A stretch of 40,020 nt of DNA from a virus: the IMG/VR virus record IMGVR_UViG_3300047169_000054, positions 1-40,020 of that record, one strand, 5' to 3'. The first letter of the stretch is position 1. Every line of letters starts with the position of its first letter. Below, in pieces: positions 1 through 40,020 of this stretch. Under the pieces are notes generated by a model, which worked only from the letters and a program-made list of their open reading frames with translations, searched no databases and was not told where the DNA came from. Position numbers and translations under genes: made by a program.

Positions 1-559
1 TGGCCTTGTTGTACTCAGCGCCGAATTTGAAGTCGCTGACGTAGGCCTGGAAGGTGAAGGTCGAGCCATCGGTGGTGGTGATCTTCCAGTAGTTCAGCGC
101 GGCCGATCCGCTGGTGGCAATGTTTGAGAGCAGCCCCTGCGTGGGCACGTCGTTGGGGTTCAGCACGCCGTCAAAGCTGACGTCGGAGCCATCGACCGTG
201 GTCTTCATCCACTCTTTAAAAATTGAGGGCGAGTCGAGGTTGGTGATCTCGTCGAAGTCGGCCTTCAGGCCATTGAAGTTGAACTTCTTCAACTGCCCCA
301 GGTTGGTGTAGCTGGCGCCGGCCGTGCCGCCGTTGGCCAGGTGCGAGCCGTAGCCGGGATAGGCCACGGTGGTGCCGAAGATGGGGAAGAGCAGGAAGAG
401 CGCAGCCAGCCACTTGAGAACGATGGCAAAGCCCACTTTCAGGAAGCCCAGCCCCACAGCCTTGAGTTTGAGCGCGGCGAGGGCCAGTGCGGCGGTGAGC
501 AGCAGCCCCAGCGGGTGCAGCACGAGAGCAAGAACGACAAAGAACGTTGCGATAAACAT
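1..559 (-). CDS. major tail tube protein with hydrophobic N-terminal extension, 3' end cut by window edge
   Basis: Forms the tail tube of the siphovirus tail. The frame is open from ATG at 559 (AGGAG nine bases upstream) to base 1, giving 186 codons and no stop. From about residue 69 (AYPGYGSHLANGG...) it reads like TP901-1-type tail tubes: a start of the form 'yGs.L..gg', then FNFNGLKADFDEITNLDSPS, then DVSFDGVLNP. The last visible residues are KFGAEYNKA. The C terminus is most likely the nine codons at 39990-40020. Residues 1-66 are very hydrophobic (about two membrane-length stretches), which is abnormal for a tube protein. An internal GTG at 367 would start the ordinary tube domain but has no ribosome site. 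Either the extension is real or a lost indel has fused a small membrane protein to the tube. The family call is confident; the start is not. Confidence 0.8.
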   Translation of the reverse strand, partial: MFIATFFVVLALVLHPLGLLLTAALALAALKLKAVGLGFLKVGFAIVLKWLAALFLLFPIFGTTVAYPGYGSHLANGGTAGASYTNLGQLKKFNFNGLKADFDEITNLDSPSIFKEWMKTTVDGSDVSFDGVLNPNDVPTQGLLSNIATSGSAALNYWKITTTDGSTFTFQAYVSDFKFGAEYNKA

Positions 560-606
560 CGGGTTGTCTCCTGAGTGAAGTTGCGAAAAGAAGTTGCGAA
601 AAAGTT

Positions 607-1357
607 TTAAGGCTCAAGCGCGATGAGGGTGGTGCCCGTGAGCGTGGTCAAAAGAGTCACGGGCAGGCTGATGGAAGACGGGCAGGTCGATATGCCGGTG
701 CCGTCTGTGCCGTAACGGATGCTGTTTTTGTTCATCGCGAGAAGTCCGTTGGTGGAGGCGCCATCGGTGATCATGAGGGCGGCGGTGCCTCCGCTCTGCA
801 CATGCCCCACCCAATATTGCGTGCCGGCCGTAAGCGTGTATTGCGTGGCGGAGGCGGATTGCGCGCCCGTGCCATTGACCGCGGTGTTCGCCGACCAGAG
901 CAGGGAAGAGCCGGCGGCGTTCCAGATGCAAAAGTACATCGTCGAAGTGGTGCCGGCGCTGCTGACGCTGACGGTGGCGTGGCCCACAGGAAACGACTGC
1001 GGCGCCGTGAACTGGCGAACGTAAAGCACGCCATTCGCCGGCGTGGCCGTGGCGGTGGTAGTAGGCGAACTCGATGGGCGCGCCGGTGGTGTAAAACCCG
1101 CCCACGCCCACGGTGGAGCTGGAAACGGGCAGATCGGCCGCCACCAGCGCGCGGAAGCTGTGCGCGGCGGCGCTGCCGGAGGTGGGCCCGCCATCGAAGG
1201 TGTTGGCCGCCGCGGTGGCCGAGCCGGTGCCTCCGTTGGCCACGGGAAGCACGTTGATCACCTGCGTGGTCAGGTCCACCTGCGTGACGGCCGCCATGGC
1301 CACCACGCAAAGCACCAGGACCAGCAGAGTGAGCGCCGCTGTCTTTCTGGGAATCAT
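607..1357 (-). CDS. exported tail-fibre-like protein, reading frame disrupted
   Basis: Starts with a clear Sec signal peptide (MIPRKTAALTLLVLVLCVVAMA). This is followed by the phage-fibre motif LPVANGGTGSATAAANTF and then SFRALVAADLPVSSST, which is common in phage tail fibres. The first frame is convincing to about base 1065 (GAPIEFAYY). The second frame continues with TATATPANGVLYVRQFTAPQSF to the stop at 607. Joining them needs a +1 shift near 1045-1070, so the gene is frameshifted by mutation or sequence error. No good ribosome site precedes the ATG; only an A-rich stretch is seen. A repeat lies just upstream (1376-1408). The protein may decorate the virion or be secreted. Function is not known. 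Confidence 0.6.
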
Positions 1358-1375
1358 TTTTTGTTTTTTTGTTTT

Positions 1376-1408
1376 GCCGAAAGCCGAAAGCTGATGGCCG
1401 ACAGCTTC
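1376..1408. repeat. AGCT-type degenerate intergenic repeat
   Basis: Minus strand shows AGCTGTCGGCCATCAGCTTTCGGCTTTCGG directly after the stop of the gene ending at 1413. The units are AGCT/CAGC words spaced 6-8 bases apart, like those at 8514-8548, 28383-28412 and 39959-39989. Confidence 0.6.
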
Positions 1409-1412
1409 GTTT

Positions 1413-1675
1413 TTAGTACCAGAGGCAGTTAAGCTTGGCGCCGCTGGCCGGAGCGGTGAGATAGGTGATGGTGGCTCCGGAGATGGTGTAGTCATTGCCT
1501 GCGCCCTGCTGCTGCTGAATGCCGTTGAGGAAGCAGTTCACGTTGCTGGCGGCCGCGGGCGTGGGCGAGAGCGTAAACGTGGTGTTCGAGCCGTTGATGG
1601 ATCCAGAAGGCGCGCGCCGAAGAAGCACAGCGCGAAGGTGATGCCGAGAACGGCCGCGAGAACGATGTCTTTCAT
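1413..1675 (-). CDS. small exported beta-domain protein, reading frame disrupted
   Basis: ATG at 1675 opens a signal-peptide-like segment (MKDIVLAAVLGITFALCFFGA). That frame soon loses sense and stops. A -1 shift near 1600-1625 joins it to PSGSINGSNTTFTLSPTP...NDYTISGATITYLTAPASGAKLNCLWY, ending at 1413. The C-terminal part is a small beta domain of the 'NG..q..g.DYT.sG.tItf..aP' kind, common in phage tail and fibre proteins. It is a paralogue of the C terminus of the tail terminator encoded just upstream. Whether the frame break is natural or an assembly error cannot be told from one sequence. Confidence 0.55.
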
Positions 1676-1704
1676 TGGATGGATGCCCCTTTGTCGAAAT
1701 TGAA

Positions 1705-2358
1705 TTACTGGAAGAGCTGCAAGCTGTCGCCGCTGCCGGGAGCGGTGGCGAAGGTGATGGTGACTCCGGAAACGGTGTAGTCGCCGCCCGCACGCTGCGC
1801 CTGGATTTCTCCATTGCGGGCGAGGATGGCGCTGGCGCTGACCGCCACCGGCGCGGTGAATACGCGGTTTCCGCCGCCGGGCGCGGGCGTGAGTTGATAG
1901 AGCGTCACGCTGCCACCGGGGGCCGGGCCGGGGATGCCGGTTTCGGTATAGAACGCGCGCAGCCGCAGAATGCTGCGGTAGAGATAGCTGGAGTCGCCTT
2001 CTTCATAGCCCGCGTCGAACTCTTCCACCACTGCCACAAACTGAATCTGCGTGCCCTCCGCCATGGTGTCGGCATAGTTGGCGAGCACGGTGCGAACCGC
2101 GGTGGTGATGCCTTGCGCGGTGATCGCGTCGTTGGCGTAAGCGTCGAATTGGATCTCCCCATCGATGAGGGCGCTGACGCCATCCAGGGTTTGCCCCGCC
2201 GGCAGCGTGTTGACCTTGTGCAGCACCAGGAAGGGAACCGGGGGCTGCTTGGGCGCGGCGCTGAAATAAATAGCCGGGCCGCCATCGCCGGCGGTGCCGA
2301 GGAGCGCAGTGACGCTCGAAAGCGACGCCAGGTATTGATAAAGGCCGGGAAGCAGCAT
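1705..2358 (-). CDS. tail terminator (DUF3168-like) with extra C-terminal beta domain
   Basis: Caps the tail tube and joins it to the head in long-tailed phages. Residues 1-142 have the DUF3168 layout: short helical start (LYQYLASLSSVTALLG), PVPFLVLHKVNTLPAGQTLDG, EIQFDAYANDAITAQGI and a closing strand YRSILRLRAFYTETG. Residues about 150-217 are an added domain (NRVFTAPVAV...GDYTVSGVTITFATAPGSGDSLQLFQ). It is related to the downstream gene ending at 1413 and to a widespread phage fibre domain. The total of 217 residues exceeds the usual 120-150 because of this domain. Position just before the tail tube fits. The added domain may be surface exposed at the neck; this is inference. Confidence 0.75.
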   Translation of the reverse strand: MLLPGLYQYLASLSSVTALLGTAGDGGPAIYFSAAPKQPPVPFLVLHKVNTLPAGQTLDGVSALIDGEIQFDAYANDAITAQGITTAVRTVLANYADTMAEGTQIQFVAVVEEFDAGYEEGDSSYLYRSILRLRAFYTETGIPGPAPGGSVTLYQLTPAPGGGNRVFTAPVAVSASAILARNGEIQAQRAGGDYTVSGVTITFATAPGSGDSLQLFQ

Positions 2359-2394
2359 GGCATGGGGTTTTCTAGTTTTATGTTTTCTTGTTTT

Positions 2395-5300
2395 TTACGG
2401 CAGCCACTCGCAATAGCTGCCGGGCTCGATCACGGCGGCATCGGCCACGGCTCCGGTTTCCACATAGAGCGTGACGGTGAAGGGGCTGGAAAGGCCCTTC
2501 ACCAGAAAATCAATTTCAAAGCGGTAGGGCGTGTTGATGGCTCCGGGCGCAGTGGCAGCGGTGACGGCCGTGACGGTGCTGGTGGCCCAGACGGTGTAGG
2601 AGGGCGCGGCGGCCGGAGCGGCGGATCCGTTCCAGATGGCGGCGTTCACCCAGGCGTCAGTGGTGGCGACGCCAGTGCCCATGCCGAAGGTGACGGTGCT
2701 AACGCCGGTCGCCTGCTCCCAGATGCCCACGCAGCGGCCCCGCGCGGTTTGCGCCGAGGGCGTGGCCGGCAGCGCCAGGCCGGTGGTGGTGAAGGTGGTG
2801 GTGCTCACGCTGGTGGCCGTGACCAGCGAGACACCGTTCACGCCATAAAGCACTTCCGTGCCGATGAGCGTGGTGCCGTTGTCGGTCAGCGAGCTGGCGA
2901 TGCCCTGGTTGGCGCTGGAGCTGCCCGACTTGAGAAGCACGTTTTGCGTGACCTGGCTGGGCGCGGTGATGGCGGCGCCGGGCCCGCCGTTGCAAGCCCC
3001 CGCGGACGTTGCGCCGCTGTCGTAAACCACCACGGAGTTGGCCGCGTTCCAGTGGCCTTTGACGGTACAGACGGCCAGGTTGGCCACGCTGGTGAGCGTG
3101 CCAAAGCCGTTGGTATAAGCCGCGTTCCAGGAGATGGTCGAGGTGCTGCCCGAATTGTTGGTCAGCTCGAAGCTGACTTCCTCGTTATCCACGCAGCCGG
3201 TGGGCGCGCCCAGCGTAAGCGTGGCGTTGGTCACACTCTCGCGGTGCATCAGGCCCGCGGTGCAGTCGACGGTGGTCTGGTTCGCGCTCATGGCATCGGG
3301 CACGTTGCCAAAGCCGCCGTTAAAGCTGCCGGCCGCGGCCTTGTACATGCCGTTGCCCAGCACGAAATCGGAGCGCGTGCCTTTGTCGACGTAGACCAAA
3401 TCGCCATTGGCGGTGGGCGGCACGCCGTTCGGAAAGAGCACGTCGTTTGAAGTGCAATTCGCGCCGTTGTACCAGTCCTGGTTGATGCGGGAGAATTGCC
3501 CGCCGATGTGTTGCGAGCCGGTGCAGCGGCCGAGGTTCGAACCGAGAAAGGAATCGAGGCGCAGGCCCACGCCCATGGCAGCCTGCTGGTTGATCGCCGC
3601 CTCGCCGACGTTCATGGCGATGTTTTCATATTTGGGCGAGAGCACCTGCGCGCCGGGGTGGTCGTAGCTGAAAAACCAACCCGTCGCAAAGTCGCGGCAC
3701 TCAGGCTTGAAGTATTGCCCGTTGCCGGGAGCGGCCGGCGAGTTGGGATTGTTCGATTCCCAGATGCAGAATGAAGGCCCCTGCGAGGTTTGATTGATGG
3801 CCTGGCTGCCGCTGAAGGCTCCGCCCTGGAATTGCGGGTTGGAAACGTTATCGAGCATGCGCACGCCATTGCGGCAGCCGGCGCCCTGGGGATTTTCCAC
3901 CCAGAAGATTTGCGCGCTGTCGGCGGCATAGCAGTCGCCATCGGAAAAGTTTTCGGCCTGGGTGTCGCGCAGCGTGAAGTGGTCGCTATTCACACCCACG
4001 GAGCTTCCGCCATCGAGAAAGAAGCCGCCGGGCGATTGACCGATCAGGTCGCCCACGGCCAGGTTGCGCGCGCCGCCGCCTTCGACATTCTTCCAGCGCG
4101 CGGCCCAATCGCGGGAGAACACCACAATTTCGGACGGAGGCTGCGGACCCGTCCAGCCGCGGGCATAGGTAGTGGCGGCGGTGCCGGGAATCACGGTGCC
4201 CAGGGCCTGCGCGCCGGCGTTGCCGCTAGTGCCTTCCCCCGCGCCCAAGAGGTACACATTGTTTTGCGCGATGAGGGCGCCGCCGTTAAAGAAGTAGCGC
4301 CCGGTGGGCACAGGGGTGCCGGTGGTGCCATCGACGGGCGGAAAGTAAATGGAGCAGCCGGGATTCTGCTTGATGGTGTTGGTACTCGGGCAAGCGGCCA
4401 GCGCGCTGGCGAAGGCCGCGGAATTGTCGGTGCCCTCGGCGCCGTTGGTCACGTTGCCGCTGACGGCGTTGGGAATCACATCGGCAATGCCCACGCTGGT
4501 GGTGGAGGTAAACGACGTGATGGTGGAAAGCCACTCCGCCACATAGGGCGGATACATGCCCAGCAGATACGACGGCGCCACAGTGAGGGCGACGGTGGCG
4601 GAGGAGTCGCAAATGTTGAGCGTGGCATGAATGCCGGTCGAGGCGGAGCAGATGCTGGAAGGCTGCAGCATTTCTCCGCCAAACTGATACGTAAAGGTGC
4701 CTTGCGCGCTGGCGCCGCCCCCGGAGAGCGTGCCCGTGGGCACGGCCGTGGGCAGCGCAGTGTAGTAGCCGGGGTTCAGGATCTGCACGCCGGTGAGCGT
4801 GCCATGCGTGGTATCGCCGGCAGTGCCGCTCGATGTAATGAGCGGCGCGGCCACCAGGCCGTTGACGCCGCCGCCGCTCGAAGCGATCGTCGGCAGGCCG
4901 CAGGAGCTGCCGTTGTTGGTGATGGTGATTTTCGAAACGGAAATATTGGGCGAGGTGCCGGTGGTGGCAAGCGTGGCCGTGACGCCGGAGCAGCTATCGC
5001 CACTGATGGTGATGCTGGTCGGGGCCACCGTACACGCGCCCGCGTTAGTGATGTTCGCCCAGGCGACATAGCCGCCGGTGGCGCCGAGGCCACCGACCGT
5101 AACGGTGGCCGTGGGCGTGGTGGAGCAGGTGCCGCCATTGAAGGTGAGCTGCGGCGTGGTATAGCCCGTGCCCGCGCCGGTGATGACGGTGCCGCTCACA
5201 AACGTGGGGTCGATGACATAGACGCGGTAGCCTTGCGTGCCGGTGGGGCTATTGCCGTTCGAGCCTGGCGTGGGCGCGGCGGCCGTGGTGACTTTCTGGT

Positions 5301-5809
5301 TGGCGGTGACGGTGATGCAGCTTTCCGGGCTGGGCAGCGATTCTCCGTTGAGAATGGTGCCATTGTCGTAAGTGATGGTTTCGACAAAGCAGAGAAAGTT
5401 CGCAAGCTGGGAGCCGCCGCTGGCCGCGGTGAGTGCGGGCATGGCCGCGGGCGCCACCAGAAATGGCGAGATATTTATTGACGCTGCCGGTGCAGCCAGT
5501 GCCGCCGGTGCAATCGCCGGCGGCAAACTTGGTGGTGGAGCTGCCGGCCACGGTGATGGTGGTGGGGCTGCCGCTCGCGCCCATGCTGGCGAAGGCCTGG
5601 GCATCGCCACGGCCGCCATAGGCGACGATATCGAGCCAGGGATCCGGACCGGTGTGATAGAAGTCGCCCGGCGGCGTGATGAAGGTTCCCCCCAGGCCAC
5701 GAGTGGAGCTGGTGGCGGGCGGCTGCTGCGCCGCGGCCAGCGCGCCCAACGCGAGAACGAGCAGCGAAGACGCAAGTAATTTTCGGATCATATTTAAGAC
5801 ACCACCCAT
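2395..5809 (-). CDS. large exported beta-helix (pectate-lyase-like) protein, reading frame disrupted near 5460
   Basis: ATG at 5809 with AAGGA six bases upstream starts a Sec signal peptide (MIRKLLASSLLVLALGALAAAQ). Next comes DPWLDIVAYGGRGD, the usual opening of pectate-lyase-3 or rhamnogalacturonase-type beta-helices. This frame holds to about 5480 (SVNKYLAIS). The sense then continues in the +1 frame (VAPAAMPALTAASGG) for about 1,020 residues to 2395. The long part contains glycine/serine-rich repeats, a conserved helix-domain segment (GTDNSAAFASALAACP, then YFPPVDG, then ARWKNVEGGGARNLAVGD) and a beta-rich C terminus. Such domains cleave or bind polysaccharide in tailspikes, but no catalytic residues can be assigned. 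A leader on a tailspike-like protein is odd: it may be secreted rather than built into the virion. One indel must be assumed. Confidence 0.65.
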
Positions 5810-5829
5810 GTTTTTTCCTTCCCGCTGCC

Positions 5830-6663
5830 TTAGTTTCCGCTGACTGCCACCGATGCGCCGGTGGCGCTGGCGATCACATAGGCGAGGTTGGTGTTTGAAG
5901 CCTGGTAACAAATGGAGTCGCCGGCGGCGAGCGGATAGCCGGTGGACGTGGTGACGCCGCTGGGCCCCACATAAACGGTGATGGAGTTGGTGGGCAGGGC
6001 CTTCACGCAAAAACCATGCACGGTATTGGTGGCCAGCACCACTGCGGATGCGGTGACCGCCTGCTGGAAGGCGACGACGGAAGAGAAACCAGCGGGCTGG
6101 GTGAGCCAGGGCGTGGTGTTTTGCGTGTTGCCGGGCTGCACCGTCCAGGTTCCGTTTTGCGAGACCGGTTGCGAGCTGGGGAAGTTCTGCACGTTGACGT
6201 TGCTGGAGGTGCCGCCGCCGCCGGCCGCGGGATTATCGGTATAGCCGAAGAGCACCACGGTGACGCTGCCGGTGCCGGTGATGGTGGGCGTGAGGCGCGC
6301 TTGAATGGTGGGCGTGGTGGAGTTGGTGGTGATATACATGCCCGCCGAAGCGCAGGAGCCGATGGTGGCGGCCGCAAGAATTCCTCCCGTGGAAAATGTT
6401 CCGGGGGTGGAGGAGGAATCGAGCGAGAGCGAGCAGGCGCTGACGGTGCCGCTGGGCACGAAGATGACGCGCCAGTAAGTAAGGCCGCTGACGTTGAAGC
6501 CGGCGGTGGAGCTGGAATTGGCGGTGAAGGTCACGCTCAGGCCGAGCTGCCACGGAGTGCCCGGAGTCTGCGAGACCTGCTGCTGGCCATAACCGACCGG
6601 CACCAGGCAGAGCAGGAAAAACAGGAGCAAGCCCAGCAGGGTGATCACGTTTTTATTCTTCAT
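5830..6663 (-). CDS. exported protein of unknown function
   Basis: 277 residues. N terminus MKNKNVITLLGLLLFFLLCLVPVGYG is a textbook signal peptide. The rest is serine/threonine/glycine-rich and strand-forming, with a Gly-rich linker near residue 152 (AAGGGGTSS) and SQPVSQNGTWTVQPG after it. That style is seen in exported or fibre-like phage and soil-bacterial proteins. The intact frame contrasts with its broken neighbours. It lies between the head-closure gene and the large beta-helix gene, which it precedes by 20 bases, so the two are probably co-expressed. Function not recognised. Confidence 0.7.
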   Translation of the reverse strand: MKNKNVITLLGLLLFFLLCLVPVGYGQQQVSQTPGTPWQLGLSVTFTANSSSTAGFNVSGLTYWRVIFVPSGTVSACSLSLDSSSTPGTFSTGGILAAATIGSCASAGMYITTNSTTPTIQARLTPTITGTGSVTVVLFGYTDNPAAGGGGTSSNVNVQNFPSSQPVSQNGTWTVQPGNTQNTTPWLTQPAGFSSVVAFQQAVTASAVVLATNTVHGFCVKALPTNSITVYVGPSGVTTSTGYPLAAGDSICYQASNTNLAYVIASATGASVAVSGN

Positions 6664-6677
6664 AGCGTCCTCGTTCT

Positions 6678-7070
6678 CTAGTTGGAGCCGCCGGCGTTCT
6701 GGCCCATTTCAAAACACAAAATCTTGAGCTGCCACTTCTGCTCGTCGGGATCGTCGATGGTGACGATCTGAAACGTGCGGGTGACGCCGCCGTCGATGTA
6801 CTGGATCTGCATGTTTTCCTGAATGCCCAGGCGGTAGTTGATGACCACCAGGTGCGTAACCTTCTGCGCGATCTGCTGCGGCTTGTCGAGCTCGATGCCG
6901 GCGAGGGCGTAGATGGCCGCCCAGCAACTGAAGGCCGCGGTGTAGCCGGTGCCGCCGGTGCCGTCACTGGCGCGCGCCGCGGGCGAAGCGAAGGTGACCT
7001 GGCGATTCATTTCGCCAGGGCCAGCCATGCGGCCGCCCAAGGGCACGCGCGAACTGAGGCCACGCAGCAT
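6678..7070 (-). CDS. head closure / head-tail adaptor protein (SPP1 gp16-like)
   Basis: Seals the portal-connector channel and links head to tail. The core from residue 15 (MAGPGEMNRQVTFAS) shows the family pattern: N-terminal 'R.tf', a hydrophobic strand SCWAAIYALAGIELDKPQQIAQKVTHLVVINY, then a tip and MQIQYIDGGVTRTFQIVTIDDPDEQKWQLKILCFEMG. Length after that start is 116 residues, normal for the family. ATG at 7028 is therefore more likely than ATG at 7070. It follows the connector gene, with one exported-protein gene inserted between. Confidence 0.75.
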   Translation of the reverse strand: MLRGLSSRVPLGGRMAGPGEMNRQVTFASPAARASDGTGGTGYTAAFSCWAAIYALAGIELDKPQQIAQKVTHLVVINYRLGIQENMQIQYIDGGVTRTFQIVTIDDPDEQKWQLKILCFEMGQNAGGSN

Positions 7071-7119
7071 AAAAGTCAGAAGTTCAAAGTAAAAACAGAT
7101 CCCTCGCGAAAAGCCGCCG

Positions 7120-7554
7120 TCAGTTGGTTTGGAGTACCGCGTATTTGACGGCGACGTTCGAGCAGGTCATGGAAATCGACGTGCCCGAAACCCAGCCGGT
7201 TTGGTACTTCATTTGAATGGCGGCGATGGTGCCCGCGGTCAACGAGTACGCGGTCAGCGAGGTGTCGCTGCGGCCGAGCGCGTCCGGCACGCTGGTGACG
7301 GTGAAGGTGTACGTGCTGCCGCCGCTGTTTTGCACCAGCAACACTTCCCGGCCGGTGGAGACGAAGCTGTTGCCGTTGGTGGTGTCGCAGGCGGTGAAGG
7401 TGAGATTCAACTGGCCGGCGGTGACGGCCACGTTGTTCTGCACCAGCGAAATGGTGGTGAGCGCCGTGGGCGTGGCGAAGGCGGAGGTGACAAACATCAG
7501 CAACGCGGCTGCGAGGCAGGCGATGCGTTTGAAGATCGATGGTTGATTTTTCAT
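7120..7554 (-). CDS. small exported protein of unknown function
   Basis: 144 residues with a good ribosome site (AAGGAG about ten bases before ATG at 7554). N terminus is a signal peptide (MKNQPSIFKRIACLAAALLMFVTSAFA, cleavage likely after AFA). The mature part is beta-rich (ISLVQNNVAVTAGQLNLTFTACDTTNGNSFVSTGREVLLVQNSGG). Here a core of about 115 residues resembles small virion decoration proteins in style (strands plus 'TGREVLLVQN..G'), but I do not recognise a family with certainty. It interrupts the connector and head-closure genes. A Sec leader would send it out of the cytoplasm, which is odd for a head component. Confidence 0.7.
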   Translation of the reverse strand: MKNQPSIFKRIACLAAALLMFVTSAFATPTALTTISLVQNNVAVTAGQLNLTFTACDTTNGNSFVSTGREVLLVQNSGGSTYTFTVTSVPDALGRSDTSLTAYSLTAGTIAAIQMKYQTGWVSGTSISMTCSNVAVKYAVLQTN

Positions 7555-7591
7555 TGGCTGACTTCTCCTTGGAAAGTTTTTTTGAAATCAA

Positions 7592-7615
7592 GTTCCCGGT
7601 TCTCAGTTCTCGGTT
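7592..7615. repeat. GAACTGAGAACCG-type intergenic repeat
   Basis: Minus strand reads ACCGAGAACTGAGAACCGGG directly over the stop codon of the connector gene. It is the same unit as the longer tandem at 39041-39088. Confidence 0.6.
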
Positions 7616-8507
7616 AGCCCCTGGTGGGCGAAAGATCGGGCACGCGCCAGCGCCAGAGCAGGCGCTGCAGCGCCGGGTTTTGCGAGATCGATCCCTGCAC
7701 GTTGTGATCGCGGTTATAGTAGCCATCCCAGATGAGCAGCCGCATGGCCTGGCGCAGCGCGGCGGGGGCGCTTTTGCCGTCATTGCCATAACCCGCGGTG
7801 AAGTGGATCTGCACGGCGTTCGGGACATAGAGCACGGGTGGCCAGGTCTGCCCAGGATTCGGGAAAATTCGTGGGGGCGCGCTGATGTTGTCGTAGACAA
7901 AATCGCCGGTGTCGGGCGGCGGGCCGTTGTTCGTCCAGGTGATGCCGCCATCGGCGGTGGTGCCGCCCACCGTGACATTCCACGCGGGCTGGGTGGGCCC
8001 GGACATCGATGTGTTGCCATCCTGATTTTCGGCCACGCCCGTGACCGTTTGCACTTTTCCGTTCGAGTCTTCAATCTGGTCGCCGAGGAAATATTCATTG
8101 AGCGGCATCCAGTTGAAAAGCGAAGGGTAGAGCGAATCGATGTTGCCGGTGATGCTGTCGCTATAGGTGATTTTGGTGACGTTCTGCAGCGGCGAGCGCA
8201 GCAGCTTGATCATCTGCGAGTAGTTCCACAGCGTGGTGGAGTAGCGCGGCAGCGAGTAGTAGCTGGGCGGATATGCCATCTGGCTCATCACGGTGTCGAC
8301 GAAATAGGGAAAGGAATCGAGCGCCTGAATGTAGCCCTTGTTTACGATCGAACGGCCGGTGAAGCCCTCCACTTCCTCGCGCGCGCTCTGGATCAGATCC
8401 GCGATGTAGGTGTCATCGTTCGACACCGACAGCTTCAGGAAATTCTTCACGTCCGCGACCAGTAAAGGCTCGGCGGCGGGCGCGACGGCTTCGATGAGGT
8501 AGGCCAT
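7614..8507 (-). CDS. head-tail connector protein (gp6-like)
   Basis: Forms the ring that extends the portal. The N terminus is typical: LLVADVKNFLKLSVSNDDTYIADLIQSAREEVEGFTGRS, the helical connector motif of HK97 gp6 and relatives. The C terminus also fits (HFTAGYGNDGKSAPAALRQAMRLLIWDGYYNRD). At 297 residues it is longer than the usual 100-200. The extra 120 or so residues in the middle (from about 125) contain a beta-rich insertion with GTTADGGITWTNNG. A similar ADGGITW-type segment occurs in the tail tip protein at about 29.65 kb. The insertion probably faces outward. Confidence 0.8.
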   Translation of the reverse strand: MAYLIEAVAPAAEPLLVADVKNFLKLSVSNDDTYIADLIQSAREEVEGFTGRSIVNKGYIQALDSFPYFVDTVMSQMAYPPSYYSLPRYSTTLWNYSQMIKLLRSPLQNVTKITYSDSITGNIDSLYPSLFNWMPLNEYFLGDQIEDSNGKVQTVTGVAENQDGNTSMSGPTQPAWNVTVGGTTADGGITWTNNGPPPDTGDFVYDNISAPPRIFPNPGQTWPPVLYVPNAVQIHFTAGYGNDGKSAPAALRQAMRLLIWDGYYNRDHNVQGSISQNPALQRLLWRWRVPDLSPTRG

Positions 8508-8513
8508 GAGAAA

Positions 8514-8548
8514 GAGCTGTCAGCTCTCGGCTGTCAGCTGTCAGCTGG
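8514..8548. repeat. AGCT-type degenerate tandem repeat
   Basis: Minus strand has CAGCTGACAGCTGACAGCC followed by GAGAGCTGACAGCTC between the stop of the 71-residue gene and the connector start. Units of about seven bases (AGCTGAC) recur. The segment can also fold, since CAGCTG and AGCT are self-complementary. Confidence 0.65.
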
Positions 8549-8764
8549 TTAGGAAACCCGGCGTCCACGCGGTTTGGCGGCGGGGGCGGTACGGGCAACG
8601 GCATTCTCGTGCATGCCGGCAAGAGCCGCGGATTCCGGAGCGGAAGAGCGCGGCTGCGGAGAAACTTGTTCCGCGGTGCGGCCAAGGATCATGGCACGGG
8701 CCGGCGCGGGGGCCATGTCGAGCACCTGGCCGGTGGCACGGATGCGAACGCGAATCATGTTCAT
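8549..8764 (-). CDS. small phage protein between capsid and connector
   Basis: 71 residues. The start MIRVRIRATGQVLDMAPAPARAMILGRTAEQV matches a small conserved type often found between capsid and connector genes ('vRilaTG...D..p..A..mI..GtAe'). ATG at 8758 or 8764 could be used. The basic C terminus (AKPRGRRVS) is low complexity. Its role is unknown; the location suggests a head-associated part or a morphogenesis helper. Confidence 0.65.
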   Translation of the reverse strand: MNMIRVRIRATGQVLDMAPAPARAMILGRTAEQVSPQPRSSAPESAALAGMHENAVARTAPAAKPRGRRVS

Positions 8765-8903
8765 AACGGAAACAGCCTTTCAAATTCTTCGGCCAGCCGG
8801 TCTTCGCTCAAGGGGGAAATCGAGCGAGAGCTGGAGCGGACAGGAACGGAACTTCAGAAGCGGGCGGCTGCGCGTTATTTGGCGCGCGGCCGCTCCGCCT
8901 AAG

Positions 8904-8929
8904 CCCGGCACAAGAGAGAGAATGCCGGG
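8904..8929 (-). terminator. hairpin after the decoration-like gene
   Basis: Perfect 7-bp stem (CCCGGCA with TGCCGGG) and 12-base loop, just after the stop of the gene ending at 8937. There is no T-run, so termination is uncertain; it could instead mark an RNA processing or stabilising site. Confidence 0.35.
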
Positions 8930-8936
8930 GATGCGA

Positions 8937-9461
8937 TTAGCTGAGCGTGGTGCCGCCGCCATCGGTGTACCAGACGCCGTTGTAGGCGGTGAGCACGATG
9001 CGCGCGCCCACGGTTCCGGGAAAGGTGGCGATGTGCTTGTTGCCATTGATTTTGTTGGCCGGGGTGGTCACGGTGTGAGCGTGGCCGCCGAGGTCGACGA
9101 TTTCAATGGTCAAGCCGTCATTGCCGCCGGCCGAAGGAGCGCCGGCGACAGGGGCGGCCAGGGTGCAGGCATCCACCCCGGCGGTGTTGATGAGGCTCTT
9201 TCCGCTGACGGGCACGACCGAAGACGAGGTAATGGCCGGAAGCGCGCTGAGCGAGCCGCCGCCGCCCTGAATTACGTCCGTGGTGCCGGTGAGAACTTCA
9301 AACTGTGCGCGCAGGTTTTCCGCCTGCGCCACGATGGTGTCCTGGTCCGGCGAGCTCGCGGGAATCAGGGGTTGCGGCGAGGCTGCGGTAATTTGGGTCA
9401 TGAACTTGGTCGAGCCCCAAACCATCAGCAGCATGAATTGATTAACCAATCGGGTGATCAT
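8937..9461 (-). CDS. probable head decoration or fibre protein
   Basis: 174 residues, preceded by AGGAG eight bases before ATG. The middle is proline/serine-rich (ITAASPQPLIPASSPDQD). The C terminus has LTIEIVDLGGHAHTVTTPANKINGNKHIATF and ARIVLTAYNGVWYT. This motif (h.vTtpankINGskhia.f...G..i.l.AyNG.W) recurs in small phage structural proteins encoded right after the capsid. That and its place support a capsid-surface role. The N-terminal 20 residues are hydrophobic (FMLLMVWG) but not a classic leader; a start at ATG 9401 would remove them. Confidence 0.6.
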   Translation of the reverse strand: MITRLVNQFMLLMVWGSTKFMTQITAASPQPLIPASSPDQDTIVAQAENLRAQFEVLTGTTDVIQGGGGSLSALPAITSSSVVPVSGKSLINTAGVDACTLAAPVAGAPSAGGNDGLTIEIVDLGGHAHTVTTPANKINGNKHIATFPGTVGARIVLTAYNGVWYTDGGGTTLS

Positions 9462-9511
9462 GGAATTTACTCCTGTGTCGGAATTTGAGAAATGGGAAAA
9501 GCGTGTTGCGG

Positions 9512-9554
9512 CCCGAGCCAGGGGGCGGGCAGATTCTCCCGCGCCCGGCTCGGG
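9512..9554 (-). terminator. strong stem-loop downstream of the capsid gene
   Basis: CCCGAGCC at 9512-9519 pairs with GGCTCGGG at 9547-9554. The inner arms (GGGGGCGGG and CCCGCGCCC) extend pairing around a short AGATTCT loop. It sits between the capsid stop and the next ribosome site; a TTTT lies about 20 bases further on. It could be a partial terminator or an mRNA 3' stabiliser that sets high capsid output. Confidence 0.5.
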
Positions 9555-9569
9555 GCACAGCGCAGCTGA

Positions 9570-11177
9570 CTAGCTGGAGGCCTGCTGCAGGTAGCAGATG
9601 GGGTGCGTGCCGGCGTCGAGCAATTGCCCGTCCGCACGGCTGAAGCCGATCAGGGCCAACTGGCCGTAATCGGCAAAACGCTCGCGCAGGGTGATGATGC
9701 CGAGCTCCTTCACGCGGCGGATGACGTACTTATCGAGCTGGCCGAAGAGCACGGTGTTGTTGTTCGCGCTCGCAATGGCCGGCACCGGCGTCATGTCGTT
9801 GTTGATGAAGAAGGGATAGTCGTTGATGCGGTCCGGCTCTCCGGAGGCCACGGAAGGCTTCCACAGCGGGCGGCCGTACTTGTCAAGCAGCACCTTGATG
9901 CGGCGCAGGGTCTGATCGTGGAACATGTAGGCGGCGCCGCGGCGGTACAGCGGATCCACGGTGTGCTCGAGGTTGTCGAGATCCTGCGAGCCGATGGAGG
10001 TGCCACCGGTTTCCGCTCCACCATCGTTGGCGGCGGCGCCGGCGGCGATGAGCGGGATGCCATAACCGTTCGAGAAGCCCGCCTGCACGGCAGCCCACGG
10101 CGTGGTGCTGGGCGTGCCGCAAGCGGCCACCACAGCCGTGACGATGCCGTTGGGCGCGTTGGTGCCGGTGCCCACGGTGAACTGGTTGTTGTAGATTCGC
10201 CCGATGCGGATGGCCAGCTTCTTTTTGAGATAGCTTTCCATGTCGAAGGCGGAATCCTGCATCAGTTCGAGCGACAGCTTGACCATCTTGGAGCTGAACT
10301 TCCACGCTCCGAAGAGCACCTGGCCCAGGCTGACGTCTTTCTCGGTGACCTGCTGGCCTTCGCCCACGAGTTCACCCATGATGGTGGTGTCGTTGTCGGT
10401 GGGGTAGGGCAGGGGCTGGCCGGTGGCAGTGTCCATGATCTCGCTGGTGAGCAGCATGGGGCCGTAATACTTCAGCGCCTCTTCAACGTCATAGACGAAG
10501 CCCTTGGGCACGAAGTAGCCGCCCAGCGACAGGGTGCCGATGCCCATGTCGCGCTTTTCCTGATCGCCGACCTGCGGGCCGCCCAGGAGGAATCCGCGGA
10601 ACTCTTCCGCCCGGCCGAAGACGATCTCGCGATCTTCCGCCTGGGCGCGCGCGGGATCTCCGGTGGCGACGGCGCACATGTAGCGCTTGAAGGCTCCGAA
10701 GAATTTCTCGTTGAGCTGCTCGACGGTCGAGCGCACGTCGGAATGCACATTGTCGAGCGCAAGGTTCTTGAAGGTGAGCTGGCCGTTGCGCTTCAGCACC
10801 TGCACGCCATGACGCCGCAAAGCCGCGTCATAGATGCGGATGTGATCGGCGCGCGAGTTGCCGGCGCCGCCGATGGGATCGTTCCCCGGCCGCGTGGTTC
10901 CGGCAGTTTCCTGCTCGTAGCGGGCGCCGCGGGCTTCGCGTTCGTTGTCTTCGATGATCTGATCGCGCTCGGCGACCAGGGCGCACAAAGTTCCGGGCGC
11001 GGGGTTTTCGGTGGTGTGCCCGTCTCCGCCAAAGTCGATGCGATCGAAGGCTGCGCGAGCTTCTTTCACCTGCTGCGGAGTGGATTTCTTGTTGGCAATC
11101 GTTTGACGGAAGCCCTGGGCCTGTTGGTTCAGGACGCCGAGTTCCTGGCGAATCGCGCTCAGTCTGGTCTGGCTCAT
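9570..11177 (-). CDS. major capsid protein, HK97 fold
   Basis: 535 residues, head shell subunit. The first 200 or so residues are helical and charged (RLSAIRQELGVLNQQAQGFRQ, AERDQIIEDNEREARG), typical of the scaffolding delta domain removed by the prohead protease. The mature core follows: LSLGGYFVPKGFVYDVEEALKYYGP, then QPLPYPTDNDTT, then SKMVKLSLELMQDSAFDMESYL, then WKPSVASGEPDRINDYPFFINNDM and VRRVKELGIITLRERFADYGQLAL. These are standard HK97 landmarks. It is directly preceded by the protease gene, as usual. The delta domain is longer than in HK97 (about 100). Confidence 0.93.
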   Translation of the reverse strand: MSQTRLSAIRQELGVLNQQAQGFRQTIANKKSTPQQVKEARAAFDRIDFGGDGHTTENPAPGTLCALVAERDQIIEDNEREARGARYEQETAGTTRPGNDPIGGAGNSRADHIRIYDAALRRHGVQVLKRNGQLTFKNLALDNVHSDVRSTVEQLNEKFFGAFKRYMCAVATGDPARAQAEDREIVFGRAEEFRGFLLGGPQVGDQEKRDMGIGTLSLGGYFVPKGFVYDVEEALKYYGPMLLTSEIMDTATGQPLPYPTDNDTTIMGELVGEGQQVTEKDVSLGQVLFGAWKFSSKMVKLSLELMQDSAFDMESYLKKKLAIRIGRIYNNQFTVGTGTNAPNGIVTAVVAACGTPSTTPWAAVQAGFSNGYGIPLIAAGAAANDGGAETGGTSIGSQDLDNLEHTVDPLYRRGAAYMFHDQTLRRIKVLLDKYGRPLWKPSVASGEPDRINDYPFFINNDMTPVPAIASANNNTVLFGQLDKYVIRRVKELGIITLRERFADYGQLALIGFSRADGQLLDAGTHPICYLQQASS

Positions 11178-11324
11178 AATCGTGGTTTCCTTGTTGGTGC
11201 GAATTTCGGCCCGCCGGGCGCCACTGGCGCCAGGCTGCTCGTTTTCAGGAACCGCGCTTCGGCTACTACGCCGAGCCGCATCCGGCGCGCGCTTCCCGTT
11301 AGAAATGGTTTGGTGAAATGGTTT

Positions 11325-12293
11325 TTAGGCGATGGTATTCAAGCCGTGCAGCAGCAGGCGCGCGTCGATGACTGCGATGTTCGAACTTCGATCGTCGCCG
11401 TCGTTGTCGCCCTTGCCGGTGTGATCGCAGCAAGGATCATCGCAGCCGGGTTCATCGCAATTCTGGCAGTCGCCCACCATGCAGGGGTTGCAATTGCAGG
11501 TGCAGTTTTCGCCCCCGCCCACCGGCCCGCGTTTTTCGCCTGCGGCCGCCGCCGATCGCGAATCCATGCAGCGGCAGTTTTTCTCATCGCCGCAGTCGAC
11601 CATGTGGTCGGCGCAGTTCTCACACTTCTTATCGCGGGCGCAGGCCACGCAGCGGCAGGCGCACTCGGCAGCGTCTTTCTTTTTGCCCCGTTCTTGGCCT
11701 TTGCCTTGTTCGATTCGGCTGCGCACTTCCGCCGGCAGCCCGTCGATCGACAAAACCTGCGATCGCATTTCGGCCAGCGCAGCGGAAGAACGCGTGCCCA
11801 CGCTGGTGCCGGTATAGGCCGGATAGGTGACCGGCCCCACGTCAAACAAATCCACATCTTCGATTTCGCGCGTGCTGATGACCACACCGTCTTTCTTCTC
11901 TTCGCGCCAGGTCTGTTTGGTGACGGTGAAGGCGAAGCTGCAGCCATCGAGATCGCCGCGATCGACCGAGGTGCGCACGTCGCGCCCCAGCTGCGTGTCG
12001 GGCATGTCGTTGGTGAAGCTCAGGCCTTTGTCATCCTGCTTCATGCGCAGCGTGCCGGCAGCAGAGCGGCCGAGCAGCAAGTTCGCGTCATGATTGTAGA
12101 GGCAGCGCACATCCTGCTTTTCTTTCAGGGCGCGGGTGAAGGTGCCGGGCTTGACGGTTTCCACCACGCGGAACGAAGCGCCATCCCACAGCACATATTC
12201 TTCGTTGAAAACGGCCGCGTAGCCTTCAATGCCGGGCGTATCGCTCTTGCTGGCGCGCAGCTCGGCGCCTTTTACGTTTCTTCGTTCCATCAT
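11325..12293 (-). CDS. prohead protease (HK97 S78 family) with cysteine-rich tail
   Basis: Cleaves the scaffold domain of the capsid protein during head maturation. Counting from the second ATG (12290), the catalytic His lies in LYNHD (about H67) and the Ser in DLDGCSFAF (about S118). VDLFDVGPVTYPAYTGTSVGTRS is the usual family end. The next 150 residues are additional. They include two clusters with 18 Cys in roughly 85 residues (from ECACRCVACARDKKC to PGCDDPCCDH), probably metal binding. ATG overlaps the portal stop (ATGATGG), so translation is coupled. The protease assignment is firm; the tail's role is unknown. Confidence 0.9.
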   Translation of the reverse strand: MMERRNVKGAELRASKSDTPGIEGYAAVFNEEYVLWDGASFRVVETVKPGTFTRALKEKQDVRCLYNHDANLLLGRSAAGTLRMKQDDKGLSFTNDMPDTQLGRDVRTSVDRGDLDGCSFAFTVTKQTWREEKKDGVVISTREIEDVDLFDVGPVTYPAYTGTSVGTRSSAALAEMRSQVLSIDGLPAEVRSRIEQGKGQERGKKKDAAECACRCVACARDKKCENCADHMVDCGDEKNCRCMDSRSAAAAGEKRGPVGGGENCTCNCNPCMVGDCQNCDEPGCDDPCCDHTGKGDNDGDDRSSNIAVIDARLLLHGLNTIA

Positions 12294-14119
12294 GCTTCCA
12301 CCTCGGTTTCTTGTTTGGCCGCGGCTGTGGCGGCGTTGCGATAAGCTTCCACGGCGAGCGCCCTGATGGCGCGCACCAGCTCGCGCTCGGCGATGGCATC
12401 GGAATTGCCGTTGGCCGTGGCCCACGATTCGTTCTGCGAGCGGTGCTGCATGGTTTCCAGGTAGCTGGCGAGGAAGCGCGAGCCTTCGATTCCGTCAGGA
12501 GCCGGGGCGGCTTGAAAACGCGCGGTCGCGTGGTGCTCGAGCTCCTCGCCAATGCTGACCAGGACCGGCAGGAAAACCTGCCGGAAGGCCTTCAAATCGG
12601 TTGCCGATCGCGCGCAAATGCGGCCGAAAGCGTCGCGAAACAGCCGGCAATAAGACCGCGAAAGCCGCGCGACCACCAGATCATCGCGCTTTCCTTTTGG
12701 GCTGGGATGGGCGGCTGGATCTTGGGATTGAGGATCTTGGGATTGAGGATCCGCGGCATCGTCGTCTTCGCGGCCGGCGCCGGGCAGCGCGGGCGTTTCA
12801 TAAAGCTGCTGGGTGGGCGCCATGTTGATTTGCATCCAGGTCGCATCCGAAGCGGCGCCTGGAAGCGGATTGTCGTTGAGCCGGGCGCGGGCGTCGTTGG
12901 GCTGCCAAACGCCCCACTGCACCATGGCCTGGATGAAGGCGCGCAGGTCCGCTGCGGCGGGGGTGACCAGCGGCCAGGTATCGAAAAACACGCCAAAGTT
13001 CTTGCGGGCGCTGCGCCCTGCGGCCGGGCGCGGGAAGAGCTTGCGCTTGATTTCGTGCTCCCAGCATTTCAGGTCAGGCGAGAGCGAAAAGGTCAAAAAC
13101 TCCTGGCCGATCTGCTCCACATTCGCACGGCTGGTTTTTTCCGTGACTCCCACCATGTGCGGCGGCACGTTGCCCATGACGCGGCAGATCTCGGTAATCT
13201 GGAACATGCGCGTCTCAAGGAACTGGCCTTCGTTCGGTTTGGTCGACGTCGACGTGTACTTCATGCCGGCATCGAGCAGCAGCGGGCGGTTGACGTTTTC
13301 CCCGCCCCAGGCCTCGTTCAACTCCTGGCGCCACTTCGTGAGATCTTCCGGCGCGAGTGTGCCGGGGAATTCAAAAATTCCATAGCCCACGGCACCGTTG
13401 CCGAAAAACTTGCCGCCAAACTTTTCGGTAGCCAGCGCCAGACCGAAGGCGTTGCGCGCGAGTTGCACCACGTCCTGCCCGAGACGGCCATCGAGCGCCA
13501 GTCCCGGCATGTGCAGCATGTCGGCCGGCAGAATGCCGCGCTCGGTGGCGCGGCCTTCGTTCATGGCCTCTTCCACATCGACCGGGGCCATCGCCTCCGC
13601 GCCTTCGGTGGTGGCGTAGAACATATCGCCGGGGCGCACCAGCTCGCCGCGGATGGTCATGGCTTCCGAAGCGCGGCGCACGTGCATGCGCGCCGGATTG
13701 CGCGGCCACAATGCGATCACGCGGTCTGCGTTGTCACGCTGGATTTCGATATAGCCGTTGCCCCACAGCATGCGGTGCGCCTGCACCGTTTTGCGCATGG
13801 TGAAGCTGGACATCTCATCATTCGGCTCGTCGCAGAGGAGATCCCAAAGATCGGATTCATGCGCGATGCGCCGGTTTACGCGGCCGTCTTTCTCGTTGAT
13901 GACCTTTTCGAAGATCTTCAGATCGAGCGTGGCGATCGCGCCTGCCTTCAGCTCAACACAGCAGAAGGCGGTGGCCACCTGAAGCGCCGTGAGTTCGGAG
14001 ACGCGGATCCCCGAGTCGGTGCGGCCGCCGTTGAAAATATCCAGCAGCCACTCGGCCGGGAAAGAGAGCGGCGTCTGCGGATTTTCCAGCGACGTTCGGG
14101 TTTCGGAGATGAATCCCAT
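12290..14119 (-). CDS. portal protein (HK97 family)
   Basis: 609 residues. It forms the dodecameric gate through which terminase packs DNA. Landmarks are ALQVATAFCCVELKAGAIATL, the wing and stem segments (WGNGYIEIQRDNADRVIALWPRNP; DMLHMPGLALDG), PNEGQFLETRMFQITEICRVMGNVPPHMVG and FSLSPDLKCWEHEIKRKLFP. About 190 extra C-terminal residues follow, starting with PALPGAGREDDDAADPQSQDPQSQDP. The QSQDP doublet is encoded by a 15-bp repeat (12718-12747). The helical tail (LFRDAFGRICARSATDLKAFRQVF) resembles the C-terminal region of long portals. The start is coupled to the small membrane protein upstream (shared base 14119). Confidence 0.92.
   Translation of the reverse strand: MGFISETRTSLENPQTPLSFPAEWLLDIFNGGRTDSGIRVSELTALQVATAFCCVELKAGAIATLDLKIFEKVINEKDGRVNRRIAHESDLWDLLCDEPNDEMSSFTMRKTVQAHRMLWGNGYIEIQRDNADRVIALWPRNPARMHVRRASEAMTIRGELVRPGDMFYATTEGAEAMAPVDVEEAMNEGRATERGILPADMLHMPGLALDGRLGQDVVQLARNAFGLALATEKFGGKFFGNGAVGYGIFEFPGTLAPEDLTKWRQELNEAWGGENVNRPLLLDAGMKYTSTSTKPNEGQFLETRMFQITEICRVMGNVPPHMVGVTEKTSRANVEQIGQEFLTFSLSPDLKCWEHEIKRKLFPRPAAGRSARKNFGVFFDTWPLVTPAAADLRAFIQAMVQWGVWQPNDARARLNDNPLPGAASDATWMQINMAPTQQLYETPALPGAGREDDDAADPQSQDPQSQDPAAHPSPKGKRDDLVVARLSRSYCRLFRDAFGRICARSATDLKAFRQVFLPVLVSIGEELEHHATARFQAAPAPDGIEGSRFLASYLETMQHRSQNESWATANGNSDAIAERELVRAIRALAVEAYRNAATAAAKQETEVEA
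12718..12747. repeat. 15-bp tandem duplication inside the portal gene
   Basis: GATCTTGGGATTGAG is present twice in tandem, adding QSQDP to the portal's low-complexity tail in frame. The unit resembles ATCC/CAATCCC-type intergenic repeats. Confidence 0.8.
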
Positions 14120-14355
14120 TACTTTGTGCGGCGAAGGCCGCGGATGAAGCCGGCCGCCAGCTCCAGCAGCGGCGGCAGCATGGTGAAAAATCCCGCGGCG
14201 ATCGGCGCGAGATACGAATGCACAGTGCCCAACCCAATGCTGATGAGCGCAGCGCCCACAATGTAGAGCACGTCGCTGCGCTTCTCGGCGCGCTTTTTCG
14301 CCTGCAGCAGCTCCGCCGGCGTGGGCTTTTCGAAAGGGATGGGTTGCGTGCTCAT
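14119..14355 (-). CDS. small two-segment membrane protein between terminase and portal
   Basis: 78 residues. A charged N terminus (LLQAKKRAEKRSDV) is followed by two hydrophobic stretches (VLYIVGAALISIGLGTVHSYL and IAAGFFTMLPPLLELAAGF) and a basic end (RGLRRTK). It shares its last base with the portal start and begins nine bases before the terminase stop, so it is part of the packaging operon. Small membrane proteins at this spot are unusual. It may be a holin-like or superinfection-related protein, but no family is recognised. Confidence 0.75.
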   Translation of the reverse strand: MSTQPIPFEKPTPAELLQAKKRAEKRSDVLYIVGAALISIGLGTVHSYLAPIAAGFFTMLPPLLELAAGFIRGLRRTK

Positions 14356-14363
14356 TTCAAAAA

Positions 14364-16154
14364 TCAGAGGCGGTAGACGCGCGGGCGCTGCGCGATGGGC
14401 GCGGCGGTGGCCAGGCTGATGCCCATGACCAGCGTCACGATGCCGTCGATCTTTTCCCGCGCCTTCGATTTGTCGGGCTTGATGTTGCCGGCAGGATCCT
14501 GCGAGAGCACCAGGTTGTCGGCGTTCCAGGTGAGCACGGGATTGTTGCCGTGCTCGAATTCGCCGCCCACGATCATCTTCAGCAGCTCTTTCGTGGGATC
14601 GCTCATCGACTTGTAACCCTGCTGGTGCTCGATCATGGCAATGCCATCGCCCTGCAACTGCGTCGAGAGCTGCGTAGCGTTCCAGGGATCGAACCCTGTT
14701 TGCTGGATGCGGAATTCCTTGGCCAGCTTTTTGTGGTGCTCGCGGATGAAGTCGTAGTCGACGACGTTGCCGGGCGTGGGCAAAAGAAATCCCTGGCGCG
14801 CCCAAACGTCGTAAGGCACGCGATCTTTTTTCGATCGCTCCTGGAGCGTGGCCTCTGGGCAGAAGAAATACGGCAGCACCCGCGGCTTCTGGATTCCTGG
14901 CTGCTTCGGGAAAAATAATCCGTCGCAGGTGAGATCGAGCTTGCTGGAAAGATCGAGAGCGGCAAAACAGGCTTTGCCCTTCAGTTCCGCCAGCCAGCGG
15001 CCGCGGGTGATGACGGGATCCTCGTTCGCCGGCGCGCCGCTGCACAGCGCCCACTGGTGAGGGGCGATGGCGCGCTCGTCCTGCTGCGTCCAGGCGTTGA
15101 GATGCAGCCGCAGAAAGGCGTTCAGCGCCTTGGGATCGTTCTTGGCGCGCTGGGCCTTCTCACGCAGATACTCGACCTTCACCGACTTGCCGTAATTCGG
15201 ATTGCACTTTTCCCACTCGCGCTCATCTTCCCAATCGGCGCCGTCATCGAGCATGGCGATGAAGGCGAAGAAGAGATCGTCCTGCAAAGTGCCTTCGAGC
15301 ACCTTGCGCGCGTATTCATATTGCGCGTAGCAGAAACTTTGGCGGTCCCAACCATGGGTGGTGATGGCCAGCATGAGCGGCTGCCGGCGCGCGGCCTGCG
15401 AGGTGGCGATCACGTCCCAGAGATCGCGCGAGGGGTGCACGTGCAGCTCGTCGGCCAGGCCCGCGGAGGCGTTGAGGCCGTGATGGGTTTCATCGTCGGC
15501 CGAGAGCGGCATGAAGCGGGAGTTGGTGGCGAGGATGTGCAGATTGTTTTTCACCAGGCCCACGCGCTGCGTGAGCCGCGGGGAAGCGTTGCGCATCTGC
15601 ACGGCTTCGTTGAAAATCAGGCTGGCCTGGTCTTTGGTGGAGGCGAAGGTGTAAACCTCAGCGCCGGGTTCTTTGTCGGCCGCCAGCAGCTTCAGGCCTT
15701 CGCCAGAGAGCAGCGTGGTTTTGCCATTCTTGCGGGGCAGCGCGATGTAGGCTTCACGAAAGCGGCGGGTGCCATCGGCGCGCTTCCAGCCAAAGATCAT
15801 GGCGTCGATAAACGACTGCCACAATTCCAGATCGAACGGCTTGCCGGCCCACTCGCCCTTTGAGTGCTGCAAAATTGTAAAAAATAAATTGCTGCGGGCG
15901 GCGGCGGCTTCGTCGAAATAAATGCCGCGCGCGGCACCGGTCGCCAGATCGTCGAGGTGGCGCTGGCAGGCGAGCTGAATCAGATGGTTCGCCGGGATCG
16001 AGCCATCGAGCACGCCGCGAATGTAAAGATCCCACGCGAAGGGCGCGGGAGCGGGGTGCGCGGGCGGCCGCTTAATTCGGCTTGCGGGCGGCGGATTGTG
16101 CCGGCGCGTCGAAGAGGCTGTCGAGGGCGTCCGGAGTTTCGTTGCTGCTGGCAT
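14364..16154 (-). CDS. terL: terminase large subunit (Terminase_1 / HK97-like)
   Basis: ATP-driven DNA packaging motor with a nuclease that cuts genome ends. Walker A is ALPRKNGKTT (about residues 138-147) and Walker B LADEL (about D235/E236). The RNase-H-like nuclease domain shows FAALDLSSKLDLT and GFDPWNATQL, then a late acidic position in REKIDGIVTLVMGI. N-terminal conserved text WDLYIRGVLDGSI...LACQRHLDDL lies at 41-70. Its 596 residues are normal. ATG at 16154 overlaps the small-subunit gene by 83 bases. No later start leaves the conserved N terminus intact, so the overlap is accepted. Confidence 0.95.
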   Translation of the reverse strand: MPAATKLRTPSTASSTRRHNPPPASRIKRPPAHPAPAPFAWDLYIRGVLDGSIPANHLIQLACQRHLDDLATGAARGIYFDEAAAARSNLFFTILQHSKGEWAGKPFDLELWQSFIDAMIFGWKRADGTRRFREAYIALPRKNGKTTLLSGEGLKLLAADKEPGAEVYTFASTKDQASLIFNEAVQMRNASPRLTQRVGLVKNNLHILATNSRFMPLSADDETHHGLNASAGLADELHVHPSRDLWDVIATSQAARRQPLMLAITTHGWDRQSFCYAQYEYARKVLEGTLQDDLFFAFIAMLDDGADWEDEREWEKCNPNYGKSVKVEYLREKAQRAKNDPKALNAFLRLHLNAWTQQDERAIAPHQWALCSGAPANEDPVITRGRWLAELKGKACFAALDLSSKLDLTCDGLFFPKQPGIQKPRVLPYFFCPEATLQERSKKDRVPYDVWARQGFLLPTPGNVVDYDFIREHHKKLAKEFRIQQTGFDPWNATQLSTQLQGDGIAMIEHQQGYKSMSDPTKELLKMIVGGEFEHGNNPVLTWNADNLVLSQDPAGNIKPDKSKAREKIDGIVTLVMGISLATAAPIAQRPRVYRL

Positions 16155-16638
16155 TGGTGGAAAGTTTCGAGCGAGATGCGGGGTTCAGGCCAAACATCGC
16201 GTAATAGGCGCGGAGGCGGCGGTCGGCGTCGGAAGCAATTTGAATCGAAGGGTTTTTCTTGACTTCGAGCAGCACAGCTTTCGGCGCGCCACTTTTGCCG
16301 GTGATCGGAACGCCCTGGTATTCGCAGACCGCGTAGATATCCAGGAGCTGCCCGTTCAGCGCGATATCCCGCTGCGCTTCCACAAACTGCGCGTGAGCGC
16401 AACAGAGAGCGGCGAGCGCATTCTGATCGCTTGGGGTCAGAACCTTCATCGAGAGCAGGATCGGCACAAGGCGTTGCCACTCCAGCGCCGCTTCGCCGGT
16501 TAAATATTCCGGCATCTCTGGAGCGGCAACTTCAGGGGCAGGCTCACGCTCATTCAATCGGCGCTTGCCGGCGTTGCCTTGGAGCTTTTTGACGGCGGTC
16601 GGCTTTCGATTTCCGCCACCGGATCCGGTTCCACCCAT
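16072..16638 (-). CDS. terS: terminase small subunit (P27 family)
   Basis: Recognises the packaging site and hands DNA to the large subunit. The opening GNRKPTAVKKLQGNAGKRRLN is the family signature. LTGEAALEWQRLVPILLSMKVLTPSDQNALAALCCAHAQF is the usual helical core. The C-terminal region RAYYAMFGLNPASRSKL also fits. 188 residues. It lies between the HNH gene and terL, as in many cos-type phages. Confidence 0.93.
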   Translation of the reverse strand: MGGTGSGGGNRKPTAVKKLQGNAGKRRLNEREPAPEVAAPEMPEYLTGEAALEWQRLVPILLSMKVLTPSDQNALAALCCAHAQFVEAQRDIALNGQLLDIYAVCEYQGVPITGKSGAPKAVLLEVKKNPSIQIASDADRRLRAYYAMFGLNPASRSKLSTNASSNETPDALDSLFDAPAQSAARKPN

Positions 16639-16722
16639 TTTCAGGAAAATCTTTTGCTGCGGCGGTGTGTGTGTGGTTGCACACCGGTCGCAGGCGACCC
16701 TCCCTGGCGAAAAGCGACCCCC
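16639..16722. other. candidate cos / packaging-site region
   Basis: The 84 bases between the HNH gene and terS hold a perfect inverted repeat GGTCGC-AG-GCGACC (16686-16699). A further GCGACCC lies at 16714-16720 next to the C-rich run, and a TGTGTGTG run is also present. HNH and terS neighbours usually flank cos in HK97-like phages. This is inference from place and repeats only. Confidence 0.4.
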
Positions 16723-17226
16723 CTACCCCCGCGGCTCTTGCCACAGTCCGCGGCGTTCGAGGTTGGTTTTCCAGGTATGGCCGGCGTGGCATCCGCCGCG
16801 CAGGTTCTTTGGATCGAAGAAGAAGCGTTCATCGCCGCCGTGCTGCGCCATGTAGATCTCCGCGCGGACGCGATGGTCGACATCGGTGCTGGGCGCGTGG
16901 CCGCCGCACGGGCAGCCTGGGATGGTGCATAGCGGATCGCGGGCGAGGATGTAAGGCTGAGTTCGGTGGCGCCACTGCGCGCTATCGTACAAACGACGAA
17001 CGCCGCCAGCGCGGCGAGCGCGCTCGCGATCACGAGCACCATTCTCGGATCCCGCGGGCTTGGCGATCGGAGCTCGATATGGCATGTCATGCGTTGGTTT
17101 CAGTTCGAAGATTTCAGTTCGAAGATCACAGTCATCGTCACGCTGTCTTAACTTCGCTAGAAAGCAGTCGGGGTTGATGATGACGGGCGTTTCAGCCGGC
17201 GTCTCGGTTGCGGTGAGTGTTTCCAT
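16723..17226 (-). CDS. HNH endonuclease beside the terminase
   Basis: 167 residues. HNH fold residues are visible: zinc ligands C100/C105-type (PLCTIPGCPC), the DH pair at 117-118 (STDVDHRVRA), N141 (DPKNLRGGC) and the closing C146/H150 (GGCHAGHTWK). The segment YDSAQWRHRTQPYILARDPLC is typical of phage HNH proteins encoded next to terS. Those help terminase cut cos. Residues 1-70 are a divergent extension rich in charged residues. It lies two bases after the next gene upstream ends. Confidence 0.88.
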   Translation of the reverse strand: METLTATETPAETPVIINPDCFLAKLRQRDDDCDLRTEIFELKPTHDMPYRAPIAKPAGSENGARDRERARRAGGVRRLYDSAQWRHRTQPYILARDPLCTIPGCPCGGHAPSTDVDHRVRAEIYMAQHGGDERFFFDPKNLRGGCHAGHTWKTNLERRGLWQEPRG

Positions 17227-17228
17227 GA

Positions 17229-17441
17229 CTAACTTTCTTTCTGGGGAAAGAGTTCAAAAATGTCGACGTCCTCGCTGATCACGATGCAGTCGAGCTGCTT
17301 TCCTCGGAGATAGTGCTCGATCCTTTCAGCATCTTCCGGCGTTAGCCGCCGCCGAATGCGGAGAATATAACGACAACCGGGGCGAATCTCGATGGCTTCC
17401 GCACCTTTGGGAAGCAATGGAGCTAGTTGGGCGATTTTCAC
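17229..17441 (-). CDS. small phage protein of unknown function
   Basis: 70 residues with GTG start overlapping the integrase stop (GTGA), so translation is coupled to it. Sequence KGAEAIEIRPGCRYILRIRRRLTPEDAERIEHYLRGKQLDCIVISEDVDIFEL reads as a compact alpha/beta fold. Similar small proteins occur in phage early regions, but I know no function. Coupling to integrase makes an excision or directionality role possible; this is speculation. Confidence 0.7.
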   Translation of the reverse strand: MKIAQLAPLLPKGAEAIEIRPGCRYILRIRRRLTPEDAERIEHYLRGKQLDCIVISEDVDIFELFPQKES

Positions 17442-18190
17442 TTGAACAATTCTCCGATCGTGCGCTCCACCGTGGCCGCGGTTTCGTCGCCATCAGCCTT
17501 GGTGTAGTGATCGGCGGTCTTCATCGACTTCCAGCCGATCCACTCACAAACTTCGTTGAGCGGAACGCCGTGGCGCACCAGGTGTTTTGCGATCGAGTGC
17601 TTCAGCTTGTGGGGCGAACGCTTGACTTCGCGGATCCCGGCCGCTGCGGCGTATTCCCTGAAAATCTGGAAATAGCGCACCCTAGTGATGGGGAAAAGCC
17701 GGTCATCTGGACCGGGTTCGCGGCTAAGCTGTTGAAATTTAACATTCTGGCTAGACTGTAAAGTTTTCGCGCGCCGCTTCGCCGTGGCGGCGGTTGCGCC
17801 GCCTTTTAAGCCGTGCTGGCCCATTTCCGCCAGCCAGCGCCGCACCCAGGTCAGTTCGTCGAGCAGCGGGTTCTCATGGCCCAGCAAAGGCTGGTCTACA
17901 GCTTCGCTGCCCTTGCCGCGGGCGATCGTCAGCCGTTCGCCGTCCAGATCGCGGCGCCGGATGTTCAGCGCTTCACTCGGCCGCAGTCCGTGCCGGTAAG
18001 TGAGCAGCATTAACACGCCATCGCGCGTGCGCCTGGCAAACGCCAGTTGGAGCACTTGCAGCAGTTCCTGCTCGCTCAGCGCCACCGGAGGCCGCTTGCT
18101 GGCCGGCGCTTTCTTCTTCTTCTGTTTCTGGGGTGGAGACTGGCGCGCCAGCTCGATCAGGCGCCGCAGCTCATCGTCGCTCAGCTCCAT
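17438..18190 (-). CDS. int: tyrosine recombinase / integrase, short form with Lys in place of second Arg
   Basis: Would integrate and excise the phage genome. Catalytic residues seen: R70 (TYRHGLRPSEAL), K93 (ARGKGSE), H194 and K197 (SPHKLKHS), W220 (IGWKS) and Y229 (ADHYTK). The HxxR motif reads HKLK, so the second Arg is Lys. GH is replaced by GW. At 250 residues it has only a short basic lead (PPQKQKKKKAPASKRPP) in place of the normal core-binding domain. A central 30-residue insertion (GGATAATAKRRAKT) interrupts the catalytic domain. Some FimB-like and phage recombinases have HxLKH, so activity is plausible. No repressor or excisionase gene is recognised nearby. Confidence 0.88.
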   Translation of the reverse strand: MELSDDELRRLIELARQSPPQKQKKKKAPASKRPPVALSEQELLQVLQLAFARRTRDGVLMLLTYRHGLRPSEALNIRRRDLDGERLTIARGKGSEAVDQPLLGHENPLLDELTWVRRWLAEMGQHGLKGGATAATAKRRAKTLQSSQNVKFQQLSREPGPDDRLFPITRVRYFQIFREYAAAAGIREVKRSPHKLKHSIAKHLVRHGVPLNEVCEWIGWKSMKTADHYTKADGDETAATVERTIGELFK

Positions 18191-18210
18191 CGTGAATCAT
18201 GAATTTTGTT

Positions 18211-18456
18211 TTAGTGCAGCCCGTGCGGCAGCACGCCCAGCTCCAGGCAGCGCAGCAGGGAAGTCGCCAGCCAGGCAATCACGCTGCCCTCGATCGTCAT
18301 CACCACGCCCATAAACCACAAGCGATTTTTGTAGTCGTGCAGCCGGTCGAAAGCCACCACCAGATCGCGGCGCATTTCGGCAACGCTGCGGCCGTGCAGG
18401 TTGTAGCGGATCTGCTCTTCGGTCAGGCGGGGCATGGGGCCGAGGGTGAAACTCAC
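18211..18456 (-). CDS. small membrane-anchored protein
   Basis: About 74-81 residues (GTG at 18456 or ATG at 18435). LTEEQIRYNLHGRSVAEMRRDLVVAFDRLHDYKNRLWF is a charged helical part. A single membrane segment (FMGVVMTIEGSVIAWLATSLL) follows. It sits four bases after the preceding gene and 20 before integrase. Function unknown. Confidence 0.65.
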   Translation of the reverse strand: MSFTLGPMPRLTEEQIRYNLHGRSVAEMRRDLVVAFDRLHDYKNRLWFMGVVMTIEGSVIAWLATSLLRCLELGVLPHGLH

Positions 18457-18459
18457 TTG

Positions 18460-18891
18460 TTAAGACGAAAGGCCGGCAGCGCGGGCTTGCGCGTGCCGCA
18501 GTTGCACGCTCGCCAGCATCGCTGCTAGGGTATCGCGCCCGGCGCGGCCGCGAGCGGAGGCTTTTATCCGCATCGGGCGGTGGCGGGCGAACACCGTGCC
18601 ATCTCCCGCCATCGGCATTTCATAATGGAGTTTGTCGCCGTAGCTGTGGGGCTTCGAGAAGGGAAGCACGTTGCCTACGCCGGTCGGGCCGTCGATAAAA
18701 GTGCGGGAGCTCGCAAAGAGCGATCGCACCTTCTTCTCGCCATGCAGCAGCAACTGCACCATGGCGCCTGGAACAATCCACACTGCCTCAGCGCGGCGGA
18801 TCCACGCGCGCACAATCGATTTCTTTTCAAAAAAGCGGGGCATTTCTCCGGCGATCTGCTCGGAGGTGAGCACAGCAATGCGCTTGGCCAT
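18460..18891 (-). CDS. phage protein of unknown function
   Basis: 143 residues beginning MAKRIAVLTSEQIAGEMPRFF. It is basic (many Arg/Lys), with a predicted mixed fold and a very basic C terminus (PMRIKASARGRAGRDTLAAM). A nucleic-acid-binding role is possible from charge alone. It follows a small GTG-start gene by eight bases. Confidence 0.6.
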   Translation of the reverse strand: MAKRIAVLTSEQIAGEMPRFFEKKSIVRAWIRRAEAVWIVPGAMVQLLLHGEKKVRSLFASSRTFIDGPTGVGNVLPFSKPHSYGDKLHYEMPMAGDGTVFARHRPMRIKASARGRAGRDTLAAMLASVQLRHAQARAAGLSS

Positions 18892-18899
18892 AAGGACGA

Positions 18900-19052
18900 T
18901 TAGTTTTCGGGCGATGCGTTTTTGGGGAACACTTCTCCCGCCAGGATGGGCACCCACTTTGTTTCGGCGCGCGGGATGCGGCGGGTTTGGTTGTGAGACG
19001 CCAGAATAGGCGGTTTCTGTGGAAGTTGTAATGTTACGGGCGTACCAGACAC
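18900..19052 (-). CDS. possible 50-residue phage protein with GTG start
   Basis: A frame running from GTG at 19052 to TAA at 18900 encodes PVTLQLPQKPPILASHNQT followed by RRIPRAETKWVPILAGEVFP. It has protein-like composition and fits the gap between genes exactly (eight bases before the next ATG). No ribosome site is seen, and the frame has no ATG back to the previous stop. Confidence is limited. Confidence 0.4.
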   Translation of the reverse strand: MSGTPVTLQLPQKPPILASHNQTRRIPRAETKWVPILAGEVFPKNASPEN

Positions 19053-19065
19053 GTCTGGGGCGGGA

Positions 19066-19269
19066 TCACGGATAACCCTCTTCGCGGGCGATGCGGACCT
19101 TCTCGCGTTCTATTTCTTCGTTGGCTCCTGCCCACCAGTTATCGGTTTTGGCCTGGCCGATGCGCAGGCCCTCTTCGTAGCCGCGGCGGTAGGCGCGCCG
19201 GCGAACCAGCGTCAGGGTTTCGGAAATTGCGACCGCCAGCCCCACCAGCAGAATCAGGCTTATGCTCAT
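19066..19269 (-). CDS. small single-pass membrane protein
   Basis: 67 residues. N-terminal membrane helix (MSISLILLVGLAVAISETLTL) is followed by a very charged cytoplasmic part (RRRAYRRGYEEGLRIGQAKTD, then EEIEREKVRIAREEGYP). Part of the early operon. No family recognised. Confidence 0.65.
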   Translation of the reverse strand: MSISLILLVGLAVAISETLTLVRRRAYRRGYEEGLRIGQAKTDNWWAGANEEIEREKVRIAREEGYP

Positions 19270-19284
19270 GGGTAAATCTCCCCT

Positions 19285-19473
19285 CTAATTGATGCAGATG
19301 GCGCCGCCGTTTTTCAGCAGGCAATATTCGTCCTTCTGGTGAGTCGGATGTCGTTCCACGGCCAGGTATCGCGTCCCCGGCCGCCATTGCTCGTGGCCTT
19401 CCACCGCCAGCCACAGGTACAGCCCAAACTTGGGGTGCGCTGTGGCGGCCTCAATGGGTGCCAGGACCGTCAT
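19285..19473 (-). CDS. small phage protein, unknown
   Basis: 62 residues, overlapping the end of the gene before it. HPKFGLYLWLAVEGHEQWRPG then TRYLAVERHPTHQKDEYCLL suggests a small beta-sheet domain. No known function. Confidence 0.6.
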   Translation of the reverse strand: MTVLAPIEAATAHPKFGLYLWLAVEGHEQWRPGTRYLAVERHPTHQKDEYCLLKNGGAICIN

Positions 19474-19736
19474 TCCGGCTTCTCGCTAGTCGTCGTCCAA
19501 GCACGGATCTCCGCTTTCACTTCGGCGGTCGGTTCGTACCGCGGATATTTCGCCCGCATGACCAGCAACACCGGTCGCAATACGGGGTAGTTCCCGTGAT
19601 CGGCATTCAGCGCGGCCATCGCGAGAGACTTCACAAACCCGCCGCCTTGGCTGGCAGCATTGGCCAGCCACTCCAGCAGTTCGGGGTCATCGTTCTGCGC
19701 GGTCTGGAAAACGTCAGAGGGATGGTTGTTGTTCAT
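19470..19736 (-). CDS. small phage protein, unknown
   Basis: 88 residues; ATG overlaps the previous stop (ATGA), so it is translationally coupled. Acidic start (DVFQTAQNDDPELLEWLANAA), then a helical part with YPVLRPVLLVMRAKYPRY. Reads like a helical DNA- or replisome-associated protein, but no family is assigned. Confidence 0.65.
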   Translation of the reverse strand: MNNNHPSDVFQTAQNDDPELLEWLANAASQGGGFVKSLAMAALNADHGNYPVLRPVLLVMRAKYPRYEPTAEVKAEIRAWTTTSEKPE

Positions 19737-20053
19737 GCGCTCCTCGATTCTCGCTGCGCGGTCACCATCACGTCGGCGGCGCGCACCGGAAAGCCGGTCC
19801 GCAGGATGCCGTCGCGCACTTCTTCGGCCGTCGCGTGAAAGCGTTTCATCGTACTCTGCACCAGGCGCTCGATCTGTTCCGGTTGCAGGCGGGTCAAATC
19901 GAGCACGTAAATCAAGTGCTGCCCGTGGCCTTCGAGAATGCCCCAATGGGGGAAGGCTTCGAGCAGGGGGATTTCGTCGGCGTCGAGGATGGCGCGCCAC
20001 TCGGCGTAGCGCGGGGAAGCGGAGTCGAGCAGGGCGAGGCATTTTCGGCTCAT
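19733..20053 (-). CDS. phage protein, unknown
   Basis: 106 residues starting MSRKCLALLDSASPRYAEW. The segment LLEAFPHWGILEGHGQHLIY followed by VLDLTRLQPEQIERLVQSTM is alpha/beta. Begins four bases inside the previous gene (ATGA coupling). Function unknown. Confidence 0.65.
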   Translation of the reverse strand: MSRKCLALLDSASPRYAEWRAILDADEIPLLEAFPHWGILEGHGQHLIYVLDLTRLQPEQIERLVQSTMKRFHATAEEVRDGILRTGFPVRAADVMVTAQRESRSA

Positions 20054-20283
20054 GCGACCACCTCGAAAAAATCGCGGATCAGCAAATCGGCAAAGCGCCG
20101 CGCCTCTTCGTAGCCCTTCGCCACACACGCTGGCGCGGAGCAAATCTCCGGAGCGATCCAGCAGCAAGGCTCGTAAAACTCCGGGAGCTCGCGCCCTGTG
20201 GCGAGGACGTCGTTCTCCCCGGCAACAATCATCGGGATCATGCAGCCCTGCTCATCGGTGCAGCCGCAGAATTTGCACGTCAT
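20050..20283 (-). CDS. small zinc-binding phage protein
   Basis: 77 residues. MTCKFCGCTDEQGC carries CxxCxC then C, a metal-binding start often found in small phage proteins. Further Cys lie in EPCCWIAPEICSAPACVAKG. Probably one structural zinc. ATGA overlaps both sides. Confidence 0.7.
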   Translation of the reverse strand: MTCKFCGCTDEQGCMIPMIVAGENDVLATGRELPEFYEPCCWIAPEICSAPACVAKGYEEARRFADLLIRDFFEVVA

Positions 20284-20507
20284 GACCGCGCCCCTCGCAC
20301 CGTGATGCCCGGCGGCAGAAACAGCATCCCCTCGGCGAAGATCGAGCGGTCGCAGGGAACGGAAGGCTGGAAGTCGAGCAGCGGGATCGCGCTGATGGGC
20401 GTGGATACGTCGGGCTTCACCAGCGGGAAGCCGCGGTAGTCGAGCACTTCAAACCCCGCGCGTTTCAGTTCGTCGCTTACGGTGGAAGTCCACTCCTGAA
20501 GTTTCAT
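20280..20507 (-). CDS. small phage protein, unknown
   Basis: 75 residues: MKLQEWTSTVSDELKRAGFE then VLDYRGFPLVKPDVSTPISA. Overlaps its neighbours by four bases at both ends. No family recognised. Confidence 0.65.
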   Translation of the reverse strand: MKLQEWTSTVSDELKRAGFEVLDYRGFPLVKPDVSTPISAIPLLDFQPSVPCDRSIFAEGMLFLPPGITVRGARS

Positions 20508-20647
20508 GCGGCCGCCTCGCGATCGGGCGTGGAATGCGCGATGTGATTCGAAAGTTCGTAGATCTTGTCGCGCAGTTCCTTTTCGCCTGCCACGGTTGCG
20601 GCCACCATCAGCAAAATACGAATGACCGTTTTCTCTCTCCAGTTCAT
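20504..20647 (-). CDS. 47-residue conserved-type phage protein
   Basis: Starts MNWREKTVIRILLMVAATVA and continues with a helical acidic/basic stretch (GEKELRDKIYELSNHIA). I recall close short relatives (MxWREKxxxRILLxIA) from other phage early operons. One amphipathic or membrane-skimming helix. Coupled by ATGA at both ends. Confidence 0.7.
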   Translation of the reverse strand: MNWREKTVIRILLMVAATVAGEKELRDKIYELSNHIAHSTPDREAAA

Positions 20648-20985
20648 TTAGCCTCCTCGTTGAAAAGCGATGCTTGTGCTGGCGGGTGATTTTTCAGCCA
20701 GAGTTCGTAAGGCACCTGATGCCGCTGGCAAAGGTGCTTTCCGCGCGCCACCTGCTTCGCGTGCTGCCCGCAAATCGGCGCGTCACAAGTGCCAGAATCC
20801 TTCGCTGGCATCTTCCAATCGCAGAGCGCCGTCGCTTCCCGGCCGCAGGCGCAATGGCGAAAATTGGCCGATTCTTGAAGATCGCCTCCGGGGGCAACCT
20901 CGATTGGTTCTGGTTCTGGTTTCCGGCGAGACTGACAGCGCCAGCAGTCACAGTCGTAATCATGTGGTCCAATTCCGTAACTCAT
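20644..20985 (-). CDS. zinc-binding early protein
   Basis: 113 residues with three metal-binding sites by eye: DCDCWRCQSRR, HCACGREATALCDW and CDAPICGQHAKQ...KHLCQRH. The last two resemble the zinc domains used in phage early proteins that bind nucleic acid. The middle carries RKPEPEPIEV. Coupled to the gene upstream by ATGA. Confidence 0.75.
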   Translation of the reverse strand: MSYGIGPHDYDCDCWRCQSRRKPEPEPIEVAPGGDLQESANFRHCACGREATALCDWKMPAKDSGTCDAPICGQHAKQVARGKHLCQRHQVPYELWLKNHPPAQASLFNEEAK

Positions 20986-21149
20986 TGTGTCCTCCTGCCG
21001 ATGATTGCTTTCAGAAACCGCTCGTGGTTAGCCACGTCATGAGCCTCAAGCGTGAGCCTTTCGGACTGCCCCGGGCGTATGGTGCCGCCGGCCACAGATG
21101 ATGGCAGCGCCGCCGCCGGGAAGTTGGATGGTCTCGCACATGAGGTCAC
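20982..21149 (-). CDS. small GTG-start phage protein, overlapped by a second short frame
   Basis: 55 residues. GTG at 21149 overlaps the previous stop (GTGA), with GGAG just upstream. It ends at 20982, overlapping the next ATG. The part SERLTLEAHDVANHERFLKA looks protein-like. Another frame in the same place (21046-21141, 31 residues) begins MCETIQLPGGGAAIICGRRH, also like a phage early protein. A single indel could make one longer gene from the two, so this locus may be frameshifted. I cannot choose with certainty. Confidence 0.5.
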   Translation of the reverse strand: MTSCARPSNFPAAALPSSVAGGTIRPGQSERLTLEAHDVANHERFLKAIIGRRTQ

Positions 21150-21343
21150 GACATCTCCGCGGCGAACAAACTGCGCTGCGATTGCGCCGCCGGCGTCTCC
21201 CGCTTCGGTGCGTTGTCGTAGCGCTCGATGCAAGCGAGGCACGGCCCTTTGCGGCCATCGTCGATGCGGTGCTGGGTGGGCTTGCCGCACTTCGCGCAGT
21301 GAAAGGCGGCGGAAACAGTGGAGCGGGAGAAGTGTTGGGTCAT
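21146..21343 (-). CDS. small zinc-ribbon protein
   Basis: 65 residues: FHCAKCGKPTQHRI...GPCLACIERYD. Two CxxC knuckles 18 residues apart make a zinc ribbon. Such proteins bind nucleic acid or RNA polymerase in phages. Coupled by ATGA upstream and by GTGA downstream. Confidence 0.7.
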   Translation of the reverse strand: MTQHFSRSTVSAAFHCAKCGKPTQHRIDDGRKGPCLACIERYDNAPKRETPAAQSQRSLFAAEMS

Positions 21344-21624
21344 GCGCTCCTCCGCTGGGTGATCGGGGCCGGGCTTGTTGCCAGTGTTTTACCCTGCTGG
21401 AATAAAACACTCCTGCGATCGGCTAACTGCCCGGACCCCGAACTTGGTGAAGAGATCAATCGCTTGGCGATCGCCAGCGGCGTGCTCACAAAAAAGCGCG
21501 TGCCGCTGCCGTGCAGCGCGGCCCACACCATCGCAGGCCCAAGCCCCGTCATCAGCAGCACCTTGGCGATGCAGCGCACGAAAAGGGAAATGTTCTGGAG
21601 TTCGATGTGAAGAGTGAAGTGCAT
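21340..21624 (-). CDS. small membrane-type protein, unknown
   Basis: 94 residues, MHFTLHIELQNISLFVRCIA then KVLLMTGLGPAMVWAALHGSG. One hydrophobic stretch, then a low-complexity tail. It shares base 21624 with the previous stop. No recognised family. Confidence 0.5.
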   Translation of the reverse strand: MHFTLHIELQNISLFVRCIAKVLLMTGLGPAMVWAALHGSGTRFFVSTPLAIAKRLISSPSSGSGQLADRRSVLFQQGKTLATSPAPITQRRSA

Positions 21625-21935
21625 CACGCCACCTCCGAACCGCTGCGCGAGAAGGGAACGATGCACTCATTCGCGCACGTCCGGCAGCATCCAATCAGCC
21701 CGAAGCGGCACTTCATCGCCGCTGTGAAGGTTTCCTCCGATTCGCAGATCGAGCACCAGCGCGGCCATTCAATATACGTTTCGAGCACCTCCACCCGCGC
21801 CATGCCAAAGGGTTGCTGCCGCTCGATCTGCGTTTGAGTATCGAGAGCGGCGTGTTCCCCCGAACCGCCGCTCCCGCTCTCGCCGAACGCCCCAGGGTGG
21901 AGACTCGGCAAGCTGGTTGGATCGAAGAAAATCAT
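21624..21935 (-). CDS. small phage protein with Cys pairs
   Basis: 103 residues. The second half holds WPRWCSICESEETFTAAMKC and CCRTCANECIVPF: CxxC, C, CxxC, C, a likely zinc site. The front half is low-complexity (GSGGSGEHAALDTQ). Coupled by ATGA to the gene before it. Function unknown. Confidence 0.6.
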   Translation of the reverse strand: MIFFDPTSLPSLHPGAFGESGSGGSGEHAALDTQTQIERQQPFGMARVEVLETYIEWPRWCSICESEETFTAAMKCRFGLIGCCRTCANECIVPFSRSGSEVA

Positions 21936-22189
21936 GGCCGCACCGCCAGCTTCTGCGCGGCGAGCGCGGCGTTCACGTTGGCCACAATGCCGGCTTCCAC
22001 TTCGCGCACAATCTCGCGAGCCAGAAATTCGGCGGTGGCGTCCTGGATGGCCCAATGCTGGCGCATGCGCCGCTCGATAAACGCGGCGTCAAAGCGCACC
22101 GGGGTGGGAACCAGGGTGAGGGTGGGCGGCGCCGCCAAAGGCGCCGGTGCGGCAGGGCAACGAACGGTACGGCATGCTGGTGAGGGCAT
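21932..22189 (-). CDS. small phage protein, unknown
   Basis: 85 residues with GGAGG at a good distance from ATG. Pro/Ala-rich lead (APAPLAAPPTLTLVPTP), then a helical part (AAFIERRMRQHWAIQDATAEF). First gene of a coupled chain that runs almost unbroken to 19285. Confidence 0.6.
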   Translation of the reverse strand: MPSPACRTVRCPAAPAPLAAPPTLTLVPTPVRFDAAFIERRMRQHWAIQDATAEFLAREIVREVEAGIVANVNAALAAQKLAVRP

Positions 22190-22233
22190 GACGGGTAATT
22201 CCTCCAGTCTTCACGGGTTACTACAAAAAAGTT

Positions 22234-22842
22234 TTACGAAGCGATCTCCATGCGCGCCGCTTCCCGCGCTTGCTGCAACTTCAAAAACTCTTCCGGGCTT
22301 CCTCCGGTGTCGGGGTGATGGACCTTCACCAGAGCGCGAAAGCGAGCCTCAATCAATTCGAGCGTAGGAGCGCCTTCAATGCCGAGCACTTCGCGCCACG
22401 GCTGCGAGGCGTTCTGCGGCAGCGCGGCGAAGCCGAGAAAAGCGCGGTTCAGAATCTCCGCGCCGCCATGCCGCTCAATCGCGCGCATCGCTTCGAGTGT
22501 GGCCGCCACGGCCGCGAGATTGTCCGCGGTGCGGGTATAGCGGTCAATCGCCATGCAGCGCATCGTTGCGGAATTTTCTTTCTGCTTCCAGTAGACGGCC
22601 ACGCCGGGATCGGTGGGTTCGCGATCGTTGCGCGGCATCCCGTCGAGACGCAGTTTGATGTTCGTCGAAACGATCACGTTCCAGTCCGGCACACCCATGC
22701 GCTTGAGTTCGCCCATCAGCCGCTGCACCGCAACCGCAATCGAAAGCGGCTTGCCGTAATTGTTGAAGTTCGCGCGCATCCGCACCTTCTCCCGCTTCCA
22801 GCCATCGGGCCAGCTCAGCGGATAGCATTTGCGTTCGGTCAT
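22234..22842 (-). CDS. J-domain phage protein
   Basis: 202 residues. Residues about 147-202 are a J-type domain: WREVLGIEGAPTLELIEARF, then ALVKVHHPDTGGSPEEFLKL, with the HPD tripeptide at 176-178. J domains stimulate DnaK-type chaperones. Residues 1-110 belong to a phage type I recall joined to such domains (YPLSWPDGWKR, VQRLMGELKRMG, STNIKLRLDGMPRND, DPGVAVYW). Its place after the replication genes suggests it recruits host DnaK to the replisome, as lambda replication needs DnaJ and DnaK. That role is inferred. Confidence 0.85.
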   Translation of the reverse strand: MTERKCYPLSWPDGWKREKVRMRANFNNYGKPLSIAVAVQRLMGELKRMGVPDWNVIVSTNIKLRLDGMPRNDREPTDPGVAVYWKQKENSATMRCMAIDRYTRTADNLAAVAATLEAMRAIERHGGAEILNRAFLGFAALPQNASQPWREVLGIEGAPTLELIEARFRALVKVHHPDTGGSPEEFLKLQQAREAARMEIAS

Positions 22843-23492
22843 CGCACCCCCTTCGGCGCTGACATCCGGTGATCGCCCAGGCTAAAACCCTCAATGACTT
22901 CGCCCAACCGCTTCAGGCACTCATCGGGGTCGCCCAGGTGTAATTGCTCGGCAACCGCGGATTGACGATACGCCTCCAAAAAATCTTTCTTGATGAAGGG
23001 CAGCGACGCCGGAATCCCACGTCCGTAATCGTCGAAGGTGGTTTCGCTGGTGGCTTGCGCGATCCTGGCGAGGCCGCCGACCTGGCGCGCCGCATAAGCG
23101 ATCCGCGAGGGCAGGGCGGGCGGCTTGATCTCTTTTCCCCCGGACCAGAGCGGCATTCCGTTCGCACCCCACTTCCGTAAATGCCGCAGCGCCAACTCCC
23201 AGGCGGCGTGGCCTTCCAGGTCTTTGCAATCGCTCTCCGATGGGGCGAAGCCGCTTAGAGCGCGCAGCTTGGCGATCTTCGGAAACCACTCCAGTTCCAT
23301 GAGCGCTTTGTGGAAGGCGATCTGGAGCCGGTCGCGGGGAATGTCCTTCAGGGCTTCGACATATGCCTCCGTGCGGCCCTCCACATGGGCCTCGCCAAAC
23401 GCAATGAGAAGCCCCGTGACCTGATCCGACAGCCAGCACAGAAAGTCGATGCTGATGCGCTCTTCCGCGCGCGACAGCCGGGTTTCAATCAT
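22839..23492 (-). CDS. putative replication accessory protein (helicase-loader-type)
   Basis: 217 residues from ATG at 23492 (AGGAGG six bases before), overlapping the initiator gene by eight bases. Alpha-helical: SIDFLCWLSDQVTGLLIAFGEAHVEG and KDIPRDRLQIAFHKALMELEWFPKIAKLRAL. The 'L...FP.ia.lra' style resembles helicase loader or lambda-P-like proteins encoded after an initiator. There is no Walker motif. The place and coupling carry most of the argument. Confidence 0.55.
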   Translation of the reverse strand: MIETRLSRAEERISIDFLCWLSDQVTGLLIAFGEAHVEGRTEAYVEALKDIPRDRLQIAFHKALMELEWFPKIAKLRALSGFAPSESDCKDLEGHAAWELALRHLRKWGANGMPLWSGGKEIKPPALPSRIAYAARQVGGLARIAQATSETTFDDYGRGIPASLPFIKKDFLEAYRQSAVAEQLHLGDPDECLKRLGEVIEGFSLGDHRMSAPKGVR

Positions 23493-24963
23493 GGCCGCCT
23501 CCTGCTCCGCTTTCCCCATCGTTGCCTCCGCCATAGCGCCGGTGCATGGCGCGCTTCGCCGCTTCATTCGCCTCGCGATTCTTGCGGGTGCGGAACTCGG
23601 CCGAACTCTCGCGATTCAGAAAATGCTCGCGCTTTTCCTCCTGCTCCAACTTCTTCGCCGACTGGATCAGCAGCTCGGCGCGCACCTGCTCCGCCGTCAG
23701 ATCCGGAAACTTGGCCTGCATTTGACGAGCGACTTCGACGTAGGCCGAGTCCTCCGACATGCCGCTTTTCTTCAGCGTGACGAACATGGTGAGGAAGGCG
23801 GCTCGAACGTCGCGCGTAATCAATACGGCCTTGATGGGAGGCCGTGACGAGGCGCCGGAATCGGCCGCCTTCCTGGGTTCGGGATCGGACGTCGGAGTGG
23901 GTGGTGGCGTGGGTGGCGGCGGCTGAGTTGGCGGAGGCGGAGGCGGAGGGACGAAGCGCACCGGCTGCGGCCCTTTGGGCTGCTCGGTCGAGCGGTGGCG
24001 CAAGCGCGCGCCATCGCGCTGCTTGCGGTATTCCTCCGAGGTTTGCCGGGGCTCCAGCTTCTCCCGGATCAGCATGTAGGTGGCGGAGGGCCGAAACCTT
24101 TTCCCGCCGCCGTAGGGCACGCGGCTGTTGGCCGGGTAGAGTTCGTCGAGCACGCCGCCGCCCTCCACCCGCGGCACAAAGGCGTGATCCTGCCCGTGCT
24201 TGCTGGCGGAGGCGCCGCAGGTATCGCAGTAGGTCAGGTCATCGATCAGCCGCTGCACGGTGCGCCGCGAGGCGCGTTCGCAGGGGCTCAGCTTGTGCGG
24301 CTTTTCGTGATTGCTCCACCCGGTTTTCTTGCGGCGGTAGCACACCCGGCCCATCACGACCGCGATGTGGTTGGTTTCCATCCACAGCTCGGTGCCAAAG
24401 CGGTTTTCGTGCAGCATGGCCGCCAGCAGGTTGCGGTGGCGCTCGGCCAGCGTGGAGGCGCGAACCTGGGCGATGAGATTGAAAAGCGAAGTTGTTTTTT
24501 CGCTTTCTGCCGCGCCCGGATTGTCGTATGCTCTCTGTGTCGCTGAAGCGCTCATGGATGGGGTGGCTCCGGTGATGATCTTCACGGAATGTGGCGCGGG
24601 TTGGTGAGCCCGCGCCGCTCGTTTTTCAGCCCACCGCGCCTTTCCGCCCACCGGCTGCGGCGGCTTCTTCGGCGGCAGTGCCAACAGCGCCGACTCTTCG
24701 CCAATCCATTTCGCGTAGTCGGCTCCGAGCTGCGCCTTCTGGCGCGCCACGCGCGCCGGCCAAACTTTGTCGGGATGCAGGCCCAGCACTTCGTAGCTGG
24801 CCAGCACCAGCGGCGAGCACGCGACCGCATCGCCGCGGCTGGCGTGCAACAGGGTGAGCCGGGCGATCTGGTAATCGTCCCGGTAGTGGGCATTCGGCTC
24901 CAGCCTTTCGGCTTCGCCGAGGCGCAGAAGTATCCGCTGCGTGAGCTCTTGCTGTCGTCTCAT
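23485..24963 (-). CDS. replication initiator / winged-helix DNA-binding protein
   Basis: 492 residues (GGAGGAG before ATG). The middle (about 170-290) has a winged-helix layout: ASTLAERHRNLLAAMLHENRFG, MGRVCYRRKKTGWS, SRRTVQRLIDDL, with a CDTCG zinc-type pair. A proline tract (PPPPPPPTQPPPPTPPP) links to a charged helical C terminus (AAFLTMFVTLKKSGMSEDSAYVEVARQMQ). The layout of DNA-binding domain, linker and helical end matches phage O-type initiators. Residues 9-17 (QRILLRLGE) are encoded by a 29-bp block also present in the gene at 37.7 kb. Function inferred. Confidence 0.6.
   Translation of the reverse strand: MRRQQELTQRILLRLGEAERLEPNAHYRDDYQIARLTLLHASRGDAVACSPLVLASYEVLGLHPDKVWPARVARQKAQLGADYAKWIGEESALLALPPKKPPQPVGGKARWAEKRAARAHQPAPHSVKIITGATPSMSASATQRAYDNPGAAESEKTTSLFNLIAQVRASTLAERHRNLLAAMLHENRFGTELWMETNHIAVVMGRVCYRRKKTGWSNHEKPHKLSPCERASRRTVQRLIDDLTYCDTCGASASKHGQDHAFVPRVEGGGVLDELYPANSRVPYGGGKRFRPSATYMLIREKLEPRQTSEEYRKQRDGARLRHRSTEQPKGPQPVRFVPPPPPPPTQPPPPTPPPTPTSDPEPRKAADSGASSRPPIKAVLITRDVRAAFLTMFVTLKKSGMSEDSAYVEVARQMQAKFPDLTAEQVRAELLIQSAKKLEQEEKREHFLNRESSAEFRTRKNREANEAAKRAMHRRYGGGNDGESGAGGGHD
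24913..24941. repeat. copy 1 of a 29-bp exact repeat inside coding DNA
   Basis: Identical to 37685-37713, same orientation; encodes QRILLRLGE in frame in both genes. Flanking bases differ at once (c versus t; t versus g). Confidence 0.95.
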
Positions 24964-25140
24964 CGCTCCTCCTCGGGGAATAGGGGAGGGCAACGAAACG
25001 CAGTCCAGCAATGGCTAATTTGGCTAAGGCAATTTTAGGCAGGAGGACAAAAACAGCGGCAGCCGCCGCCGCGACGGGCGCGGCGAGTAGACAGAATACC
25101 TGGCATGCGCCGTTATCGAGTGCGCGAAGGCTGCCCTGGA

Positions 25141-25386
25141 TCACGCCGCCTCCGGGCTTCGCTTGGCGGCAGCCATCGCGGCATTCCACTTGGCCCAGCG
25201 CACCATGGCGCCCCGCCGCCCGTTTTCCCGGCGGCGCTCCGGCGTAATGCTTTTCAGGCTGGCCAGGCCCGCACGCCTGGCTCTCTCGATGCGTTGCTCG
25301 GGCGTCATTTTGCGATTGGTGGCGGCAGCGCCGAGCTTGCCGAGCGCAACGGCCGCAGGATTTTTTTCCGCGTTGTTCTTGGCCAT
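25141..25386 (-). CDS. small basic phage protein
   Basis: 81 residues: KNNAEKNPAAVALGKLGAAATN, then MTPEQRIERARRAGLASLKS, then ENGRRGAMVRWAKWNAAMA. Arg/Lys-rich repeat-like helices of the 'tpeqR.erARkAg..R' type, common next to phage replication genes and probably DNA binding. The gap 24964-25140 after it holds no convincing gene; a hydrophobic frame there lacks a start. Confidence 0.65.
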   Translation of the reverse strand: MAKNNAEKNPAAVALGKLGAAATNRKMTPEQRIERARRAGLASLKSITPERRRENGRRGAMVRWAKWNAAMAAAKRSPEAA

Positions 25387-25942
25387 GACGAGAAGTTCTA
25401 CCACGGCTCTAGACGTTGAGCCACTAAAATCTTTCGTCGCCTGTGGAAAACCGGGGGGGGGTGAGGTCGATTTTCCCTAGCAGCGGCGCGGGGAAACGCT
25501 GCGATTTACCACTCCGGTTCCCCCTTCTCCAGCGCATTTTTTCGTCTGTTTACTACTTTCTCACCCCCGTGACACTTTGACGCATGTGACACCCTGGCAC
25601 CGGTGACACTTTGACGCATGCGACAGTCTGTCGCATGTGACACTGTTGCCAACGAAGAAGCTTTTGCTTTTGACTTTGAACTTAAGAAAGAACACCCCCC
25701 TATATCCCCCCTCACAAAATCAAAACCAGAGGGAGGCGCGCAAAAAACGCGCACCCAGGGGCGCACCGGCATCAACGCGGCGCGCGATCTAAGAGCTAAA
25801 AAAGCATTTTTTGGACATGCAACCCCAAAGGCAAAATCAAAACCTTGCCTGTTGAAGCGGCAAAGCAACTGCGCTGCCAGATGAGGGCGAGCGCACCGGC
25901 AACGCCAAAGAAAAAAACCGGAAAGAAAAAACCGGAGAGGGG
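25387..25942. promoter_or_regulatory. non-coding control/replication region
   Basis: About 560 bases with no convincing gene. It holds a G9 run near 25450, the iteron and palindrome cluster at 25569-25643, and an AT-richer stretch at about 25650-25740 (GAAGCTTTTGCTTTTGACT...CACAAAATC) in this GC-rich genome. Iterons next to an AT-rich patch, directly upstream of replication genes, are typical of an origin. Two short frames cross it but look random. Confidence 0.55.
25569..25643. repeat. iteron and palindrome cluster
   Basis: GTGACACTTTGACGCATG occurs exactly at 25569-25586 and 25603-25620. Extra GTGACAC copies lie at 25586-25592 and 25637-25643. A perfect palindrome spans 25617-25637 with arms CATGCGACAG and CTGTCGCATG around a central T. 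Binding sites for an initiator or a repressor are the likely meaning. Confidence 0.85.
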
Positions 25943-26140
25943 TTACAGCGGGCGGGAAAACTGCGGGGCGGGAGCGGAGAGCGGAAAAAGTTTTCTGGTT
26001 TCCGTACGGCGGCGATATCCGGCGCGGCGCGCCTCTTCGCCAAACGGATCCTTGCGCGCTTCCAGATCGCGCAGTCCGCAGTCTTTCGCCTTATGGCCGG
26101 GCAGGCCGCAGATGGCGCAGGCGGGAAAGTGGCGGGGCAT
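25943..26140 (-). CDS. small zinc-knuckle protein
   Basis: 65 residues. CAICGLPGHKAKDC is a CX2CX3GHX4C knuckle, the retroviral nucleocapsid type that binds single-stranded nucleic acid. The rest is basic (ARRAGYRRRTETRK). No strong ribosome site was found. It is placed between the control region and the first early gene. Confidence 0.6.
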   Translation of the reverse strand: MPRHFPACAICGLPGHKAKDCGLRDLEARKDPFGEEARRAGYRRRTETRKLFPLSAPAPQFSRPL

Positions 26141-26165
26141 GGAGGGTTGCGGGGTAAGACGCGGC

Positions 26166-26468
26166 TTACTTCGAAAGGTCGACGATATCGAGATCCCAAT
26201 GGCGCACGCCACCGTGACCCCAAACGATTTCCTTGCCGGCGAAGTTGTCGAGCAGCACCACGTGTTTGCCGTTGCCGGGGTTGATGGGCGAAGCCACGCC
26301 CACCTCCAGCATCTTCGCCAGGTCGCTCAGGATGCGATCAGCGCGATCGTACAAAGCCTTGGCGCGCGCCTTCGTTTTTTGCCAGCGCTTTACCTTGGCG
26401 GCGATCGAAGCCTGCTTCCGCGTGAGTTTTTTCGAGCCCGGCTCCTCGCACAGTTGGGCGGTTCTCAT
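26166..26468 (-). CDS. first early gene, small basic protein of unknown function
   Basis: 100 residues, MRTAQLCEEPGSKKLTRKQ, a basic helical part (KVKRWQKTKARAKALYDRADR), then VASPINPGNGKHVVLLDNFA and VWGHGGVRHWDLDIVDLSK. It is the most upstream minus-strand gene and diverges from the plus-strand zinc-ribbon gene. A regulatory role is possible from location; no DNA-binding fold is recognised. Confidence 0.6.
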   Translation of the reverse strand: MRTAQLCEEPGSKKLTRKQASIAAKVKRWQKTKARAKALYDRADRILSDLAKMLEVGVASPINPGNGKHVVLLDNFAGKEIVWGHGGVRHWDLDIVDLSK

Positions 26469-26635
26469 GATCGGAATCGTATCGGCATGGCGATATAATT
26501 CGCCGCAAAATCCGCGCGCGCGGCGCACCGCGGTAACCGCGCGGGTTTAGTGTTTACCAGATATGTTCCCTCTCTTCGAGCTTAAAATCGCGTGCTAGCA
26601 TCGGTGCTAGCACCGGAAATCGGAGGAGAAAAGTT
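26469..26635. promoter_or_regulatory. divergent control region
   Basis: The only divergent intergenic space in the genome. TATAAT at 26494-26499 lies inside a perfect inverted repeat (GGCGA ... TCGCC, 26489-26504), so a protein could cover a -10 box. A GC-rich block (GCGCGCGCGGCGCACCGCGG) follows. Towards the plus gene lie two TGCTAGCA palindromes, 12 bases apart. GGAGG precedes ATG at 26636. No good -35 box was found, so promoter direction is open. Confidence 0.5.
26593..26619. repeat. TGCTAGCA operator-like repeats
   Basis: TGCTAGCA occurs at 26593-26600 and 26605-26612. The longer word GTGCTAGCACCGGAAA (26604-26619) occurs again exactly at 26924-26939 near the end of the same gene. Likely binding site for a regulator, perhaps the zinc-ribbon protein itself (inference). 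Confidence 0.6.
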
Positions 26636-26992
26636 ATGGGCCATCGCAACGATCAGGACGAGTGCATCCGCTGCGGCTGCATCATCGAGTTCAACCAAAA
26701 AGCCGTAGGCATGATTTTCTATTGCCAAACGGTCGGCATCAAGCCGCGGCAAAAATCGAAAGCCATGCGGATTTATTTTTGCACCCGCTGCGCCACGCAG
26801 ATGGCGCTCGGGCCGAAGCCGCAGAACGGCGCGGTCAACGTGGCCACGTGGCAGATGGTGAAAACGCTGGTGGGCAGCGATCCCGCGGTGGCCTCCGCGG
26901 CCTGGGAAGAGTTAAACCAGTCCGTGCTAGCACCGGAAAAGACTCTTCCCGAGCCGGAGATTATTACGCCCGCGAGGCGGCTGGCCAGTTAG
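26636..26992 (+). CDS. zinc-ribbon protein, possible regulator
   Basis: 118 residues, good ribosome site (GGAGG). Residues 10-14 ECIRCGC and later YFCTRCATQM form two CxxC pairs about 40 apart. The C terminus is low-complexity (APEKTLPEPEIITPARRL). It diverges from the early operon at the place where a phage repressor or early regulator would sit. It is the only plus-strand gene in the early half. Its stop overlaps the lysis operon's final stop (TTAG). DNA binding is not proven; no HTH is seen. Confidence 0.75.
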   Translation: MGHRNDQDECIRCGCIIEFNQKAVGMIFYCQTVGIKPRQKSKAMRIYFCTRCATQMALGPKPQNGAVNVATWQMVKTLVGSDPAVASAAWEELNQSVLAPEKTLPEPEIITPARRLAS

Positions 26993-27324
26993 GTTTTCGC
27001 CGCCACGCTCTTGAGCGCGGGCAGCACGGCCTGCACTTTGGTGACGAGGGTTTTATCCAGGCTCACCGAAAGGCCGTTTTGCGCCGCGGCCGGGCCGGCA
27101 GCTTCCACCGCCTCCGCCACGGTTTCAAACAACACCAGCGCCGCTTCTTCCGCAGCCTTTGCCCCAGGGAACGCGAGCTCGACCAGCGCCTCGACTTCCG
27201 GCGCGTCTTTTTCCACATCGGCCACCACGGTGGGAGCCTGCGCCGCCACCTTCAACACATCGGCCTTAAACGCTCTTGCGGCCGCCACCAGTTTGGTGAC
27301 GATGCCTTTGAATGTAGTGCTCAT
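26989..27324 (-). CDS. helical phage protein after lysis genes
   Basis: 111 residues, MSTTFKGIVTKLVAAARAFKADVLKV... Alanine/valine-rich helices throughout; no membrane segment is certain. ATGA couples it to the gene before it. Last gene of the long minus-strand transcription unit. Function unknown. Confidence 0.6.
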   Translation of the reverse strand: MSTTFKGIVTKLVAAARAFKADVLKVAAQAPTVVADVEKDAPEVEALVELAFPGAKAAEEAALVLFETVAEAVEAAGPAAAQNGLSVSLDKTLVTKVQAVLPALKSVAAKT

Positions 27325-27632
27325 TGAATTTTCTCCTCGGTTTGGAATCGTGAAAGGTTGTCGGCGCTCAACAGATCTTGCGGAACGGTCAGCGCCAGGA
27401 AGTTTTTCTTTTCCAGCTCGCGCAGCGAGAGATACGCGGCCGTGGCCGCATCTTTCAGCGCCTGCCCTTCGCCGGTGATCTGCACCCACTTTGCGGATCC
27501 CGATCGCCACATGAACGTGATCCACGCGCTGTAGGCCGCGCTGACCAGGCTGCGGGCAATATCGCGTTCAAGGCCCGCATTCTTCGCGCCCTCGAACATC
27601 GAAACCGGATCCGGCAGGTCGATGAAGCCCAT
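27321..27632 (-). CDS. lysis-region protein of unknown function
   Basis: 103 residues starting MGFIDLPDPVSMFEGAKNAG. Helical, with WITFMWRSGSAKWVQITGEG near the middle; only weakly hydrophobic. It lies seven bases after the holin-like gene. Might be a lysis accessory such as an antiholin, but this rests on place only. Confidence 0.5.
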   Translation of the reverse strand: MGFIDLPDPVSMFEGAKNAGLERDIARSLVSAAYSAWITFMWRSGSAKWVQITGEGQALKDAATAAYLSLRELEKKNFLALTVPQDLLSADNLSRFQTEEKIQ

Positions 27633-27639
27633 GGCGTTT

Positions 27640-27801
27640 TTACTTGGAGTCTGCGGCTTTGATCAGGCCGATGCCGGTGCTGATGCCGGCGATCGCGGCG
27701 CCGGTGCTCACGGGCTGGTGTTGTAAATACTGAATGGCCGCGCCAAACACGCTGACCAGGATGGTGAGAATGCCGAGCACGGTGGTCTTGGGATCTTTCA
27801 T
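27640..27801 (-). CDS. small holin-like membrane protein
   Basis: 53 residues: MKDPKTTVLGILTILVSVFG then AAIQYLQ...GAAIAGISTGIGLIKAADSK. This 'KTT..GI..i........G...A.t.GiGLi.A.D' pattern is the small phage membrane protein type usually next to endolysin. It would release the lysin. It directly follows the lysin gene, 10 bases apart. Confidence 0.7.
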   Translation of the reverse strand: MKDPKTTVLGILTILVSVFGAAIQYLQHQPVSTGAAIAGISTGIGLIKAADSK

Positions 27802-27811
27802 GGGTTCCTCT

Positions 27812-28330
27812 CTAAGCAGGGTTGGTGGGCGGGACGGCCGCGCCTGGGGACGCGGCCGGGGGCAGGGAAGATTGTGCGATCGCTGCCAGATATTCTTCGT
27901 ACACGCCGATGACTTTCTGCGCGCGCAGCGGATCCGTCGACCAGCTCTTCGAAACCTCGGTGATGTAAGTCCGCGGATCCTTCGCCGCCAGCGCTGCGGC
28001 GTAGTGAGGCATCACGCTCGACAGCCGTTCGAGCGTCGAAAGGCGATCGCAAAAACAGGCGCGCCAGTCCGGATACTTGACCCAGCTTGCGCCCGGCACC
28101 TGCTTCCACGCGCCGTTTAGAAATTCCTGCGTGGGCAGCGTCATCGTCAAAAAAACCGGGTGCGAGTGCTGCTTCATGCCGAAGAGGTTGTTGCACTCGC
28201 GCGCCAGCGCGCTGTGTCCCCAGGTGGATTCGAGCGCGGCTTCGCACGCCGCCATCTGCGGGAAGGGATGATTCGCCTTCACGGCCTGCGCCGCGGCCGC
28301 ATCAAGGAATTGTTTTTGGAGAGTGTTCAT
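27812..28330 (-). CDS. endolysin, glucosaminidase (GH73/FlgJ-like) type
   Basis: 172 residues. MAACEAALESTWGHSALAREC then NNLFGMK is the core signature of GH73-type glucosaminidase or muramidase. The catalytic Glu is E34 (AALESTWG). It would cut peptidoglycan at the end of infection. There is no signal peptide, consistent with release by the holin-like protein encoded next. The C terminus ends in low-complexity SSLPPAASPGAAVPPT. Confidence 0.85.
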   Translation of the reverse strand: MNTLQKQFLDAAAAQAVKANHPFPQMAACEAALESTWGHSALARECNNLFGMKQHSHPVFLTMTLPTQEFLNGAWKQVPGASWVKYPDWRACFCDRLSTLERLSSVMPHYAAALAAKDPRTYITEVSKSWSTDPLRAQKVIGVYEEYLAAIAQSSLPPAASPGAAVPPTNPA

Positions 28331-28345
28331 CGGAAAAACCCCTTC

Positions 28346-28370
28346 ACCACGGAGACACTGAGGCACGGAG
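28346..28370. repeat. CACGGAGACACTGAGGCACGGAG repeat
   Basis: A classical 'CCACGGAGACACGGAGGCACGGAG' mini-repeat, known in many environmental bacteria, sits between endolysin start and tail tip stop. Another copy is at 38810-38834. Confidence 0.75.
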
Positions 28371-28382
28371 AATGGAGAACGC

Positions 28383-28412
28383 CGATAGCTGACAGCTAAG
28401 AGCTAGAAGCTT
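28383..28412. repeat. AGCT-type degenerate intergenic repeat
   Basis: Minus strand reads AGCTTCTAGCTCTTAGCTGTCAGCTATC directly after the stop of the tail tip gene, beside the CACGGAG repeat. Confidence 0.6.
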
Positions 28413-28416
28413 CTTT

Positions 28417-30522
28417 CTAGTGCGGCCCGGCGAGCACGCCGGTCACCCCATAGGGCGAGTAATCGCCGTAGTTCGACGAGCTCGTGGGCGCGGTGAATTC
28501 ATACACGCTGGGGTCGGTCTGGCGCACGATCAGGTCCACGGCGATCGCGGGGGCGTCTTCCTGGCCGCTGCCGCTGCCCGCGCTCTTTGCCGCCACCAGC
28601 GAGGCTTGCACCACCTCGCACACCTGGCTCACAATGCCCCAGCGCGAATGCGTCAGGTAAAACGTGTCGCCGGCTTCCAGCTGGAACGCGGCCAGGGTGC
28701 AGGGCAGCGTAAAGGTTTGCTGGAAGCGCTTGCGCATCAGCTCGATCTTGGCTAAACGCTGCGCCTGCCACAGCGAAGTGACAAAATCGAAGTTCACATC
28801 CTGCCAGATGACCTGCCCGCCATCCTCAGAGATATACGCGGCGCTCTGCCACGGCGGATAGTTGGTGGCCGTCCATACCGGGGGCACCTGGTTGAGCGAG
28901 AGCGCGGCGGGCGCGTTCGAAGGCAGGTAGCGGGGAATATACGTTCCCCTGATACTGTTGGCGGCATCGCGGCGCGACAGTCGGAAGTCGCCTTTGATGG
29001 TTTCGCGGAAGTCGGCGTCGGTGATGGCGAGCGTGGGGGTGACATAGCCGCCGGCCTGCACGTGCCACAGGTCGCCCGGAGGAATCACGTAGCCGGCCAT
29101 CGAGGCGGCGAGCTGCCCGAGCACTTTGCCGCGTTCGCTGGAGTGATCGAACATGCCATCGCAGTTGTAAAGATTTTCGTAGACGCTGGTGGAATCAGGA
29201 TTCACGATCACCACCACCTGCTCCTCGCACACGTTGGCGGCGGCAATCACACTGGCCACATCGATCGAGGCGGGCGCGGCGCTCATGCCGGCGCTCGTGT
29301 CCTGCAAATAGTCGTAGATCACCAGCGCCGGGTTCGAGGGGTTGATGGCGTGCCAGCTGCGGCCCAGGCATATCCAGGTCTGCGAGCCATCGGTGGTGGT
29401 GCCGCCGAGCGTGGTGCTGAAGGCGGGCTCGGCGCCGCTGCCCGTGGCACCATTCACCGTGGCCTGTTGCAGGTAGCCGAGCGGCGCTTCAATGATTCCA
29501 TATTGCGCGTAGCCCACGTTCACGTTGTAGGCATCGTTCACCAGGCGGTTCTTGACCAGGTGCCCCTGGGGAAAAGTGTCGGTGCCTCCGGCGATGGTGG
29601 CCATGTTGAAGCCGGAGCTGCGCCAGGTGATGCCGCCATCGGTCAGGGTGACGCCCGAGCCGTCACTGGCTTCAAAGTTCGGACGGGTGGCGCCGGAGGT
29701 GCCGGCGCCGGTCTGGTTCACCCACACCACCTGATGGTTATCGACGATGTACTGATACTTGTTGTAGCCGGTGGTGGGCTGCCACGCGGTCACGATGCGC
29801 GGGTCGATGAGCTTTTTGCCGGTGACCAGGAATTGAATATTCGGGATCTGCCCGCTGGGGAAGAGCGCGCTGATGCCGCTGTCGTAGCGCAGGATGACGT
29901 GCACCTTGGCGCAGCCCTGCTGGATGCACGCGCTGGTCCAGGTGGAATCGGCGGCGGCCAGGGCAGGGAAGGGCTGCGCGTTGTTGTTGCGGCCAAAATC
30001 GAACTCGAAAAACATATGCTGGCCATAAAAATCGAGCGGCGTGCCGCCCTGCGGATCCACATGCCACAACGAGTTGCCGCTGGCCGTCTCCCACACCAGA
30101 TCGCCGTGCGCGGTGCTGGCCCCGAAGTTATAGACGGTGCCGTTGATCACCACGGCATCAAAGCTGGAAATTTCATGCTCAGCCAGCGTATAGACCAGGT
30201 GAAGATACTGGTTGGTGGTCTGCAAATTCTGCGAGGGCGGATAGCTTTGGTAGGTGAGCACGCCCGGAGTTTGGAACTGCCCATAGATCACGCGGCGAAA
30301 GGCGTCGCCGCTCTGAAATGAAATGGAGCTGCTGGTGCCGAGTGTTTTCGGCGTCGAGCGCAACGCCAGGCCCACGCCAGTCAAAGCAGCGCTCAGCCCA
30401 ACACCAAACAACCATGTCAGGGTGTGCGATTCGCCTTCAATGGCAAGAAGCCCACCGCCTGGCAAAAGTGCGAGCGCAGCCCCGCCGACGATCAGGCCGA
30501 CTTCTTCAATGGTCTTCGACAT
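28417..30522 (-). CDS. central tail tip protein (lambda J-like)
   Basis: 701 residues. It forms the tail hub and tip and helps recognise the host and start DNA ejection. It has J-type landmarks (SFQSGDAFRRVIYGQFQTPG; HLVYTLAEHEISSFDAVVINGT; DSTSVYENLYNCDGMF; VIPPGDLWHVQAGGY; LSRRDAANSIRGTYIPRYLP; QRLAKIELMRKRFQQTFTLP). The first 55 residues have two hydrophobic stretches (IVGGAALALLPGGGLLAIEG; WLFGVGLSAALTGVGLAL), like the small lambda I-type proteins fused to the tip. Residues 280-405 hold two inserted DGG.TW-type beta segments. No separate fibre gene follows, so receptor binding may lie here. Confidence 0.8.
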   Translation of the reverse strand: MSKTIEEVGLIVGGAALALLPGGGLLAIEGESHTLTWLFGVGLSAALTGVGLALRSTPKTLGTSSSISFQSGDAFRRVIYGQFQTPGVLTYQSYPPSQNLQTTNQYLHLVYTLAEHEISSFDAVVINGTVYNFGASTAHGDLVWETASGNSLWHVDPQGGTPLDFYGQHMFFEFDFGRNNNAQPFPALAAADSTWTSACIQQGCAKVHVILRYDSGISALFPSGQIPNIQFLVTGKKLIDPRIVTAWQPTTGYNKYQYIVDNHQVVWVNQTGAGTSGATRPNFEASDGSGVTLTDGGITWRSSGFNMATIAGGTDTFPQGHLVKNRLVNDAYNVNVGYAQYGIIEAPLGYLQQATVNGATGSGAEPAFSTTLGGTTTDGSQTWICLGRSWHAINPSNPALVIYDYLQDTSAGMSAAPASIDVASVIAAANVCEEQVVVIVNPDSTSVYENLYNCDGMFDHSSERGKVLGQLAASMAGYVIPPGDLWHVQAGGYVTPTLAITDADFRETIKGDFRLSRRDAANSIRGTYIPRYLPSNAPAALSLNQVPPVWTATNYPPWQSAAYISEDGGQVIWQDVNFDFVTSLWQAQRLAKIELMRKRFQQTFTLPCTLAAFQLEAGDTFYLTHSRWGIVSQVCEVVQASLVAAKSAGSGSGQEDAPAIAVDLIVRQTDPSVYEFTAPTSSSNYGDYSPYGVTGVLAGPH

Positions 30523-30535
30523 AAAACGCTTTCAT

Positions 30536-30994
30536 CTAACCAACCCGCCATGCTCGGAGCCAGCGGTGCAGCGCTATGCGTTTCATGCCATGCTCTGCCG
30601 CACAGTGGGCGAAGCGCGGATCCAGTCCAACGATGCCGAGTGCCGAAGTCGGCACCGGTGCCGAATTTTCGGCAGTTGCTCGCGGCGGTGGCGCGTTGTT
30701 CACCAGCACCAGATCGCCGCGGCGCGCCAGGAGCGGCGGAACTTCTTCCATGCCGTAGCTGGCGGCCACGCTGGCGGCAAACGTGCCCAGGTCGCTGGCG
30801 CCTAGAATCGCGATCGCGCCGGCTTCATCGGCATACTTGCCGCGGTAGCTTTCCGCCGGATCCACGCCGGTGACCGCGTGGATGAGACGGCAGGCGGCCA
30901 GCGCGCAATCCCACGTGCCCCAGGCGAACGGGACGTGATGCGCGGTCGAGATGGTGTTGGCCAAGCGGCGCTGCCAGTCGGGAAGACGCTGCAT
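30536..30994 (-). CDS. tail-associated cysteine peptidase-like protein (DUF6950, NlpC/P60 type)
   Basis: 152 residues. HHVPFAWGTWDCALAACRLI carries the probable catalytic Cys (C30). LLARRGDLVLVNN and HRWLRAWRVG complete the family pattern. In lambda-like tails the corresponding K protein cuts the peptidoglycan peptide stem during entry. Begins six bases after the previous stop. Confidence 0.8.
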   Translation of the reverse strand: MQRLPDWQRRLANTISTAHHVPFAWGTWDCALAACRLIHAVTGVDPAESYRGKYADEAGAIAILGASDLGTFAASVAASYGMEEVPPLLARRGDLVLVNNAPPPRATAENSAPVPTSALGIVGLDPRFAHCAAEHGMKRIALHRWLRAWRVG

Positions 30995-30999
30995 AGGAA

Positions 31000-31926
31000 T
31001 CAGCCGTGCACGATGATGCTGCCGGCGGCGCGATACATTTGCGAAGGGATGCCGGCGCCCTGGTAAAAAGTGACGCGCGCGTAGATGCTGCACTCGCCGG
31101 GGCTCACGCCGGTCACCAGGCCGCTGTAAGGGTCAATGGTCGCAATTTTTGGATTGCTCGAAGCCACCAGATTCGTGAAGTTCGAGCCGCTGCCGCCGCC
31201 GGGGTGGCTGTAGGTGGATCCATCGCTGTAAGTCATCTTCACCGTGCACTGCACGGTGCTGCCCACGGCCACATCCGGGCTGGCGAAGAGGATCTGCAAG
31301 AAGTTGGGATAGGTGGAAGAGTTCGGCGCCGGCGAGGGCCAAAATGTGTTTTGGTTGGCGAGGGCATCGACGAAGCTGAAGCCCAGGTCGCCGGCGAAGA
31401 GCGCCTGCTGGTCGGCATCGTTGAAGCGCCGGTTGGGCGCAAGGTTCAGGCTGATCAGCGGATTTTCGCAGGTGATCGAGAGCGTGCAGCTCGCGCCATC
31501 ATCCTGCAAGGTGGGCACGTCGAGCGCGCCGTAAAACATCTGCTGCGGGTCGAGTCCGCTGAGCAGAGCGCCCTCGCCGTTCATAAAGGCAACCCACACC
31601 GTGGCCGTGCCGTTCATCCGGACGTGCTGCACCGTATCACTGACCAGCTCGGCAGGAATGCCGCTGAGCATTAGAGTGATGCTCTGCGCCTGCACTTTGA
31701 TCGTCTGCGGGATGGAGTTGATCTTTCCCAGCCAACCCAGCCCGGTGAAGGTGGTGCCATAAGGGAACGTGCTGAGCGGGTTGGTGGCCGGCCCGGCGGG
31801 CGTGAAGGGGCCGACGCCGCTCCACATGCTGATGGTTTCGTTGGCGAAGGCGATCTGCACGAACACCACGGGCTGCACGCTGGGCTGCGCCAGCTGCGCA
31901 ATGAACGCTGAGGAAAGATTCTTCAC
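31000..31926 (-). CDS. tail tip protein (DUF2163 / lambda L-like) with Ig-like C terminus
   Basis: 308 residues. LAQPSVQPVVFVQIAFANETIS, then WLGKINSIPQTIKVQAQSIT, then DPQQMFYGALDVPTLQDDGAS and LAPNRRFNDADQQALFAGDLG give the gpL/DUF2163 layout. Residues 225-308 form a BIG2-type Ig domain (KIATIDPYSGLVTGVSPGEC). Such domains bind surface sugars. Starts with GTG overlapping the previous stop (GTGA). Confidence 0.75.
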   Translation of the reverse strand: MKNLSSAFIAQLAQPSVQPVVFVQIAFANETISMWSGVGPFTPAGPATNPLSTFPYGTTFTGLGWLGKINSIPQTIKVQAQSITLMLSGIPAELVSDTVQHVRMNGTATVWVAFMNGEGALLSGLDPQQMFYGALDVPTLQDDGASCTLSITCENPLISLNLAPNRRFNDADQQALFAGDLGFSFVDALANQNTFWPSPAPNSSTYPNFLQILFASPDVAVGSTVQCTVKMTYSDGSTYSHPGGGSGSNFTNLVASSNPKIATIDPYSGLVTGVSPGECSIYARVTFYQGAGIPSQMYRAAGSIIVHG

Positions 31927-32669
31927 AAAACTTCCCGCGCCTTAAAGTTGATGGTGCCCACGCGGGTGCGCGCGATCTTCCACTCGCTGGCGTTTTCCAT
32001 CAGGCGGAAGGTGCCGGCGGTGTTCGCCGTAATGATGGAAGTGCCGGAGCTGGGCGCTTCACGGATGGTGGGGAAAATGGTGAAGGTGGCATTGCCGCCG
32101 GCGTCGGAGTTGGCGTCAAACAGCACTTTGTGCAGGCGCTGCACGGTCACACCCAGCGAGTTGACGGCGCTCCATTGCAGGTAGTCGCCCGCTTTCAAAA
32201 TGCCGGCCACGCTCGCACTCCAGCCCGCGGTAATGACCTGATTGCTGCCGCTGGCGTTGCCGGTGCCGATCGTGGGCGCGCCGGTAGCCACGCCCTGCGG
32301 CGTTTTCGCGTTGTGATCGCCGAAGAGGAAGCTGCCATACTTGCCGTTGAGCGCAGCCAGAAAGCCGACGATGGCTTCATAGTCGACGCGCAGGTAGGGG
32401 CGCACGGCTACTTCGATTTCCCACCACTGCGCCCACTGCTGTTCCTGCTGGCTGCCGGAAAAGGGCGAGATGGTTTCCGCCACCAGGTTCATCATGCGCA
32501 TGGTCACTTCCTGCGGGCTAAGCGCGGCGGGCGGCGTGAGCGGATAAGCGATGGGCATGGCGAAATAGGGTTCCTCAAGAATCAGGCAGGCCTGGGTGAC
32601 GCGAATGTTGCCCGCGGCGATCGAGGGCGCCTCCGTGATCAGGCAGGCCTGGGTGACGCGAATGGCCAT
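31923..32669 (-). CDS. minor tail protein with duplicated IRVTQACLI motif
   Basis: 248 residues. SPFSGSQQEQQWAQWWEIEV then VGFLAALNGKYGSFLFGDHN is typical of distal tail or tail-adapter proteins in this region. The N terminus repeats IRVTQACLI twice, encoded by a 27-bp exact duplication. 'VRVTQ' repeats recur in phage structural genes I recall. The C terminus is a beta domain (TIFPTIREAPSSGTSIITAN). ATG at 32558 would skip the repeats, so their translation is likely but not certain. Confidence 0.7.
   Translation of the reverse strand: MAIRVTQACLITEAPSIAAGNIRVTQACLILEEPYFAMPIAYPLTPPAALSPQEVTMRMMNLVAETISPFSGSQQEQQWAQWWEIEVAVRPYLRVDYEAIVGFLAALNGKYGSFLFGDHNAKTPQGVATGAPTIGTGNASGSNQVITAGWSASVAGILKAGDYLQWSAVNSLGVTVQRLHKVLFDANSDAGGNATFTIFPTIREAPSSGTSIITANTAGTFRLMENASEWKIARTRVGTINFKAREVL
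32581..32607. repeat. copy 1 of the 27-bp direct repeat
   Basis: Exact copy of 32638-32664, offset 57 bases; both copies encode IRVTQACLI on the minus strand. Confidence 0.95.
32638..32664. repeat. copy 2 of the 27-bp direct repeat
   Basis: Exact copy of 32581-32607. Confidence 0.95.
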
Positions 32670-32675
32670 GGCGGA

Positions 32676-33818
32676 TTACGAGACTTCTTCGAGCAGGATC
32701 TGGGCGGCATCGGCCGCGGCGGCCGTCCAGGGCGCGCCGGTGTGCGGATCAATGGGCACGCTGCCATCGGCAAACGCATAGGTGGAGCCGAGCGTAACCA
32801 CGCCGCCATAGGTGCCCACGCCGTAGCTGTTGTTCCAAGCCCCCACCTGAAGGGAGCGGGTGGCGCTGTCATCCTTGCGGGCATAGACGCGCGCCACCAC
32901 CATGGCGGGCGGCTGGGTGGGGCTGGCGGCGGGCACCGCATACACATCCAGGTTGCTGGCGGTGGAGCTGGAAACGTAAGTCGTATCGCCATCGGGCGGG
33001 TTGTCATCCACGCATTGCCAGTTGGCGGCGGCGCCGTTCGGAGTCCAGCCGGGAGCAAACCCGCCCGCGCCGTTGGGCAGCTTGGTGTAAAGCCGGCTGT
33101 CGGTGCCGAGGGGCGCGTTCTGGTAGCTGCCGGTGGTATCCCAGATGCGGAAGTCATCGGCATAGAGCACGCTGATGGTGTTGGCGCGATCGCCCAGGCT
33201 GATCTGGTTGACGTAGGCGTTGGAGGTGATCTGCGTGGTCAGGCCGGTGGCGTTCAGCACCTGCGTGCCATTCACCCACAGCGAGATCGCGCCCCCGCCG
33301 GAAGCGCCGGTGGTGACCTTCAGCTCCACGCCCATATATCCGTTGAGCGTGGCCACACCCGGCCCGGTGGTGGCTTCCACGGTGCCCCCGAGTGTGCCGC
33401 CGCTGAAAGCTCCATTGGCCAGCGTGATGGCGAGGGCGCCGGAAGGGAAGGCTACAATGCACCATTGCGCCGTGCCGTTGTCATTCCCCACCAGAAACGG
33501 GCTGCCGGAGCTGCTGAGAATGCTGCCGGCAAAGTTGACGGCTGCTTTGATGATGACCGTGCCGAGGTTCGACAGCAGATTTTTGCGCACATAGCGGTTG
33601 GCCCCGAGCGCGATGCCTTGGCCGGGCAAGCCGCTGGGCGGGGCGAAACGCGCATAGCTCGAAGAGAAAGTGGGCGTGCCCTGCACGAACTCGTAAAGCA
33701 GCGAGGCGTTATTGTAGTTGTCGAAGGGGTCGGCGAACTGATAGGCCTGGCAGCGTTGCGCGCGCGCCGCCAGGCGCTTGGCATCGAGCACGGCGGCATC
33801 CCAGATGGGGTTTTTCAT
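32676..33818 (-). CDS. minor tail protein with lectin-like domain
   Basis: 380 residues from ATG at 33818. N-terminal helical part (RLAARAQRCQAYQFADPFDN), then a concanavalin/LamG-like beta sandwich (AVNFAGSILSSSGSPFLVGN; GYMGVELKVTTGASGGGAIS; SYVNQ... DDFRIWDTTGSYQNAPLGT). Such domains bind sugars, and the protein lies in the tail tip block, so a host-surface contact is possible. First gene after the plus-strand pair. Confidence 0.7.
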   Translation of the reverse strand: MKNPIWDAAVLDAKRLAARAQRCQAYQFADPFDNYNNASLLYEFVQGTPTFSSSYARFAPPSGLPGQGIALGANRYVRKNLLSNLGTVIIKAAVNFAGSILSSSGSPFLVGNDNGTAQWCIVAFPSGALAITLANGAFSGGTLGGTVEATTGPGVATLNGYMGVELKVTTGASGGGAISLWVNGTQVLNATGLTTQITSNAYVNQISLGDRANTISVLYADDFRIWDTTGSYQNAPLGTDSRLYTKLPNGAGGFAPGWTPNGAAANWQCVDDNPPDGDTTYVSSSTASNLDVYAVPAASPTQPPAMVVARVYARKDDSATRSLQVGAWNNSYGVGTYGGVVTLGSTYAFADGSVPIDPHTGAPWTAAAADAAQILLEEVS

Positions 33819-33893
33819 GTTTGTTAACAAACCAGTAAAGGCCCTTTGGTGGGGTTGACGGGGCTAGGCGAACGATGGAATCATGCCTGCGCC

Positions 33894-34427
33894 ATGAAAA
33901 CTTTTCCGCTTCTGCTGCTCTTCGCCTTCTTCACCTTTGGCACAGTCGACCCAGCCGTCGCCATGAAGAGCCATCAAGAAACTTTTCCGCAGCCCTGCGA
34001 TGTGGTGTGGAAGGCCGCGGTCACCGTAGCCAAAACGCAGCAATACCGCATTGTGAGCGTGTCGAAGGAAGAGCAGATTATTTCCGTCGCCGCCGGCGGC
34101 ATCTGGTGGGGCGAGCGGCTGCTTTCGCTGAGCCTGCAGGAAGGCAAAGAGCATGGTTGCACGGCTACTGTGCAAAGCCGCTATTCCGGCCTGCAGCACT
34201 CCGATGGCCCCGACCTGCTGGCGCGCGTGCACGTGCAGTTGGTGGGCGATGAAGTTGGCCGCGAGTCGGAAGCCTTCACGCGCTTTGAGCGCTGCGTCAG
34301 CTACTCCTACACCGACGAAAACAAATGCGAAAAGAAGCTGCGCAAGCGCCTGGCCGAGGAGAGCGATAGAACTGCGGCGCAGCAAAAAAACGCACAGCCG
34401 CCGCTGTGGAATGTGACCAAACCTTGA
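33894..34427 (+). CDS. exported protein, accessory gene on the opposite strand
   Basis: 177 residues. Signal peptide MKTFPLLLLFAFFTFGTVDPAVA; no lipobox. The mature region FPQPCDVVWKAAVTVAKTQQ is the beginning of a small alpha/beta fold seen in secreted bacterial proteins. A low-complexity basic helical tail follows (KCEKKLRKRLAEE). It is transcribed against the tail operon, as lysogenic-conversion 'moron' genes usually are. TTGACG at 33855 could be a -35, but no clear -10 follows. Confidence 0.75.
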   Translation: MKTFPLLLLFAFFTFGTVDPAVAMKSHQETFPQPCDVVWKAAVTVAKTQQYRIVSVSKEEQIISVAAGGIWWGERLLSLSLQEGKEHGCTATVQSRYSGLQHSDGPDLLARVHVQLVGDEVGRESEAFTRFERCVSYSYTDENKCEKKLRKRLAEESDRTAAQQKNAQPPLWNVTKP

Positions 34428-34440
34428 GAGGATGAGAGTC

Positions 34441-34719
34441 ATGAGTGACGATTCCGACCTGCGAGATTTTTGCCCGAACTGCGGAAGCGTTGGTTACCCG
34501 TCCTATCGAAAGTCTGGCTCCACTTTCGTGGAGGTTTTTCTCTGGCTGTGTTTCCTGGTTCCGGGCATCCTTTACTCGATTTGGCGCGCGTCCACGGCCC
34601 GGCTGGTGTGTGCCACATGCGATCTTCCAGGCACGCTCCCTGTCGATTCCCCTGTCGCGCAAGCGGCACTGGCACGGCTCGGCGTTAGTAATTCGCCGTC
34701 CGCCGCGAAACCTCGCTAG
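34441..34719 (+). CDS. zinc-ribbon membrane protein
   Basis: 92 residues from ATG at 34441 (an ATG at 34432 is also possible). FCPNCGSVGYPSYRK and LVCATCDLPG make a zinc ribbon. It is split by a membrane stretch (TFVEVFLWLCFLVPGILYSIW). The zinc site would sit at the membrane surface. It overlaps the tape measure 3' end by 35 bases in the opposite direction. Coupled in operon with the exported gene upstream. Confidence 0.7.
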   Translation: MSDDSDLRDFCPNCGSVGYPSYRKSGSTFVEVFLWLCFLVPGILYSIWRASTARLVCATCDLPGTLPVDSPVAQAALARLGVSNSPSAAKPR

Positions 34720-36988
34720 AAGTGGCCACAGCTCGGGCGACGGCACGCTCCTCCACCTGCGGCAGCGCCGCCACCAGGCGCTGCACGACAGCGGGATCGG
34801 CGCCGCGCAGGTCATAGTAGTGGTTATGCGTGCTGCCGCCGCCTCCGCTTGCCGATAAGGACGAGTGCGGCGAGATGAAGGCTTTCCCGGAAGCATCCAC
34901 GCTGAGCGGTTCCGGCCCTTGTTCCCCCACCACGTAGTTCATGCCAGGGGTAAGGTCGCCCCCTGAAGCGAGGGCACCGCCAAAGTTTGCCGCCGCCGTT
35001 GTCGCTTCGCTGGCAGCGGCACCAGCAGCAGCGCCAATGCCGCTCGATGCCATAATGGTCGCCGCAGTCAGTTGCTGCGCCGCCGCAGCCTGCATGAGTG
35101 TGCCAGCGGTGACCTGCTGAGTGGCCGCAGCTTGGGTAACGGCGCCATTCCCGGCCGCGCCGAAAATGCCACCCAACTTGCCAAGTCCGCCAGCGATCAG
35201 CTTGTTCAGCTCGAACTTGAGCGCCATCTGCGCCAGCTCTTCGAAATATTTTCGCCACTCGGCTTTGCCGCCGGTTAGCGTTTGCACCAGATTGTTTTCG
35301 AAACCGTCGAGGCCTTTGTTCAAAATGTCGAAGACAAAAGCGCCATCGCGGTTCGCGTCCTTCTGAAGTTGCAGCATGAAGGCCTGGAAGCCGGCGCTGG
35401 CGTCGCCGGTTTTTTTGAGCAGCATTTCCAGCTTGTCGCTGGTCTGCGCCAGTTCCTCGCGCGCCTTCTGCATCGCGGCGGTAAAGGCCGTCTGGTCGAT
35501 CAGCTCTTGCTTGAGCAGCAGGTTCAGCTCCTGCTGCTGCAAATCGAATTTCTGCTGCGGCCCGAGCATGTCCTGGTACGCGGCCGCGGCCGCTTTTAAC
35601 TGCGCCGCTTGGTCGGCTTTGAAGACATCGAATTGCGCGCCCACCGTGCCGCCCGCCCCCAGCGTGGGGGCAGCCGCCGTGGCGGCGGTTATCAGACCTG
35701 GCACTGCGGCACCCGTGGGCAGCCCCACCAGCGGCTTCGAGAATAGCTCCTGCGCCTGCTTGGCGAAGATGTCGGACTCCAATTTAATTTTCAGCAAATC
35801 GAGTTTCTTTTCATAGCTGTCAAGCCCGGCGAGCGCCGCACGCGTGGCCAGCGCGGACGCGGCAGAAGCGCCGATCGCGCGGAAGTCCGCTTCGGCCGTG
35901 GCGCGGAAGCCCTCGATTTCGGTTTCCAATTTCTTGATGGGATCCGTTTCCGGCTGCAGCTTCGCCAGTGACGATCCCATTTCCTTGTAGAGGGCGCTCA
36001 GCTTCTCAGCCGCCTCAGTCTGCGCCTTCAGTGCCTCATCGTTATTGGCCTTCGCGGTCTGCGCGGCGGCCAGCTTCTGGGCGGCGACCTCGATTTTCTG
36101 GGAGTCCTCAAATAGCTTTTTCCCCGCCTCCGCAATTGCTACGCCGGCGGTGTTCCCCGCTGCCTGCATGGCGCGCAGATTGACTTCGATACGGGCCAGG
36201 TCTTCACTGATCAACGCGAGCGCGTTGTGGGTTCCCTTCGCGGCGTCAGCGCGGAGAACGTCGTCCAGGTTTTCCTTCATCGCTTTTAGAGCGAGATTTA
36301 AATTTGTCGCTTGCTCACTGTCTTTCAAGGCTTTTGTGAGAAAGGCCCCGCCTAACGCATCGGGGAGCGCAAGGGCGATGCCCTGGATTGCGCCGGAGAT
36401 GACATCGCCCACCCCCGCCCACGCCTTCGTCGATATTTCCGCCGCCTCTTCCGCCGCTTTGGCTTCGTTGAGCAGCGCTTCTGAAACAGCGTTAATGGCG
36501 TGGCGCGCGGTCTCCGCGCCTTCCATATTGAACTTGACGGCGACCGGGACGCCGTTGACTTCAGCGATTTTCTTCTGGATCTCCGCCATCGCGTCGCCAA
36601 ACACTTCTTCCGACTTGCGCGAAGCCTCTCCCCATTTTTCCTGCGCCGCTTTCGCCTCCTCGATTTTCTTGGCGAACCTCTCGATGTTTTCAACAGCAAT
36701 CACGCCCACCGCGCCGGTCAGCCCAGCGCCGAAAAGCCCCTGCAAAGCCTTGGCGAAGTCAGGGAATTCTTTCGTCAGAATTTTGGTGATGGGCCGCGAG
36801 ACGTGGATGCCCAGCGCTTCATCGATCAGGCGGAAAGACTCGGCGCCCTCGCGCGCCGTGGCCTTCATCTCCGCCGACATCAGGGTGCTATTCGAGCGGG
36901 CCACCTCCGTGGCCTTTTGCATGCCACGCTGGAACTCCGTCATATCCAGGCCGAGGCCTGCGCTCATCGATCCGACTGAAATAGACAT
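34685..36988 (-). CDS. tape measure protein
   Basis: 767 residues. It fixes tail length and is ejected with DNA; about 1.5 A per residue predicts a tail near 115 nm. N terminus MSISVGSMSAGLGLDMTEFQRGM is typical. Two hydrophobic stretches lie near residues 85-100 and 190-215. Long Ala/Lys/Glu coiled coils follow (AAQKLAAAQTAKANNDEALK; KFDLQQQELNLLLKQELIDQ). The C terminus (MNYVVGEQGPEPL; HNHYYDLRGADPAVVQRLVA) is typical of lambda-type tape measures. The zinc-ribbon gene on the plus strand overlaps its 3' end. Confidence 0.9.
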   Translation of the reverse strand: MSISVGSMSAGLGLDMTEFQRGMQKATEVARSNSTLMSAEMKATAREGAESFRLIDEALGIHVSRPITKILTKEFPDFAKALQGLFGAGLTGAVGVIAVENIERFAKKIEEAKAAQEKWGEASRKSEEVFGDAMAEIQKKIAEVNGVPVAVKFNMEGAETARHAINAVSEALLNEAKAAEEAAEISTKAWAGVGDVISGAIQGIALALPDALGGAFLTKALKDSEQATNLNLALKAMKENLDDVLRADAAKGTHNALALISEDLARIEVNLRAMQAAGNTAGVAIAEAGKKLFEDSQKIEVAAQKLAAAQTAKANNDEALKAQTEAAEKLSALYKEMGSSLAKLQPETDPIKKLETEIEGFRATAEADFRAIGASAASALATRAALAGLDSYEKKLDLLKIKLESDIFAKQAQELFSKPLVGLPTGAAVPGLITAATAAAPTLGAGGTVGAQFDVFKADQAAQLKAAAAAYQDMLGPQQKFDLQQQELNLLLKQELIDQTAFTAAMQKAREELAQTSDKLEMLLKKTGDASAGFQAFMLQLQKDANRDGAFVFDILNKGLDGFENNLVQTLTGGKAEWRKYFEELAQMALKFELNKLIAGGLGKLGGIFGAAGNGAVTQAAATQQVTAGTLMQAAAAQQLTAATIMASSGIGAAAGAAASEATTAAANFGGALASGGDLTPGMNYVVGEQGPEPLSVDASGKAFISPHSSLSASGGGGSTHNHYYDLRGADPAVVQRLVAALPQVEERAVARAVATSSEVSRRTANY

Positions 36989-37120
36989 GGTGATTGGGTG
37001 GTAGAGTTAGGCGGTGAAAAGGCAGAACCCGCCGGCCAGCGGGTTCGGGAATTGCAGGTTTGGGCGAACACTCAAATCATAAGCGGGAGTGTGCGCCAGA
37101 TGCAACGGAGATACGAAGGC

Positions 37121-37480
37121 ATGAAACGAGACATTGAGTTCACGCGACAACTGATGCTGCAAGTGGAGCAGGATGACCGCTTCAACGGCAGCGGCGGCTA
37201 TGGCGCAGAAAGCTTTGATCCCGTGGGCCACAGTCCAGAGGAAGTTGCCTTCCACCTGGTGCTGCTGCTCGATGCCGGGCTGCTGAATGGCACCGTCACC
37301 TACGACGTTCCCGTGGTCACGCGGCTCACCTGGAGCGGCTGCGAATTTCTGGCCAACACGCGCGACCCCGAAATCTGGAAGACGGTGAAGGCCAAAGCGG
37401 AAGCCATCACGGGCGCAGGCCTGGCGATGCTCGGCCGTCTTGCGGAAGCCGAAGTGAAAAAGCGTCTGGGCTTGCATTGA
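37121..37480 (+). CDS. DUF2513 phage protein on the opposite strand
   Basis: 119 residues from ATG at 37121 (GGAG ten bases before). MKRDIEFTRQLMLQVEQDDR, then SPEEVAFHLVLLLDAGLLNG, then TRLTWSGCEFLANTRDPEIW match the family of small winged-helix-like proteins seen in phages and mobile elements. Function unknown, possibly regulation. It is inserted against the tail operon, between neck-side genes and tape measure. Confidence 0.85.
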   Translation: MKRDIEFTRQLMLQVEQDDRFNGSGGYGAESFDPVGHSPEEVAFHLVLLLDAGLLNGTVTYDVPVVTRLTWSGCEFLANTRDPEIWKTVKAKAEAITGAGLAMLGRLAEAEVKKRLGLH

Positions 37481-37486
37481 AGGAGA

Positions 37487-37846
37487 CTAGTTGCTTTCTT
37501 TGCGACCCGCCATCTCGGGCTCGTCAAATTCAAGCAAAACGCGGAACTTCGGCCATTCATCGCTGCCTTTTTCCTGTGCCCTGATTTTGCCAATCGCATC
37601 GATGAGGTTCACGTGGTTGGAGAGGGTGACTCGGTTCTCGGGCGGGGGGTAGCGCACCCACTCTCTGCCGCAATTGGGGCACCTTTCGCCGAGGCGCAGA
37701 AGTATCCGCTGCGGTACACGAGCCTGGTCGGGAGAAACGGTGACGCGGCTCCTGCAATCCTTGCACTCGAACGTCAGAGCCCTTAAATCATCCAGGCCAA
37801 CAACGATCTTCCGTTCAACAGTCATGGGCGCATTATAGCGAATCAC
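37487..37846 (-). CDS. small zinc-binding phage protein
   Basis: 119 residues with GTG overlapping the previous stop (GTGA). An ATG at 37825 is the alternative, with TATAAT just upstream. FECKDCRSRVTVSPDQ and ERCPNCGREW form a zinc ribbon. Residues 46-54 (QRILLRLGE) are encoded by the 29-bp block shared with the initiator gene. It ends only six bases from the opposite DUF2513 gene. Confidence 0.65.
   Translation of the reverse strand: MIRYNAPMTVERKIVVGLDDLRALTFECKDCRSRVTVSPDQARVPQRILLRLGERCPNCGREWVRYPPPENRVTLSNHVNLIDAIGKIRAQEKGSDEWPKFRVLLEFDEPEMAGRKESN
37685..37713. repeat. copy 2 of the 29-bp exact repeat
   Basis: Identical to 24913-24941, encoding the same nine residues in an otherwise unrelated gene. 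Confidence 0.95.
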
Positions 37847-38385
37847 TTTTGTAGCGTGGCCGCCACGCTGACCAGGCCGGCCTGCATCACTTCTGCCATG
37901 GCTTCGAGGGCTGCGCCTTTGCTGGCTTGAAAGGCGGGCGCGAGCCAGGGGTGCGGCGGGGTGTCGCGGCCGCCGAATTCAATTTCAAGGCCGCTGCGGC
38001 GCGCGCGCTTTTTCTCCTGCGCCTTGCCGGCCGGGGCGTGCCCCAGCTCCACGAACTTGCCATAGACGCCCGGCGAGCTGGAGCTGTCAGCCTTGCCGGC
38101 ATTGCGGCCGCGGGTGCGAATCTTCAATTTGCTGCGATCGTAGCCCGGCCCGATGAGCACGTAATTGTCGGCGAAGTTGCCGCTGGTGTTGGTGTGCACC
38201 TTGATGACGATATCCTCGGCCAGCTCGCCGGTGCGTTTGGGCGCGGAGGCCTCCGCCGCGGCCTGCACAATTTGGCCGCCCGCGGTCAGCGCCTGGCGCG
38301 CGATCTTGCCCTCAAGCTGCGCCGGGATGGCCTGCATGTTGCGCTCCAGCTGCGCGGTATCGAGATGGAAGGTGATGCCGTCCAT
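37843..38385 (-). CDS. neck / tail completion protein (HK97 gp10-like)
   Basis: 180 residues. FHLDTAQLERNMQAIPAQLE, a helix, KRTGELAEDIVIKVH, then SPGVYGKFVELGHAPA and PPHPWLAPAFQASKGAALEA is the HK97-gp10 pattern. These proteins complete the head-tail neck. They are normally encoded before the tail terminator, but here it lies after the tail chaperones. Confidence 0.8.
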   Translation of the reverse strand: MDGITFHLDTAQLERNMQAIPAQLEGKIARQALTAGGQIVQAAAEASAPKRTGELAEDIVIKVHTNTSGNFADNYVLIGPGYDRSKLKIRTRGRNAGKADSSSSPGVYGKFVELGHAPAGKAQEKKRARRSGLEIEFGGRDTPPHPWLAPAFQASKGAALEAMAEVMQAGLVSVAATLQK

Positions 38386-38462
38386 AAAAACGGAATTGTA
38401 CGCTTTTGGACCTTTTAATAGTTACTCAGACCGTTGGAGCGGCTTGAAATAACCCCTGTACG

Positions 38463-38500
38463 GCGAAGGTAGTTCAACTGGTAGAACGGGTCACTGGTAA
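38463..38500 (+). pseudogene. 5' half of a tRNA-Thr(GGU)-like gene
   Basis: Acceptor-side GCGAAGG, TA, D arm GTTC-loop-GAAC, G, then anticodon-stem GGTCA and loop CTGGTAA with GGT at positions 34-36. All spacing is canonical. After the loop, GCAAG cannot pair with GGTCA, and no T arm or matching acceptor 3' strand is found. So it is a truncated tRNA, not a functional one. Confidence 0.6.
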
Positions 38501-38787
38501 GCAAGGGAAGCCTGCCCACTTTTGGCGCGTGAACCCAGCTTGGTTGGAGTCAGGAACTCGCGCCTGTCTTCCAAAATGTCCTTGGCTGTTAGGAACTGAA
38601 TCCGAGGGTAATGCCTTCCGGCGTACTCATATATACCTGCCCTCGCCGCCTCTTCCTGCATTGCCTTCGATGGTTCCTGAAGCGAGAGCATTCCGCCGAT
38701 GGCCGCATCTGATTCTCGTTCCAGCACGCCGCGAAGATCGCGCACGTCTGTCGGCCTAACCTTGCCTCCCTTGACGGATAAGACCAC
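38491..38787 (-). CDS. C-terminal fragment of a DNA methyltransferase-type protein
   Basis: 98 residues in a frame with GTG at 38787. VLSVKGGKVRPTDVRDLRGV then LQEPSKAMQEEAARAGIYEY and YPRIQFLTAKDILEDRREF match the C-terminal domain often found on N4/N6 site-specific DNA methyltransferases. That domain is related to Mrr-like domains. The catalytic part is absent, so it is a remnant. The same frame is open upstream through the CACGGAG repeat. Its stop lies inside the half tRNA. Confidence 0.6.
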   Translation of the reverse strand: MVLSVKGGKVRPTDVRDLRGVLERESDAAIGGMLSLQEPSKAMQEEAARAGIYEYAGRHYPRIQFLTAKDILEDRREFLTPTKLGSRAKSGQASLAYQ

Positions 38788-38792
38788 TTCTT

Positions 38793-39038
38793 TTAAGGCT
38801 TCTCTGGTTCTCCGTGACTCCGTGGCTCCGTGGTTGTAGTTGGTTCTTCCGGCTCGTAGACCGTGAGCTCCGGGTCGGCCACTTCGCCCAGCACTTCATC
38901 GCGCTTGCAGCCCACCAGCAATTCGAGATCGGAATTCAGGATGCGCACGCGCACGCCTTCGGTCTCGATCGCCAACACCTCACAGAGAAGCAGCGCCATA
39001 CCGTGCTCGCGGAATTGCCGGCCGTTCAGGTCTAACAT
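38793..39038 (-). CDS. small phage protein with repeat-encoded C terminus
   Basis: 81 residues: MLDLNGRQFREHGMALLLCE, VLAIETEGVRVRILNSDLEL, then KRDEVLGEVADPELTVYEPE. An OB- or SH3-like beta pattern is plausible. The last residues (TTTTEPRSHGEPEKP) are the translation of the CACGGAG mini-repeat, so its original end was replaced or extended. It follows the chaperone genes and a GAACTGAGAACCG tandem. Function unknown. Confidence 0.6.
   Translation of the reverse strand: MLDLNGRQFREHGMALLLCEVLAIETEGVRVRILNSDLELLVGCKRDEVLGEVADPELTVYEPEEPTTTTEPRSHGEPEKP
38810..38834. repeat. CACGGAG mini-repeat at a recombination scar
   Basis: Minus strand reads CCACGGAGCCACGGAGTCAC then GGAGA. It is translated in the end of the 81-residue protein, and the methyltransferase remnant begins directly after it. 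Confidence 0.8.
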
Positions 39039-39040
39039 CC

Positions 39041-39088
39041 GTTCTCGGTTCTCAGTTCTCGGTTCTCAGTTCTCGGTTCTCAGTCTCA
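39041..39088. repeat. GAACTGAGAACCGA tandem repeat
   Basis: Minus strand has three copies of a 14-base unit (GAACCGAGAACTGA) right after the chaperone stop codon, close to the next ATG at 39038. Another copy is at 7592-7615. Confidence 0.75.
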
Positions 39089-39945
39089 GCTGCGCTTTAC
39101 CGGCTCGAAGCCGCGCGGGCCTTGGTGAGTGACCTTGCCCGCTTCTTCGATGCCGGCGAACTTTTCTTGCATCTGGGCGCGGAAGCGGGCGGCGGCGGCG
39201 GGATCCACTTCAAACTTTTCCCCGCGCATGACCTTCTCCGCAAACTCGCGCATTTCCTCTTCTTCCTTTTCCGCCTGGCTCTTGGCGCCGGGCATAAAGT
39301 CGGCCGCGCCCAGCGGCGGATGTTTTTCCAGATCGCGATTCACGTTCCAGATATCGCTGCGCACGGCGGCCACCTGCCAGCGCAGAAATTCCTGCTCGTG
39401 CTCGCGGCGCTGGAGCGCCCGCGCGGTTAACAGATCGAGCGCCACCGGCGCCAGGCGCAAAAACTCCGCGTCGCTTAAGCGCAGGTCGACGCGGGCAATG
39501 GCCCAGAGCTCGCCGAGGCTGAGGCTGGGGCGCTGCTGCTCGGATTCGCCGGATCCGGCAGCGGGCTTTCCCCCGCGGTTGATGCTTCCTTCGGTTTCGC
39601 CTTGGGAAAATACGCAGCGAGCGCCTGCGCCACTTGCAGGCAGAGCGGCGTGGCGTTCGAGAAGTCGATGAGCCGCTCCAGATGCGCCTGGGGAAAGGGC
39701 GGCGCCCAGCGTTCGCTCGCGTGATCGTAGACGTGGAGCCCGGCCCACAGGCAGGCCACAAAGCGCGCGGGATCCTCCGTGGGCACAATCTTTTGCCAGC
39801 ATGCGCCGTCGAAGAGGTTATCGCCGGTCAGGCTTTTGTAGAGGATGACCGCGTGGATGGAAAACTCCAGCGGATAGGACTGGCCGCCGAGCGAGACCAG
39901 CACGGGCGGCCGCCCGGTGAGTTCTTGTTCTAAAACGGAGTCCAT
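39086..39945 (-). CDS. tail assembly chaperone GT, made by -1 ribosomal frameshift
   Basis: The upstream frame (39945 on) and the following frame (to 39086) overlap by about 190 bases and differ by exactly -1. This is as in lambda G and GT. The second frame carries LGELWAIARVDLRLSDAEFLRLAPVALDLLTARALQRREHEQEF and DIWNVNRDLEKHPPLG, a typical T part. It has no start and no ribosome site of its own near its conserved region. The fused product would be about 285 residues (lambda GT is about 280). No perfect X-XXY-YYZ heptamer lies in register. The best slip points are the GGGGGAAAG run (39574-39566) and TATTTTCCC (39612-39604). GT would hold the tape measure during tail assembly. Confidence 0.7.
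39475..39945 (-). CDS. tail assembly chaperone G
   Basis: 156 residues, AAGGA before ATG. VLVSLGGQSYPLEFSIHAVI then LYKSLTGDNLFDGACWQKIV reads as the beta/alpha start of G-type chaperones, then LWAGLHVYDHASERWAPPF and HLERLIDFSNATPLCLQVAQ. The C terminus is low-complexity (SAPASASASSGPLPASTCA) where it overlaps the T frame, as expected of a shift zone. Directly follows the tail tube end. Confidence 0.8.
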   Translation of the reverse strand: MDSVLEQELTGRPPVLVSLGGQSYPLEFSIHAVILYKSLTGDNLFDGACWQKIVPTEDPARFVACLWAGLHVYDHASERWAPPFPQAHLERLIDFSNATPLCLQVAQALAAYFPKAKPKEASTAGESPLPDPANPSSSAPASASASSGPLPASTCA

Positions 39946-39958
39946 GTTTTTCCTTAAC

Positions 39959-39989
39959 TGAAAGCTGATGGCTGAAAGCTGAGAGCTGC
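39959..39989. repeat. AGCT-type degenerate repeat between tail tube and chaperone
   Basis: Minus strand reads AGCAGCTCTCAGCTTTCAGCC then ATCAGCTTTCAG, immediately after the TAA of the right-end partial gene and before the chaperone ribosome site. Confidence 0.65.
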
Positions 39990-40020
39990 TTATGACCAGA
40001 CGGCCGTGATGTTGCCCACG
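39990..40020 (-). CDS. C terminus of the tail tube protein (partial)
   Basis: Nine codons VGNITAVWS then TAA at 39990-39992. Tube proteins of this family commonly end in a strand like 'v..kv.G.it..', and the next genes are the tail chaperones. It should be the end of the gene that starts at 559. Reading across the join needs 1+3k missing bases. Confidence 0.65.
   Translation of the reverse strand, partial: VGNITAVWS

Follow-up and report, generated by a model that had tools for sequence, protein, structure and literature searches.

The five genes described here lie in the head-tail block of a virus record from IMG/VR. This single record of 40,020 bases was analysed in its full length and is called the window below. 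The frame of the tail tube gene exits at position 1 and its C-terminus (VGNITAVWS) is found at the opposite end of the record, which makes the map circular and nearly complete. Genes for portal, terminase, tape measure, distal tail and central fibre are markers of a siphophage, and a tyrosine integrase (17438-18190) indicates that the phage is temperate. Between tube and tape measure, two overlapping frames (39086-39945) resemble tail assembly chaperones produced by programmed frameshifting.

All genes of the block are encoded on the minus strand. Its upstream border is an Ad1-type head-tail connector (7614-8507; PF05135, 3.6e-8; phrog_442, 3.3e-16), which is followed by SP1 (7120-7554), the head closure protein Hc1 (6678-7070; PF05521, 5.1e-12; phrog_25), SP2 (5830-6663), SP3 (2395-5809), a tail completion/terminator protein (1705-2358; PF11367, 7.7e-9), SP4 (1413-1675), SP5 (607-1357) and the tail tube (2-559; phrog_158). 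Head closure and terminator are devoid of a leader, and the terminator carries an extra fibre-type domain at its C-terminus. These family matches bear out the initial annotation, which had placed five genes with Sec-like leaders among connector, closure, terminator and tube genes. Two further hydrophobic leaders in the block had been missed, one on the tail tube and the other on the post-capsid protein, as we call the product of the gene (8937-9461) that immediately follows the one for the major capsid protein.

SP1 and SP2 are each encoded in one open frame. SP1 (144 aa) consists of a 27-aa Sec leader with its predicted cut, MKNQPSIFKRIACLAAALLMFVTSAFA^TPT, and a small beta-sandwich with one cysteine pair, while SP2 (277 aa) has the Sec leader MKNKNVITLLGLLLFFLLCLVPVGYG^QQQ and 4 mature cysteines. 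The SP3 leader, MIRKLLASSLLVLALGALAAAQ, starts at ATG 5791 or possibly at an in-frame start at 5809, and is followed in another frame by a cysteine-rich body of 1,000 aa (22 Cys). SP4 has a weak leader (ATG 1675), MKDIVLAAVLGITFALCFFGARLL, from which a good cleavage site is absent, and a fibre-type domain of ca. 64 aa in another frame. In SP5, the Sec leader MIPRKTAALTLLVLVLCVVAMA^A precedes a fibre-like first half, and the second half is in another frame. According to a home-made rule, a charged n-region, a hydrophobic core and small residues at -3/-1 are found in SP1, SP2, SP3, SP5 and most relatives, and the SP4 leader fails. Thus, leaders occur at all five places as initially annotated, but only SP1 and SP2 are single frames and the leader of SP4 is weak.

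While leader and mature part share one frame in SP1, SP2 and the relatives, this is not the case for SP3, SP4 and SP5 of this record. Frame switches are confined to signal-peptide genes and are located near 5460 (SP3), 1640 (SP4) and 1040 (SP5) in the window and near 14030 in the related locus L003. No breaks occur in the capsid, portal, connector, closure and terminator genes, and frame switches are therefore concentrated in the accessory genes. A programmed frameshift that links leaders to bodies was considered and rejected, since the directions differ between the three broken genes (+1, -1 and +1) and no common slippery site could be seen by eye. Gene decay, assembly error or another cause may lie behind the switches; relatives of SP3 and SP5, by which the switches might be judged, were not found in the sequence collection. 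The SP genes abut or overlap virion genes, and promoter-like sites are no more frequent than by chance (3 found, 2.9 expected); both points argue that they are expressed late, together with the virion genes.

Relatives were gathered by scans with the connector, SP1, SP2, tube and post-capsid proteins, and signal peptides were called throughout by a single home-made heuristic n-h-c rule. The counts cover about 25 different contigs from this group; further ones were found later. In 25 related loci, 73 of the 128 genes between Ad1 and tube have a signal peptide, compared to 17 of 280 elsewhere in these loci (Fisher p 3e-29, for loci which are related and hence not independent). Most of the latter 17 are the leaders of post-capsid and tube proteins. 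As a control, five unrelated annotated phages were scored and gave 2 positives among 47 genes. Contigs with the whole block mostly carry 2-5 signal-peptide proteins.

Relatives of the window connector are present in Acidobacteriota MAGs. A search of annotated phages with the connector returned only weak, partial matches, and neither an isolate nor a proteome of this group was found. Relatives of SP1 and SP2 occur together in one prophage with truB- and miaB-type genes at its flanks; it lies at about 473-510 kb on contig C4 (2.05 Mb) of genome G316, which belongs to the same class (Terriglobia, Acidobacteriota) as one connector-bearing MAG. Signal-peptide proteins, for which a search in relatives had been suggested, are found at the same place in about 25 soil-virus contigs and in a Terriglobia prophage. 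In a related Terriglobia phage region (L091/L092 in G259, contig C24), SP1 also has a signal peptide, and more cysteine-rich signal-peptide proteins are encoded at the tail-fibre end of the module. The signal-peptide block is conserved in this phage group, and several of its members appear to be descended from virion parts.

In relatives that contain the junction of Ad1 and head closure, SP1 sits between the two; the variability in presence and position between close relatives that is expected of morons is not seen for SP1, while SP3 to SP5 do vary. Leaderless homologues occupy the same map position between connector and head closure, and their M-AQTALTV start corresponds to the predicted cut of the leader form (AFA^TPTALST). 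Of 33 leader forms, 27 have the cysteine pair, as compared to none of 15 leaderless forms; the six leader forms without an aligned pair include the copy in the Terriglobia prophage. The SP1 tree requires at least 7 changes of the leader, of which only 3 contrasts are well supported, and we consider the association of leader and cysteines to be suggestive rather than proven. At L068:9511-10366, two SP1 copies in tandem are both devoid of cysteines, and only one of them has a signal peptide. The predicted structure of SP1 is a small beta sandwich (model pLDDT 71) which matches uncharacterised phage proteins of about 110 residues (BFVD A0A8S5NNP1 and similar; E 3.8e-4, TM 0.51/0.61). Most of the matches listed have 100-120 aa, corresponding approximately to the mature part of SP1. 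Against the PDB, SP1 gave no match below E 0.03, and a leaderless homologue gave no match among annotated phages.

Even numbers of cysteines in the mature part were found in 57 of 63 signal-peptide proteins (p 8e-12), as compared to 71 of 191 other proteins from the same contigs, and when SP1 is omitted even numbers persist in 36 of 42 (p 1.4e-6), with p values that ignore relatedness. Cysteine density is also higher in signal-peptide proteins (2.08 versus 1.13 per 100 aa). An all-against-all comparison of cysteine counts between homologues with and without signal peptide included too many genes cut off at the ends of contigs to serve as a statistic. In another family, the signal-peptide form (L023:7369-7911, L069:5132-5686, L114:8818-9357) has 3 cysteines, and a leaderless phage homologue with ca. 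40% identity (L013:11881-12348) has none in the aligned part. Genuine Sec export of block proteins is thus predicted with good support, as classical leaders are kept in relatives, cysteine counts are even and the SP1 pair tracks the leader. Disulfides alone cannot prove export, because they also occur in non-exported virion proteins of phage JBD30 (PMC11445458).

SP2, SP4 and SP5 have features of fibres. SP2 follows head closure in most relatives, where its length ranges from 261 to 1534 aa; a conserved first part is combined with a variable remainder, as in fibres. One SP2 relic of 45 codons (L004:1588-1722) consists of a signal peptide with almost nothing after it. A structure model of SP2 was too poor for a fold search (pLDDT 42.6). 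The SP4 body matches the tail fiber family phrog_18673 (2e-6) and is 47% identical over 57 aa to the C-terminal domain of the adjacent terminator; the SP4 body has two cysteines while the terminator domain has none. In L004, a C-terminal domain of 106 residues is common to the terminator and the adjacent exported protein. The first half of SP5 weakly matches the tail fiber family phrog_11393 (0.002), and no homologue was found for its second half. The matches to these two PHROG families cover single small domains, which in SP4 and SP5 follow a Sec leader, with the SP4 body in another frame. Homology to proteins in virion positions is thus seen both for SP1, by its leaderless homologues, and in the fibre-type domains of SP4, SP5 and relatives. 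Such sharing of domains between exported proteins and adjacent leaderless virion proteins speaks for the former being virion appendages.

The initial annotation had also suggested a secreted polysaccharide-degrading module. The data do not support this, as the window proteins matched no catalytic family in Pfam, NCBIfam and PHROGs and a search of the PDB yielded none for SP3. The glucosaminidase of the window is a gene of its own (27812-28330), apart from the SP genes. One relative's protein (L023:7915) has a partial PelI match far below the curated cut-off.

The leaders of the tail tube and post-capsid proteins are of a different kind. The tube protein at 2-559, the only one found in the record, exists in the leader form only, as in L022; its leader of ca. 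62 hydrophobic residues ends with FGTT and is preceded by a strong Shine-Dalgarno sequence. Relatives have tubes with or without a leader (the latter starting with MTTTAYPG or similar), and two tube genes occur in some of them. Post-capsid proteins have either a leader ending with FGT or similar, or a plain MTQIT start. Hydrophobic leaders, often ending with FGT, are found on proteins of one or the other kind at L002:17749-18327, L003:16869-17330, L006:5771-6331 and L022:8043-8645. By parsimony, the post-capsid leader has changed at least 3 times; for the tube leader 5 changes were counted, but two rows were probably mis-scored and the number is nearer 3. Sequence identity is much lower in these leaders (0.39-0.43) than in the mature parts (0.70-0.74), and their hydrophobicity is kept. 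A spurious choice of start codons was rejected, as the leaders begin at start codons with Shine-Dalgarno sequences and have stayed hydrophobic despite divergence. A gain of cysteine pairs was not seen in tube and post-capsid proteins, and their topology by the positive-inside rule is ambiguous.

Our tentative interpretation, to which we assign a probability of about 45%, is that temperate siphophages of Acidobacteriota export beta-rich virion-appendage proteins by the Sec pathway from their late head-tail operon, and that these proteins most likely join the particles at or after lysis. In this proposal, the leaders, their position and conservation, the even cysteine counts and the leaderless homologues devoid of the pair are the part that rests on sequence. 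Cleavage of the signal peptide would regenerate the N-terminus of the leaderless form, and the proteins would then fold and form disulfides outside the cytoplasm. As DNA-filled particles form in the cytoplasm, we propose that exported proteins and particles would meet at cell lysis. The proteins might then bind to the outside of the head-tail region, SP1 as a neck decoration and SP2 to SP5 as fibres; these last two steps are the least certain. The suggestion that virion proteins are added after export, already made in the initial annotation, remains a hypothesis that fits best for the SP1 family, given the leaderless homologues at the same place in the map, and for the proteins resembling fibres. 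Points against the proposal are that binding of SP proteins to the particle is hypothetical, that the link between SP1 leader and cysteines has few independent contrasts, that disulfides are also a property of non-exported virion proteins, that a home-made rule was used to call signal peptides, and that three of the five window genes are broken.

A close rival, which we consider a real possibility, is that the exported and disulfide-bonded proteins are never on the particle but coat or leave the infected cell, with their virion ancestry being the source of binding domains. They might mask receptors, which would save released phages from loss on debris or sister cells, or they might bind exopolysaccharide. 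The evidence from export and cysteines applies equally here. SP3 to SP5 turn over fast, with relatives not found, and their breakage in this record suggests that they may be dispensable. In more distant phages from Acidobacteriota MAGs, the post-connector slot contains genes that have the appearance of glycosyltransferases or methyltransferases (L015:10725-14629, L016:11106-11705), and the glycosyltransferase-like genes would resemble surface-modifying cargo. However, the position of SP1 is as fixed as that of a core head-tail gene and is held by leaderless homologues, and expression from the late operon would leave little time to protect a cell which is close to lysis.

We consider it unlikely that the leaders remain uncleaved or are skipped, so that the proteins stay in the cytoplasm as virion parts, perhaps with hydrophobic ends that anchor assembly at the inner membrane. 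The tube and post-capsid proteins have hydrophobic leaders although their place of action must be the cytoplasm, and the SP2 leader is as conserved as the mature part (0.55 versus 0.47), which is unusual for a cleaved leader. But leaders of the SP1-SP2 type show the standard n-h-c structure with AxA-like sites, even cysteine counts are confined to SP proteins, and the differing leaders of tube and post-capsid proteins bring no cysteine pairs.

Ordinary lysogenic-conversion cargo (morons), acquired from the host bacterium and expressed in the lysogen, would suit a temperate phage with a Terriglobia prophage relative and has a precedent in lambda, where the signal-peptide morons Lom and Bor are encoded near tail genes, but it is very improbable, as the domains match phage fibres instead of secreted host families and promoter-like signals do not exceed chance. 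At E<=0.001, the SP1 profile matched 6 of 399 genomes and the SP2 profile 2 of 399, the strong match in each case being the G316 prophage and the next-best SP1 match another phage-like contig, in G259. A homologue of SP3 was found neither in relatives, the PDB and annotated phages nor in 299 Terriglobia genomes, where the query was run without a positive control. With matches this sparse, host-gene capture is a weak candidate.

By description, Lom and Bor resemble the proteins of the window in being signal-peptide proteins beside structural genes. The window differs in having several of them inside the head-tail operon, with a fixed place for SP1 and leaderless homologues in virion position, and the searches run did not return a Lom or Bor family match. 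In the textbook view, the assembly of tailed phages is entirely cytoplasmic. Late attachment to finished particles occurs for T4 Soc and Hoc, T4 fibres and P22 tailspikes, all of which are made and attached in the cytoplasm; they would explain how outside parts are added to finished particles, but without export. We know of no such decoration protein or fibre that is exported before attachment. Sec-exported and SAR endolysins, which have been reviewed, are lytic-phase phage proteins that use the host Sec system, as the SP proteins are predicted to do; a lytic domain is absent from the latter. No precedent for exported virion-type proteins was found in the literature searched. The premise of the initial annotation that virion proteins should not be exported appears to be broken by these phages.

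It is conceivable, although we doubt it, that the virion is built in two compartments, with outer parts being obligately Sec-exported, disulfide-bonded and attached at lysis, while tube and capsid-adjacent proteins would be made as membrane-inserted precursors. If virion-type proteins are indeed exported before they are used, the reducing cytoplasm would no longer limit the use of disulfide-stabilised fibres, and lysis would be an assembly step. The usual view that signal-peptide genes within structural operons are cargo would then be wrong for these phages. As one prophage resides in a Terriglobia chromosome that has been sequenced, the question can be put to the test.
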